From Malachius bipustulatus (taxonomy: Eukaryota; Arthropoda; Insecta; Coleoptera; Melyridae), in contig OU342632.1 of assembly GCA_910589415.1 (NCBI GenBank), forward strand, positions 39,693,637 to 39,757,636: a stretch of 64,000 nucleotides of DNA, in the 5' to 3' direction. A model generated the notes under the pieces. That model ran no database searches. It saw only the letters and a list, made by a program, of their open reading frames with translations, and was not told where the DNA came from. Of the stretch, positions 1-64,000 are shown in pieces (position 1 is the first letter of the stretch; every line of letters starts with the position of its first letter). The position numbers and the translations under genes are program-made.

Positions 1-290
1 ATGCCGGCAGATTAATTCTGGAACAATTTCAACAGACAATCTTCAGAAAAATCTCAGTCGACTTTGGAAGCTATCTATTTCAAGGAATCAAAGGCTAGTA
101 AATCGAAATCGTTCTGTTTTGGCTAACAAAACATCAAATGAGTCAGCAAATCAGAAAAGATAAGTTCACATTCTTTAATTTAATAAACACTCGAAGGAAA
201 CCTTCAAAATCGAAATTCTTATTTTGCGTGCCGATGAGATCCTGTTGTCGTCATTGCGCCGACTTGACGAAAATAAGACCGTCGAGTATC
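1..290. other. No recognisable gene
   Basis: AT-rich sequence without a supported reading frame, splice pattern or repeat that I could match elsewhere in the window. It may be intergenic or intronic. Confidence 0.5.
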
Positions 291-550
291 ATATCGATGG
301 TGAACTGGCAATAAGTCCTATCTCAAAAAAGTAAATTGATCAGGAAGCGAAAAAAACGTTCTTTTTTTAATTTAGAATGAAATAGGTATATATAGACAAA
401 ATGAAATTATCTATATTTCGGTAGTGGGGTTAACTTGGCGCTAAAATTCAAATTGCTGAACGTGTATAATAGCCGATAGGACAACTTAACACAATAAACG
501 GAAAATGCCTGAAATTTCAGATAGGACATATTGCCAGTTCACCATCGATA
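291..550. mobile_element. Short inverted-repeat element (MITE-like)
   Basis: The left end, starting ATATCGATGGTGAACTGGCA, is repeated in inverse orientation at about 512-550 (TGCCAGTTCACCATCGATAT), giving arms of roughly 37 bp around an AT-rich interior of about 190 bp. No coding capacity. I could not define a target duplication. The family is unknown; only this copy was seen. Confidence 0.6.
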
Positions 551-643
551 TCTCTTTATGTCATTGTATCACGGTCATTGTCGATCATTGCATGTTCTTG
601 TATAAGAACTTTATTTGCGTGACTGACTTAGGTAAAATTGATA

Positions 644-758
644 TGCCCGTATTCACAAACGATAATTACCAAATAATTAAGTAATCAGTTATCTCCATCT
701 CATCCATTTAATTATTTTCGAGATATTACAGGGAAAGAACGCTTTGTGAATACGGGCA
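644..758. mobile_element. 115-bp MITE, TGCCCGTATTCAC family, copy 1
   Basis: The ends are TGCCCGTATTCACAAA and its inverse complement TTTGTGAATACGGGCA. The interior is AT-rich and non-coding. A second copy with the same ends lies at 56822-56970. Both are flanked by ATA on the left and TTA on the right, so the target site is TA or TTA. Superfamily not determined: a 3-bp TTA site would suggest PIF/Harbinger, a TA site Tc1/mariner. Confidence 0.75.
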
Positions 759-887
759 TTAATATTTTAATCAATACTATGGGTAAAAATCTTTCATTCT
801 TAGATATGTTTTTTGGATCAAGTTGGTCAAAAAATTTCTGAAATTAAAAAAAAAATATGAAAAACTGTCGACAGGTTCGATTTATAC

Positions 888-1500
888 AGGGTCTAGTCAA
901 ATAAATAAATGACTTAGTCAAAAATAAACAAAAAATGTCCCACTAACGTGTGTCCCCAAATGCACCGTTTTTTAGATACGTTTTTAGATAGGGTGCCAAA
1001 AAAAGTTTATTTTTATAGTTTTTTGAAAATATCTCGGAAACCGTATAAGATAGAGAGTCAGCTTTTGTACATACAGATCTTATCATTGATATTAGCTTCT
1101 CTTAATGCTAACTAATTTTTTTTCAGATGCCAGTGGCGGATATTTTAAGGTTGCTTGTGGTTTTTTGCCCCTAATATCTACGACACTGGGCAAATTGAGA
1201 TTTTAAGAGCGCATTTCGTTTCGAACCGTCAATATTCTCTATACAAAAAAGGTAATCTTGGTCATAATTGCAAAATACTTCTCCAAATTCCAAAATTTCC
1301 GCAAATGGCACATGAAAAAAAAACTGAATTGGTATTAAAAAAGTGGCTTGTATCAATGATGTGATATGCACAAAAGCTGAGTTTTTTTTCCAGGTGTCTT
1401 CAAAAAACTGGAAAAATAATCTTTTTTGTCACCCTGATGTATCTCAAAAACGGTGCATTTACGGCCACACGGACACAACATTAATAGAAAACTTTTTTCT
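888..1500. mobile_element. Diverged palindromic TIR element (CAGTGGCG-core family)
   Basis: Begins with CAGGGTCTAG after TATA. The left part (about 930-1050) holds an inverse copy of the segment near 1411-1480 (AAAAACGGTGCATTT with a CACACG stretch). The centre has a paired CAGTGGCGGATATT / ATATCTACGACACTG motif. The same outer and inner modules recur at 44327-45121, which is better preserved. Non-coding; both short reading frames here are chance. Right boundary approximate. Confidence 0.55.
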
Positions 1501-2939
1501 GTTAATCAAGATTATCAAGTATACATCTTCAAATTTGATAGAATTTGATACTTTCCTGGTCCATTGTTTTACTTTAAAGCAGCGTTTGTTGTAATAAGAT
1601 ATCTCAGAAAGATTTAAGTTTTTATTGTTGCTGTGTTATTAGCCTAACAATTTTCAACAAAAAAGGTATAACAATGAGTTTTATTGTAAGAAGGAAATTC
1701 TAAAAAGATTTATATAATAAACATTATAGTAACTTTAGCTTTTGCCAAAGAATAATCATTTTGCATGTTCATTTTATTGAATTTCACGTTGTACATTGTT
1801 ACCTAAAGTATTTGTGATTCTTCTGAAACTTTATCCAAGCAAATTCAACGAGAAAGAATGTCTATTTATGAGATCTATGTAGAAACAAATCTTTCAAACT
1901 TTATGAAATATAAAGCTCCTCCACATAATTGAAAGTTTTCGAAAATTGTTCTCTCTTCGGTATGCAAATAATGGAGAGTTTACGTTCGTACTTTTTACTA
2001 TTATTTATTATAAACCTATCAAATAAATAATGAGAACGAGAGTCTTCATGCAATGCATAATTCAAACAAATTTTTCTTACGAGTTGTGAAGTAGGTAGAA
2101 AGGTGATTATCGTCCAAGTTCTAATTAGCTAATGATTTTCTAAAAGTTTCAAAGTATTAAGCGAGTGAAAAATTATTTTACTTATTTTTCTTAACTTTGT
2201 CTCTAAAGCATGACTGAAATTCTTAGTCTGAAATTAGTTTTAATAAAGCCGCCAATATGAAACTTTAATTACTTATACTGGAAATTCTTGCGAACAGAAC
2301 GCGTGTACTTACTCTCTTATATAACTATTTTGGTATAGGTAAAATAAAAGTCGCAACAGTCAAGACGTAAAATTGAAAACTCAAGCTCTAATCTAATTAT
2401 ACAGATTCCTCGTCGAATGCCTTACTTGCTTTAGCTTGAAGATATGCTAAACTTTCTTCTGAGGGAATACAAGAGTAAGGCTGGTACGGGGAGGAAAAAT
2501 AATTTACATACTGAGATGCCTATTTCAAACAGACAGGGAATGTAAGCGATTTTCTTGATCGAAGTATTTATCATACAATTTAGATATCTTCTTATAAACG
2601 GCATCTGAAACATTGGTATCTAGTTGAAAGTCATAAGCAAGAACTCGCACAGGAAAGCTTCTCTACGTAAAGATTAGCGATGAGAGAAATAAGAATTGCT
2701 GCGTTATTTTAGAATCGTTACGATTCTAACGTTAACGTTTTATATAACGATCCTGAAGCGTGATTTTTTATTTGACCACTTTAATTCCATGTGTAACTAC
2801 AATATCCTAATAAAATTTAAATAGTGTCAGTTATGGAAAATTTAATACCTCATACCTTATTATAGTGACCCAAAATTCACCAAATAGTCCAACATCGCGG
2901 ATTTCCAGGAATTATAATTTACTGATTCAATTTTTTTTT
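1501..2939. other. Unannotated AT-rich sequence
   Basis: No supported gene, RNA gene or repeat. The scattered short reading frames have no recognisable domains and lack any spliced context. Confidence 0.5.
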
Positions 2940-4480
2940 ACTTTCTGACTATGTAGAGAACGGTTCAAGGTCGGGAAGTCCCCTGTATTCCACAGAAATG
3001 CGTGTAAAGAGAGCCCGTGCTAAGTTTCGGAACGACGTTCGGACAGCTTTTCTGATTTTTTATAGCCACGATAGGAGTTTACTCAAAACACCCTTTTGAA
3101 ACAAGTGGTTCTAAGATTCATTTTTTTACACCAACCCCCCCCCCCCCCAGTCATTGTGCTTGTGAGCAAGAGTCACCTGTATTCAACAGAGAGTGACTCG
3201 TGTTATGTTTCCCAACTTTTCTGGTGATACGTGTTGAGAAGTTTGTTTTTTAGTATGTAGACGTCAAGAGTGAGATATTGGAAAGTTTTTTTCTTAGTTT
3301 TTTTGAGATTTAGGATAGAAATTTACCCCTGACCACGCTTGGAATAGAAGTGGTTCTAAGAGTTTTATTTTTAAGAAGTGTGCGGGCAAGGGTCATCTGT
3401 ATTTAAAGGAAATTGACTAGGGAGAGGGTGTCTGAACTTTCGTGACGATATGATAGTAGGGTAGTTTTATTTTTATTTCTAGAGAGGGAATACATATAAG
3501 GTTGGGAAGTTTTTTCGTAGAAAGCGGTGTGGTCAAGTGTCTCCTGTTTTCCGCTAAGTTTCCTTGCGATCCAAGGTTAGAGGAGCCCGTTTGAATAGAA
3601 GTGGTTAAATGATTTTTATTTTTTTACACCAATCCCCAGGTCGTGAGCAGGAGTCACTTTTACTCAACAGAGACTGACTCAGGGATTATAATTCCCAACT
3701 TTCGTGGCAATACGAGGTTGGAATTTTTTCAAATATGTAGACATCAACAGTCCGAGGTTTGAATTTTTTTTAGTTTTTTTATAGTTAGGATAGAAATTTA
3801 CCCCGAACTATGATCTGAGAGTTTTATTTTTTTACACTAATCCCCAGTTCATTGTGAGCAGAAGTCTCTTTTATTAAAAATAGACCGACTAGTTGATTGT
3901 GTTTCTCAACTTTCGTGGCGATACGAGGTTTGAAAGTTATTTTTTATTTGTTGGGAGGTCAAGTGTCCCTCCTGAGTAACCCTCCAAAGGTTAGGAGTGT
4001 AGCGCCCGTTTGATAAAAAGTCGTTCAAGGATTTTTATTATTTTCCATCAATCGTCGTGAACTGAAGTCACTTATATCCACCAGAGACTGACTCGTGGAT
4101 AATTTTTTCCAACCTTCGTGGCGGTATAAGTTTGGGAAGTTTTTTTTCAAATATGCAGACATCGAGAGTCCGAGGTTGAAAGTTTTTATTTAGATTTTTG
4201 ATATAGTTAGGATAAAAATTTACCCCAAACCACGATTGGAGTATAGGTATGGTTTTAACATTTTTATTTTTATACATATCCCCCAAGGGCTTTACGGGCA
4301 GGGGTCGTCTATATTCAACTTTCAGTTGTGTCCAAACTTTCGTGGTGATACGAGGTTCGAAAGTTTTTTTTTCTTCTTTATAAAGAGCAGTGTGCTCAAG
4401 TGTGGCCTGTATTCCACTCAGTTTTTTGCGATTCAAAGTTGGGAGGATTTTTTTATTTCTTTCATTTCCAGAATAGAACT
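2940..4480. repeat. Diverged tandem array with alternating A/B units
   Basis: A recognisable block (ACTTTCGTGGCGATACGAGG or variants) recurs near 3212, 3432, 3692, 3905, 4110 and 4333, so the basic period is about 200-260 bp. Two sequence types alternate between the blocks. Type A contains TTAGGATAGAAATTTACCCC (near 3307, 3784, 4206). Type B contains GGTCAAGTGT...CCTGTATTCC variants (near 2975, 3530, 3957, 4394). The higher-order unit is therefore about 430-475 bp. A C-homopolymer of about 15 lies near 3137-3149. Copies are heavily diverged, so the array is old. Confidence 0.75.
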
Positions 4481-6713
4481 TTACTCCAAATATTTCATGT
4501 CATTTCACTCGCGCCTTCTTCTTTTCGTACCAATGCGCATGCTGAGCGTTTTTCGCCGAGATGTAGCAAACAGCTATTCGGTAGCATTCGATCAATTATA
4601 TTAAAGTGTTCAATGGACGAGAGTTTACATCGGGAAGAAACTCTCGGATTAAATTTATAAACGGCTTTTGCCAGACATTTTCCTCGGAGAAGATAAAGAG
4701 CGTCCTTTATGAACACACCCAAGACACCATTTTTGAAAACATAGCTAATAATATCCAAAAAAATGTCCCAAATTACCCCATTTTAGGGTATCTATTGAAC
4801 AAAATTAGATGAAGGCGCCAAGTGAAAATACATGTATATTCTCAAAAAAAAACCGTAGCCTTACAGTTGAAATATTGCACCATTTAATTTTTAATCCAGG
4901 TAACGTACCTAACTTCATATTTCGTGAAAAATAGTGGGGCATGATGCCTCTTCAAAATCGTCCATAATTTTTCCTACAAATCAGTTTTGATCATGAATTC
5001 TCAAAACAAAAATAAATGAAACTTATGTTAATACTTTTCGTAAAATACGATTACAAATCCAGCGAGATTAAGTAAGTACATGTTTTCTATCCCTCCATCT
5101 CGATTCGGCCGTTGAAAGCAAGAGTCCTCCAGTAGTCATCCGAGAGCCGTATTGGCCTTATCTGGCACGGAAACGCGTAATCAAATTCAATTTCAGGCCT
5201 GAATTGAAGATGCTAAAGGCCAACGCATCGATAATATCCTCCCCGACAGAGGCGATTTCAGGGACTCCCGAACGGGATGCTTTATATTACGTCACTTCTG
5301 ACTCTGACAGCTAAATAGTCCCTTGGATAATTCTAATCCCGACACGAAAGTTCAGCTAGTCGGAAACTACGCTTTTGCCTTTTTCTTGTCAAAGAGACGC
5401 TAAAATAAACATTTCCATCTCATCATCATCGAAATCGTATATAGAACTAACATTACGATGCTTAATCGGTTTCGGCGTTTTTAGGCAAACTTTTTTCGAC
5501 AATTTTCAGTTCATTTTGCTGAGATCCCAATGATGAATATAAAATTAGGATAAATTTAGAGAGGCAATTTCTAGGCGATGATATTGAAGATCGCAGATAT
5601 CCCTCTTATCGACAGAGACAGATGAAGTGTCAGATATCCTTCCCCTCCTGCCATCATAATCCTTCATCTTAGAAGCCGCGTTCCATTTGCATACGTGATG
5701 TAATAAAATCCTGCATTCCCTGCTGGATTCATCGGCTCTGCTCTTTTTCTCTTCATTCCGGGGAGGCCTAGCGCGAACAAACTACCCGGAATTCGCACCC
5801 TGCTATACATATTTAATGCAAATATATGTGTTTATGGCCATTCCGATCCAGGATACGAGACAGAGATAGATGCTTATCGAGTTACGTATACTACTTCTTT
5901 ATAACACGTCCTTCCGATCAGACAACTTTCGGGGCGTGCGGAGTTTGATGGGAAATTCTCAACTCTGTGGTGGATATCAGGTGAGAGAAAAGTGTATATC
6001 GTTCTCTCCTGAGTGTGCAGTCCAATTTTATGAGGAGGGAAGTTTGCTTGAAGTCAATAAGTGATTTTGAAATTTACATATAAAAAGTCGAGTTACAAAT
6101 CAAGCATCTAACATTCGTGATATTTGAAAATTTCGTTCCATTGCTATGGCAGAAAGTAAATTTTAGTTATTTGATTAATAAGGTAAATCTGTTTCAGGTT
6201 ACTCGCTTAAACGCATCATAAAATCTGTCAGCTTTAACCAAGAATGATAAAAAGATCATGCAACAATTGAAAAATAAAATTACAATTACAAATATCAACT
6301 TTTTAGTTAGTACATTCAACACGGCGTCGATATTTTCTGAATTTTCGGTTCCATTTATTAATATTTTTTTGGAAAATTTTTCTAATAATTTTTTCTATAG
6401 CTAAGCGACTGAAGCCATAAATCAAAAACTTCATTGTTACTCAATATATTTTTTTCCTGTCCATTTTAGACTAGATTTGTTTACAGAAATAAAAAGGGTA
6501 GGTACATCAAAACCACCAAAAACCAAATTTGAGAAAGATAAGATCAGAAATTAAAATTGTGGCAACTTCCAAATTAAATCTATTTCGTGCTAATGAGTAG
6601 TGACCCGCCTTTTTCGAGGTAGAAATAGGAATAGCAACTCAAAACCACAAGAACGCCACTCAGATGGTCAGTTTTCTAAAAATTAGGACCCGTAAACCAA
6701 ATATTTTTATGTA
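4481..6713. other. Mostly single-copy sequence, no gene recognised
   Basis: About 5095-5350 is less AT-rich than its surroundings and contains a near-perfect palindrome around AATTTCAGGCCTGAATT. No reading frame longer than 90 codons and no protein family I recognise. It could be intergenic or an intron with regulatory sequence; neither can be shown from the sequence. Confidence 0.4.
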
Positions 6714-6815
6714 TGTGAAGGAAATCCAGGCTAAGGTGATAACATTGCCAGGCAGGAACGCGCCCAGCAAATCAACAATGCGTAAATGTAAGAAGTAGAA
6801 GGCAGAGAACGCAGT
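6714..6815 (+). repeat. 5' LTR remnant
   Basis: Starts TGTGAAGGAAATCCAGGCTA and matches the segment beginning at 10216 (TGTGAAAGAAAGCCAGGCTA) for about 100 bp, including AATGCGTAAATG and GAACGCAGT. Beyond that the two LTRs no longer align by eye, so the 3' boundary is not defined. Confidence 0.65.
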
Positions 6816-7461
6816 GTAATTATTAATTTAATTTATTTAATTCAATAATCAATTATAAACAATTTATAAACAAAAGCACATTTTGTATTTTTATAATACA
6901 TTGTTGAATTTAATTGTTAAAATATCTAATAAATATTATCTTATGGCGGGCGCCAATCTGTACCTATATAAATAATTACTCTCGACTTACAGACTGCTGA
7001 ACTGATGGCTAGATGCGCGGAGAGGCAAAGGAGGGTGATCGAGGTTTGCCTCCGTTTCATGAAGTAGCCACCATTGAAATTTTAGCATCGTTTAACATTT
7101 ATATTTTGTTAAGTGGCAAAAGTAGTGAAAACACTCAATTTTTGCCGTACACCGAAGCGACATATCGCTGTTTAAAGTTGCGATGGACGCATTTGCGGAA
7201 AGCTTTTCGGAAACAGTTTTGATTTTTTTTCTAGCTTAACCATCAGGGATAATATTTTGAAAAATTGGTACAACAAAGTTTCACTTATACACAGATTTTG
7301 TAAAAATATCGAAAATTTTGAATAGTGCCTTTTTTCACGGGACGATTTTTTTGACGATTTTGGATTCGAGTTATTTAGGCCATAAACTATGATTCCTGAA
7401 AATTTCAGCCATGTACACTGAAAGGCCAACAACTTGTTGCTAGATTGGCACTCTACTATAA
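6816..7461 (+). other. Retroelement 5' LTR remainder and leader
   Basis: Sequence between the recognisable LTR start and the gag relic. It contains no supported coding sequence. A primer-binding site could not be assigned with confidence; a GC-rich GGCGGGCGCC near 6945 is the only candidate. Confidence 0.35.
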
Positions 7462-8570
7462 GTGAACCATTACTCAGTTCGGACGTGTGATTGCGAGAAG
7501 AATAATATTCTGACTGTGATTTTGGTTGAACTTCGAAAATGCCTAGGCCAAAGAAGTACTGGTACTTTCAATTTAAATTATTCTGCCGCAGATGAACATG
7601 CTGCAGATGCTGAAAATGGTTACATCGTGGAAAAAAGTCCTGTTCCCCAGGTAATGACAAATGCAGTGACTATGTCAGCAAATCAGTTTCAATCACTTAT
7701 GGTTCAGATACAAGAATCTTTTACTCAACCTGCAGCTACTCCCTTACAAATCACACCACCCGCTGCTCTAGGTATTTTTGTTAAGTTTTCTCTCTGTTTT
7801 GATGGCTTTCAAACTTCAGATGTGGAAGCTATTTTGGATAGTCACACGACATATATGGATTGCGTGCAATATCAAAGGAAACCGCATTATGGGGTCTTTC
7901 CTGGTTTTAAAAAGGTGTCGCCGCAACATGGTGGCAGTGAATAAGCGAATAGTTGATGATTGGTAAACGGCTTACACTTTCTCGAACATTCTCGAAAACT
8001 CTCCCTCCACATCTGATCTTTCGAAGAATATTTTTGCGAGAACAAGGAGTAGGTGAGACCACCGAACTATTCATTTGCCACATACGTGCTCTCATGGCCA
8101 AACTGTCTTATGTATTGGCAGATAAAGCACAAGTTGATACTGTTAACGGTCTTATTCATAGACGTATTATACACAAAAGGTTATCACATAGTAACTCCCA
8201 AGAAATGCTAGTTAAAACACGTGATATTGAACAATCATCCAAAGAAGTTGATGATAGCGAGGCTGAAGCTTGTTCGGACGCAGTGAAGAAGCATCGAGAA
8301 AAAAACTGCGATGAGGATCGAAAGCAACAACCAGGCTGCTCCTATTACTGAATTCTTGACCACGAAAAAGAAAACTGCAGGAGGTTGGGAAGAAGGGATG
8401 GACGTCTGTCCCCACTGTCGTCGTCGGCAGAATTACAATTTACAAGTCAACCTTCTTCAGCTGAGTTGTCGTCATCGTCCTCACTTCCTAAGCTTGTCAG
8501 CTCTGGATGTGGTGCACCAGGGGTCATACGTTAAAAATTTTCTCGCTTTCTAACCGAATTACCCAATTTG
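7462..8570 (+). pseudogene. Gag polyprotein relic (Ty3/gypsy, Arc-like capsid fold)
   Basis: The first readable block contains MSANQFQSLMVQIQ (likely native start near 7672) and FDGFQTSDVEAILDSHTTY. A frame change near 7945 leads to TFSKTLPPHLIFRRIFL, then LFICHIRALMAKLSY and VDTVNGLIHRRI. These match the Ty3/gypsy capsid family from which insect Arc genes also derive. Near 8400, CPHCRRR resembles a degraded nucleocapsid zinc knuckle. Stops and at least two frame changes rule out function. An Arc-type domesticated gene is unlikely because LTRs and pol remnants surround it. Confidence 0.7.
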
Positions 8571-8587
8571 TCTAGACCACTTCTACA

Positions 8588-9369
8588 CAGGGTGTTTTAT
8601 AATTGAATGTCAATATTTAAGGGGGTGATTTTTGGGTCCATTTTAAGGAGAAAACTTCATAAGAACGTATGTCCTAAAAGTCTTAACTTTTGAGATACAG
8701 GGTGGTAAAGTTTTTAAAAATAAATAATAATTTTTTCACAATATCTGTAATACCGCTCTGAATATTTTAATGAAATTTAATAGACAGGTATTACTCATCA
8801 AGAGGTATTTTTTCATGTACCACATTTCGTTTCATCTCCACTAGTAAGTGACATCTTGCGAAATTTTACCTGCAATTTTTTATATTTTTTTTATCGTCAC
8901 TGTAACGATAATCTTGTGACCATGTAGAGAAACAGATTTTCTTTTTTTAGGCGAAAATAGGGCATCGGGCTGGAAAAAAAATAAGTGATCAAATTTGCTT
9001 GGAAATTAATGGGGATTCCAAAAATGATTTCTATTTCAACAAAAATCAGTGGCGTACCATCGATGTCTGTCAAAATATGCAGGTAAAATTCTGCACGATC
9101 GTGCACCATCGTCACTAGTGGAAATAAAATGAAATGTGGTACATGAAAAAATGCCCCTTGATGCGTAAGACCTGTATACAATATTTCATTAAAATATCCA
9201 GAGCGGTATTACAGATATTACGAAAAAAAGATTTAATTTAATAAAACTTTACTACCCTGTATCTCAAAACTTAATACTCTTAGGACATACGTTCTTATGA
9301 AGTTTTCTTCTTAAAATGGACCCAAAAATCACCCCCTCAAATATTGACATTCAATTACATAACACCCTG
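8588..9369. mobile_element. Palindromic MITE inserted in the retroelement
   Basis: Arms of about 330 bp: the left begins CAGGGTGTTTTATAATTGAA, the right ends with the inverse form and CACCCTG followed by TA. A subterminal CAGGGTGGTAAAG repeats the end motif inside each arm. The left flank is CA rather than TA, probably a mutated TA target. It separates the gag zinc-knuckle remnant from the protease relic, so it is younger than the retroelement. A chimeric relative lies at 62962-63380. Non-coding. Confidence 0.85.
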
Positions 9370-9384
9370 TATACCAATTACAAT

Positions 9385-9720
9385 AAAAGGTATTGAACGA
9401 GCCGGGTTTGCTGACTCAGGAGCTCAACAAACTATCGCTAATGCTACACTTTAAGAGCTGTTAAACCAACATCAGTATAGTTTCAAAAAATCATATTCTG
9501 CTGATGGTACTATGCGTGACGTAAACATCTTAAAGACGATGGTGAGTTTAAGGATTCGTCATGTCATAATACTTACTGAATTCATGATTCTACCACATCT
9601 AACCAACTGTTCGGAGTTGACTTCCATAAGAATTCAAAAGTTGTCCTAGATGTATTAGAATGAATTTGGTACTTTTCTAATAAGCCAATCGAAAGATTTC
9701 CATTCATTGATGAAATCAAT
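9385..9720 (+). pseudogene. Retropepsin-like protease relic
   Basis: The conceptual translation contains GFADSGAQQTI, with the D-S-G aspartic protease triad at 9413-9421, followed by LLNQHQYSFKKSYSADGT, typical of retroviral-type proteases. In-frame stops occur shortly afterwards (TTTAAGAGC near 9453 and others). Belongs to the surrounding LTR element. Confidence 0.65.
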
Positions 9721-9732
9721 GTCCCCTCTCAA

Positions 9733-10150
9733 ATGCAAGTATTTGAGGTCGACCAATGTAGCTTACCTTCCGAAGTGGCATTCCTTCTGTATTCAGCGCA
9801 GAAAAGTTATGCTACCAGTCCGCTAGAAAACAACAATGATATTTTTAGTGATAGAGGAATTCCTACTCTATTTGCTGTTCATCAAATTGGTACCAATGAG
9901 TGTGTTCCTATTGCAGTACCTCTCCCCCTATCAACTCAGCGATTCAACGAAAGAATTCTTGAACAAAAACTCATTAGTATTGGTCAAAGCTGATCAAACT
10001 AAGCCCAATGTTCTCAGAACAGATGCATGCTTCTATACTGTCGATGCTGCTTTAATCGAGGGGAAGGCTCATGGAAAACTTCCTACCGAATACGCGAGCA
10101 GATTGCCTATATTACAGCAAGGAAGAAGAGGGGTCGGCACCGCAAGGTAA
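9733..10150 (+). pseudogene. Reverse transcriptase N-terminus fused to RNase H fragment (relic)
   Basis: ENNNDIFSDRGIPTLFAVHQI followed by PIAVPLPLS is the conserved start of Ty3/gypsy RT. After a frame change near 9990 comes KPNVLRTDACFYTVDAALIEG and PTEYASRLP, the RNase H region (TD-A-S and the following strand). The RT palm with YxDD and most of RNase H are absent, as is integrase, which shows a large internal deletion. It ends in a basic tail RRGRHRKVIENK read in another frame. Confidence 0.7.
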
Positions 10151-10203
10151 TTGAAAACAAGTAAGTCAGTGCTGGACGACTCCCGGAAACCGAAGCGTCG
10201 TCC

Positions 10204-10214
10204 AGAGGGGGAGA
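10204..10214 (+). other. Polypurine tract
   Basis: AGAGGGGGAGA sits immediately before the TGTGAAAG start of the 3' LTR. This is the expected place and composition for the plus-strand primer of an LTR retrotransposon. Confidence 0.7.
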
Positions 10215-10215
10215 T

Positions 10216-10335
10216 TGTGAAAGAAAGCCAGGCTAAGATGATAACACTGCTAAGCAGGAACGCTCCCAATCGGCAATGCGTAAATGCAAGATGCAAGAAG
10301 TACTAGGCAAGGAACGGCGAACGCAGTTGCCTTTA
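10216..10335 (+). repeat. 3' LTR remnant
   Basis: Begins TGTGAAAGAAAGCCAGGCTA directly after the polypurine tract and aligns with 6714-6815. The end of the LTR could not be set; sequence to about 10450 may still belong to it. Confidence 0.6.
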
Positions 10336-13300
10336 GTAACGGAATTTGATTGTTGTTATTAGTTTGTTTTCGATTTTGAAAAGTTAGAATATTTAGAAAA
10401 TAATAATTTGATAAAATAGCAGGAATAAAGGTCTACACGCACATGGGCCGGGTTCTCAGTTTTTTTTTGCCAAAACGGAAGTCAGCGGGAGTAACGGGAC
10501 GTCATTGAAGGCCTGATTCAGAGGGAGGCAAGGAATTTACAGATGCGAAAAAATTCACTCCTGTTAGTTCATGTTTCCCAAGGGTTTCGCCCAATTTTTG
10601 TGCGGATCGGTATTTTAGGGGGGAAGGGTAGAGCTAAAACACACTGAATCGGACATACCTCCCACAGTTTCTACCCAATTTCATGCACGCAGGGAAAAAC
10701 CTCATTTTCTTTGATTGGCCGCCTATCATTTTGATTTTTTTTACATTTTTTTAAATATATTTTTTATATTTTTTATTGATTTTTCACCAGGAAGAAGGTT
10801 TCACCAGGTGGGTTAGTAGTTATAAGCAAGTGAAAGTCGACATTTTTCACTTTGAAAGCAAAAAAAAAATCAAAAAACCAAGTGTCGTTTTGAAATTTAG
10901 GTCTACCTCATTTTTTTTCACAGAATTTCTTTAAAACTTGAAAATAATAATAATAATTTAAAAATTCAAAATTATTATAATAAAGTCTTGCACGTTTGTT
11001 ATTTAAATTCTCTAAATGAAAATACCAAATTAATGAATAAATTTCATATTCTTACTGTACAAAGGAAATTAAAAATATCCCCTTCGGTCGTATTTTTTAG
11101 TTGAAATGGGTTGTTTTTAAGCATGGTATGGCAAGAAATAATAACATTACTTGCATAGCTGTTAGCTCATAATAATTACTCGAACAAGGTTGATTGTAGT
11201 GTTATTTGTTATTGAGTATTATAAATTTGCGTAGTAATATTTCAATTACAAAATTTCAAATGAGTTATATCAGTTAATAAATGAAAAAGTTAGATTTTTC
11301 GTACACAAGCGTACTCAAGGGTACAGAAATTAAAATGAATTTAAATAACGGAATTAAAAGATAATTAGGTTCAAGAATTTTTATTATATTAATGAAAGTA
11401 ATAATGAAGTGAAAAGTGAAATTTTATTACAGAGCATTTTATTAGTGAAATGAGTGTCCATTGTGAGAGTAAGCAGTGTTTGCTTGACCTGGGCATTAAT
11501 AAAACGGCTGACAACATAAATTTTAATAAAAAAGGTATTTTATAACTAAATTTGAAACGAGAGTCATAGCCAGGTTTAACTTTTGATGTTGATACTCGTT
11601 CTCTCAATCCAACTTTATATTTTATATCTTCTCAACTTTTTAATTAGTCCAATATCCTCGAAGTTGAAGTTAATCAAAGTTTTTTAATTGGCCCGCATGA
11701 AAATTTCATTCCACCATGGTCTCACAGGCAAATGGCTTTCTGAGAGAACTTAGATTTTTGAACGTGACTTATATTATTAAGCCGTTGCAATCTAATTTAA
11801 GACGAGAAATTACTGAAAAAAATAGTTAAACTCTTTACCGATTAGTTTGCATTTTTGATAATATCAAATATAATAGAGGCAACGAGAATCTAAATAAATA
11901 TACCTACAATTCCTAGACGAATTTGTTAAACCTATTTATGAATAAATCGCTTCCTATACAAAAGAACGAATCTAGAAGTTATCACGTTTTATTCGCGATA
12001 ACTGCAAACCACATGAGACCAAAATGTTCTGAGCTTCTATTGTATAAAACAAACTTTTCTTTTCTCCAATTTTACCTCTTGAAGTTTCATTGGGGAATAT
12101 CGCGTTGTAAGCTGGAGTTAAATCGTGAATACAGGTGGTCCTCGTTCCTTGTTCTATTTGTTGAATGCAAAAACTTTAATAAGAAATCTTTAATATTTAA
12201 AGCTTGCAGATATGAGCCAAAATTTACATGGAAAGATAAAAAATTTTACGGATATAAATATAAATATAAATAATTAAACCTAACACATAAATTTTACCTT
12301 GTTTTATTTAGGAAGATGTTTTGTTTTGTCGTTTTGTTCATTCCTAAGAGACTTTTTTTATAATGAGTTTATTAATTTTGAATGCAAGAGAGCCGTTCCG
12401 GGAGTCTAGAATTGAAAATGCTGCACGACACAACAAAACGTATTTTGAATTTTAAACGTTAACTCATAATATAAACTCATAAATGTAAGGAAGTTTATAT
12501 CAGAAACAGTATAAAGTTTTCTCTCGATTTTACACAGGGAGTTTCATTTTGTAAAGAGATATAATGTACTGATATATACACACTCAAGTTCCCAGGCAAG
12601 AATAAGATTTACGTCCTTTAGGAAGATAATAGGAAACTTGTAATATGTAGAGGAATTATTACCACGTGAGCATTATGTATACGTGTGTTTGTGGTGTTGT
12701 TAGAGTCTGCTAAATGAGAACTCCTTGGCTGTAATAAATCTTTTACATAATAATGCTCAAATTCTGCACCACATAATCACGCTTCTCCATAGAGCGGTGA
12801 TATTAAAAAATTAATAAACTGTAAAAATTCATCCCAGTCGAAAGGAGTTGCTAGTTTTGAAATTAATTTAAAATTCATTTTATTACAATAGCGATGCATT
12901 CAGTACATAATTTTCAAGCAAGGTTGGGAGGAATGCAATATCTCTTTCAATTCTAATCAAGCCAACGTCGGTGCGCTCTTTTTACATAAATATTATTTCA
13001 CTAGTTCTCTTACTATCTTGACTTGAGCAAGCGGAATTGAAATCGAATTTTATATCATACGATCGCAAAAGCTTAAATTGCAATTCATAAAGCGAACTCC
13101 TAAAGAATACTGTGTGAATAGATTGGGGCAACCGATAAAAATTAAGTAGTCAAGAACGTAAGAGAACAATTAATTTAAAATTTGGAGCGGGCAAGAAATT
13201 TCCACTTTTTTGGATTAAAGAGAGTCTGTTAAGAAGCTCGGTGACGTTGATCTTGTGCAAAAAAATATCTAAAATGTATAATAGATAACCAATAGAATAT

Positions 13301-14099
13301 TTTCTCACCTGCTTAAAAATACAAAGAGCGGATGTCTTAACTAAACTTTCCACAATTTTTTAACCACTTAAAGTTTTCAGATTCTGAGATCTTTTCAAGT
13401 ATAAAAAGCAGCAAAATTTAGTCGAAAATTAGAAATAATAGAAATAAATCGACGACTACCTCTTTAAAGCATCTCATGGGCGTATATTTCAATCTAAATT
13501 TTTTTTCAAAGGAAACCCAAAAAACTTTAATTTAAACACCAAAATTTCTGGCCCATTAAACAAATTGGAAATTATTGATGAATCGTTTCCTATTTTTGGT
13601 ACAATTTTGATGAACTGCTCAAAATTTGTAGAGGGTACAATTAAATATTTATCTCTCAAATCTGGAAAACTGTTCGCAGTTACCGCCGGTTAGCCAACTC
13701 CAAAGAAAGGTAAATTTCTTATGATCGATCGAACCGTCACTCAATTTCCGTGAAAAGTCAAAAATCATTAGCAATCCCCAGGAAAGCTTACAACGACAAC
13801 GAATAACAAGAGATCAGCCTGAAAATTTGGAGAGAATCGAATACGTCAGAGCTTGGTATAAAAGAAGATCTAACCGCTCCTCCGCTGCTTCCTAATTATC
13901 ATCAGTTAAGCTGTTTTGCTTGAATGTTTATTAGAAGTTTCTCTTCTTTACTTCTCAAGAGGGAGAATCGGTCTAAAGTGTAGATAAGACATAATAGCTC
14001 CACTCTGGTGATTTGGCTTCGAGATCGAGCTGAGTACAGCTACAGACACAAATTTTCAGTTTATAAATAGTTCAATTACCGAGCACAAACAACCATGTC
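10336..14099. other. Unannotated AT-rich sequence
   Basis: No gene, RNA gene or repeated element recognised. The reading frame at 11923-12273 (116 codons) has a low-complexity Lys/Tyr tail and no domain I recognise, and is treated as chance. Confidence 0.45.
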
Positions 14100-14165
14100 G
14101 AGCTGGGATTCGAACCCAGACAGGCAACGTCGTCAACGGCTTAACATTCAGCGACTGCGCAAGGA
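14100..14165 (-). other. tRNA-like / SINE-head relic
   Basis: On the minus strand the sequence contains GGTTCGAATCC (14106-14116), an exact RNA polymerase III B-box, preceded by a weaker A-box-like GCTGAATGTTAAGCC. A full tRNA cloverleaf does not fold convincingly, so it is more likely a tRNA-derived SINE remnant or tRNA pseudogene than a functional tRNA. Confidence 0.45.
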
Positions 14166-15735
14166 ATTTTTCAAATAATGAGAAAAATTTCGTCAGAATC
14201 ATTCACTTTAACAATGGGACGATTATCTGCGAGTTGTCTAACTTCCGTGCGTTTATTTTTAAAGACTTTTGAAGTTATTCTTAACAACGTGTGTCTGCCA
14301 TTAGTTTCTCCCAAAACAACTTCAGTTTACCTTCAAGAAGTTACATCTGACTCTTAAGTAGATAGAACCAGCTTGTTACCTTGCAAGTTCATCTATTTCA
14401 CCAAACCAAATTTGAAAATGTATTACTAACTAATAAAAGAACTTGTTTTTGCTTATTAAAGTAGTTATTTTGCAAAAGAGAGGAAATAAACACCTTAATC
14501 GTCCCTTGAAAAAAGTGCCAATCTGATTTTACTGGTTTGCCTACCTACTTTGTGAAGACAAAAGTAAAATCGATTTCTCTAAGGTCTTAGTGAATTAATA
14601 TTCTTGCCAACTTGAATGAAGTCATGCGAGAATATTACATTAGTGAATTAAAAATTCGTAAAAATTCGCTCCCCACACAACTCGCAAAGATTTCTTTGTT
14701 TAGGGGAATGGTTATGCTCAGCGTGCTACCTTTATATGGTGTTTTAGATCTGAATATAGTATTATTTCCCCAATTTTAGTGTACCAGAAGTAGTTTTATA
14801 CCTACTCCTGCTTGTCGATGTTTTAAATCTACTGCTAATGATCATGTAGATAGCGAGCCAGATAGCAATCTTCACTTTTGATTGATCGTTAAAATAATCC
14901 CTTCTCTTTCAACCCTCCATCGACTAATTACCTATTGTTTCTGCCATCAAATAAGGGGTCGTGACACGTGACAGTACATCCTCCAAGCGAATCATCCGCA
15001 CGTTTGTATTCAAGATTCGAACCACCGAAGTTATCACAAAGGTCCCCAGAAGCCGTAAGAAGCTGCCTTATATTCCGAACCAGCACACACATCTCGACTC
15101 TCGAGATTCCCTGTACTTTCACCCAGCGAACTCAAGGTCACAAATTTACATATAAACTTCCCTTGGCTCTTGAAGCGCGACTCTATTTAAAGTTATTTTT
15201 ATTTTATGCGTATTAGAATAGTTTTAAGGGCTTGTTTGATTTAGTTAGGCAGGAACTTTTCAAGTTTCTGGATTCTATTGCATATTCGCTTAATTTTTTA
15301 TCTAGTTGTGACGTTTTCGTTATCTCTAAATTGAAGAACTTTCTAGGATAGGAGACTAAACGTTCAGTTATTTAACCGAATTATTCTGCGTGTAGATTCC
15401 AGATACGTAATATGAAAAATTGTTGTGATCACCAAGTAAAATAATTCCGAAGGCGTTCGGTGAAAGTATTATGGTAATCTCTATCGTTGTTTTTCGAATC
15501 CAAAATAAATCACACCCTTTCAACTAACCAAATCACACCCTGAATGCATAATATTGGAAACCGTTTCCCCTTCGTTTCAATTATTGATTGAATTTTATGG
15601 TTATATCGTGACCCAAAGACCTCTTTTGATAAATACAAGCGTCAGCTATAAGTTATCAGCACACCAATTTTTTAGGTTTTCACAAAAAATTATGAGGCGA
15701 AATTTCGACCAAAAATTACTCCAAATTTCTGTATA
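14166..15735. other. Unannotated sequence
   Basis: No supported gene or repeat. The 82-codon frame at 14968 and its overlapping frames on both strands lie in a slightly GC-richer stretch (14960-15130) but show no known domain. Confidence 0.4.
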
Positions 15736-16903
15736 AAGGGTGTCGCTAAAATGTACCACCAACGCTCTACCACAGATTCCTGAGTAAAAAAAACACCCTT
15801 TTCAAGATACAGCCCTTAAAATGGGGTCACCAAAATTCACGTGTTTTCAGAATAAGTCAAAAAATGTATTAACTGAGAAACTTCAAAGTTTCATCGCCTA
15901 CTACTATTGTTAAGAGCAATAAACTGGCATAGTTTTACAAATATTGACATAGAGAGTGTTACTGTTTTTGATGATAGGTCCCACTTTTTACCCCAGAACT
16001 TTTTTTTCCACACGCCACTGATTGATTTTGTATTTTTTATCGAAAGATTAAAGTAATACTGAACTTTTTGCTATTTTATAAAAGTTCAGCATCTTGCATC
16101 GTTTTCCCGTAATTAAATTTGTATTATAAACTTACACCACAGAAACGTGTTTTTGTAAATCTCATTTTATTTAAAAAATAATGTTTATTTCACAGAAACG
16201 TTTTTTTTTTTGCATTTATTGGCCTTGAGAATAATCGTAGTCGGCGGTAAAACTGACGTTTTTCATTTGATTCATTTTTTACTTATTTTGTTAATTTTTT
16301 ACTTATTTTGGAAAACGTGTATTCAATGCACCCTACTTAAACTTAAAGGGTTGCATCTTGAAAAGGGGGTCATTTTAGTCATAAATAATTATCGCAATTA
16401 AATCGGCATAATTTTAACCAAGAAATCTGTGGTGAAACGTTGTTGTTAAAATAAATATTTAAATTAAAAAAAGAGAAAAAAGAAATTTTCACAAAAGTAC
16501 GTTTTCAGTGGTGTAGGTCCGTCATGAAAAATTTATTACGGGAAAACGATGTAAGACACTAATAAGCTTTTATAAAATAGCATTAACTTCAGTATTACTT
16601 TAGCCTTTGGATACAAAATATAAAATGCGTTCGGATAAAAAATCCAGAAAAGTAAGACAAGGCATCAAAAACAGGAACACCCTGTATGTCGATATTTGTA
16701 AAACTGTTCCAGTTTAATGCTCTTAACAATAGTAGTAGGCGATGAAACTTTGAAGCTTCTCAGATAATCCATTTTTTACTTATTCTGGAAAACGTGTCTT
16801 GAAAAGGGTTCCTTTATGGACATAGATAATTTCGGTTAAATCGGCATATTTTGTGACCAGAATCTGTGGCAGAGCGTTGATGGTACCTTTTAGCGACACC
16901 CTG
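15736..16903. mobile_element. 1.17-kb palindromic MITE with an extra third arm
   Basis: Left end AAGGGTGTCGCTAAAA and right end TTTTAGCGACACCCTG are inverse copies, flanked by TA (15734-15735 and 16904-16905). The arms run to about 16145 and from about 16505. The central 360 bp holds another partial copy of the end region (near 16300-16440: GAAAACGTGT, GCATCTTGAAAAGGG, AATCTGTGGTGAAACGTTG), in the same direction as the right arm. Non-coding. Confidence 0.85.
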
Positions 16904-17779
16904 TATAATATATTTTTAACGCTACTATTTTATCTTATAAAATCGATTTTATATATCAGATGCGGCGGCAGTTGGGTTTACAGTGTCTGTTTAGGATTTT
17001 TGCCAAAACCTCTGGGAAAAAAAAGGAGATAAAAAACAGTGTTGCTCATGAAGTGAATTTTAATGTGTACGTTATAACGGGGCAATCATGACTCGCATTA
17101 AATTGCAGCAAAAATTATATTTTTGGCAGCTGTCAAATAATATTTTTTTCCTACGACCACTATACAAAACACTACTTTGCGCATCGTTTTTTGTGCGCAA
17201 ACTAGCAGATTTCTCACGTATCCAAAACTGTGCGACAAAGTGACACAACGCATAGCCAAAAATCGTTTCCGTACAGTTTTAATGTAAACAATAGTGATGG
17301 GCGGTAACTGAGAACTCACTGTTACTTATTGTTAATGGAATAACTATTCATTTAAAGCTTCAAGGTAATAAAATAAACACAAATGGGATAAGATAGAACC
17401 CGACAAGACTATAAAATATAATAACTTATTATTCTCTTGTGGCAGTAATTATTAAAATTTACGAGTTGATCGCTAATAACAGCATTGGTATAGCGTTCAA
17501 ATCAAATTCACGAACGTGAAAACTCGCACACCTCTAACTTCAATCCACGACTGCGCCTGCGTTGTGTGGAAGTTGCATATCTACCACGTCTCCACGCTCC
17601 ACGTCACTTTATTTTTAGTTTAGATACAGAGTCTATAATAATAAATAATAATAATATTGTCGGTAGAATTCAATGATTTAACAGCATATAATAGTAATAT
17701 TAAAAAGTTATTGGTAGAATTGAAAATAATACCTACCTAGGTAGTCTGAAAAAATAAACTTTAGTTACCTATCATTATA
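16904..17779. other. Unannotated AT-rich sequence
   Basis: Contains CCTACGACCAC at about 17151-17161, whose inverse complement is at about 17959-17969; the pair brackets the exon-like ATG at 17780 and could be ends of an unrecognised element. Otherwise AT-rich with short ATA/AAT runs. Confidence 0.35.
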
Positions 17780-17846
17780 ATGGATTGTGATTCCTTTGAA
17801 TCTGAAGCAGAAAATACAGCACCTGCTGAAGTCAGAAAACAAGCAG
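17780..17846 (+). other. Possible short first coding exon
   Basis: ATG at 17780 opens MDCDSFESEAENTAPAEV, an acidic Ser/Glu-rich stretch, and ends at CAG|GTTTGT, a plausible splice donor at 17846/17847. Acidic short N-termini of this type occur on transposon-derived insect genes, but nothing here identifies the family. No downstream exon was found. Treat as a weak candidate. Confidence 0.25.
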
Positions 17847-17993
17847 GTTTGTGTTCTTTGCTTCTAAACATTTCATAAATTGGAGAAAAGGTCATAAAAG
17901 CAGAGCATTGTCAGAAAAAATAATTTATGTGTTAAATTTGTTAAATAATCTATTAAATTGTGGTCGTAGGAAAAGTACTGTGTGTAGCACGTG

Positions 17994-18041
17994 CGGAAAA
18001 GAAATTTCACACTCGTGAGAAATTTTCTCTTTTCCGCACTT
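17994..18041. repeat. Short perfect-type palindrome
   Basis: GTGCGGAAAAGAAATTTCAC at the left is mirrored by the inverse complement ending CTCTTTTCCGCAC. Similar small palindromes of the GTGTGAAA / GTGCGAAA type lie at 20815-20935 and 29808-29905, which suggests a family of very short MITEs. Confidence 0.55.
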
Positions 18042-18589
18042 GTTTCACAATATACTATTCATTTTTTCATCAATATGCGAATAAGAAATGGCACATTATT
18101 GATGGTCTACTAGCGATAACTATTTCGTGCTCTGTATGGAAATCTTGTTTTTATTTCCCTAGCAACAGAGGAACATTTTTATGATCATTATTTCGAATTT
18201 TACTTATTTCAATAAAGTTGTCTAAAAAAATGCCGTATGCATCTCGAGCGCGAAATTATGGTGGCTTCGAATGAGTTTTTGTCTCAGCTCTCGCTCTGGC
18301 TCTACACAAAAACTATCATTCTCAAGTGCGAAAGTTCAATTATACGTACTAGATACTTATAAACGATTGTTTCAGATTGTAAGATCCTTTCTGCTTGAAG
18401 TTGTCAGAAATTAAGTAAACGTGACAATTTTCTCCATCACTTGGTACCTATAATACATAAGCTGTATGAATACACATACCTACTTAACTTAAATCATCAT
18501 TTAATTTCATTTTAATTTCATTAAATTTGATAATAGGAATTCGTAAGCCGTAATGGTAATATAACTGACAAACTGAGACCACAGTTTTG

Positions 18590-18780
18590 CTCCTCAACTC
18601 CCCAATTACAGCACTACCCCGGGGTGGCATCTTCCATGCCGCGGGCGGCAGCGGCGAGTTCAATGCCGTCCTAATTCGGCAATTAACCCGTTCAATGGCC
18701 TTCGATCGAAATTACGTATAGTTCCGGGAAAGATTATACCCATTCAGTACATCCCCGGCGAACGAGAAGCTAGCGATTCA
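18590..18780. other. GC-rich non-repetitive island
   Basis: Clearly more GC-rich than its surroundings (ACCCCGGGGTGGC, CCGCGGGCGGCAGCGGCG) with no open frame of length and no repeat partner in the window. A conserved regulatory element or a non-coding exon is possible; function unknown. Confidence 0.35.
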
Positions 18781-18889
18781 GAAAGGCAACCGCATTTTGC
18801 TGTAATCCCTAAGAGAATGAGGGAGTGCTCTGATATGTAAAGGGTTAGACGGGTTTACATGGATTCTCTGATAATAATACGCGTAAAAA

Positions 18890-20035
18890 AACAGTTTGAT
18901 AATTAACAGCAGTAAAGATCTTTTTTCGCCAGTTGACACTACTTTGACACTAACTAACAAGCCTCGGGACGTTTCAAAACAGGTCAAGTCTGCAAGAAAG
19001 ATCACAGAACGATGGAAAGTTTCACGTGTGTCCCTCATTCACAAAAAGGGCAATCGTGCTGAAGTCTCGAATTACCGCCCTATTAGTGTTTTATGCAATT
19101 TTTCTAAACTTTTTGAATCCTGCTTACCTACATGATTTTATTTCCTATTCCATCTTTCACAAAATTTCACCAAAGCAAACACGGCTTTGTTAAGGGACGA
19201 TCCACTATAACAAACCTTGTCTGCATTACTCAATTTTTGTCTGATTCCTTCGATGCCGAGGAACAGGTCGACGTTATCTACATGGACCTGAGAAAGGCTT
19301 TTCATTGTTTGGATCACTTCTCTGTAGTACTAACTAAGCTTGGATCCTTCGGCTTTCCGGAGAAACTGGTACAAGGATATCAACATGGACCTTAATATTT
19401 CCAACTGAACTGTGGTGTCTTACTCTTGTAGACCATGCATTCATTGTCGGTACAGTGTCGACTTGATTCCTCTTACTCGCAGGTTTAGAGATTTGGAAGT
19501 CGTCTTTGACTCGGCTATCCTTCAACTCGCACATAGCTTCGGTCACCTCAAGAGCTTACAGGACTTTAGGATTCATTATACGTAACGATTTCTCCCAAAG
19601 CAACACGTTGATAAGCCTTTAGTCATTTGGAGAACACCTCAGTACTGCCTGGTCTCCGTGTTGTGCGTGGGGGGCGTCGAGTCGCTCGAAAGGCTCCAGA
19701 GTAGATTTTTTTAAATATCTCTCATTCCGCCGAAACGACGGCCGTATCCCCCAAGAGGCTTTTCAGAGTCCTCTTTGCTCTCCCGATTTCCTAAAAAAGC
19801 TTGTCGATTCGACATTTTTTGTCTGCTCGAATGTGCTCGGGAGCTTTCACGTTAGGGTGCCGAGTCGTGGAGTGCGACATCGGTACAGCTTCGCGCTTCC
19901 AAGATGTTCATAGGTTATGCGACCCGCTTCCTCCCTCAGTAGACATTTTTTCCTCAACAACTGAGCAAATTAGACTTCCATGCCGTTGGTGAGTGTATGT
20001 AAAATGAAATAAAATAAAATAAAATAATAATAACA
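18890..20035 (+). pseudogene. LINE retrotransposon relic (Jockey/CR1-like RT)
   Basis: Translated pieces match the RT of Jockey/CR1-type LINEs. WKVSRVSLIHKKGNRAEVSN leads into NYRPISVLCNFSKLFE, then SKHGFVKGRSTITNL and YMDLRKAFHCLDH. Here D of YMDLRKAF is the first catalytic aspartate; the usual D after FHC... is retained in LDH but context is damaged. After a deletion that removes the YADD block, a C-terminal piece reads ESLERVQSRFFKYL. The 3' end is a run of AAATA repeats near 20005-20035, a usual LINE tail. 5'-truncated, frameshifted, inactive. Confidence 0.75.
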
Positions 20036-21062
20036 ATAATAGTTGAATAAATTATGTGCTCAAATCTGCTGCAAATTTGCAAAGGTTGCTTTGGCTGGCG
20101 TTTTATACCCTCGACTGCGTGCGTCTCGGCTTTGGAATTTAGTCTCGGCATTCAATCTGAAGCTTTGCTGTCTAGTTTCTTCATCTTGAGTTGACTATTA
20201 TATTCTTAAACGAACTAAGAATAAGCGAGAGTTGTAACGCTCTAGTGAATAATGGCTATTCACCACGAGCAGAAGACGCTATTTTCTCTACGTTTTTATG
20301 AGAAAATCGTCATACAGCTTTAAAAATATTATACCATGTTGGCTGAATGGTACTAGGTATATGAGTCATTGAGTGAACAGGGATAAAAGATTAGAACACT
20401 ATTTGTAAATGCAAAAGAGAGGGCGATAGATATCCACAGACGAATTTCTTCCGTCAATATTGTCTAGCCTGTCAATTTTTAATTAGTTTGTCGTTATACA
20501 TTCGTTTTACACTCCATACTCGCTCCAGCAGTCGCTGTGCTGCTTGCTCGTCACGCGCGCGTCTGAATGCGTGCGCAGTTGATGAAACAGATTATTACTC
20601 ACAGTGCTATGAACGCTTTCGATGCTGTGGCTGTGATTTCCTGAACCTGTTGAGCTGTGATTGGTTCCTAGTCGTGATTTTTCGATTATTTCACAGACAG
20701 CTCTGATTGTGCCATATGTAATTTTTGAGGTCGAGAATTCTTGATTATTTTCTAAAATAATGCTATTCTATGTTGTGCTTGTTCACTAAAATAGTATATT
20801 ACATTACTAGTGTGGAAGGTGACCTTTTTCATACGTGTGGGAGATTGTTGCCGACGAGATGTTAGCCGAGTGCGGCAATTCCACGAGTGTGAAATGACAC
20901 TTTCCTCACAAGTAGTGTAAATTTTGAAAATACCAATTAGAAAATTGGTATTTTATATTGTCAAAGTGACAGGCTTCATGAGAATTCATGAAATTTTGCT
21001 TTTAATTGTCATTTATGGCGCTTTTTAAATACAAATGCGTAAAAGTATGTCACTTTTATGTA
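20036..21062. other. Intervening sequence with a short palindrome
   Basis: A small inverted repeat at about 20815-20935 (AGTGTGGAAGGTGACC / inverse near its end) is the only element seen. The segment 20265-20363 matches 34190-34285 in inverse orientation (AGACGCTATTTTCTCTACG and a conserved CTAGGTATA), so it belongs to a dispersed repeat. Confidence 0.45.
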
Positions 21063-21346
21063 TGGTTTGTCCAGCAAGTGTTGTCCAGTGAGATGCCACA
21101 CTGATCCTGACTATAAACCATTTGATTTAATGCGATTTAATTCGTACCAATGACTAATTATTATAATTGTACGAATCGAATCAATTATTGTATTATAATA
21201 GTTATATTAATTAATTATAAATATTATAATTATTATAGAAATCAATTATTATAATTGTACGAATTAAATCTCATAAAATCGAATTGTTTATTATAGTCAG
21301 GATCAGTGTGTGGCATCCCACCGGACAACACTCGCTGGACAAACCA
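21063..21346. mobile_element. 284-bp palindromic MITE (TGGTTTGTCC ends)
   Basis: Begins TGGTTTGTCCAGCAAGTGTT and ends with AACACTCGCTGGACAAACCA, with TA on both sides (21061-21062, 21347-21348). The arms pair for almost the full length around an AT-rich loop of ATTATA repeats. Non-coding. The TA target is compatible with Tc1/mariner-type mobilisation. Confidence 0.85.
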
Positions 21347-22331
21347 TACCTACCTACTGGTGCCTAGAAGAATGTCATTTTGAAACTAAAATGACAATCA
21401 AAATGACAACTTTTTGAAACGATTTAACAAAAAAAATATTTCCGGAAATTTTTGTTGTAATAGTTTTGAATTAAATAATTTGAAGTAATTCTCTTAGTAA
21501 CAGGTCATTAAGTTTCAATGACTTGTTTTCCGTGATACTATTGATAGTATTACCCAAATTGTTCTTCTTCTTCAGTTTATTTGGCTTTTAGCTTGTTCCC
21601 ACACTATTTAGCCAAGCGTTATAATAATAATTATTGTTCTAAATCTAATGAAAGACTGTCAATCTGGCAGCAGTGTACTAGGTGAAGATTACAGTTTCAG
21701 ATATTCGGTGGTAGCGCTGAAGCGGCGAATAGCGTAACTATAATTTACAGATCTGCTGACGTTAACTACTGGCACCACTTCTTACAGTGTGACGGCTGAC
21801 AACGTCACTGTTTCTTGAAAGTAAATTCCTGTACTGAAATAAATAGTTACTCAAAAGATGTCACTGCAGTGTAAAATCATATCAAAATTCAACAATAATA
21901 TTATCTATGTCACGTCACTTGTCAATTCATATCTCTATAATGTAAATGGAACGGAATTCCACCATAAAGTGAATCACTGCGAGAATAAAGGTCATTTCAT
22001 TCTAATCGTGCCGCCTACCGACACCAACCGGGGAGACCGCGGCAAAATTCGACCTTCCAATAATCATAATTTTCCATGTTCCGATTAGCCGTTCGGGCGA
22101 CAGTTGCCACACGCCCATCAATTCAGTATTATTATTACTGGAAATGACGTTTAGTTTCGTACATCCCAGCCTTATTCATAATAATAATAATAATTGTCAC
22201 TGGAAACTGATAACCGGAGAATTATGCGTTATTATTGTCGCGTGTAAGTAGTGAACCGCAGATAGTCATTGACGGAGCCGTCGGATAGTTCGTGTGAATT
22301 AGAAGAGCCGCTGTTGCGGTCAGTAGCCATA
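21347..22331 (+). promoter_or_regulatory. Upstream region and 5' UTR of the ABHD2-like exon
   Basis: No TATA box or initiator can be assigned with confidence. An in-frame TAG at 22263-22265 closes the frame upstream of the ATG at 22332, so the segment just before is 5' UTR or promoter. GC content rises from about 22000 (for example GGGGAGACCGCGGC), as expected near an active promoter. ATA/AAT microsatellite runs lie near 22125 and 22180. Confidence 0.4.
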
Positions 22332-22486
22332 ATGTCCACGGCACTTCTGGCAGCCTTCGCCGTCATCCTCTGCATCCTCTTCAGGATCCTCAACGTCAAC
22401 AGTCAAGCTCAGAAACCGGCGATCTGGTGCGGGGATGCGAAATTCTTGGACACCATCCTCAAAATTGCGCCGCTCTTGCAGGAACC
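22332..22486 (+). CDS. First coding exon of an ABHD2-like serine hydrolase (partial)
   Basis: Starts at ATG 22332 (an upstream in-frame TTG is not used; a TAG precedes it) and encodes 51 codons plus two bases before the donor. Residues 3-20 (TALLAAFAVILCILFRIL) form a hydrophobic signal anchor. It is followed by NVNS, then KFLDTILKIAPLLQEP. This matches the order in the N-terminus of ABHD2-type proteins: a membrane anchor, R-x-L-N, a variable stretch, and a LLKxxPLL segment that in the family precedes YIPP. ABHD2 proteins are membrane-bound monoacylglycerol lipases; the Ser-Asp-His triad lies in later exons not found here. ABHD1/3 relatives are an alternative. Confidence 0.6.
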
Positions 22487-22492
22487 GTAAGT
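22487..22492 (+). other. Splice donor of the ABHD2-like exon
   Basis: GTAAGT, a consensus U1 donor, follows CC at 22485-22486. The split codon CC|N keeps proline, as expected at this position of the family. The apparent stop TAA at 22488-22490 is part of this donor. Confidence 0.65.
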
Positions 22493-22914
22493 GACAAGCG
22501 TAGACCTAGAGCTAAGTAGGTGCTTGAGTAGAAAAAAATAAGAAGTCAAGCTAGGATGTTTCTTACTTTTCTTTAAAATTAAACAATGCTGTGATGTTGC
22601 AAAAGTTGATAGTTATTTGAAGGGTAGATCTTAGAAAGTACCTAGAGCTAGAGCTATAAGAATGATGATAGTTGGTTAAAAATAAATGGGGGATGAAGAA
22701 AGATGATAATATTTTAATATTTTGATGCTTATTCAATAGATTTGGGGTGAATATATGGAAGGAGGTAGTTTTTCGATTAACATTTACTTCGAGAAATTAT
22801 TCATTCGTAAACGTTTACGGTAAAATCACTCTGTTCGTCGAAATGGAACCCCTTCAAAGGGGTAGTGGGCAGTAATTTCGGTCATATTTTTTTTTATTTT
22901 CGGGGGTTAGGTAA

Positions 22915-23960
22915 ATTGATTCCGGGCTGTTTTGGCGGTGGTCCATGGGAATTTGTTCCGAACGTGTCGTCTACAACTGCGGTAGACATCATCAGCGGCT
23001 ATGTGTAAGAAGTTCTGTGAAGTTGGCCCCTCCAAATGCGAAATTGATATTTTTCTGTCGCATTCGTTTTGTCCATCGTATGATTGTCCACAAAAAAGTT
23101 TTCTTTGCCAAGATGCCGTTTAAAAAATAAAAACAAAATATTAGATTATGATTAAGTATACCACGAATCAATAAGCGGCGAGGGAGTAAGATTCACAGGT
23201 AATAATAATAGCCATTATTGCGAGTATGTAGTGTATTCTACTTTATCTAAGACTAAACAGTAAGATATAAAAAGTAATGTTTTGAGAGAATATTAGTTAT
23301 CATTGCGAGTAGGATACTCTACTTTATCTATGACTAAACAGTAAGATAAAAAAGAAAAAACACAATTTTGTTATAATTTTATTTTCCAACAAGAGCATTA
23401 ATGTTGCTTCAATTAATAAATTGACGGAATGGACAAATTAAATGAAATGTTAATATTATTAGTGCCAAGTATTTCCAATAGAAATGATTTAATTGAGAAT
23501 AGCAGTGGAGTTTGAGGTGGAAGCGGTGTTTTTGATTTGTTTTTCATTATTATTGCATCATCAATCCCTAAGGCATGATTATATTACAATAATTACAGAT
23601 ATAATACTCGTAACATTATGATTGTATCAATCGTAGAAGCTAAATTTAATGATTATAATAATTATAATACTATAAAAATGTAGTATAGGTACCCCGGTCC
23701 AATTAATAATTAGATTTGTCTATTCCCAATGATCTAAGACTTAAATGTACCTAAACAGACTTAATTTTACTTGGCAACTCTTCACAATAAAATAGTTTTA
23801 ATTTTTTGCTCTAATGTTGAACAAAAACCATCTTCTTGGTAAAAATTCGCATTTGGGGGCCAACTTCACACAGCTGTTACGTGTGAGGATGTCTACCGCA
23901 GTTGTAGACGAGCTTTCGAAGCAAATCTCCAAGGACCACGGCAAAAGGCCCGGAATCAAT
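22915..23960. mobile_element. 1.05-kb inverted-repeat element in the putative intron
   Basis: Left end ATTGATTCCGGGCTGTTTTG and right end ...GGCCCGGAATCAAT are inverse copies; arms extend about 120-130 bp (to about 23042 and from about 23848) and include GTCTACAACTGCGG / CCGCAGTTGTAGAC. The interior is AT-rich, non-coding and holds a direct repeat (23212-23353). Target duplication unclear. It lies about 430 bp after the ABHD2-like exon. Confidence 0.75.
23212..23353. repeat. Two-copy direct repeat inside the inverted-repeat element
   Basis: CATTATTGCGAGTA...CTACTTTATCTAAGACTAAACAGTAAGATA recurs about 85 bp further as CATTGCGAGTAGG...CTACTTTATCTATGACTAAACAGTAAGATA (written here in interrupted form). 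Each copy is about 55-60 bp. Confidence 0.7.
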
Positions 23961-24551
23961 AATTATGATTTCAGTTGAAGCCTACACACATAACTTAGGG
24001 GGATTAGTATTGTACGAGGTATTGTGCAATGCTTGGTTTTTTCCTCCTTTTACTAATCAAATCACAAAATTAACTACAAGTCCTACAACAGATAACAAAG
24101 TCATCAAATTTAACTGAGAAAGTAGTTGAACGTGGAGTTTCACAACGTTCGGTGTTTTTTCCTTTTCCTTTCGAGGGCCGTGTGATTCGAGATCGCTGGA
24201 AGCACTCCAACCTTATGGCACAGAATAGTCTATTCTGTGCTTATGGGCTTTTGTGCCTAGGGTTCGGTGTTAGTGTAACCATTATTTTTTTTTATGATGG
24301 GTCCATAAATGACTTCATACTTGGTTTTTTAAATACCTTAGAAATTTCCAAATTCCCGTTTATTATGGTTATGCGAATGATTCTTACCACTTTGCATTAT
24401 CAACCCGAGAAAAGATTTTACCACTCCTTAGTTTTGATTTACCACCCCCAGAATCACCGCAGAACTGATTATGGATTTTTTTGTTATGGTTTTATCAAGC
24501 CTCAGTTTTATAACGATTGTTCAACACCGGGAGCAGAGATTATCGTCTGTT
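23961..24551. other. Unannotated sequence
   Basis: A 159-codon open frame begins at a GTG near 24152 and runs into the hAT-like element end at 24552. It has no ATG start, no known domain and crosses an element boundary, so I do not call it a gene. Confidence 0.4.
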
Positions 24552-25980
24552 CAGCGCCGGATTACCCACAAGGCTACCTAGGCTGTAGCCTAGGGGCGCA
24601 AAGCTTGGTGGGGCGCCGGAGGCGCCCTTAAAACTTGTAAATGCATGTGTAAATGCATAAATACTTAAAAGTGCTTAAAAGTACTAAAAATAATGAAATA
24701 TACATTTCCGAGTTAGGATAATATAATACCTACCTACTGCCCGCACGCAGGCGACAAGTTCATGGGGGCGGCGGGCGAGAGAAAAAAACATCTTAATTCA
24801 TAACAATAACAAAAATTATCAAAATATCAGGATAAAATTAATTACTGGGAGGGTAGTATAGCCAAGGAGGCGGGGGGCGCGTGCAGGATCCTGGGCAACT
24901 TTTCACAATATTACATAATTCAGGGCCTTTCTAACCACAGAATTAATAGGGCTGTAGGCAAGGGGCGCAAGCCTTTTGGTGGCGGATGTTTTTATTGAAG
25001 TATAATATTTTTTGTGATTATTTATTAGTCATTTAGTTATTATAGTTTTCACATCTCAGTACCTACATGTTTAACTAAGTAGTGGGAAATTGCGTAACTT
25101 TTAACATTGAAAATAATTTCGCTTGCTGATGCGCATTTTCTTTGGAGCCGGACATACGTATCTAGTGTTAAATTATTTAGAGTTCATACTGCACTAACTT
25201 ATTTGTAATCCATCAGTCGTCATTGGCTTATTCCCAGCGTTAGCTATCCTTTACGCATTTCATCTGAGAAAAGGGCACATTACTTTCAGTGGCCCATAGG
25301 CCCCAAATATCTTAGAACGGCTCTGGCCTGTACAGACTACCCGCGGAACGCCGAACCTGATTCATGTTCTTCTATAATAAAATTAGGTACCTATAGTTCT
25401 ATACTATTTTCCTTTTCTTGAAAAATTCGTGATACATATGCATGTCTTGGTTCTTGAATTGACGATATCGAACAACGAAGGCTTTGGCCATATTAAAACC
25501 AGATGGTGGCTCTAACCCAACTTCTATTCAACTCTATATATTATCCGGCGGACCTTTCCAATGCTTGAACGTAATGCGAAAATGTATAGCTAACAGTATA
25601 AATGCAGTTATTCCTTATAGTGTGATTAACATTTTCGCACTTGTTTTTTCAAAAATTTTCTCGGGGGGGAACCCCCGAACCCCCCTCATTCCTGGGGGGT
25701 ACTCCGTACCCCCCAGACCCCCCGGTTGGACTCTATAATGCTAGCATATCTTTGTCACAATTCACTCACAAAAAGCGCAGCAGAATTTACCTTATGAAAT
25801 ACCTACACATTTCTTTTTATTAATGTCCAATTTTACATACAAAAAATTGCTCTTTGCCATTCCTTAGATAGAGATTTTTCCATAAGAGGGGAGAGAGGGC
25901 GACAATTACTAAAATTCAACTAAAAAGGGGCGCTGTTATTTAATTAGCCTAGGGCGCTGCAAACCTCTAAACCGGCGCTG
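24552..25980. mobile_element. Non-autonomous hAT-like element, 1429 bp
   Basis: Ends are CAGCGCCGG and CCGGCGCTG, flanked by a perfect 8-bp target duplication CGTCTGTT (24544-24551 and 25981-25988). CAGnG ends with 8-bp duplications are the hallmark of the hAT superfamily. Subterminal AGCCTAGGGGCGC and GGGCGCTG copies are repeated at both ends. A second end-like block (GGCTGTAGGCAAGGGGCGCAA) at about 24950, and CAGTGGCCCATAGGCCCC near 25290, suggest nested or duplicated ends. No transposase remains. A strong GC hairpin (CCCCCCGAACC... / GGGGGGTACTCC) lies at about 25664-25730. Confidence 0.85.
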
Positions 25981-26014
25981 CGTCTGTTCTTCAGTTATAC
26001 AGGGTGCACATATC

Positions 26015-27377
26015 CTTCTCTATACAGGATGTCCGGAAATTATGAGCAAACAATTAAGGGGGTGATTCATCTTGATGAAATATTGCCAAAAGTATCAATT
26101 TTTTTTTCGAAAACTCAAAAATAAGAAAGTTATAAGCCTCCAAAGTTGATTTTTTTTAATCAATATTCCTTGTTTTATAACTTTTTTTCTAGTGTACGGA
26201 TTTTCTTAAAATTTAACACACTTGCCACTGATGTTGCTTTACATCCTTGGTCCAAATTAGACTTGAATCCCTCGAAATCAAAAGGCCTTAACTGCCCTTG
26301 ACCTTCAAAAAAGGCCTATAACTTTTTTCGTAATTTTTTTTCTGAGTTTTGAAGACGCACAATTGAAGAACATGAAAAAATATTCGGAAAAGGTCCTCGG
26401 AAAAGGATAACTTTTTAACCAATTTAAACAGTTTAACAATCCAATTTAACAGTTTTACCACCCGGGCCGCGGTTTTCCGGGCTTGTGAAGTTAGACCGAA
26501 AATAAAAAAACAAAAAAATTAAATGTGGTAAAATGAAAATAATTGGTGGTGAAACGTGGTCCTACGTTGGACAGTCGATTATGACGTCTTACCCACCCAA
26601 CCCGAATTTTTTTCGGGTCAACTCTACGTACCTTCATAAAGCACATAACGGCCGGGGGCGGGGATTCTGGTGGTATACAAGAAAACAGTAATAGTACAGA
26701 AAAAAGCATAACTAGTGAGACGGTAATTGACCACGGGCCAGGTGGTGTAATAATTCTCAGTGAGAAAATTAACATCTACTAATACGTACTTGCTTGACAT
26801 ACATCCTTGAATTTTTTATTTCTGTAAGAAAGTAACTATTTGTGAATTTGTGGTACAATTTGCAAAATGGAAGTGGTTTAAGTACGCGAATATCGTCAAG
26901 TGCTTAAACACTCCTTTTGCAACGTGTGTCGTGTATCACACAAGATTTTTGTTAAATCGCCAAGAAACAAGAAATTTTACAAAAATAATAATACAATAAA
27001 ATTTCAGTCAATAATACAAAAATTTTCGAAAGTCTTTCAATTTTAATAACGTGCTTTATACAGGTGTGCCTTCAAAATTCGCAAAAAAACCCTCCTGGTC
27101 TCTCGATTTTAAGCCGCAGTTTTCACAAATAAAAATACAAAAAAGCAACGAAAGTGAATTAATCGTATATCATTGTAATAGGAAAAAAGGTATTTCTATG
27201 AGGTCAAAGCCAACTATGACTTTCATTTTTAAAAAAATTAACTGAATGTCATAAGTCGAATATTAAAAAAAAAATGAAAATTGCTAAATCACTAGATTCC
27301 TCTCAAAAAAGTGAATAATGTGTGAATTATTTCTTTTAAATCCTTTTAGTCAGTAAATGATAGAGAAGAAGAAAACG
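26015..27377. other. One-ended transposon relics and unannotated sequence
   Basis: CAGGATGTCCGGAAATTATG after TATA (about 26026) looks like a single MITE end without a partner. It is followed by A/T-rich text with TATAACTTTTTT motifs typical of these elements. No gene recognised; a GC patch CCCGGGCCGCGG lies near 26462. Confidence 0.4.
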
Positions 27378-27563
27378 AAAAATCTCAAAATTTTGTTAAT
27401 AACTCGAGTCTCAAATAACTCGAAAACAAAAGACGATAGCCAATTTCAGTTTTCACCATTGGCCTTTTCTCAAAAACAGAGGGGTATGAGGTTAATTTTT
27501 CTCCATCTCTTATAATAGTTATGGAGACTCTCTAAAAAAATCGAAATTAAGCCACCCTGTATA
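27378..27563 (-). repeat. Solo end of a DD41D-transposon relative
   Basis: Read on the minus strand it starts CAGGGTGGCTTAATTTCGAT, next to TA, and shares with the left end of the transposon at 51592 the ordered blocks AATGGTGAAAAC, a GCTATC...TCTTTTGTTTTCGAG motif and a TTATAAGAG stretch. It is diverged and has no second arm, so it is a related family's solo end or deletion product. Confidence 0.6.
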
Positions 27564-30500
27564 CCTACACTTATTTAGAGCTGGATCTGCGAGAAGACTT
27601 TCCCTTTTAAAATATTACCTACTGTAACAAAAATGAAAGTAACGTAATTATTATGATCAGTGAATTGAAGTTTAAATGAAATGAGCTTAAAGTGGTTGTT
27701 ACCCACCAAATCCCCTCTTATCAGATTTTTCCTAGAACCTTATATTAAGGGGATCTGAAATTTTCTCCAACAAAAACATACTCGGAAATCTTTTCACGGG
27801 CCAGACAAATCTCACATGTATAGACTTCGGCGAAGGCTCCCAAATTAAGGAGAAATCCTAGAGATAGAAATCATTCGCCGGCCCAGGGAAGTTTATGCGC
27901 AATAAATTACTAACGATCTCTAAATCCCCCCGCCGGTTTCGTCACTTTACTAGGAACGAGGTCGCTATATTGGAAAATCACCTAGCTTTTACGACCCCTC
28001 TTTTTCCAAGGAAAAGCGCTGCTATAGAAGTCTGCTTTCGAATCTAAAGTAAAATAACTAAAATAAGTTTCCATTCCATGCATTTAGCGATATAAATCCG
28101 ATATTTTAGAGATATATCCGGATTATTATAGCTGTTTCTGATTTTCATATTTGCCGATTCATCTATTGGAGTGTACTGTAGTCGAAGGTGTTTGTAGCCA
28201 TAAATTTATCGCGACGCCAGAGACGCTAATTACAATTTTCGGGACAAACACCATAATTATTATACTGTACGGGTATCGTGTATAGAAGCAATCAGTTTTG
28301 CAATTTGCAATCAAAGCACACGCCTATGTATCTCCTTTTTGTATTTTTTCACACTGGTTTCCAACCGAGTTTCCAACACAAAATCAACCTCTAACTTTAC
28401 TGGCTTATTTATATTCAGGGAGCTAATTTAGTAATTTATTTATTCACGCGATAATTCTTTCTCTGTTAATTTAGATATTTACCTTACATCTATGCAAAAT
28501 TTAAACATATCTTCGTACCACACATATTGATGTATTAGCGCCCTACCCACGCACACTTACAACTTAAAATTCCTACCGAATCGTGTCTGGTTATAGTAAT
28601 TTACCTATATGTACGTGCAATATAGGCTTCTGGAGCGTTCGAGGCCATGCCGTCTGAACCGTAGAAATATCCGTCGTGTTATCATCAGGAGGACGCTGAG
28701 GCCGCTGATTAACCGCTCCTCGCGGCCGCGACCGCGTCCATTATTTTCGTCTTTTATGGTGGATTAGATTAGAGATTCGGTGAGATCTCCAAAGTAACAA
28801 TTTTAACAGTTTGCGTTTATTAAATTATAATGTAATCAAAGCGACAAAATTTTATTTTTCGATTTTTCTTAACAAATTTAAGCGAATAATTGATTTTTTT
28901 TAAATTTCATTTTCAACATTTTTTGTAATGAATTCTATTTAAACTTTAAAGTTATAAAGAGGTTTTTAAAACGCCACATATACGCCTACACGTTATCATT
29001 GTTTCAATTTGCAATTAAGTTACGTTGCATACCTATACATTCATTGCGCAATTAGGTGGCGCAAAAAATATTAAGTCATCATAATTATTATTATTGAAAT
29101 AATATTACTTTCAGTTCATATAGGTACGATAATGTAATAACTAATAAGTATAATGACACCTACCTTTGAATTATTTATTTATTTAGCTGAATGTTTGCAA
29201 ACTCAAGCATCAAACTAAGACATCATTCTAAATTTATTTTGTCATAATTATCATCTTTTTTTTTTTAATGGAGTTTATTTATAAAAAAATCAGTATGCTG
29301 TCAAATACTTTATTTATTTCTCCGTATGATTAAAGGCAATGGCAACTTAAAAAACAATTTCTCTTCAATGAATTTTCCGTAGTTTCTGGATGACAATGGT
29401 GAAAACGGCACTTCGATATCTGCTTCCTATCTCGAGATATACAACGAAACGAACTCTGCGAAAATTCGTTTGTGAGCTTCACGTGCCTTTTTTTAGTATA
29501 ATTTTGCAGTTTTGCATCAAACAGTACATAGTCTAAACGTTGAACATCCGTTTCTATGAGCAACCACTATAAGAAAATCCACGATTGCAACGTAGTAACT
29601 TCAACCGTAAATTCAAGGAGGTTCAACTGGCAATAATTGTAGCTCCATTCAAAAATTTAGAGTTCTGGCTTGTGATGCTTCCTTTGAAAAGTGTTTTCAT
29701 TCTGTACTCAAAAATGATACGGTTTTAATATTTATTGCCTGCAGCATCAGGGATCCCAAAACCGTATTTAGCTTCAACAAAAAAAAAACAATAGTACTTA
29801 TAAGGAAAATTGAAAATGACATTTTTTCGCACAAGCTCAAAAAGTTGCTCGCTTGCAGCGAGTGTGTAATCAATCCCGCAAGTGCGAAATTGTCTTTCAA
29901 CTCGAGATCTGGTACTATACTTTATCTACTCCCAACAGCATAATAAGAACAAATGATTTTATGATGCACCCACTTACCTAATAATTACTAACTACTATAA
30001 TCTGAATAAGAAGATTTACTAATAATCTTTTTTTTTACTTCTGGGTCTGGGTAAAGTATCTTCCATTGCCATTTTAGCTTGCGCTATTATTTGAGGTGTT
30101 TTCCCCAGTATTTTTCATTTCAGTTTCACTCTCACTCATAACTACGCATAACTAGCTCCTACCTAACCTAAATATTCAATTACACAGATTACACTTTTTC
30201 AGTCTGCGAATATAAAACATCAGGAAGTAAAAATACCTACCGTCCAAACAGCTGAGACTGCCAGAAGGTGTTTGGATATGACGGATACAACATCCAGTAT
30301 TTAAACCAATTATATAACGTACTGAACTAATAAAGAGTAAAACTGTGAATAGTCTGATCTGAACAACAAGAAGTATCTATTGGATGTTTCAAAATGGCAG
30401 TTTCCATCGCGTTCACCAAAACAGTGAATTAGTATTATAGTCCTTCCTGATGTTTTATATCCAAATTTTTCAGTTTACAATAAACGTCAATAACAATAAC

Positions 30501-31021
30501 ATCGTCTGTCAAGTGTAAATATCAATAATTCAAAAATTTTATTGAATTAATTGATTTTTATTGTAATTTTGACAAATTTCACTAACGATGACGCTCGCTA
30601 TGACGCAATTTAGGTAATGGAAACTACTATTAAACAAATACATATAGTTGTGTGCCACTCATTTCGATAATAAGAGGTTTATGAATTTTATACATGTTCC
30701 CTCATGAGATTAACTGGGCATTATTTGACATATCGAGTGTTACCTAATATTTGTTCTACCATAGCCGCGATTCTAAACTCGGTGGTTTATAATTAATGAC
30801 TCTGTGGTTTATGATAAGACCTTGTTGTATTGTAATAAAAAAAATTACAAAACTGTCCTTATGTCATTGACAATTTTCATATAAGGGGGTAGATAAACGA
30901 TTTAAATTGCAAAAAAATTCACTAAATTCGCTACAACAAACGAAAATCATAAAAACTTAGGACTTTTTGTTCTTGCTCTAAAATAATGTCGGGGCAAGTT
31001 TGGAATTAATATCCTGCTTAA
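27564..31021. other. Long unannotated stretch
   Basis: No gene found. About 28625-28745 is a GC-rich island (CCTCGCGGCCGCGACCGCGT) with stops in the plus frames. 27830-28020 is also less AT-rich. These may be conserved non-coding DNA in the putative ABHD2 intron. A small palindrome at 29808-29905 (GAAAATGACATTTTTTCGCA / inverse) resembles those at 17994 and 20815. Confidence 0.4.
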
Positions 31022-31075
31022 TAGGTTCCAGCAAGATGGAGCACCACCACATAACCGAATCGATGTCTTTTTATA
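31022..31075 (+). pseudogene. Tc1/mariner transposase fragment around the second catalytic Asp
   Basis: TTCCAGCAAGATGGAGCACC and the next bases translate FQQDGAPPHNRIDVFL, then a stop. FQQDGAPPH is identical to the motif with the second catalytic aspartate in the transposase encoded at 52185-53258. The flanking sequence is too decayed to extend the match. A relic of the same or a sister family. Confidence 0.65.
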
Positions 31076-31865
31076 ATCTCATTTAAAAATTTAGGGGTTG
31101 CAACTGCCACTCGAAGGGGTTATAATTTAGGGATCAAATTTGTGGGTTGCATCAGGATTTCAGAATCCAAAATCGCTGGGTTTCGTGATTTTGGTGATTT
31201 TTATAAATATGCACAATATTTATTCAGATATTGAACAGCTGGATCATGCATCATAGACGAAACAGATAGGAACAGTAGGTACTGTTCCTTTAATATCTTC
31301 AAATTTACATTCTATTCGTGAATTATGAAAATGTCAAAACTGGGCTCCCCTCCAGGAAACCTTGAACGAAATGGAAAAATTCTGAGTACATTATTCTTTT
31401 TTTATCGATCAAGAAACCGCCTCTTGGAATGTTCAATATTTCTTGAGACATATCCTGCAAACCGAAAAGTTAATAAAATTACTTTCGGTTCAACTAAAAA
31501 TTATAGAATTTCCCTCCTGCTAGCCTTGGACTAGTCATGACGAGGTGAATTGCCCCCCAGTGTGCTAAATTACCTGATGGTAGGATGTGGCCTACTTCTC
31601 AAATTAATACAAGTGACAGACGACAGTTAGTAGGGCGTATGTTTTGTGTTTATTGAACTGCAGGTTTGAGGTGGAAATCCAGCACTCATATTTCGTCCTA
31701 GTTTGGACTCATAATAGGAACAGGAACTACAAAGTACGATTAATCTACCAAACACTCTGAAATATTGTCTAGTCTGCAAAATACTCTGATTTATTATTGT
31801 GTTGTGATGTATTTTGTATATCTATTGCTATAATAGTTACAGTACACAATAATAAAATTTATCCA

Positions 31866-32925
31866 CAGGGTGGTCCTTTCAACTGGCTTACCATTGGGAT
31901 CTTCTAAATTATTTTTGGCATATCTTTTTTAGTATCATAAGTAAATAAATAATTTTCTGTAGGTTCACATAAGTCATCAAAAACCATTTGACTTTTTGAA
32001 CATTTTCAAAACCGACTAGATCCCAGAATTTCCGTAGTCAACTTTTGTTTTTCTTATGGCCGCCGTATGTTTTTTCATGTTATTCTATTAAAAAAATCAA
32101 TTTAACCAAAAACCCGAGTAAAAACCTCTAAAATTCAAAAAAATAATAAAAAAAAAATTATTGGCAATAAGAAGAAAATATCTTCATCGAATGACGTCAT
32201 AAGTAAAAACCATTTACCGAAAAACCATAAGGCAAACAATATGATTCGGTCATTCGGTGCAATATTTTTATGTTTTTAATAAATAAAAATAAAAAAAATA
32301 TATTTTTAATGTTTGTGGTTAAATTGAATTTTTTTTATACTGAATGACATGAAAAAACAATATGGCGACCATAAGAAAAACAGAAGTTAGCTCTGAAATT
32401 TCAAAATTCTGAAAAAAATCTCTGGAATCTAGTCGGATTAGAAAATTTTTGTATGGTCAAATGGATAGGTTTTGATGACTTATGTAAAAAAATCAAAAAG
32501 TAAAATAAAAGACAAAATCACAAGGTTTTATGTTTCACTATATTAAACAATTAAGTCTTACAGCTGTTTCGGACTCTCGTCCTTCTTCAGAGACAGTAAA
32601 AATATTAAAGAACAAATACAAAAGCAACGCGCAAATCGACATACACCAATAAATGAGCAAGGGGTGGGGGGCTTATGTAAACCTAAAAAATACAAAAAAT
32701 AATTTATACATTTTCGATAAAAAAAAGATATGCCAAAAATAAGAAAACTTTCAGTTTTTTCAGGATATTTCAGCATCCCCTGAAGTTTTCTTATTTTTTT
32801 CCAGATTCTTATTATAAACATAAAGTTGTGCAACTTTCAATTAGTGATAATTAAACCGACTCTGTATCTTCTATGATTAAGAAGATCCCAATGGTGAGAC
32901 AGTTGAAAGTGACCCCCTAGAGACA
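31866..32925. mobile_element. Nested palindromes
   Basis: Outer arms: CAGGGTGGTCCTTTCAACTG...CCATTGGGATCTTCT (from 31866) and the inverse AGAAGATCCCAATGG...CAGTTGAAAG (to about 32925, end decayed). Inside lies a second palindrome, about 31960-32492 (CACATAAGTCATCAAAAACC / inverse with ATGACTTATG; CTTATGGCCGCC / GGCGACCATAAG). Between 32500 and 32720 is a different insertion with a hammerhead-like motif. Non-coding. Boundaries of the outer element approximate. Confidence 0.65.
32555..32594 (-). ncRNA. Degenerate hammerhead-ribozyme-like motif
   Basis: Minus strand, in order: GUCU (stem I), CUGAAGA (fits the CUGANGA core), an extra A, GGAC-GAGA-GUCC (stem II hairpin), GAAA, CAGCUG (self-complementary stem III), UA (the UH cleavage position), AGAC (pairs with GUCU). 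All elements are in the right order, but the extra A and the loopless stem III mean cis activity is doubtful; a palindromic stem III would favour a dimeric form. Likely from a Penelope-like element or retrozyme relic; inference. Confidence 0.4.
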
Positions 32926-32944
32926 ACAGAGACAAAAAAATATA

Positions 32945-33821
32945 CAGGGTGTCCCAGCTTATTCGAAGCGGTCTCTGTAGGCCAAACAATGAATTTTTTC
33001 CAAGAAAATTTGGCAAATTCAAGTACAGAATCACAATGGCTAAAATTTAAAATTATTTTGGGGTATACAGAGTGTCCCATATGACAGTGGCATATCAAAG
33101 TTATGTTTTTTTAAATGGAATGCTCCTAGGTTATTGCATTTTTAGATTGTCTGAAAAGAGAAAATAAGATTGGCTTCTACAGTTGGTGTTTAAATTCAGA
33201 AGTTTTAGAGTTATAAACAAGTGAAAATCGTCATTTTTCAAGTTCAAGGCCCTGTACAACGAAAACGGCTGAAGATAGAGAAAAACGGCTTACATGTCCC
33301 TATTTTAACTTTTCATGTACTATCCTATGATGTAGATGAAATGTTTATACAAGGTGATAAAAAATTTGAAAAATTCCAAGATTTCTCCACGCGTTGCAAA
33401 ATCAAAAAATCCAAAAAAGTACAAATGTTTCTATACCCTAGGATAGTACATAAAAAATTAAAATAGGGACATGTAAGCCGTTTTTCTCTATCTTGAACCG
33501 TTTTCGTTGTACAGGGCTTTGAACTTGAAAAATGACGATTTTCACTTGTTTATAACTCAAAAACTTCTGAATTTATACACCAACTGTAAAAGCCAAACTT
33601 ATTTTCTCTTCTCAGACAATCTAAAAATGCAATAACATAGGAGCATTCCATTTAAAAAAACATAACTTCGATATGCCACTGTCATATGGGACACTCTGTA
33701 TACTCCAAAATAATTTTAAATTATGGCCATTGTGATTCTGTACTTGAATTTCCAAAAGTTTTTTTGAAAAAATCCATCGTTTGGCCTACAGAGGCCGCTT
33801 CGAATAAGCTGGGACACCCTG
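32945..33821. mobile_element. 877-bp near-perfect palindromic MITE (GTGTCCCAGCT ends)
   Basis: CAGGGTGTCCCAGCTTATTC at the left and GAATAAGCTGGGACACCCTG at the right, flanked by TA (32943-32944, 33822-33823). The two arms match almost base for base over about 430 bp each. The inner core (from AAGTTCAAGGCCCTGTACAA) is shared with elements at 49353 and 61725 that have other ends. Related interrupted copy at 47067-47290 plus 57187-57740. Non-coding; short frames here are chance. Confidence 0.92.
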
Positions 33822-36513
33822 TATACCTAAAGATAATACGTTTATTCTAACTTTAACCTGAGGCAATTTTAACCCTTTTTTTTATTTATGTATTGTAAAA
33901 AACGGTTAGGAGTTGCTCTAAATTTGGACTTTACTTCAGAAATGGCAAGTCCCACATCAGGAAATATGTTTATGTAGGTTTCAAGAAATCGCTCATGAAA
34001 GCCCTCATATCACTGACATACGGAACGAAGTAACATACGTATAAGCTTATAATGAAGCGATCTTTTTCGAACAGCAAACGAAGTAGCACGATCTCACTCC
34101 ATTTCAGTCTTGTTTTAATTTACGCCCCGTCTATTTTAATAACTGCATAGGCATTCAGTCTCTTGGGAGGGACGAGCCGAGCGGATAGCAGGGCGTATAC
34201 CTAGTAATAGGTGTAATATTTCTAAAACTTTGATGATTTTCGCATAAAATCGTAGAGAAAATAGCGTCTTCATCTGGCGGAAAATGGCTGTTATATACTT
34301 TGGGGTTCCAACACTCACCTGCCTTGCTCATGAATAACAACCATCGTTCTCGGCTTCCTGAAAGATTGCTTTAATAATACATATAAGTCACAGAAGATAA
34401 ACTTGTAGGTAAATATTATTAAGTCTTGATAATTTTTTTAACAATAATTTTCTTGGTTTTTTTAGTAGATTTGCTTGGATTGGAAGTTAAGGTGAAAACA
34501 AAACGAAGTATTTATGTATTAATATTTAATATTTTCCAGTCAATGCTTTTTGAATGGACAGTAAAATATTATTTTTCGAATATTCAGTATTATAGTCCTC
34601 GGTATAGTCGCTCACTACATACTTGGGTATTGATGGGTATATGGTGGGTATATGTACCTAACCTACCTACATTTCATTTATTATCATCATAGGTATATTA
34701 AGCATTCTCGACCCGTGCAAGTTACAAGTTATGAGTAAGGTTGTCACGACTAGGTATGGTATAAGTATAATAATATAATGTTTTTCTAGGTAATAATAGT
34801 TACTTTTAATGAAGACTTGTAACTTACTTCAACCGTATAATTTTACCTTATTATAATTATTATTATTATACCTATTTATTTTGAGCATTGTCAGGGTTTC
34901 GCCGAGTGCTTGTAGACCGATTTGAAATGAATGCATTTCATTCATGCATGTCAGTCTTTTGTCATTCTATTAAAAAAATAACCGATGTTTGCTTATGTAA
35001 TCCCAATCCGGCTAGTAACAGCCGGTTAATTTAATGTGCGATAATTTTTCAGCGAACCATCTGAGTCATCTTTATTAGCTCCTCTTATATTATTTTGTTA
35101 TTGAACGTCCTTCGTAATATTATGTAGGTACAATATGCACTAGACTAAAATGTGTACCGACTTTATTTGAATAATTATCAGATTTTTAGTCAATATTGCA
35201 CTTGTCTGGGTAATCATTTCCATTATATTTACCCTGTCATGATTATTTTAAAATAATCTTAAACGCGAAAATGAATATTACTCATAGTAGAAGTAATAAA
35301 AGCTGTAAATATTCTAATGGATTGAAAGTTTCGTCTAAAAAGTGATTTCAGACTCAATTATTTATTTATTATTATTAATTTAAAAAATAATATTTCTACG
35401 CACTGTAGACTAATTATTAATCTAATTATTTATTTACACTTAGCTTCCATTTTTGTAAAAAAAAAGGTGGCAACACTGCACTGAACATGTGAATAAGTTC
35501 GGGTTAGATGTTGTGATGTAGATTGTTATTATTTTTATTTCCATAGCAACGAAGGCATTTGAATATTTTATATTCTAAGTTGAGTTTAGGCGGTTGTAAA
35601 AACTTCAAATTTCGTTCAGATTTAGGTATAGTATCAATTTCCAACATTCTCAATTCCTCTGTAAAGAGGTTTTGTGGAAAAAAAAATTGATGAATTATTA
35701 TGGTATCCGTTCCAGACATTACAGTAACCTTAATTTTTATCACGATTATTGAAAAAATTACCTTCAAACTCGGATGAGGGAAACTTGAAAACCAACCGTT
35801 GGATTCAATTTTTTTTTGCAGAATATCCTTAATTTTAATGGGCTCTATATCGGCCTGTATTCCGAGTGCGCGAGTTACTGATCAGCCTGTACATCCTCGC
35901 CTACATTAAAATCAAAGTTGAACCTATATCCTATAACAAAACAAAATTACACTAATAACAATTTTACCTTGAAACGCTCTATTTACGTATCGAGTTGAAT
36001 TAATGATACTATAAACAATCAATTTACCTATAATACATTTTCGTAGATTCGTCTGTACATATATGATTATTATCAGAAATAAATTATGCACATTTAAAAA
36101 AAAATTGAATTGAAATTCTTATTTTCAAATTATGTCGATGCCTGAGTGCTTTGTATTTGGAAACAATTAAGTTTTTCAATATGTGGAAAGGTCGGTCAAA
36201 TTTTCCATTTCTGTGTTTTTTTTAATGACCCGCTTCTTTATTTCAACCGCTAGATGTTTTTAAATCGGCCATGTATTTATTTACACAGACAACAATAGAA
36301 ATATAAATATGTATTACTCCCTAACAATCCCTCAAATGGGTTGTATTTCGAAAAATCCTTCGTCATAAATCTCAATTAAAAAATAATTGGAACCAAATTC
36401 CATAGAGGCTTGTACCTCGGATTGTACTAAACTATACAATACATACTACTTAGTTCTAGATATTATTATAGTGGTTTGGACTGGGCATAGCTTTTAAGTC
36501 AGGACAAGTCATC
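33822..36513. other. Unannotated AT-rich sequence
   Basis: No gene seen. 34190-34285 matches 20265-20363 in inverse orientation. Repeated TACCTAC/TAGGTA words and AT microsatellite runs are common, as in many insect introns and intergenic regions. Confidence 0.4.
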
Positions 36514-36752
36514 GGAGGAGTGCTAGAACGTTAATTACAGATCTGCCAGATAATTACTGATTTTAAAATGCCCTGTATTATCAAAATGTTGGTCTGATAT
36601 TGCTGAAAATAAACTCTACTCCCTTTTAGAACAGTTAATTACTGATAAAAAATGAAAGACCATTCAAAATATTCACCATATTTTCAAAATTTGCAATTTA
36701 AAATCAATAATTATCTGACAAATCTTCAATTATTAGCGTTCTAGCACTCCAC
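36514..36752. mobile_element. 239-bp MITE, GGAGTGCTAGAAC-ended copy
   Basis: Ends GGAGTGCTAGAACG and CGTTCTAGCACTCC are inverse. The interior (CCCTGTATTATCA, GGTCTGATAT, AACTCTACTCC, TTCACCATATT) matches the element at 57754-58003 almost throughout, yet that element has completely different outer ends. Non-coding. Confidence 0.8.
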
Positions 36753-37704
36753 CCTATATGTACTAGGTGCGAAGTCCATGCAATAAAAGGAAAATGAGTG
36801 ACTTCTGCTCCAAATTTAAAAAACTGTCAAGATTTTGAATTGTCACCTTTTTATAAGAAAGCAAGAGGCCACTCTTTGAAATTTTCATATATAAAGAGGG
36901 TTGTGTGACATTTCATTTGAAATGTAATTAAATAATTTTCTATTCATGCAAATAAATTTTTTTTTTTATTTTGATCATAATTTTTTTTTTGCGAAAGTTA
37001 CATCACCTGCATAATTATATCAACCATCAGTGTATAAGGTAACGTTCTTCAGGAAGTTCGAAATAGATTGGCATACTATATCAAGAAGTCGGAAGAGGAC
37101 ATTTGGAACAAAATTCGGAATATACGTATCAAAATCCAAAAAAAATAAAAAATTGCCACACGGGCCCCTTGACATTTCAAAATTTCATAGCCTTAGTTAT
37201 CTACTCATCTGTGATGATGTTAAAATTGAGAGGAAAGATCGCAAAAAAAGTGATAATTCAATTAAAAACAGAAATTGATGGCTTTTCGAATTTGGCTCAG
37301 AAAGTCGCTAATTTTTAGACTTGAGACTCACCTGGTAACTTGTAAATGGGTTACCTATAAGAATTTGACATGTAAATTCAGTTTTGTGCAGATATCTCCA
37401 GGCGAGTCTCCAGGTTTAGATCTAGAGGAACATTTTAAAGGAAAAATAATTTTTTATTATTACAATTTGTATTTAACGAGCCTACCGTCAGTTATAACAC
37501 TTCTATACATATAATGCAGAAATACCCAAAAGAAAATTCTAATTAACTTTCAAATTTGAACTCATTTGTCTATTTTATAGACACTGTCGATTGTTGTCAT
37601 TATGGGATTATATAGTTGCTCATTTTATTTGAAGTCATTGAAATGTCTGTGTCCCGGAAATGACTTTACAGCTCTCTATACCCTCGGGTGAAACTATAAG
37701 TCGA
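36753..37704. other. Unannotated sequence
   Basis: No gene recognised. The frame at 37030-37278 is a Lys/Arg-rich low-complexity stretch without a domain. Confidence 0.4.
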
Positions 37705-38790
37705 TTCTCTACTCCTGTAGCTTCATCTTTCAAGATTAGTGAACGAAATTTTTTACTCTTGTGAAACTTTGGGATGGCATTTGATTTTAGGTTAAAAAAT
37801 TCCTAAAGTCGCGTTTAGGGTGCCCCTTCAAATTTAAAAAAAAAAAAAAACCGTTCACGAGACAGTTACTGGTCGCAGTTTTCAATCTAGGGGTCCGAAA
37901 TTTTTGTGGCATTAAGATATTCGCAAGGAGTGGTCTGGTACTGTATTTGAGTAGAATCGGTCGAGCCGTTCCAAAATGGCGACTTTTTAAATTTTATGAA
38001 AAATTGACATTTTTTTAACCTCTGCGTAAGCAAAATAGAAAAAAACCTTTAAACCAAATTAACAAGATTGGAAGAAAATATTTTAAATTTGAGGTAATGT
38101 AATAAAATTTTTCTCGGAATATGGTAGGTTTATAAATAATGCAATAAAATTTGCATTATTTATATTATAAAGCCAGTGGCGTGGGTAGGAAAAGGGTAAA
38201 AATGGCGAAATTTCTATAACCGTTTATGATCATATTTTTGAAGAAATTGAACTGAAATTTTTACAGTAGACAACTTTACTAATATAACCTTTAACTTTAA
38301 AAAATTTCAAGAGGCAAATAAGAGAAATGACGGTAATATTCGATTTTTTTACATGATGTTTATTTCTCTAACATTTCAAGTTTTTCTGTTTTCAAAACTC
38401 CCCTGTAACTTTTTTTCGAATTTATTAAAGGTAGTGTAAAGAAGTGCATTTTTTAAATAAAGTTAGCCAGTGGCGGGCTTAGAAAAAGGGACAAAATTGT
38501 TGAATTTTTGCAATTTTTTTTTATTTAAAAATTTATTTTATGGCACGTTTGCAAACGAAATGAAATGAAATTTTCACAGTAAACCACTACGCTAATACCT
38601 ATGACCCTACTATTGAAAATTTCAGCAAGGCAATCTAAAAAGCGGTGAAAATATTCAAAATTGAATCTCAACATAAATATACACTTTTTATGCGATTGAT
38701 GCGCAAGAAGGTTTTTGAAAAATGAAGCGCGACCAATTTTTTGTTTTAACAATAAAAAAGCGACCAAAAGAGACAATTAATGCAAGTGTT
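37705..38790. repeat. Dispersed repeat, single-unit copy
   Basis: Order: CCTGTAGCTTCATCTTTCAA, GTCGCAGTTTTCAATCTAGG, CAAAATGGCGACTTTTTAAA, GCCAGTGGCGTGGGTAGGAA, TTTACATGATGTTTATTTCT, then a distinct tail with GCCAGTGGCGGGC and GCGATTGATGCGCAAGAAGG. The same order, with the first module doubled, occurs at 41205-42825. Non-coding; possibly a non-autonomous transposon, but no inverted ends or target duplications could be set. Confidence 0.7.
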
Positions 38791-39376
38791 AGATATAAAA
38801 AAATCGAAAGTGGTACTGGTAACGTTTATGCACCTAGAAAAAGAACCCGGTGACCCAGTCATTTGAGTGAGGCTGTTGTACCGGTTTTAATATCATTATG
38901 ATCGCAATCTAAATAATATGTAGGTTTGTATTGGGTAGTAAATTAGGCGTGCATGTAAAGTGACGTAAAGATCTTATCGAATCTAATTTTACCTTCGCCA
39001 TTAATCGATAGCCTATCAGTTATTCTGATAGGAAAAATTTTACTGCGTGTAGCCCTAATCACGCCCTAATTACGCCCTAATTCTTGATTAATTAACGTTT
39101 TATAGTTTTATGATATGAAGAAGTTAAATAAAATTAAATTTATAAAAAAAAGTATTTTAATTTAGTTTATATTATCTACTGTGATATTCTTCCTGTCGGT
39201 TCACGATGATCCCGTATTAGTGTATTTTTTAATAAAAAAATACACTATTGAGGACGACATCACTTTTCGAAAATCACCCAAACTCATCAAATGTCCACCG
39301 ATCATGACCCCCAGATCACGAAAAAGTGGTTTTCCAAAATTCACCTGCCCACGATATATATATATATATTTATATA
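38791..39376. other. Left flank of the retrozyme array
   Basis: Unannotated AT-rich sequence with a small hairpin CCTATCAG-TTATT-CTGATAGG near 39011-39031 and a (TA)n tract at about 39354-39376 that abuts the array. Confidence 0.5.
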
Positions 39377-39467
39377 TCATGCAAATATAATTTTCGGGCA
39401 TTTTAAGCTCATTAATAAAGTGCTTTCAATGGCAGACAGCACACGCAACCATCTAGAGCCCCTCGAA

Positions 39468-39514
39468 GCTGCAGACGGACCGTTTCGGTCTTTTTATGAC
39501 CTCATCAGTACAGC
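39468..39514 (-). ncRNA. Hammerhead ribozyme 1 (type I)
   Basis: Minus strand: stem I strand GCUGUA, core CUGAUGA, stem II GGUC/GACC with loop AUAAAAA, core GAAA, short stem III CGG/CCG with a minimal loop, GUC cleavage triplet, stem I partner UGCAGC (six pairs, one G-U). Self-cleavage is predicted 3' of GUC, between 39474 and 39473 on the minus strand. All invariant core bases are present. Confidence 0.92.
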
Positions 39515-39908
39515 ATATCGAGATGGAATCCAGAGGCTACGATGCTGTCCGCCATCAAAAGCTAGGCCTTTGTACCCACTCAGTTCCACGGAACCCAGTG
39601 ACTTACAACGCCTTTCGCCATCTAACAATGGAGGCAAGAACTACCAGCAGTGTGTGCCAGCTTGCGACCATCGGAGATGGCGGCCCGGTGCAGTTTTATA
39701 TGCTTTTGGGCTTCACCTCTCCTCGGCCAGTGCTGACCACTGCCGGAAGATGCCATTCCATTCGCCCATAAGTAATTAATACAAATATGAAAGTTTTATT
39801 AAAGCCGTGATTATAAATCATGCAAATATAATTTTCGGGCATTTTAAGCTCATTAATAAAGTGCTTTCAATGGCAGACAGCACACGCAACCATCTAGAGC
39901 CCCTCGAA

Positions 39909-39955
39909 GCTGCAGACGGACCGTTTCGGTCTTTTTATGACCTCATCAGTACAGC
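39909..39955 (-). ncRNA. Hammerhead ribozyme 2 (type I)
   Basis: Exactly 441 bp from ribozyme 1 and identical to it in all stems and core positions. Two cleavages at copies 1 and 2 would release a 441-nt monomer. Confidence 0.92.
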
Positions 39956-40349
39956 ATATCGAGATGGAATCCAGAGGCTACGATGCTGTCCGCCATCAAA
40001 AGCTAGGCCTTTGTACCCACTCAGTTCCACGGAACCCAGTGACTTACAACGCCTTTCGCCATCTAACAATGGAGGCAAGAACTACCAGCAGTGTGTGCCA
40101 GCTTGCGACCATCGGAGATGGCGGCCCGGTGCAGTTTTATATGCTTTTGGGCTTCACCTCTCCTCGGCCAGTGCTGACCACTGCCGGAAGATGCCATTCC
40201 ATTCGCCCGTAAGTAATTAATACAAATATGAAAGTTTTATTAGAGCCGTGATTATAAATCATGCAAATATAATTTTCGGGCATTTTAAGCTCATTAATAA
40301 AGTGCTTTCAATGGCAGACAGCACACGCAACCATCTAGAGCCCCTCGAA

Positions 40350-40396
40350 GCTGCAGACGGACCGTTTCGGTCTTTTTATGACCTCATCAGTACAGC
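40350..40396 (-). ncRNA. Hammerhead ribozyme 3 (type I)
   Basis: Third minus-strand copy, again 441 bp away and identical in sequence. It is the copy closest to the head-to-head junction; only 28 bp separate it from the break at 40424. Confidence 0.92.
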
Positions 40397-40522
40397 ATAT
40401 CGAGATGGAATCCAGAGGCTACGAGGCGTTGTAAGTCACTGGGTTCCGTGGAACTGAGTGGGTACAAAGGCCTAGCTTTTGATGGCGGACAGCATCGTAG
40501 CCTCTGGATTCCATCTCGATAT

Positions 40523-40569
40523 GCTGTACTGATGAGGTCATAAAAAGACCGAAACGGTCCGTCTGCAGC
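40523..40569 (+). ncRNA. Hammerhead ribozyme 4 (type I)
   Basis: First plus-strand copy. GCUGUA at 40523-40528, CUGAUGA at 40529-40535, stem II to about 40550, GAAA, stem III, GUC ending at 40563, then UGCAGC 40564-40569. Predicted cleavage after 40563. Confidence 0.92.
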
Positions 40570-40963
40570 TTCGAGGGGCTCTAGATGGTTGCGTGTGCTG
40601 TCTGCCATTGAAAGCACTTTATTAATGAGCTTAAAATGCCCGAAAATTATATTTGCATGATTTATAATCACGGCTCTAATAAAACTTTCATATTTGTATT
40701 AATTACTTATGGGCGAATGGAATGGCATCTTCCGGCAGTGGTCAGCACTGGCCGAGGAGAGGTGAAGCCCAAAAGCATATAAAACTGCACCGGGCCGCCA
40801 TCTCCGATGGTCGCAAGCTGGCACACACTGCTGGTAGTTCTTGCCTCCATTGTTAGATGGCGAAAGGCGTTGTAAGTCACTGGGTTCCGTGGAACTGAGT
40901 GGGTACAAAGGCCTAGCTTTTGATGGCGGACAGCATCGTAGCCTCTGGATTCCATCTCGATAT

Positions 40964-41010
40964 GCTGTACTGATGAGGTCATAAAAAGACCGAAACGGTC
41001 CGTCTGCAGC
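40964..41010 (+). ncRNA. Hammerhead ribozyme 5 (type I)
   Basis: Second plus-strand copy, 441 bp from ribozyme 4 and identical to it. Predicted cleavage after 41004, so copies 4 and 5 bracket one complete monomer (40564-41004). Confidence 0.92.
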
Positions 41011-41137
41011 TTCGAGGGGCTCTAGATGGTTGCGTGTGCTGTCTGCCATTGAAAGCACTTTATTAATGAGCTTAAAATGCCCGAAAATTATATTTGCATG
41101 ATTTATAATCACGGCTCTAATAAAACTTTCATATTTA

Positions 41138-41185
41138 TATTTATATATATATATATTTATATATATATTTATATATATATATATT
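41138..41185. repeat. (TA)n / TATTTA microsatellite
   Basis: Interrupted AT dinucleotide tract directly at the right end of the retrozyme array. A similar tract at about 39354-39376 abuts the left end, so the element probably inserted into, or expanded, an AT repeat. Confidence 0.85.
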
Positions 41186-41204
41186 TCTCCAAAATCGCGA
41201 AATT

Positions 41205-42825
41205 TCGATTTTCAAAACGCTCCTGTAGCTTTATCTTTCAAGATTAGTGAATGAAATTTTGGATCCTTGTAAAGCTTTGGAACGACGTTAGATTTTCGTT
41301 GAAAAAAATTCCTAAAGTCGCGTAACTTCTACAGGGTGTCCTTTCAAAATTCCCCATATCCCGTTTTTGTCATCTCATTTCAGGTCGCAGTTTTCAATCT
41401 AGGGGACTGAAATTTTTGTGGGAGTAAGATATATATAAGAACTGGTCTGGTATTGTACTTGAGCAAAATCGGCCGAGCCGTTTCAAAATGGCGGCCATTT
41501 GAATTTTTGGAAAAATTGCTTTTTTTTGAACCCCTGTATGAGTAAGATGGAAAAATAACTTTGAAACTAAATCAACATGATTGGAGGAAAATTAATTGAA
41601 ATTTGATTTAATGTTATAAAATTTGCATTACTTTTATTAATAAGCCAGTGGCGTGGGTAGGAAAAGGGTAAAAATCGCTAAATTTCTCTAACAATTTATG
41701 AGCACATTTTTGAAGGAATTAAATTGAAATTTTCACAGTAGGAACTATACTAATAGCCTCTAGCCCTTAAAAATTTCAAGAAGTAAATAACAAAAATGGC
41801 GGAGTTATTTGAATTTTTTTTACATGATGTTTATTTCTCTAAAATTTTAAAAACGCTCCTGTAGCTTCACCTTTCAAGATTAATGAACGAAATTTTTTAC
41901 TCTTGTGAAACTTAGAGATGACGTTTGATTTTCGTAAAAATAATTTTCCTAAAGTTTTGTTACTTTTACAGGGTGTCCCTCCAAATTTCCAAAAAAAAAC
42001 CGGTCATGAGGCACGGTTTCTGGTCGCAGTTTTCAATTTAGGGGGCTGAAATTTTTTTTGTAGTAATATAACTGCAAGTAGTCGGTCTTGAGTAAAATCG
42101 GAATAGCCGTTCCAAAATGGCTGCCTTTTAAATTTTAGGAAAAATTGATAGATTTTGAACCTGTTCTAAATAAGCAAGTTAGAAACAAAAACTTTTAAGC
42201 AAAATTAGCATTATTGGAAGAATAGTTATTGAAATTTGAGTTATTGCAATAAAATTTGCATTTTTTTATTATTAAGCCAGTGGCATGGGTAGGAAAAGGG
42301 TAAAAAAGGCTAAATTTCTATAGTCGTTTATTCTATTTTTCTATTTTTTGTACAAATCGAACTGAAATTATTCCAATAGATAACTATACTAATAACCCTT
42401 AATTCTGAAAATTTTCAAGAAGCAAATAATAAAAATGGCGGAGATATTCGAATATTTTTAAATTATGTTTATTCCTCTAAAATTTCAAATTTTCAGTTTT
42501 CAAAGCTCCCTTTTCACTTTTTCAGTTCTATTGAAGGTAGTGTAAAAAATAGTATTTTTGAGGTAAAGTCAGCCAGTGGCGGGCAAAGGAAAAGGGGCAA
42601 AATTGTTCAGTTTTACCATTTATTTTGGTTTTGTTAAATTTAAAAATCCATTCTAAGGCACGTTTTCAAACGAAGTGAAATGCAATTTTCACAGTTAACC
42701 ACTACACTAATATGACCTGACTAGGGAAATTTTCAGAAAGCCAATTTAAAAAGCGGTGAAAATATTTATAAATTGGATCGCTTAAAAATACACTATTTAT
42801 GCGATTGATGCGCAAGAAGGTTTTT
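41205..42825. repeat. Dispersed repeat, double-unit copy
   Basis: The first module of the repeat at 37705 occurs twice in tandem (about 41205-41840 and 41855-42480), each with TTTCAAGATTA, a CAAAATGGC motif, GCCAGTGGC..GGGTAGG and a TTATGTTTATT stretch. The distinct tail (42490-42825) with GCCAGTGGCGGGC and GATTGATGCGCAAGAAGG follows. Same orientation as 37705-38790, so the retrozyme array is flanked by direct repeats. Confidence 0.75.
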
Positions 42826-43739
42826 GGTTTTAAGTACAAGTCTCGACTACACCCTCTGGAAACTTGTCCAGTTTCAGCCATCTCAGTCAGGAGTCAGGAC
42901 ACGTCGTGTCAGATACGAAGGAAACTAAACGACCACGTACTCTTACCTTGTTCCTGATCTTTTAAGGTTTAAAGGAAATTAATTGTCGTCACAATTCGTT
43001 AATCATTTTCGTGTTCGTTAATTAATTGAAATTTTTACTTTTTTCGCTATTAAGACACGTGTCATTGGTAATAAACAAGATATCAGAAAAAATCAAATTA
43101 TCTTTCTAATTAGCTTTGAAAATCAAGAAAAATGCAGAACTTACAACATAATTTTTGGACTCAAATTTGGAGATTGTAAATTAAATCGATCATAAACGTC
43201 AACAATGAATTATTGTTTGCATGAGACGAGTGGCTTTTGCAAATAAGAAATAATTCTCTTAAAATTTATTCAGTAGTCATCCATCATAGTTATAACGAGG
43301 AGGTAAAGAAATTTTGAAGTCAAATTTTTGGTATAACTTCACTAACGTACTGCTTTAAGCACCCTACCGGTTTCGGTCTTCTGTACATTTTCAGAGGTAA
43401 AAAAACGGCTTAAAGCAAGCGGTGTTTTACATCCAGAAGGGTCTGTGTAAAATTGATCGATCTCATAATAAAATGCACAACAGTGGAGTCCCGGGTTGAA
43501 CTTTATTACCCTACAAGTTTATGTTAATTGCCTATTGTTGACCGCACGCGTTTACCTGCTATAAATCATCATAATGTCTAGAAACTAGCTAGTTTGTGGT
43601 GCTAATAATTGAAATTTTGAATTGATTTTTGAAGATTCGCGTTTTAAACAGTGAAGTCAATTATTTACCAATAAAAACCGATCTAAAGGTAAATCTATAA
43701 GTTAATGAGTCGCGAAGCCAAACCGTCCGTCTCAATAAT
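42826..43739. other. Unannotated sequence with a hammerhead-like motif
   Basis: No gene recognised. The motif at 43361-43398 is listed separately. Confidence 0.45.
43361..43398 (-). ncRNA. Hammerhead-like remnant (weak)
   Basis: Minus strand: ACCU, CUGAAAA (core CUGANGA with one change), a 13-base stretch with no convincing stem II, GAAA, CCGG (self-complementary), UA, GGGU, which pairs with ACCU including one G-U. Same layout as 32555-32594, with an altered core base and no stem II, so catalysis is unlikely. GACCGAAACCGGTAG is a frequent insect repeat motif. Confidence 0.28.
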
Positions 43740-44165
43740 TTTTTTTTTTTATCTATAATTTTTTTTATTATTGAAAATGCACATGCACTGCAGGGAAATC
43801 CCTATGACGCTCTGGGAGCGGTGCATGAGCGGAGATATCGATTCACGTTAGCCTTGAATCTATGTAAGTTGTATACTTCGGGAAACACGCCCTTTGGAAT
43901 GCTATTCCAAAGTGATGCGGTTCTGTACATAAAAGAAGTCTGAAATAGGGTGGTACGAGGTGTAACGAGCTGAACCTGATACGGATGAGCGTCTGCGGCT
44001 CGACGTGTATTTCTGCCCGGTCTTGTTCTTGGTGGGATCAAGCGGGCCACGTCTTTTGAACACCTTCCATTAAAATATCTGTAAAACAGACTCAGGTCAG
44101 CTACTCTTCTTCGATGTTCGAGAGTGTCTAAATTTTTTGTCAAAATTACCCTGCACTATATGTAA
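43740..44165 (-). pseudogene. 3' end of a LINE ORF2 (5'-truncated)
   Basis: The minus-strand frame 44143-43802 encodes 113 residues: LEHRRRVADLSLFYRYFNGR, then LIPPRTRPGRNTRRA, then SFMYRTASLWNSIPKGVFPE and FKANVNRYL, ending at a stop. This is the conserved C-terminus of Jockey/CR1-type LINE polymerases (the RR..DL..Y...NG and WN.LP motifs). The upstream RT is missing. The 3' UTR with AATAATAAAA and a T-rich stretch runs to about 43740. The frame is intact, so this is a fairly young 5'-truncated insertion. Confidence 0.8.
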
Positions 44166-44326
44166 CCCTGCACCAGATACGTAATTTCTGAGAATATCAA
44201 GTTGTTATCTTTGTAATTAGCTGATATTTTTGGGGTGGACATAGTTAACCTATTGCAAAACTCGATCTACAAAATCGCGCCGTAAGTTGTTGTTTACCAT
44301 AGCCACCTAAAGCTGCGTACACACTT

Positions 44327-45121
44327 GAGCACGGGCTCGTATGAGACACATTAGACACAATGTTCAGCTCTTATACACACTATGTGCTTACTGATCCCCC
44401 TTATTTTCGCCGTAAAATTAAGGTTTTAAAAAAATTCAGTGGCGTGGATTTTGGGTATTTTGATGGTTTCGACCCCCTAATTTCTACGCCACTGGAATAA
44501 TTGCGATTTCTAACAGCGCCTTTGAACCGCCCATGTTTTCTATACCAAAAATTTTGGTTAACGGCTCTAAAGTGAGCCGTTTCCGAGAAAAATGTAATTT
44601 TATGAGATAAAACATTAATTATAGAAATAAATTTTCACTTACCTACTTTCATTTTTCCAAAATGCTGTTGAAAAATCGTTAAAAAGTGATGTTTTCTCTC
44701 ATAAAATTACAATTTTCTCGGAAACGGTTCATTTTAGAGCCGTTAACCAGTACGAGTACCTTTTTGGTATAGAAAACATGGTCGGTTCAAAAGCGCTGCC
44801 AGAAATCGCATTGTTTCCAGTGGCGTAGAAATTAGGGGGTCGAAACCATCAAAATATCCTAAATCTACGCCACTGAATTTTTTTAAAACCTTTATTTTAC
44901 GGCGAAAATAAGGGCATCAGTGAGCACATAGTGTGTATATGAGCTGAACATTGTATCTCATACGGTTCCCGAGATATCGTCAAAAAACTGGAAAAATAAT
45001 ATTTCTTCGACACCCTGCATCTCAAAAACGGTGCATTTCGGGACACACGTTAATGGAAAATTTTTGTTTATTTTAGTCTGAAGGATCAGCCTGTGAAGTT
45101 TGACCAACCTTACAGTAAACA
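44327..45121. mobile_element. Palindromic TIR element (CAGTGGCG core), copy 2
   Basis: A palindrome of about 640 bp (44327-44970) pairs CGTATGAGACACATTAGACA...AGCACATAGTGTG regions, GGGGGTCGAAACCATC and CCACTGGAA blocks on both sides of a loop near 44650. It is followed by CACCCTGCATCTCAAAAACG and ends at CACCCTG|TA (45121), as in the right end of the copy at 888-1500. The left outer end was not found, so the element may be truncated there. Confidence 0.65.
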
Positions 45122-46389
45122 CCCTGTATATTTTTCTATTATTTGCAAGCACTTTTCTTGGGTCCACTCAATTTTATTTGTAAAAACGTGGAAAAATAAG
45201 AACAAAATAACAATAAAGCAAATTATTTTCTTGTTTTATTATTTTTATGATAAAAATTCACCTGAATGCTCGGCAGTGGAGCTGATAACCAAAATAATAT
45301 CCCCCAGACTGAGCACGAAATTTTTTTGATGTACAGCCTGAGCGCGCTCGCCGAACAGCCTGAGTTTGTTCGGGGCTATTCGGATGCCCGTCTACATCTG
45401 AATGCTCGTTCTGTGCAGGCTGTGCTCATTCGGGTTCGTGCAGGACAAAGTGTGTACTCAGCATTACATGAATGAACATGAAATGAGCATTACATATTAT
45501 TAGATGTACAATTTAAATAATAGATAATAATAGATACTAACGAAATCATTAAACCAGATAAGATTATCTGCTCTGCGCGGAATACAAACTTTACTTTTAT
45601 TTCAAATCTTTATCTAAATATTGTAACAATACTAACAATGTGATGCAATGCGTCACATGTACGCAGCATGATTTCCATAAGCAGATTGGTACCTACCTAT
45701 TCAAATATTTCTAGAATTCAACTTGAAATTCGGAGCATCGCTTAGAAACAGAAGTTCATATTCAAAACTTGACTTATGTCGTATAAATGGAACAAAATTT
45801 TCCGCAGAGAACACGTTTTATGAAACATGTCTTGGAAAATCAGAGTGTAATGTATAAGCTGCTCTATTCGTGTCTACATGGGTGGTGAATTATTATTTAA
45901 TTATTTATTAATGTAATGCGAGGAAATATCACCACCTACTATTATGATAGACATTCCTATGTTCCCTGTGTGATCTGGTCACGTTTCAGATCCCGTGTGT
46001 GTTGTTGTCGGGGAGAGAAGGAGGAAGGAGAGACATGCCTTTCTCTCCTGCCGAGACCTATAATTATTGGGAGGGGTGGTCACTGGTCAGGACTTTGGAT
46101 AGTTCCCATTCCCCATTGATTGTCGAGATCAGACCACAGAGTATTAATTGCCTACAGAGGATGATGGCAAAGAAATTTTGGTAAAAACTTTTGATTATTT
46201 TTCCCGTTCTGCTAGGAAAGGTTACCATGAACTATGGTTCGAGCAGTAATGTATGCGTGCTATTTTTGCGTAATGCGACGTGAAACGTGGCGCAACAACC
46301 AATAGTCTTGTTGGAACTAACACTTTTAGCAGACTAATGATTTTTCTATTTCAGTCTGGAAAAATCCAGCAACATTTTTTTCTCAAATA
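45122..46389. other. Unannotated sequence
   Basis: No gene recognised. 45320-45470 is GC-richer with repeated GAGC/GCTCG words, and 45960-46090 holds GGGAGAGAAGGAGGAAGGAG and CTCTCCTGCC, which can pair as a hairpin. Nothing further can be assigned. Confidence 0.4.
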
Positions 46390-47010
46390 GTGTTGCTGCA
46401 TGGACTTTTTGAGAAGAAAGTCGAGAAGAAAGCTTTTGAAACAGTTTTTACTGCTTAGGACGGTTATGTTTTGCAGGTCATCTGCTAACAAGTCCTCTTT
46501 CTACAGTGACTGCTCGCATTGCTTGAATGATTGTGGATTCTCATCAGTGACCCCGAAAGGGGTTATTCTGCTCACTCACGCATCCAGCCAGCAAAAAAAG
46601 GCTTGGTTGCACGTGATGAATTCATCTTCAAAATCTGCAAATTCGCCGAGGATTGTCTCCTGGACATTCAGGTGTACCAGGTTACGAGATGACAGACCAT
46701 ATGCGAAGCTCGAAACCAGAGAAAGCTTTCGGTGATCGGACCTGTACGTGCGTGTGACTAAATATCTTTCTAAGAGAGGCCATTAAAGAATGGGCCCAAA
46801 AAATGGTTTAGAGAAGCATTGAGTGACAAGCTAAAGTGCAGACGCGCCAGACATGCGCAAATAGGCTGACCGATATGATCAAAACACGTTGAAGAGGTCT
46901 TAGCTTGGGCTACATGTTGGAGTGATTACTGGTCACAACTATACTAACAGCCTGAAGGCACTAACACTTAGGGGGTGAAGAGGAACCCGCAGGTTGTTAC
47001 TAATATGAAA
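46390..47010 (+). pseudogene. LINE RNase H and tail relic
   Basis: FYSDCSHCLN, then SVTPKGVILL, and in a shifted frame SPGHSGVPGYEMTDHM correspond to the RNase H domain of Jockey/R1/I-type LINEs (YSDSQAxL and the WxPGHSGxxGNExAD motif, where the final D is catalytic). Further on, REAIKEWAQK and LKALTLRG resemble the region before the C-terminal Cys motif. Several frame changes and stops. Not from the same insertion as 43740-44165, which has the opposite strand. Confidence 0.6.
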
Positions 47011-47066
47011 CAGACTATAAAAGGGGACTACAACCACTACATACATATAGGTGTACGCGAGGTATA

Positions 47067-47290
47067 CAGGGTGTCTCAGCTCATTCGAGTCGGTCGCTGT
47101 GAGCCAAACGATGGATTTTTTGCGAAAAAAAAATGCAAATTCAAGTCCAGGATGACAGTGGTCATAATTTAAAATTATTTTGGACTATACAGAGTGTATG
47201 ACAGTGGCATATCAAAGTTATGTTTTTTTTATGGAATACTCTTATGTTATTGCATTTTTAAATTGTCTGCGAAAGGAAAAAATAAGATTG
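47067..47290. mobile_element. Left half of a MITE split by a 9.9-kb insertion
   Basis: Starts CAGGGTGTCTCAGCTCATTC next to TA and follows the left arm of the MITE at 32945 up to AATAAGATTG at 47290. The remainder of the same element resumes at 57187. Confidence 0.85.
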
Positions 47291-48098
47291 TAGTGGAGCG
47301 AAATCGGACCAAAAATGTGTTGTTTTTTTTTTTTGGCGTATAACCAGCTGCCACTTATACGTATGATGTATTAGACTCGTCCTGACAAGAAATGGACATT
47401 TACGACATTTTTCCGTAGGTCAGGGCTTTTTAAATTGAAAAAAATTGCAAAAATTTGTAATTCAGAAAAATTACTTTTTAAAAATATAAATTGTCATATC
47501 TTTGAAACTAATTGAGCTATCGACGAAATTTTTTTTTTAAATATAAGTGCATACATAAGCGCTTCTTTTGGAGGTAATCTTGTTTTAAGGACTTTTATAT
47601 TTGATTGTGAAATCAAAAGTTAATTGAAAATTTCCACAAAAATGTATTGATATTTTAACGCAGCGAGAAACTTTTTTATTTTTGAAAATTTATTTACACA
47701 TGCAGCGAAGAAATTGGAGCCAAAATATTAAGGAAGTTTTTAAAAGATAAATTTTTGTCGTATGTTTGGTAGTTATTGAATTATGAATTTTTAATTGTGA
47801 TCTACTTCGCGCGATGGCTGAACGGTAAGCTTACGCACGGACGCATAGCCAGTCGCTTCCCTCTCTAGTATGTGTTTGTGGTATCGTCGGGCTGAGAATA
47901 AATATTTTTATTACTTTTGCAGCTTTTCCTTCATTCCCTATGATAGATAGTTAAGTAAAAACTTTCCACTTAAAATACTTTCTTTTTTTAACATAATTCG
48001 CTTTCCGCATTCAGCTTGCCGTTTTTCCCCACAAGCAAGTAAGTAGGTAATATGATTACTAATGACAACATACCTTGTAGATATTCTCGGTTTTTGTA

Positions 48099-48912
48099 CA
48101 GGGTGATTCATTATAATGTCGCCCCCCTTTAACTTTGTTATTTCATGTGTCTCAAAAAAATTAAAAGTGGGGTTATGTAGGTGCTAAAAAATACTTTTTT
48201 ATACGTATAACAAAAATTTGAAAATAGATCAGTATACAGGGAAAACCAAAAAAATTTTTTTTTTCAATGGAACACCCTATATATGAATTTATTTTTCGAT
48301 TCCTCGTAAAATTCTAAGCATAATTTATATAACATACCGTATACCTAAATTCAATAGTTTCTGAAATATTCGCATTTGAAACTATTTAAAAAACCGTGTG
48401 TATAACTACCAAATTGAAAACCTCGATCATCTAAAAGATTTGATACGGATTAAAATTACTAATTTAAATTAAAATAACTCAGAATTCATAACAGATTCAT
48501 TGGAGAAAATGCGAACAACCCTTATAAACCCTTATAAAATGTGTTGAAAAAAATGGAGGCCCAGTAGAGCATTTTATTGTTAGATTTCTTGATTTGCAAC
48601 AGGTGTTTTATAAAATATTTGATGATGTTTCAAATGCGAATATTTCAGAAGCCTTTGAATTTAGGTATACGGTATGTTATATAAGTTATGCTTAGAATTT
48701 TACGAGGAATCGAAAAATAAATTCATATATAGGGTGATCCATTGAAAAAAAAATTAAATTTTTGGTTTTCCCTGTATACTGATCTACTTTCAAATTTTTG
48801 TTACACGTATAAAAAAGTCTTTTTTAGCACCTACATAACCCCACTTTTAATTTTTTTGGGACACATGAAATAACAAAGTTAAAGGGGGGCGACATTATAA
48901 TGAATCACCCTG
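48099..48912. mobile_element. 814-bp palindromic MITE (CAGGGTGATTCAT ends)
   Basis: CAGGGTGATTCATTATAATG and its inverse CATTATAATGAATCACCCTG, flanked by TA (48097-48098, 48913-48914). The arms, about 330 bp or more, match closely: GTCGCCCCCCTTTAAC and its inverse; GAGGAATCG; ACATACCGTATACC. The central region is not palindromic. Non-coding. Confidence 0.9.
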
Positions 48913-49352
48913 TACAACTGTCTTGTCTTTAACACTCGCAGCTTTTTTACAAATAAATCATTGAACACACGTTGTTGAATAAAACTCTAAAAGGATCGAA
49001 AGATGTGTAATTGCATGGTCAAACCATGGCTAACCAGTCAAACATTTTCAGAATCTAATTCTATCGGGTGTTTTTTTTATTAAGGAAATGCTTTTTTCAA
49101 CTGTTTATAGAATTGATCAAGCCAAATAACTTTTTCAAATAAGTTTTCCTAAAAAAGTAAAAAATAAATGAGATACAGCCTTTGTAAGTTAAAAAAATTT
49201 AAAGTTCAGCCCTGTGATAAATTAATGTAACTAAACTGATTTCATGCAATCAACAATCAGAAAAGCACTTCCAACACATAAGGTTACCTGGGTAAACAAA
49301 ACGAAAACTAACAGGAAGCAAACGAGAAAATAACTGAAGTATAATAATGTAA

Positions 49353-50808
49353 TAGTGGCGTGTGTGAGTCGGACGAACATGTAAATATTTTGAGCCGGAA
49401 CAAGATTACTTCCCCCACCGTTTTCGAGGATGCTGAACACGATGCCGTTGTCAGAATTTCTCTTTGGGGTTGCGCAACCCCTCAAAACGGCCAAAAACCA
49501 CCCCCTAGAGAGATAAACCGCGCTTCAATCCATTTCCCTGCAAAAAAACCTTCCCCCCGTTTTCGAGGATGCTGAGCACAATGGAGGTGCTGGACATCGC
49601 GTGCGACCTCGACCAACCCCTCCACCGGCCAATACTCACCCCCGAAATGGGTGATTTTTTTTTATGTATATGTAGGCCAAACGATGGACTTTTTCGAAAA
49701 ACTTTTTGAAAATTCAAGTACAGAATCACAATGACCATAATTTAAAATTATTTTGGAGTATAAAGAGTGTCCCATATGACAGTGACATATCAAAGTTATG
49801 TTTTTTTAAATGGAAAGCTCCTATGTTATTGCATTTTTAGATTGTCTGAGAAGAGGAAATAAGATTGGCTTTTACAGTTGGTGTTTAAATTCAGAAGTTT
49901 TTGAGTTATAAACAAGTGAAAATCGTCATTTTTTAAGTTCAATGCCCTGTACAACGAAAACGGCTAAAGATAGAGAAAAACGGCTTACATGTCCTTATTT
50001 TAACTTTTCATGTACTATCCTATGATGTAGATGAAATGTTTATACAGGGTGATAAAAAATTTGAAAAAATCTGAGATTTCTCCACGCGTCGCCAAATAAA
50101 AAAATCAAAGAAAGTACAAACTATACCATAGGATAGTACATAAAAAGTTAAAATAGGGACATGTAAGCCGTTTTCCTCTATCTTGAACCGATTTCGTTGT
50201 ACAGAACCTTGAACTTGAAAAATGACGATTTTCACTTGTTTATAACTCAAAAACTTCTAAATTTAAACACCAACTGTAAAAGCCAATCTTATTTTTTCTT
50301 CTCAGACAATCTAAAAATGGAATAACAAAGGAGCATTCCATTTAAAAAAACATAACTTTGATATGTCACTGTCATATGGGACACTCTTTATACTCCAAAA
50401 TAATTTTAAATTATGGCAATTGTGATTCTGTACTTGAATTTTCAAAAAGTTTTTCGAAAAAGTCCATCGTTTGCCCTACATATACATAAAAAAATCACCC
50501 ATTTCGGGGGTGAGTATTGGCCGGTGGAGGGGTTGGTCGGGGTCGCACGCGATGTCCAGCACCTCCATTGTGCTCAGCATCCTCGAAAACGGGGGGAAGG
50601 TTTTTTTTTGCAGGGAAATGGATTGAAGCGCGGTTTATCTCTCTAGGGGGTGGTTTTTGGCCGTTTTGAGGGGTTGCGCAACCCCAAAGAGAAATTCTGA
50701 CAACGTCATCGTGTTCAGCATCCTCGAAAACGGAGGGGGGAAGTAATCTTGTTCCGGCTCAAAATATTTACAATTTTCGGGTTTTTTTCCGACTCACACA
50801 CGCTACTA
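49353..50808. mobile_element. 1.46-kb palindromic element with captured MITE core
   Basis: Ends TAGTGGCGTGTGTGAGTCGG and the inverse CCGACTCACACACGCTACTA. Outer arms carry GC-rich blocks (CCGTTTTCGAGGATGCTGA occurs twice per arm; GGGGTTGCGCAACCCC is itself palindromic). From about 49676 to 50478 the interior is the MITE of 32945-33821 lacking its terminal 40 bp or so. Target duplication unclear. The 70-80-codon frames are chance. Confidence 0.85.
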
Positions 50809-51591
50809 TAGTAGGATTAACTTTAAAAAGTCAGATGTGACGTCTTACTAACCGTCCGAATTAATATTTTTAATTTCACCAGAAAATGTCAAACAGTTAA
50901 TTGTCAAGTTGTGAACGAGCGTAATTATTGAAGGAATCATTCAAAAAATGAATTGAACCGCTTACGTCAGTTTGAGAGCCACTGACAACTACATAAAATT
51001 TATTCACGTAATGACATTCTATCCTCTGTGTTGTGCATTTAATTCTCATTCAAAACCAATGTTGACGTATACTTATTTATGCGGGATGGAGTGTTTAGAC
51101 AAACTGGACGGTTACTATAAAAACCACGTATATGAAACAAAATAAATCGAACTATCAAATGGAGGTGTATTCTTAATCGATACGTATGACTTTTTAGACT
51201 TTATTGGACTATATAATGTTTATTAGGTAAGTTAAATGAAAAAACAAAGGATGGAAATTTTCATTTTATTTCATTTTTATTTCCTGTTATTTTGCTTTTG
51301 TTTCCTAGGTAACCTTACGTACTCGATTTTTGATTGTTTAGCAAAATCAGTTTGGCAAAGTACCTATGTAGTTGAATTTACTATAGGTCTGGCTTCATTT
51401 TTTTTTAGCTTCCAAAGGCTGCATCTCGTTTATTTGTGAGTTTTTTAATTAAGAAAAGTTATTTGAATAAGTTATTTGCTTTGATGAATTATTATAATAC
51501 ACAGTCGAAAAAAGTATCGCCTTAAAAGACATCCCACCCCGTATGAATATTGGCCTATTAATTTATGTCAATTCAGGTATTATAGTATGTA

Positions 51592-54061
51592 CAGGGTGGG
51601 CCAATTTGGATGTTTCTATAGGAGATCTCGGTAACTATAAGAGCTATGGAAAAATGGATGGCGCATTCTCGATCGCTTTTTTTGAGAGGAACTCAATGGT
51701 GAAAACCGGAACTCGCTATCTTCTTTTGTTTTCGAGCTATAATGAAAAATACGATTTTTCACGATATCGATAAATGTCGATATCTTTCTTGGTTTTCAAG
51801 TTAGAGAAAAGATATTTGCACATTCTTCAGACACTCTTTTGAGTAGAATGGAATGGCCTCAACGGATTTTGAATATCTTTTTTCATTTTTCGGTTATAAC
51901 ATAAAGTTGTATTTTTTTAAATGGAAGTCATAGTGGGCCATGAACTAATTAAATAGAGTTTTTTTTTTCTCTTTGCAACGATATACAACATGTGTGTTAA
52001 AAATTTATGAAAAGTTACATTTTTCAAAATAAATTGAATTTATCTAGCTATCTGAGATTTTTTATTTTTATTTTGACTAGTCACCTAAGTGGGCGTGAAT
52101 GTCATTTAGAAAATTATGCGACAACGACTGTCAAAGCCAGTTTACGCAGTTTTTGAGTTAGAAAGTGCTCGTTTCACTTGCAAAATGGCAAATTTGGTTT
52201 ATGAAAACTACGAAAAGTATGATATGTTAGAATGCTTTATTCAAAGTAACAGCAATTTTGATATTGCATCCGAAACATACTTCAATCGTTATCCAGAGAG
52301 GAGACAGCCCCACAAATCTATTTTTGAGAGGTTGAAGGCAAATATTATCAATCACGGGTCATTCAAGAAGCCTAGGCCGAAAAACTATCTTATTGGTGAT
52401 GCCGAAGAAACTGCCATTAATGTAATTGGAGCCGTAGTTGCCAATCCTTCTATTTCAAGTCGCCAAATTGAAGCAGAGTCAGGGATCTCAAGACGGCGAG
52501 CTCTACGTGTTCTGAAGAAGAACAAATTCAAGCCTTACACAATAAGGAAACAGCACCACCTACAGCCAACCGATCCTCAGCGACGATTGGACTTTTGCAA
52601 TTGGTATCGTGAAAAACTTCAAGCAGATCCATTGTTCTTCACGAAAATGATTTGGACTGATGAAGCCTACATCACCAGCGCCGGAATTTTTAATAGGCAT
52701 AACGAACACTTCTGGTCTGACGTCAACCCCCACCGCACCGTCGATGTTCAATATCAGGGACGCTTTGGTTTTAGTGTCTGGTGTGCCCTACTTGGCAATC
52801 GTATATTGGTCTATCACATCTACCAAGAAAATTTAAATGGGGACCGGTACTATGAAATTCTTAACGAACATATAATCGAAGAATTCTTGGACAATTTACC
52901 CTTGGCTGAGAGAAGAGATTTATTCTTCCAACAGGACGGTGCGCCACCACACAAAACGAGAAGGGTTTCGGACTTGTTAAATACAAATTTTGGGGATAAT
53001 TGGATTGGTAGTCAAGGACCAGTGAGGTGGCCGCCACGGTCACCTGACCTTACACCTATGGATTTCTTCTTTTGGGGATTTGTGAAAAACACTTTATATA
53101 AGAGAACCAGCAACGATATCGACGAACTAAGACAAAATTTTATAGAATGTGTGAACTCCATTTCAAATGTCCATATTTATAACGCGGTTCAAGCTGTTAC
53201 GACGAGGTGTGATCTCTGTGTTAATAATAATGGATATCAGTTCAAACACTTACTTTGATCAGGATTAGGTTTAGATTTGAATAGTTCATTGTTTTTTGCT
53301 GTAATTTTTATTGTTATATTTATTTGTTGACATTAATTTGTTGATTTGTCTCTCTTTCTCAATATCAGATGATATAAATAACAGAATTGTTACTATTTTG
53401 CATAAAGCAATCTAACATACCATATAAAAAGTTTCATTGGTCAACAGCCAAATTTTACTTTTTTCAAAGCGGAACAGTCACTTTCTAACTCAAAAATGTA
53501 AGAGAACTGACTTTGACAGGCGTCTGCATATACTATTCTAAATGACATTCACGCCTACTGCCCACTAGGTGACTAGTCAAAATAAAAATAAAAAAATCTC
53601 AGGTAGCTAGATAAATTCAATTTATTTTGAAAAATGTAACTTTTCATAAATTTTTAACACACATGTTATATATCGTTGCAAAGAGAAAAAAAAACTCTAT
53701 TTAATTAGTTCATGGCCCACTATGACTTCCATTTAAAAAAATACAACTTTATGTTATAACCGAAAAATGAAAAAAGATATTCAAAATCCGTTGAGGCCAT
53801 TCCATTCTACTCAAAAGAGTGTCTGAAGAATGTGCAAATATCTTTTCTCTAACTTGAAAACCAAGAAAGATATCGACATTTATCGATATAGTGAAAAATC
53901 GTATTTTTCATTATAGCTCGAAAACAAAAGAAGATAGCGAGTTCCGGTTTTCACCATTGAGTTCCTCTCAAAAAAAGCGATCGAGAATGCGCCATCCATT
54001 TTTCCATAGCTCTTATAGTTACCGAGATCTCCTATAGAAACATCCAAATTGGCCCACCCTG
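51592..54061. mobile_element. Apparently complete DD41D Tc1/mariner-like transposon, 2470 bp
   Basis: Ends CAGGGTGGGCCAATTTGGAT and ATCCAAATTGGCCCACCCTG, flanked by TA (51590-51591, 54062-54063). The inverted repeats are unusually long, about 550-580 bp each, and near-identical for much of their length. They enclose one intact transposase gene (52185-53258). Intact coding sequence plus well-matched arms suggest recent activity. It sits inside the 9.9-kb insertion. Confidence 0.93.
52185..53258 (+). CDS. DD41D transposase (Tc1/mariner group, DUF4817-type)
   Basis: Cut-and-paste DDE transposase, 357 residues from the ATG at 52185. An upstream in-frame ATG at 52116 would add 23 residues but lies in the inverted repeat, whose other copy is not open there, so MANLVYENYEKYDML is preferred. 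Order: N-terminal helix-turn-helix region (NLVYENYEKYDML, YFNRYPERRQPH), second DNA-binding segment (SSRQIEAESGISRRRALRVL), then the catalytic core. Counting from 52116: D182 in MIWTDEAYI, D274 in FQQDGAPPH, D316 in SPDLTPMD; 91 and 41 residues lie between them, hence DD41D. No frameshift or stop. The spacing matches the DD41D group (the rosa elements are the named example); family assignment needs a phylogeny. Confidence 0.93.
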   Translation: MANLVYENYEKYDMLECFIQSNSNFDIASETYFNRYPERRQPHKSIFERLKANIINHGSFKKPRPKNYLIGDAEETAINVIGAVVANPSISSRQIEAESGISRRRALRVLKKNKFKPYTIRKQHHLQPTDPQRRLDFCNWYREKLQADPLFFTKMIWTDEAYITSAGIFNRHNEHFWSDVNPHRTVDVQYQGRFGFSVWCALLGNRILVYHIYQENLNGDRYYEILNEHIIEEFLDNLPLAERRDLFFQQDGAPPHKTRRVSDLLNTNFGDNWIGSQGPVRWPPRSPDLTPMDFFFWGFVKNTLYKRTSNDIDELRQNFIECVNSISNVHIYNAVQAVTTRCDLCVNNNGYQFKHLL

Positions 54062-54063
54062 TA

Positions 54064-55043
54064 TGTAGTTCGTATTTTTTGTTTTATTCCACATATTTTT
54101 TCGAAGTTTATTCTTCGGTATACGCAGTTACCATTAAATAGGTGCACGTATATATACTACCAAATACTCTAGACTTACCTAGGTCTAGAGTATTTGTTGC
54201 TGACTGCAGACTTCCTCATACTCACTGCAAGATCATACTTAATTAAATATAATTTGGTGATAACCAGTTACTGACGTATATTATTTGTAGCTAGGTACTG
54301 TAATTTATAAGTTTGGTGGGTAGGTAGGTGATTAAAAAAACCTACAAAATTTTCAAAATTTAAAAAAATACGTAATAAAATTCCATAATCTGCATAAACA
54401 CTTTCTAAACAATTTATATACCTACCTATTATTTTTATAAGATACTTTTCATGGTGCGTTACAAACAATAATTAGGTATTATAAGCTAATGCCATTGAAA
54501 TAAAACTTAGCTCCAAAATGAAATTAGTATTTATATTTTATTTTTGGTCTTCTACAATTTTCAAAACGACCTGTAGATATTTTATACTTTTGATTACAGA
54601 TCAATATATTGATTTAAAAAGAAGAAAAAACATTCGTTTATGGCACATTTCAATAAACAAAAGGTAGGTATATAGGTACTTATATAATTTGGATTCCATA
54701 TTCATTTTGATGTCCAATAACAATAATTATTAACATTAACGTATGATAATAATTATTCTACCTACAATAATAATACCTACGTTCTACTTTAAATTTAATT
54801 AGTTTTTGAAGCCCAAATATTAAAAAATTTTAATATGCTTTTTTGGGAACGTTTGAGAACATTCCCTATTTGCTGTATTTGCTGGTCATACTGACCAGAA
54901 ACCTGGTCCAAGGACACGTGTCCAGGGCAATAAATCTTTCCTACAATAATAATTGAAGGTAATACCTTAAATGTTTACCTGCGGGTAAAGTGGGACCAGC
55001 CTGAGTGTAAGACTGAAAAAATATGTCTTATAGCTTATATTAT
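54064..55043. other. Unannotated AT-rich sequence
   Basis: No gene seen; TACCTAC/GTAGGTA words and ATA runs. An inverted pair CTAGACCTAGG-like CTAGAGTATTTG / CAAATACTCTAG lies near 54160-54196. Confidence 0.45.
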
Positions 55044-56415
55044 CGGCGTTTCTCAATTGGGCGAAATTACCTGAGTGATCCTTCGACACGACGGGGGTGC
55101 TTATAATCCTACAGCTCAATTGGGCGAAGGAATTTTTAAATACCGTTGAGTTATTTGCATGCTCTTGTATGGCTACGTTGCCATATTTTACAGAAATTCC
55201 GATTTTCTACATTAAATAAAATAATAATGTTAATACTTGATGTATTATTTTTTAAAGTTCTATCAAATACATCAATCCCTTAGTGCATTTACAATTATTT
55301 TATACTATAATACCTACACAGCAGAAACATGAAACATTAATAGAAAAGTAAACGTCGCTGCTATACCTACTCAAATAAACCATGAAAAGCAATCATAATT
55401 ACTATGAATTCATTTATCATAAATTTATCATAATTTTCAATTGACGAAGTTATTGCCTTTGAGAAAATCATGATAAATTTTCACGATGTTTTCAATTTCA
55501 TGTTGCAATAATAATTATACTTTAGAAAAGTATTTGTTTGCAGAAGTCATTCAGTTTGTTTAAAATTTCTTATTTTTTGTTTACACATTTGAAAGTGCTG
55601 TGAGAAAATACCATTGAAATGAAATATGTACCTACAGTACCTATAGGTACTCCACCGGAAGGATAGAAATAATAGAAAGTTGTGTTAGAACTCCCTAATA
55701 TTATTTTAGTCAAAAATGTTTCCTAATTTTCACGAAAACGATCGATTGAACGATTCGATTGCATACTTAATAATAATTAATGTAGCAGAAAAGACTTTTG
55801 TTTTAATTCTTGAAAAAATATTCATTAAATATTTCTCTGTCAAATAATTAGGGGATTCAATATTTAAAATTAACCATTTCAACATTATGAAAATTCCTTA
55901 TCCTATAGGTATGCGATAATAGAATTAACAAATTTTTTGTATGGGAGAGGATGATTAATATACCTATATGCGCTTTAGTTTTGAAAATAGATGTGTATTA
56001 TTAAAGAGAAGTTTAATTTTTAAATTTAATTGATTAGAAGTAGTAAATTCCAGAGATATTCGGCATTGGAATTGCTTAGATTTAAAAACATGGTGAGTTT
56101 TCAGTAGAAAATATGGAAAACACGAAAGGTCATGATTTTGTTACTAAACAATAAATCATAATTCGTTAATACTATTCAACAATCCCTTGAATATAAGTAA
56201 ATGATAAAAAACCTTTTTCATTTTCCATTTAGTGTCGAACAAGTAGCAGTTATTGAAAATAAATCTGGCAACACGGCTATATATATGGGCAAGGCCGCAC
56301 ATGTATTTCTTGTCTGTCCAGTTATCTCTTATAATCCCCTAGTTTCTCGTTTATCGCCCAATTGACCCCTGGGATTAGTGAATAACAAAATCCTTCGCCC
56401 AATTCGGTATCGCCC
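55044..56415. mobile_element. 1.37-kb element with 8-bp target duplication
   Basis: A perfect TATATTAT duplication (55036-55043, 56416-56423) flanks ends CGGCGTTTCTCAATTGGGCG and, inverted from the right, GGGCGATACCGAATTGGGCG (about 16 of 22 positions match). An internal repeat of TCAATTGGGCGAAGGA occurs near each end. AT-rich, non-coding interior. Eight-base duplications fit hAT or P-type elements; the TIRs do not show the hAT CAGnG start, so the superfamily is open. Confidence 0.7.
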
Positions 56416-56821
56416 TATATTATACCTTATTCCTATATTTGGATTAATGTAGGCCTTGCATTTTTGACTCGGCGCTCTCTATGTAAGGGGTAGCGCACGA
56501 TATTGGCGCGACATCAGTTGAAAAAAAGGTCATAACTACCAAACGGCAATCGCTACAAAGAATAATTTTTATACAAAAACTTCTACTATATCTTGGCTTC
56601 ATTTTGTTCGCTGCATGTGTACAAAAATTTTCACAAATAAAAAAGTTTGTCGCTTAGTGAAAATATCAATACACGTTTTGCAAAATGCATCGTTTGTATT
56701 ATTTTTGCGAATCAGCTATATATACTTAAGGGCAGCAAGATACACGATTGGAAGCGCCCATTTGTCTGCTTTAATTTGATGAAAAAATCATTTTAATACC
56801 TTGATTACTTTCAAAGATATA

Positions 56822-56970
56822 TGCCCGTATTCACAAACGATAATTTCCTAAATAATTACGTAATCAATTATACCCATCTCACTCTATTTCAAAAAAACTG
56901 CATATCTCCATCTCACTCATTTAATTAATTACGTAATTATTTAGGAAATTATCGTTTGTGAATACGGGCA
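56822..56970. mobile_element. 149-bp MITE, TGCCCGTATTCAC family, copy 2
   Basis: TGCCCGTATTCACAAACGAT and its inverse at the right end; extended arms include TTTCCTAAATAATTACGTAA. It interrupts the right arm of the 9.9-kb insertion only, so it is younger than that insertion. First copy at 644-758. Confidence 0.85.
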
Positions 56971-57186
56971 TTAGTCATGTAAATGTTCAAAAGTACAATT
57001 TTTTTAAATCAGAAATTTTTATGTTTTTTTCAAATATCAAAGTCGTGACCTACCCAAAAATGTCGTAAATAGCCGTTTTGAATGCAAAATTATCCAATGA
57101 ACAAAACCTATAAGGTCTGACCTGGTTATACGTAAAAAAAAAAAATCGATAACGGAGCGACTTTTACACCGAATTTCGCTCCACTA

Positions 57187-57740
57187 TTGGTTTTTACAGT
57201 TGGTGTTTAAATTCAGAAGTTTGTGAGTTATAAACAAGTGAAAATCGTTATTTTCAAAGTTCAATGCCCTTCATAAGGAAAACGGTTAAAGATAGAGAAA
57301 AAACGGCTTACATGTCCCTGTTCTAACTTTTTATTTTCTATTCCTTGGTAAAGAAACATTTTGACTTTTTTTTATTTATTTATTTAGCACAGAAATATCA
57401 GATTTTTCAGATTATTGATCACCCTTATATAAACATCTTGACCGCTTTTGTTATGGGCCATGAACTTTGAAAATTGCGATTTTCACTTGTTTATAACTCA
57501 CAAACTTCTCAATTTTTACACCAACAGTAAAAACCTTCTATTTTCTATTCTCAGACAATCTAAAAATGCAATGAATCCATTAAAAAACATCTTTGATATG
57601 CCATTCTCATATGGGACACTCTGTATGGTTCAAAATAATTTTTTAATATGGCCATTGTGATCCTGTGATTGAATTTGCAATTTTTTTTTAAGCCATCGTT
57701 TGGCCAAGAGAGACCGACTCGAATGAGCTGGGACAGCCTG
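57187..57740. mobile_element. Right half of the MITE split by the 9.9-kb insertion
   Basis: Resumes with TTGGTTTTTACAGTTGGTG, continues through the shared core and the right arm, and ends GAATGAGCTGGGACAGCCTG at 57740. The flank is TT instead of TA, probably mutated. It matches the left half at 47067 end to end as inverse arm. Confidence 0.85.
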
Positions 57741-57753
57741 TTTACTTATAGTA

Positions 57754-58003
57754 GTCTAAACCCCCGGTTGCGCGAACTTAATTAAAAATCTGTGGGATAA
57801 TCACCGATTTTAAAATTCCCTGTATTATCAGAATATGGGTCTGATATCGCTAAAAAGAAACTCTACTCCTTTGTAGAAGAGTTAATTGCCGATAAAAAAT
57901 GAAGTATCATTGAAAATATTCACCATATTGTCAACATTTAAATTTGAAATCGGTAATTAGCTGAAATATTTTTAATTACGTTCGTGCAACCGGCCCTTAG
58001 GCC
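57754..58003. mobile_element. About 250-bp MITE, CCGGTTGCGCGAAC-ended copy
   Basis: CCGGTTGCGCGAACTTAATT and the inverse AATTACGTTCGTGCAACCGG delimit it, with CTAA / TTAG just outside. The interior is the same as in 36514-36752. Non-coding. Confidence 0.8.
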
Positions 58004-59171
58004 CAAAATTTTATGGGAGAGGCACTTATGGAAGAAGAAATAAAATTCCTTTCATGGAAAGACCTTCTGGCTTTTAAAAAATAAGGTCGAGGAGGTTTCA
58101 ATATGAGTTCCACCAGGATTCTTGGAATGGTTTATATGCTTGGCATGCATAAACCCTTTCCCAAATCCATATTGATCAACTATGTATGTGGGCGTCTCTG
58201 AGCCACCTAGATTTTATACGGGAACAAATACACAAACAAATCACGTTCGAAAAGTGCATTGAATTGCTGTTTAATTAATTTAATTTAATTTAATTTAACG
58301 TCTATTTAATACAGAAAGACGTCTTTTTAACGTCTATCAATTTTTTTTGCAAGCAAATTAGTAGATTTCTTGGTGTGGATCTGTCTTTATTTACTGAACT
58401 CCTTAGTGAATTTGCTGGAAAACCCCCCAGTCCTTCACATCAGCACAGGAACGCCAATTTATTTTTCCTTTATTGGATTGTTAAGCGAATCCTTTCTAAA
58501 TTGGATAACAATGAGGATCTGATGAAATACCCGCTTTTCTCCTTTGGATAAATATAATGCACCCGAGAGCTAACACTCATTCTGGCTGGCCTATTCACTC
58601 TATGTAAAGGTTTATTCCCATCCTGCTTGAACCTGGAAACTAGGACGTGCGTGCACCGTGCACCCCATTTCTTGAGAAGGAAACAAAGCATCCCTTCCTA
58701 GTAATAGTTGTACCGCTATGCGGTTTTAATTTAAGGTAAATGACATACATATTATGGATATATATTGTAGGCACAGGGTGTTTTTACTGGAGAAACCCAC
58801 ATTTTAGATATTTCAATAATGTTAGATTCTTAGGTAAAATCTCAGACTCAAAGAATCATAGATAGAAACTCATAGAATCAAAAATTCTATATAAAATTAA
58901 ATATTAACTTGTCAGACTGTATTATTATTAAAGTTAAAATATTCATTGAATTTTAATCAGGTAATTGAATATTAATAAACTATATAGCATTACAATAACC
59001 TAAACGATTATATTTTCGATATCATTCACTAGCAGAATGATGTTGATTATAGAAAACTAAATATTTTGTGGCGTACTGGAAATTTTTTATTACGCAGTCC
59101 TGCCACTGGACTGATAATAATAATCAGTTGAAACAATTGAAAGTCGAATATTTTGACAAGCGTATTTAGTT
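58004..59171. other. Unannotated sequence
   Basis: No gene. CAGGGTGTTTTTACTGGAGA near 58777 is a possible lone MITE end. A TTTAATTTAATTTAATTTAA run lies near 58280-58298. Confidence 0.4.
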
Positions 59172-59460
59172 TAGAAAATTTTCACCTTCATTAAAAAAGT
59201 AATTTCCATTAAAAGAAAAGAATATGAAAATGTCACTAACAATAGTGAACCTCATAAACGTGGCCCAGGAAAAACTAATTGTTCTAAAAGCCAATAACCA
59301 GACGCAGTTCCAATTTTGTTTTGAAAGTCTTCGCCTTCATATCATAACATCATGAGTAATTTCCATTACCTAAGAGAAAATTATATTAAAATGCTTAAAA
59401 TGACACTCACGATCACGAAGTTGAGCTCTGTAAACGTGGCTTAGGAAAAAATAGTTGATG
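59172..59460. repeat. Two-copy direct repeat, period about 160 bp
   Basis: The segment TTTTCACCTTCATT...GTAATTTCCATTA...AAAATGTCACTAACAAT...CATAAACGTGGCCCAGGAAA is followed by a second copy (CTTCGCCTTCAT..., GTAATTTCCATTACC, AAAATGACACTCACGAT, TGTAAACGTGGCTTAGGAAA). Diverged; function unknown. Confidence 0.65.
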
Positions 59461-60499
59461 TGGAGCCGACCAGGCAAGTTATTTCTTCATAAGGTGACAT
59501 CGAGCCCTTAAAAGGCCCGTCATCCACCGGAAAACCTATACATACAACGCAATCGTTGCTACCGATCGCCTTTGATTTGACTGAGAAAATATCAGTGACT
59601 AGAATCGCAGTTCGTTAACTCCCATCACTATACATTTCATTACAATTCAAGCTTGCGCGTCCACCGGGGACTACGACTGCGAAAAGTAAAAGTGACAGTC
59701 AATAGTACACGATCAGCCTGGCTGATCTCCATTATTTGTTTACGATCGTATTTTTAGGGAATTTTTTGACATTTTGATTTTTCATAATTAAAGAACTAAA
59801 TTTTTTCCAATGATTTTTTCCTCTTAAAAGAAACTCGCATTGGTAGGTACGTGATCCAGCGAAAACATAAACATCTAGTCACTCGCGATCACGATCAGTT
59901 GCTTTGTAAAAGTTTTTTCTCGCTGGACGACGGGCCTAAGTCTGTTGGAGGGGGGGGGGGGATAATTTGCGAAGACTCGAGCACAATCATCGCCTTATCA
60001 AAAGCCCGGGCGTTTGAATGGAGTTACGAAAGTTTAAGGACTTTCAGGAGGGTGCTTCACATCCACGCGAGATGTAAGGAATTTTTACGACAACAACCAA
60101 CATTGACCGGATAGATGGCCTTATTCTTGTCAGTAGAAGTATTTCGACAAGCGTCTAGCTCCACCAAGAATCCGGACTTACAGCTGCCATGAATTACGCC
60201 AGAATCAAAAGGGTCAAATCTAGAGTCGTCAGTCGTCACTTAATCCTTAAAGTGGTATACTAGCGAAGGTTATGCATAAAACCGGCAAAGTAATAGCCAC
60301 CCTCTTTTAGGACACTAGTGACAATATCCTCCTCACCGATTTTTTGAGAGAACGGCGCAGAATGACCCTTATTTTTCTACTTCTTTCTACTTGCTTATAC
60401 CCAAAAAGTTTAGGTTACGTTTCGTTCAAAAGATTCTGCATGCTGTTTTGTTTGCTCTAGCCGTCTAGCCTATAGCGCATTCTATTTACCATTGTTTCA
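59461..60499. other. Unannotated sequence
   Basis: Less AT-rich than the surroundings. A G-homopolymer of about 12 lies near 59949-59960. The 87-codon frame at 59851 spans it and has no recognisable domain. Confidence 0.4.
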
Positions 60500-61000
60500 T
60501 CATCACGTTTGACCATCGAATACCTTTGTGACCACCTTTTGTTTTTGTGTATGTAATTGCAAAAAGAAAAATACCCGGCCAACTTCACAAAATATCCAAA
60601 TTATGTAAACATTGACGTTTAGCTCATTCGTTTGACCATCTTTTGACCATATTTGACCACGTGTGTCCACCCAAGAGTTTTTTTTTTCTAACGTCCAAGT
60701 ATTTTGGTAGGCGGTTTCAACGGCTGGTCATTCGTTTACAAGGGATGGTTAAACGATGTGAGCAAGTTTCGGCCCTAGGAAACTAACCATTCAGCTTACA
60801 GAGAGGTGCGGAGTTAGCCACGGGACGGGAAAAGAAAAATCAATCCCCCTTTTGTTCTGGACGTGGTAAAACAAAATTATCGGTGGTCAAACGTGGTCAA
60901 ATTAATGAGCTGTAGAACGTCATTATTTATACAATTTGGACATTGTGTGAAGTTTTTCTTTTTGCAATTATACACGAAAAAAGGGATCAAACAAAATTAT
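60500..61000. repeat. Inverted repeat with TTTGACCA motifs
   Basis: The left arm (about 60545-60670: GTAATTGCAAAAAGAAAAAT, CAACTTCACA, TTTGACCATATTTGACCACG) pairs with the right arm (about 60885-60985: GTGGTCAAACGTGGTCAAAT, TGTGTGAAGTTTTTC, TTTTTGCAATTATACAC). GGTCAAACGTGGTCAAATTA recurs at about 61205-61225. MITE-like; ends not defined. Confidence 0.55.
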
Positions 61001-61205
61001 TTGAATTTCCTATTGATCCCTTTCCCAATTCCCATTAAGATTTATGCGAAGGCTTATGTATCTTAATAATGCAAAAATAACAAACTGTTCTTTTTTGGGA
61101 AAAATTTCAAAATCCGCATTTTGAAAAAAAATCAAGAAATAAGTTGGCATTCTGTGTTTCTAAGATGACACTTCAGTGTGTGTTTATTTCTATTATTTTG
61201 TGATG
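61001..61205. repeat. Direct repeat, unoccupied copy
   Basis: GAATTTCCTATTGATCCCTT...CCAATTCCCATTA and the next 150 bp correspond to the sequence flanking and following the MITE at 61725-62279 (GGAATTTCCTA before it; TATCCCTTTCCCAATTCCCA after it). It therefore acts as an empty site for that MITE. Confidence 0.65.
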
Positions 61206-61307
61206 GTCAAACGTGGTCAAATTATGGTCAATTGAATGCGCTATAGAAATGTTTACCTGATTACACCCGGCTTCACGAAGCTTCTTATAATCTGAAATTT
61301 TCAAATA

Positions 61308-61627
61308 TCTCGTAAAGGAGAAACTCTGCTGAAACATTTTTTTTACAAAAGTGGTTTTGTTCGGGGTAACATTGAAATTTGAAATAACAACCCTTAGTTT
61401 TTATTGCATATTCGTATTCAGCGACAAAAAATGCGTAAGATTCATGTGATACATTTTTTGCGCTTTTTTTTCTCTGAATACGAATGCGGTGGTGAAACCT
61501 CGCTCAAAATACTCCCTCGCAAGTAATGAGGGGAGCAGGCTGGTTTTGACGTTCAAACCATCCCCCTCACCGATCAAAACCACTTTTTTTGAAAACATTT
61601 TTCCGCAGGGTGCTTACTTTTCGAGAT
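61308..61627. repeat. Small diverged palindrome
   Basis: ATCTCGTAAAGGAGAAACTC...AAAAGTGGTTTTG on the left is matched by the inverse CAAAACCACTTTTTTTGAAA...TACTTTTCGAGAT on the right. A further inner pair is TATTCGTATTCAG / CTGAATACGAATG. Confidence 0.6.
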
Positions 61628-61724
61628 ATATATTTGAATATTTTAGGTTATAAATTCACCCCGTATACTATAGCATTTAAATAAAAAAAGTCACCTTTTA
61701 CTCAATCAATTGGAATTTCCTATA

Positions 61725-62279
61725 CAGGGTGTTCTACAAGCTCTATGACAAACTTTGACAGATGGTAGGTTGCTTGATTTTAAACATATTTTTTTTAATA
61801 AACATGGGTCCGATTCGTTTTTGTTTAGAAGTTATACAAGCATTTAAAAAATCGTAATTTTTCAAGTTCAAGGCCCTGTAAAAGGAAAACGGTTCAAGAT
61901 AGAGAAAAACGGCTTACATGTCCCCATTTTAACTTTTTAAGGACTATCCTATGGTATAGAAACATTTGTACTTTCTTTGATTTTTTTAAATGTGGAGAAA
62001 TCTCAGATTTTTTCAAATGTTTTATCACCCTGTATAAACATTTCATCTACATCATTGTATAGTACATGAAAAGTTAAAATTGGGACATGTAAGCCGTTTT
62101 TCTCTATCTTGAACCGTTTTCCTTTTACAGGGCCTTGAACTTGAAAAATTACGATTTTTTAAATGCTTGTAACTTCTAAACAAAAACGAATCGGACCCAT
62201 GTTTATTAAAAAAAATATGTTTAAAATCAAGCAACCTACCATCTGTCAAAGTTTGTCATAGAGCTTGTAGAACACCCTG
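61725..62279. mobile_element. 555-bp palindromic MITE (GTGTTCTACAAG ends)
   Basis: CAGGGTGTTCTACAAGCTCT and the inverse AGAGCTTGTAGAACACCCTG, with TA on both sides (61723-61724, 62280-62281). Near-perfect arms. The innermost core (CAAGTTCAAGGCCCTGTAAA, ACGGCTTACATGTCCC) is that of the MITE at 32945, but the outer 130 bp are unrelated. Non-coding. Confidence 0.9.
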
Positions 62280-62470
62280 TATATCCCTTTCCCAATTCCC
62301 ATTAGGTAAAGACTTATGTATCCTAGTAGGATTCAGAAATTGTTACTTTTTGGGAAAAAGTTCTAAAAACCCTAATCCGCACTTTGAAATAACTGAGGTA
62401 TCAAGAAATGAGGTGCTGTTCTTCGTTTCTACTTAATATTTTAGTGTATGTTCATTTTTATTTTATTTTT
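62280..62470. repeat. Direct repeat, occupied copy (right part)
   Basis: TATCCCTTTCCCAATTCCCA and the following sequence match 61014-61205 in direct orientation, with moderate divergence (GACTTATGTATC, TTTTTGGGAAAAA, AATCCGCA.TTTGAAA, ATCAAGAAAT). Confidence 0.65.
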
Positions 62471-62961
62471 TCTTCCATTTATAGTTACAACAGAATACTT
62501 CTATATGATTATGGTGCGGTCCGTGCAAGGATTGATGTCTTGATTTCATGATTTCTCCCCACATTCTGAATATTGCATAAAACTAGAGTAAATGAATAAA
62601 TATACAGGGAGTCCCAACGAAAATAACGTACAGGCGTAATAACTTGGAAACTGGAGATGTTCGCGAAAATGCCGAAAGAGGTCAAATTTATTATCGGGGC
62701 GGACACTTTCGGATGATAAATTTAACTATCCATCAAGTTCATCCCCTTGGCAGAGGTAGCAGCTATACCCCTTCGCTAATCATCATAGGGAACAGATATC
62801 GAGTGAGCTATATGCTTGAATTCTCTTTACAACGATATAGTATCACGTTTCGGGTTTTGCAAAAGATATTAGATACAATGTGAATCGATAGAACTGGTTT
62901 TATTGACAATTAATTTAATTTCAAAGTGTGTAAAGAAATAAATTTGATCACAATTAATATA

Positions 62962-63380
62962 CAGTGTGTTTTGTAATTGAATGTCAATATTTAAGGGGGT
63001 GATTTTTGGGTCCATTTTAAGAAGAAAACTCCATAAGAACGTATGTCCTAAAAGTCTTACCGTTTGAGATACAGGGTGGTAAAGTTTTTAAAAATAAATA
63101 ATTTTCCTAATAATTATGATATCTGTAATACCGCTCTGGATATTTTAATGAAATTTAATAGACAGGTATTACTCATCAAGAGGCATTTGTTCATGTTCTT
63201 GCAGAATTTCACCTGCATATTTTTATATTTTTTTATTGTCATTTTAACGATAATCTTGTGACCATGTAGAGAAACAGATTGTATTTTTTTAGGCGAAAAC
63301 CATGCATCGGAATGAGTTTCTGCGTTCTTCAGTTTCAAAGTAATTGAACCTGGTACGTTTGTTTTCGTTATGCCACCCTG
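62962..63380. mobile_element. Chimeric or truncated relative of the 8588-9369 MITE
   Basis: The left 300 bp (from CAGTGTGTTTTGTAATTGAA) follows the left arm of 8588-9369. The right end (CAGGGTGGCATAACGAAAAC read inverted) is unrelated to it. TA flanks both ends (62960-62961, 63381-63382). Either two elements were fused or the right end was replaced. Confidence 0.65.
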
Positions 63381-64000
63381 TATAGGTATACTCAACATAA
63401 ATTTCCCTCCATCACCTCTACGGTAGTCTTGATGTTGGTTGTCTTTCTAGTTCAACAAATCTATCTTTGTGGAATTGTAACAATGTTTGATTATAACCTA
63501 CTCGGAACAGTTTTCCCATACATAAACCTCATAAATTAATTACTTTGTCGGATTTCGCATAAGATTGCAATTTGTATGTTTATTTATGTAAAATCTCTGG
63601 ACTATTATGTAAATAGACCACTTAGTTAATCATCTGTGCTTATTCTGCGCAACCAGTAATCTTTAATAATTATGATGAGAGCAAATGTTTTTTTTTTCTT
63701 ATCATAGAGGTTATCATGTAGTCATTCATGTGACAACGGACGAGGCAAAACACTGCAGAAGTAGTAACGTAGTCGTGCTGCATGAAGATAATAATTAATT
63801 TCTGGTACTTTGGCAATGTCTATCCGAATGATAAGAAAATGTTTTTTTAAGTGATAAATAATGTAGCATGATCTACAAAACATTTTGGCACTCTCACTTT
63901 TCTTTTATTATCTAATAACCGCAATCATCATGTTTGTCAGTTTTCTGCTATAATTAAACTAATGTAAGTAATAATATTCATGCAATGTAAAAAATTGTCA
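63381..64000. other. Unannotated AT-rich sequence
   Basis: No gene or repeat recognised to the end of the window. Confidence 0.45.

Follow-up and report, generated by a model that had tools for sequence, protein, structure and literature searches.

Non-LTR retrozymes of metazoans have been described as tandem repeats of 150-450 bp that carry a type I hammerhead ribozyme and give rise to a highly self-paired circle (Cervera and de la Pena 2020, PMC7229834). Their RNAs measure 170-400 nt, their GC content is given as under 50% in the text and under 45% in one figure legend, and their target-site duplications, when present, are longer than 4 bp; insects are among the named hosts of such repeats (PMC7229834). 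Elements of this class encode no protein, occur in numerous genomic copies and are expressed as linear and circular RNAs released by self-cleavage. Plant retrozymes are likewise non-autonomous, with ribozyme-flanked units and circles, but they are described as LTR elements, with type III hammerheads located in the LTRs, a primer-binding site and a polypurine tract (PMC7229834, PMC7761336). Newt hammerhead satellite DNA and pDo500 from cave crickets, compared here by description, form long arrays, in contrast to the two short arms of the locus reported below (PMC7229834, PMC2808323).

Penelope-like elements, which also carry type I hammerheads, have been named a strong candidate partner by the retrozyme authors (PMC7229834). 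In a rotifer, Penelope-like insertions have been described with direct terminal repeats and an additional inverted repeat, usually in head-to-head arrangement; one inverted repeat may carry a 31-bp tail at its 3' end, and target duplications measure 8-10 bp or are absent (PMC3846280). The head-to-head repeats are explained in that work by self-priming on an antisense template, and no cross-mobilisation was seen between its two Penelope types (PMC3846280). A purified lizard Penelope-like protein cuts both strands of AT-rich DNA and extends them, and copying begins within the RNA, at two positions that delimit the tail (PMC11167929). In the lizard element, the ribozyme cuts 26 nt after the start codon and the start site lies 111-118 nt into the ORF (PMC11167929). 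Insertion in vitro proceeds without ribozyme activity, the main substrate being unprocessed RNA (PMC11167929).

The locus studied here lies in a 64-kb window, by which we mean the whole stretch of DNA analysed, whose GC content is 34.6% and which looks like an animal genome. Both strands of the window were searched with a structural descriptor of the hammerhead (a 5-nt stem I, CUGANGA, stem II, GAAA and UH). The matches were exactly five motifs, compared with a single match in 200 dinucleotide-shuffled windows and none in 200 when a 6-pair stem I was required, which upholds the claim of a preliminary description that five complete hammerheads are present. Three are on the minus strand, at 39462-39522, 39903-39963 and 40344-40404, with cleavage after C 39474, C 39915 and C 40356, respectively. 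The other two are on the plus strand, at 40515-40575 and 40956-41016, with cleavage after C 40563 and C 41004. The 61-nt motif is identical in all five copies and forms a full type I hammerhead with the conserved core. Its stem II has 4 pairs and a 7-nt loop, and its stem III has 3 pairs, counting the A-U pair adjacent to the core, and a 3-nt loop. The six-pair stem I described earlier is present, but the stem does not end there: it continues past an internal loop (UAU/U) for 5 more pairs. A looser core pattern gave one extra match in the window, at 46547 on the minus strand, without the remaining hammerhead structure.

The covariance search that had been proposed as a check came out partly against the earlier claim. 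Rfam gave no match at the gathering threshold across the 64-kb window; a permissive search of 39300-41200 (1.9 kb) gave five Hammerhead_HH9 matches, each of 25.3 bits (E 0.0017), below the gathering score of 52. Exact searches for the ribozyme found no match in viral contigs or in prokaryote genome contigs, and phage records likewise gave none in a distant search that used 441 bases of the plus-strand copies, all as expected for an animal element. A looser ribozyme pattern matched one viral contig (IMGVR_UViG_3300025645_000791). Positions 780-920 of that contig were inspected and contain a hammerhead-like core, slightly upstream of an ATG, with the same stem II letters as here; the contig was treated as unrelated.

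The head-to-head inversion of the array is its most informative feature. The ribozymes had been described as members of a single tandem array, which is not borne out: the copies of the 441-nt unit form two opposed arms, with three hammerheads on the minus strand and two on the plus strand. Exact matching bounds the array at 39376 and 41136, one base off the bounds given before (39377-41137). If the first base 3' of the ribozyme cleavage site is numbered position 1 of the unit, the minus-strand arm (39376-40424) starts at unit position 373 and stops at 98, its 1049 nt being made up of 69, 441, 441 and 98 nt of unit. The plus-strand arm (40425-41136) starts at position 303 and stops at 132, its 712 nt being made up of 139, 441 and 132 nt. 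The arms are joined 5' to 5' at 40424-40425 with at most 1 shared base. The 441-bp spacing thus holds within each arm but not across the junction, where the nearest hammerheads are 207 bp apart on opposite strands. Tandem Repeats Finder (TRF) reports the minus-strand arm only (period 441, 2.4 copies, 99% matches at 39370-40424).

Each arm ends within an AT-only tract, at 39354-39377 on the left and 41131-41186 on the right; the latter is the longest of the 21 AT-only runs of at least 22 bases, which in total make up 1% of the window. Within the unit, both stops fall in an AT-rich part, 98-132 nt downstream of the cleavage site. A 34-nt stretch at 41103-41136 on the plus strand (unit positions 99-132) closes the plus-strand arm and is absent from the end of the minus-strand arm; it is a possible tail. 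Because AT bases are shared with the flank, the plus-strand arm may end as early as position 126, so the offset between the two arm ends on the unit is 28-34 nt.

Each of the three units that are complete from cleavage site to cleavage site is 441 nt long, and they differ at positions 113 and 147 only, each difference being a singleton. The copy is therefore nearly mutation-free, as had been proposed, and the near identity of its units supports the youth of the insertion. A permissive BLAST search found no second copy of the unit elsewhere in the window, only two chance-level matches of 22-24 bp (E 0.57).

The window contains several other repeats. Diverged tandem repeats of ~650 bp, with 74-76% identity, lie on both sides of it (37712-38717 and 41208-42826). 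A mariner/Tc-like element occupies 51590-54063, with a transposase frame (52110-53258) between very long terminal inverted repeats (~690 bp) that are 91% identical, the outer 41 bases being the same at both ends. The frame matches the Pfam families HTH_Tnp_Tc3_2, DDE_3 and DUF4817, all below the curated cut-offs. Among the best 120 of its 598 relatives, eight have an organism name, one being Onthophagus taurus and seven Aromia moschata, both beetles. These names point to a probable insect host, perhaps a beetle, but are no more than a lead, since transposons can pass from one species to another. Two copies of a further repeat (32976-33790 and 49671-50480), 92% identical, match each other in both orientations, as in foldback or palindromic elements, and related pieces are found at 47060-47290, 57187-57751 and 61848-62180.

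Most published sequence features fit the earlier assignment of the array to the retrozymes. It shares with metazoan retrozymes the type I hammerhead with a weak stem III, tandem units of a few hundred bp and a predicted self-paired circle; it departs from them, as they are described, in its unit of 441 nt against RNAs of 170-400 nt and in its head-to-head inversion (PMC7229834). The unit length and the GC content are the qualifications to the assignment: at 47.4%, the GC content of the unit is below the 50% of the published text and above the 45% of the figure legend (PMC7229834). The type I hammerhead and the lack of an LTR layout set the unit apart from plant LTR retrozymes. Candidate target-site duplications of 10-13 bp are AT-only, and duplications of at least 10 bp also occur in 22% of simulated AT flanks.

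Retrozymes themselves are already known; what is new is the Penelope-like head-to-head layout of a retrozyme insertion. No report of head-to-head retrozyme insertions was found in the open-licence literature, a restriction that makes the negative result weak. Neither "inverted" nor "head-to-head" appears in the main text of PMC7229834, and no paper in that literature was found to link hammerhead ribozymes and retrotransposition with a head-to-head arrangement. When the open-licence literature was searched for retrozymes together with beetle or insect genomes and inversion, the word retrozyme was absent among the matches listed; the inverted-repeat passages of one paper concern back-splicing and viroids (PMC11722881). 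A search of the same literature for Coleoptera and hammerhead satellite DNA found only the cave-cricket work, as far as its entries describe their subject.

Predicted folding bears on how the ribozyme may act. For a single 68-nt motif, the minimum-energy structure is not the hammerhead (-18.3 kcal/mol) but a competing hairpin (-22.2 kcal/mol) that pairs the 3' side of stem II with stem III. Two motifs together favour a double hammerhead, at -50.5 versus -44.4 kcal/mol for two monomers, in which stem III becomes 4+4 pairs flanking a U-U mismatch. In a 561-nt stretch with both ribozymes of the plus-strand arm, the unconstrained minimum-energy fold is the double hammerhead (-232.2 kcal/mol, versus -219.9 for two single ones). 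In the 441-nt circle the competing hairpin returns (-172.8 kcal/mol, versus -168.9 with the hammerhead). The circle is also predicted to be strongly self-paired: its -172.8 compares with a shuffle mean of -126.6 (z -8.5), and 0 of 60 shuffles are as low. A scan for bacterial promoters and terminators, which is not meaningful here, gave five terminator-like matches, each of them the competing hairpin read in antisense.

The minimum-energy folds suggest a strict on/off switch of the ribozyme, but the ensemble percentages speak against it. For the single motif, stem II is formed at 59% and the competing hairpin at about 41%, and in the 561-nt stretch with two ribozymes the dimeric stem III is formed at 40-48% per pair. 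Since the ensemble is mixed, only a tendency toward switching is claimed. The dimer preference proposed in the preliminary description is thus found in the minimum-energy folds, but the ensemble supports it only moderately. Newt ribozymes are described as working best as dimers (PMC7229834). For most type I hammerheads of invertebrates, efficient cleavage as monomers is reported, which counts against the dimer model (PMC7761336).

The likeness of the array to Penelope-like insertions is one of layout, not of sequence. Tandem units with head-to-head inverted repeats and a type I hammerhead are common to both (PMC3846280, PMC11167929), as are, going by the published descriptions, an offset of about 30 nt between the ends and an AT-rich target. 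The first arm end here lies 98 nt past the hammerhead cut, versus about 85-92 nt for the start site of the lizard element (our own arithmetic from distances given in PMC11167929). There are also differences. The start region is AC-rich in the lizard element, as described, and AT-rich here (PMC11167929), and the hammerhead here has a stem III and an internal loop in stem I, in contrast to the minimal hammerheads described for Penelope-like elements (PMC7761336). Unlike Penelope-like elements, which encode a telomerase-like reverse transcriptase, the unit has no reverse transcriptase or endonuclease ORF; its sense frames reach 57 codons at most, and it is therefore not itself a Penelope-like element. 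No Penelope-like element was found among the 10 window proteins scanned, although 10 ORFs of one window say little.

From this anatomy, which is read directly off the locus, we infer a route of insertion in several steps. In a multimeric transcript, neighbouring ribozymes would pair as a double hammerhead and cut themselves into 441-nt monomers, as the folding suggests. By analogy with the family, a host RNA ligase would close the monomers into circles. A Penelope-like reverse transcriptase may then cut both strands of an AT-rich site, and copying would start at two neighbouring positions inside the RNA, ~98 and 126-132 nt past the cleavage site. Copying would exceed one unit from both sides, with either the circle or an uncleaved multimer as template. 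The two cDNAs would finally meet at their 5' ends and be joined there, sharing one base at most. In the lizard system, unprocessed RNA is inserted and the ribozyme is dispensable, so the circle step may be unnecessary, to the extent that the described in vitro system is a guide (PMC11167929). Where self-priming is considered as the cause of the inversion, the junction offers one shared base at most.

The layout of this one locus makes a moderate argument for Penelope-type insertion. An offset of 28-40 nt is expected by chance in 6% of cases if the ends may fall at any point of the circle, and in 17% if both are confined to the AT-rich positions 61-160. An AT-rich target could also anneal to the AT-rich stretch of the unit without a Penelope enzyme. 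On balance, the chances are about even that the array represents a metazoan non-LTR retrozyme, young as an insertion, that was put in place by a Penelope-like reverse transcriptase. More tentatively, and with doubt outweighing belief, we propose a broader scheme, in which retrozymes would stand to Penelope-like elements as SINEs stand to LINEs and would carry a two-start reverse-transcription module, of the type that Penelope-like elements use, ~100-130 nt downstream of the cleavage site. Target-primed copying from both strands would leave head-to-head arms that differ by a ~30-nt tail, and a possible switch would keep the double hammerhead active in the multimer while the competing hairpin disfavours it in the single circle.

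Among other explanations, the one that survives best, though we consider it unlikely, is that a retrozyme or a hammerhead satellite tandem was inverted later, by breakage and repair or by recombination at AT-rich DNA. If the inversion is later than the insertion, the head-to-head layout is uninformative on the insertion route. AT tracts are prone to breakage, the flanks carry diverged ~650-bp tandem repeats (75% identity), and a junction with at most one shared base fits end joining, all of which favour this explanation. A random inversion, however, need not leave a separation of 28-34 nt on the unit between the two outer ends, nor put each of them in an AT-only tract, and the units are almost identical across both arms, which leaves little time for such an event.

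Less likely still is insertion by a LINE-type non-LTR reverse transcriptase through twin priming at an AT-rich site, with the ends set by annealing between AT-rich target and RNA. Both ends do fall where the unit is richest in AT, short matches between flank and unit (TATAA and TATT) occur just past the ends, and a fragment at 43802-44155, without a Pfam match, presumably resembles a non-LTR reverse transcriptase. LINEs are, moreover, the other candidate named for retrozymes (PMC7229834). Against this, neither end carries poly(A) or a simple 3' tail, and the combination of a tail-like offset with head-to-head repeats is described as regular for Penelope (PMC3846280).

An assembly artefact, in which a plain tandem array was misjoined as an inverted repeat, is improbable. 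Inverted arms that are nearly identical are known to cause misassembly; here, however, the arms are unequal in length and end point, and beyond them the two flanks have only the AT tracts in common, whereas a palindrome formed by read-through would have mirrored flanks as well. Finally, it is very improbable that the unit belongs to a coding viroid-like agent, rather than to a non-coding retrozyme, with a gene in the antisense frame at 39780-40220 (strand opposite the hammerhead), since this frame, although open for 146 of 147 codons, is equally open in 156 of 5000 dinucleotide shuffles of the unit and matches no Pfam family up to E 0.1, and none of the 10 candidates from a protein search has an E value up to 10. 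With short sense frames and an antisense frame that is within chance and without relatives, the unit lacks coding capacity, as first proposed.

The reverse transcriptase that moves animal retrozymes has been a matter of candidates, of which Penelope-like elements are the favoured but unproven one in the published accounts (PMC7229834, PMC7761336). The mirror-image layout of the array hints at the class of mobile element that copied the retrozyme. A retrozyme insertion with a Penelope-like layout makes the Penelope idea testable, through mapping of the ends of other copies.
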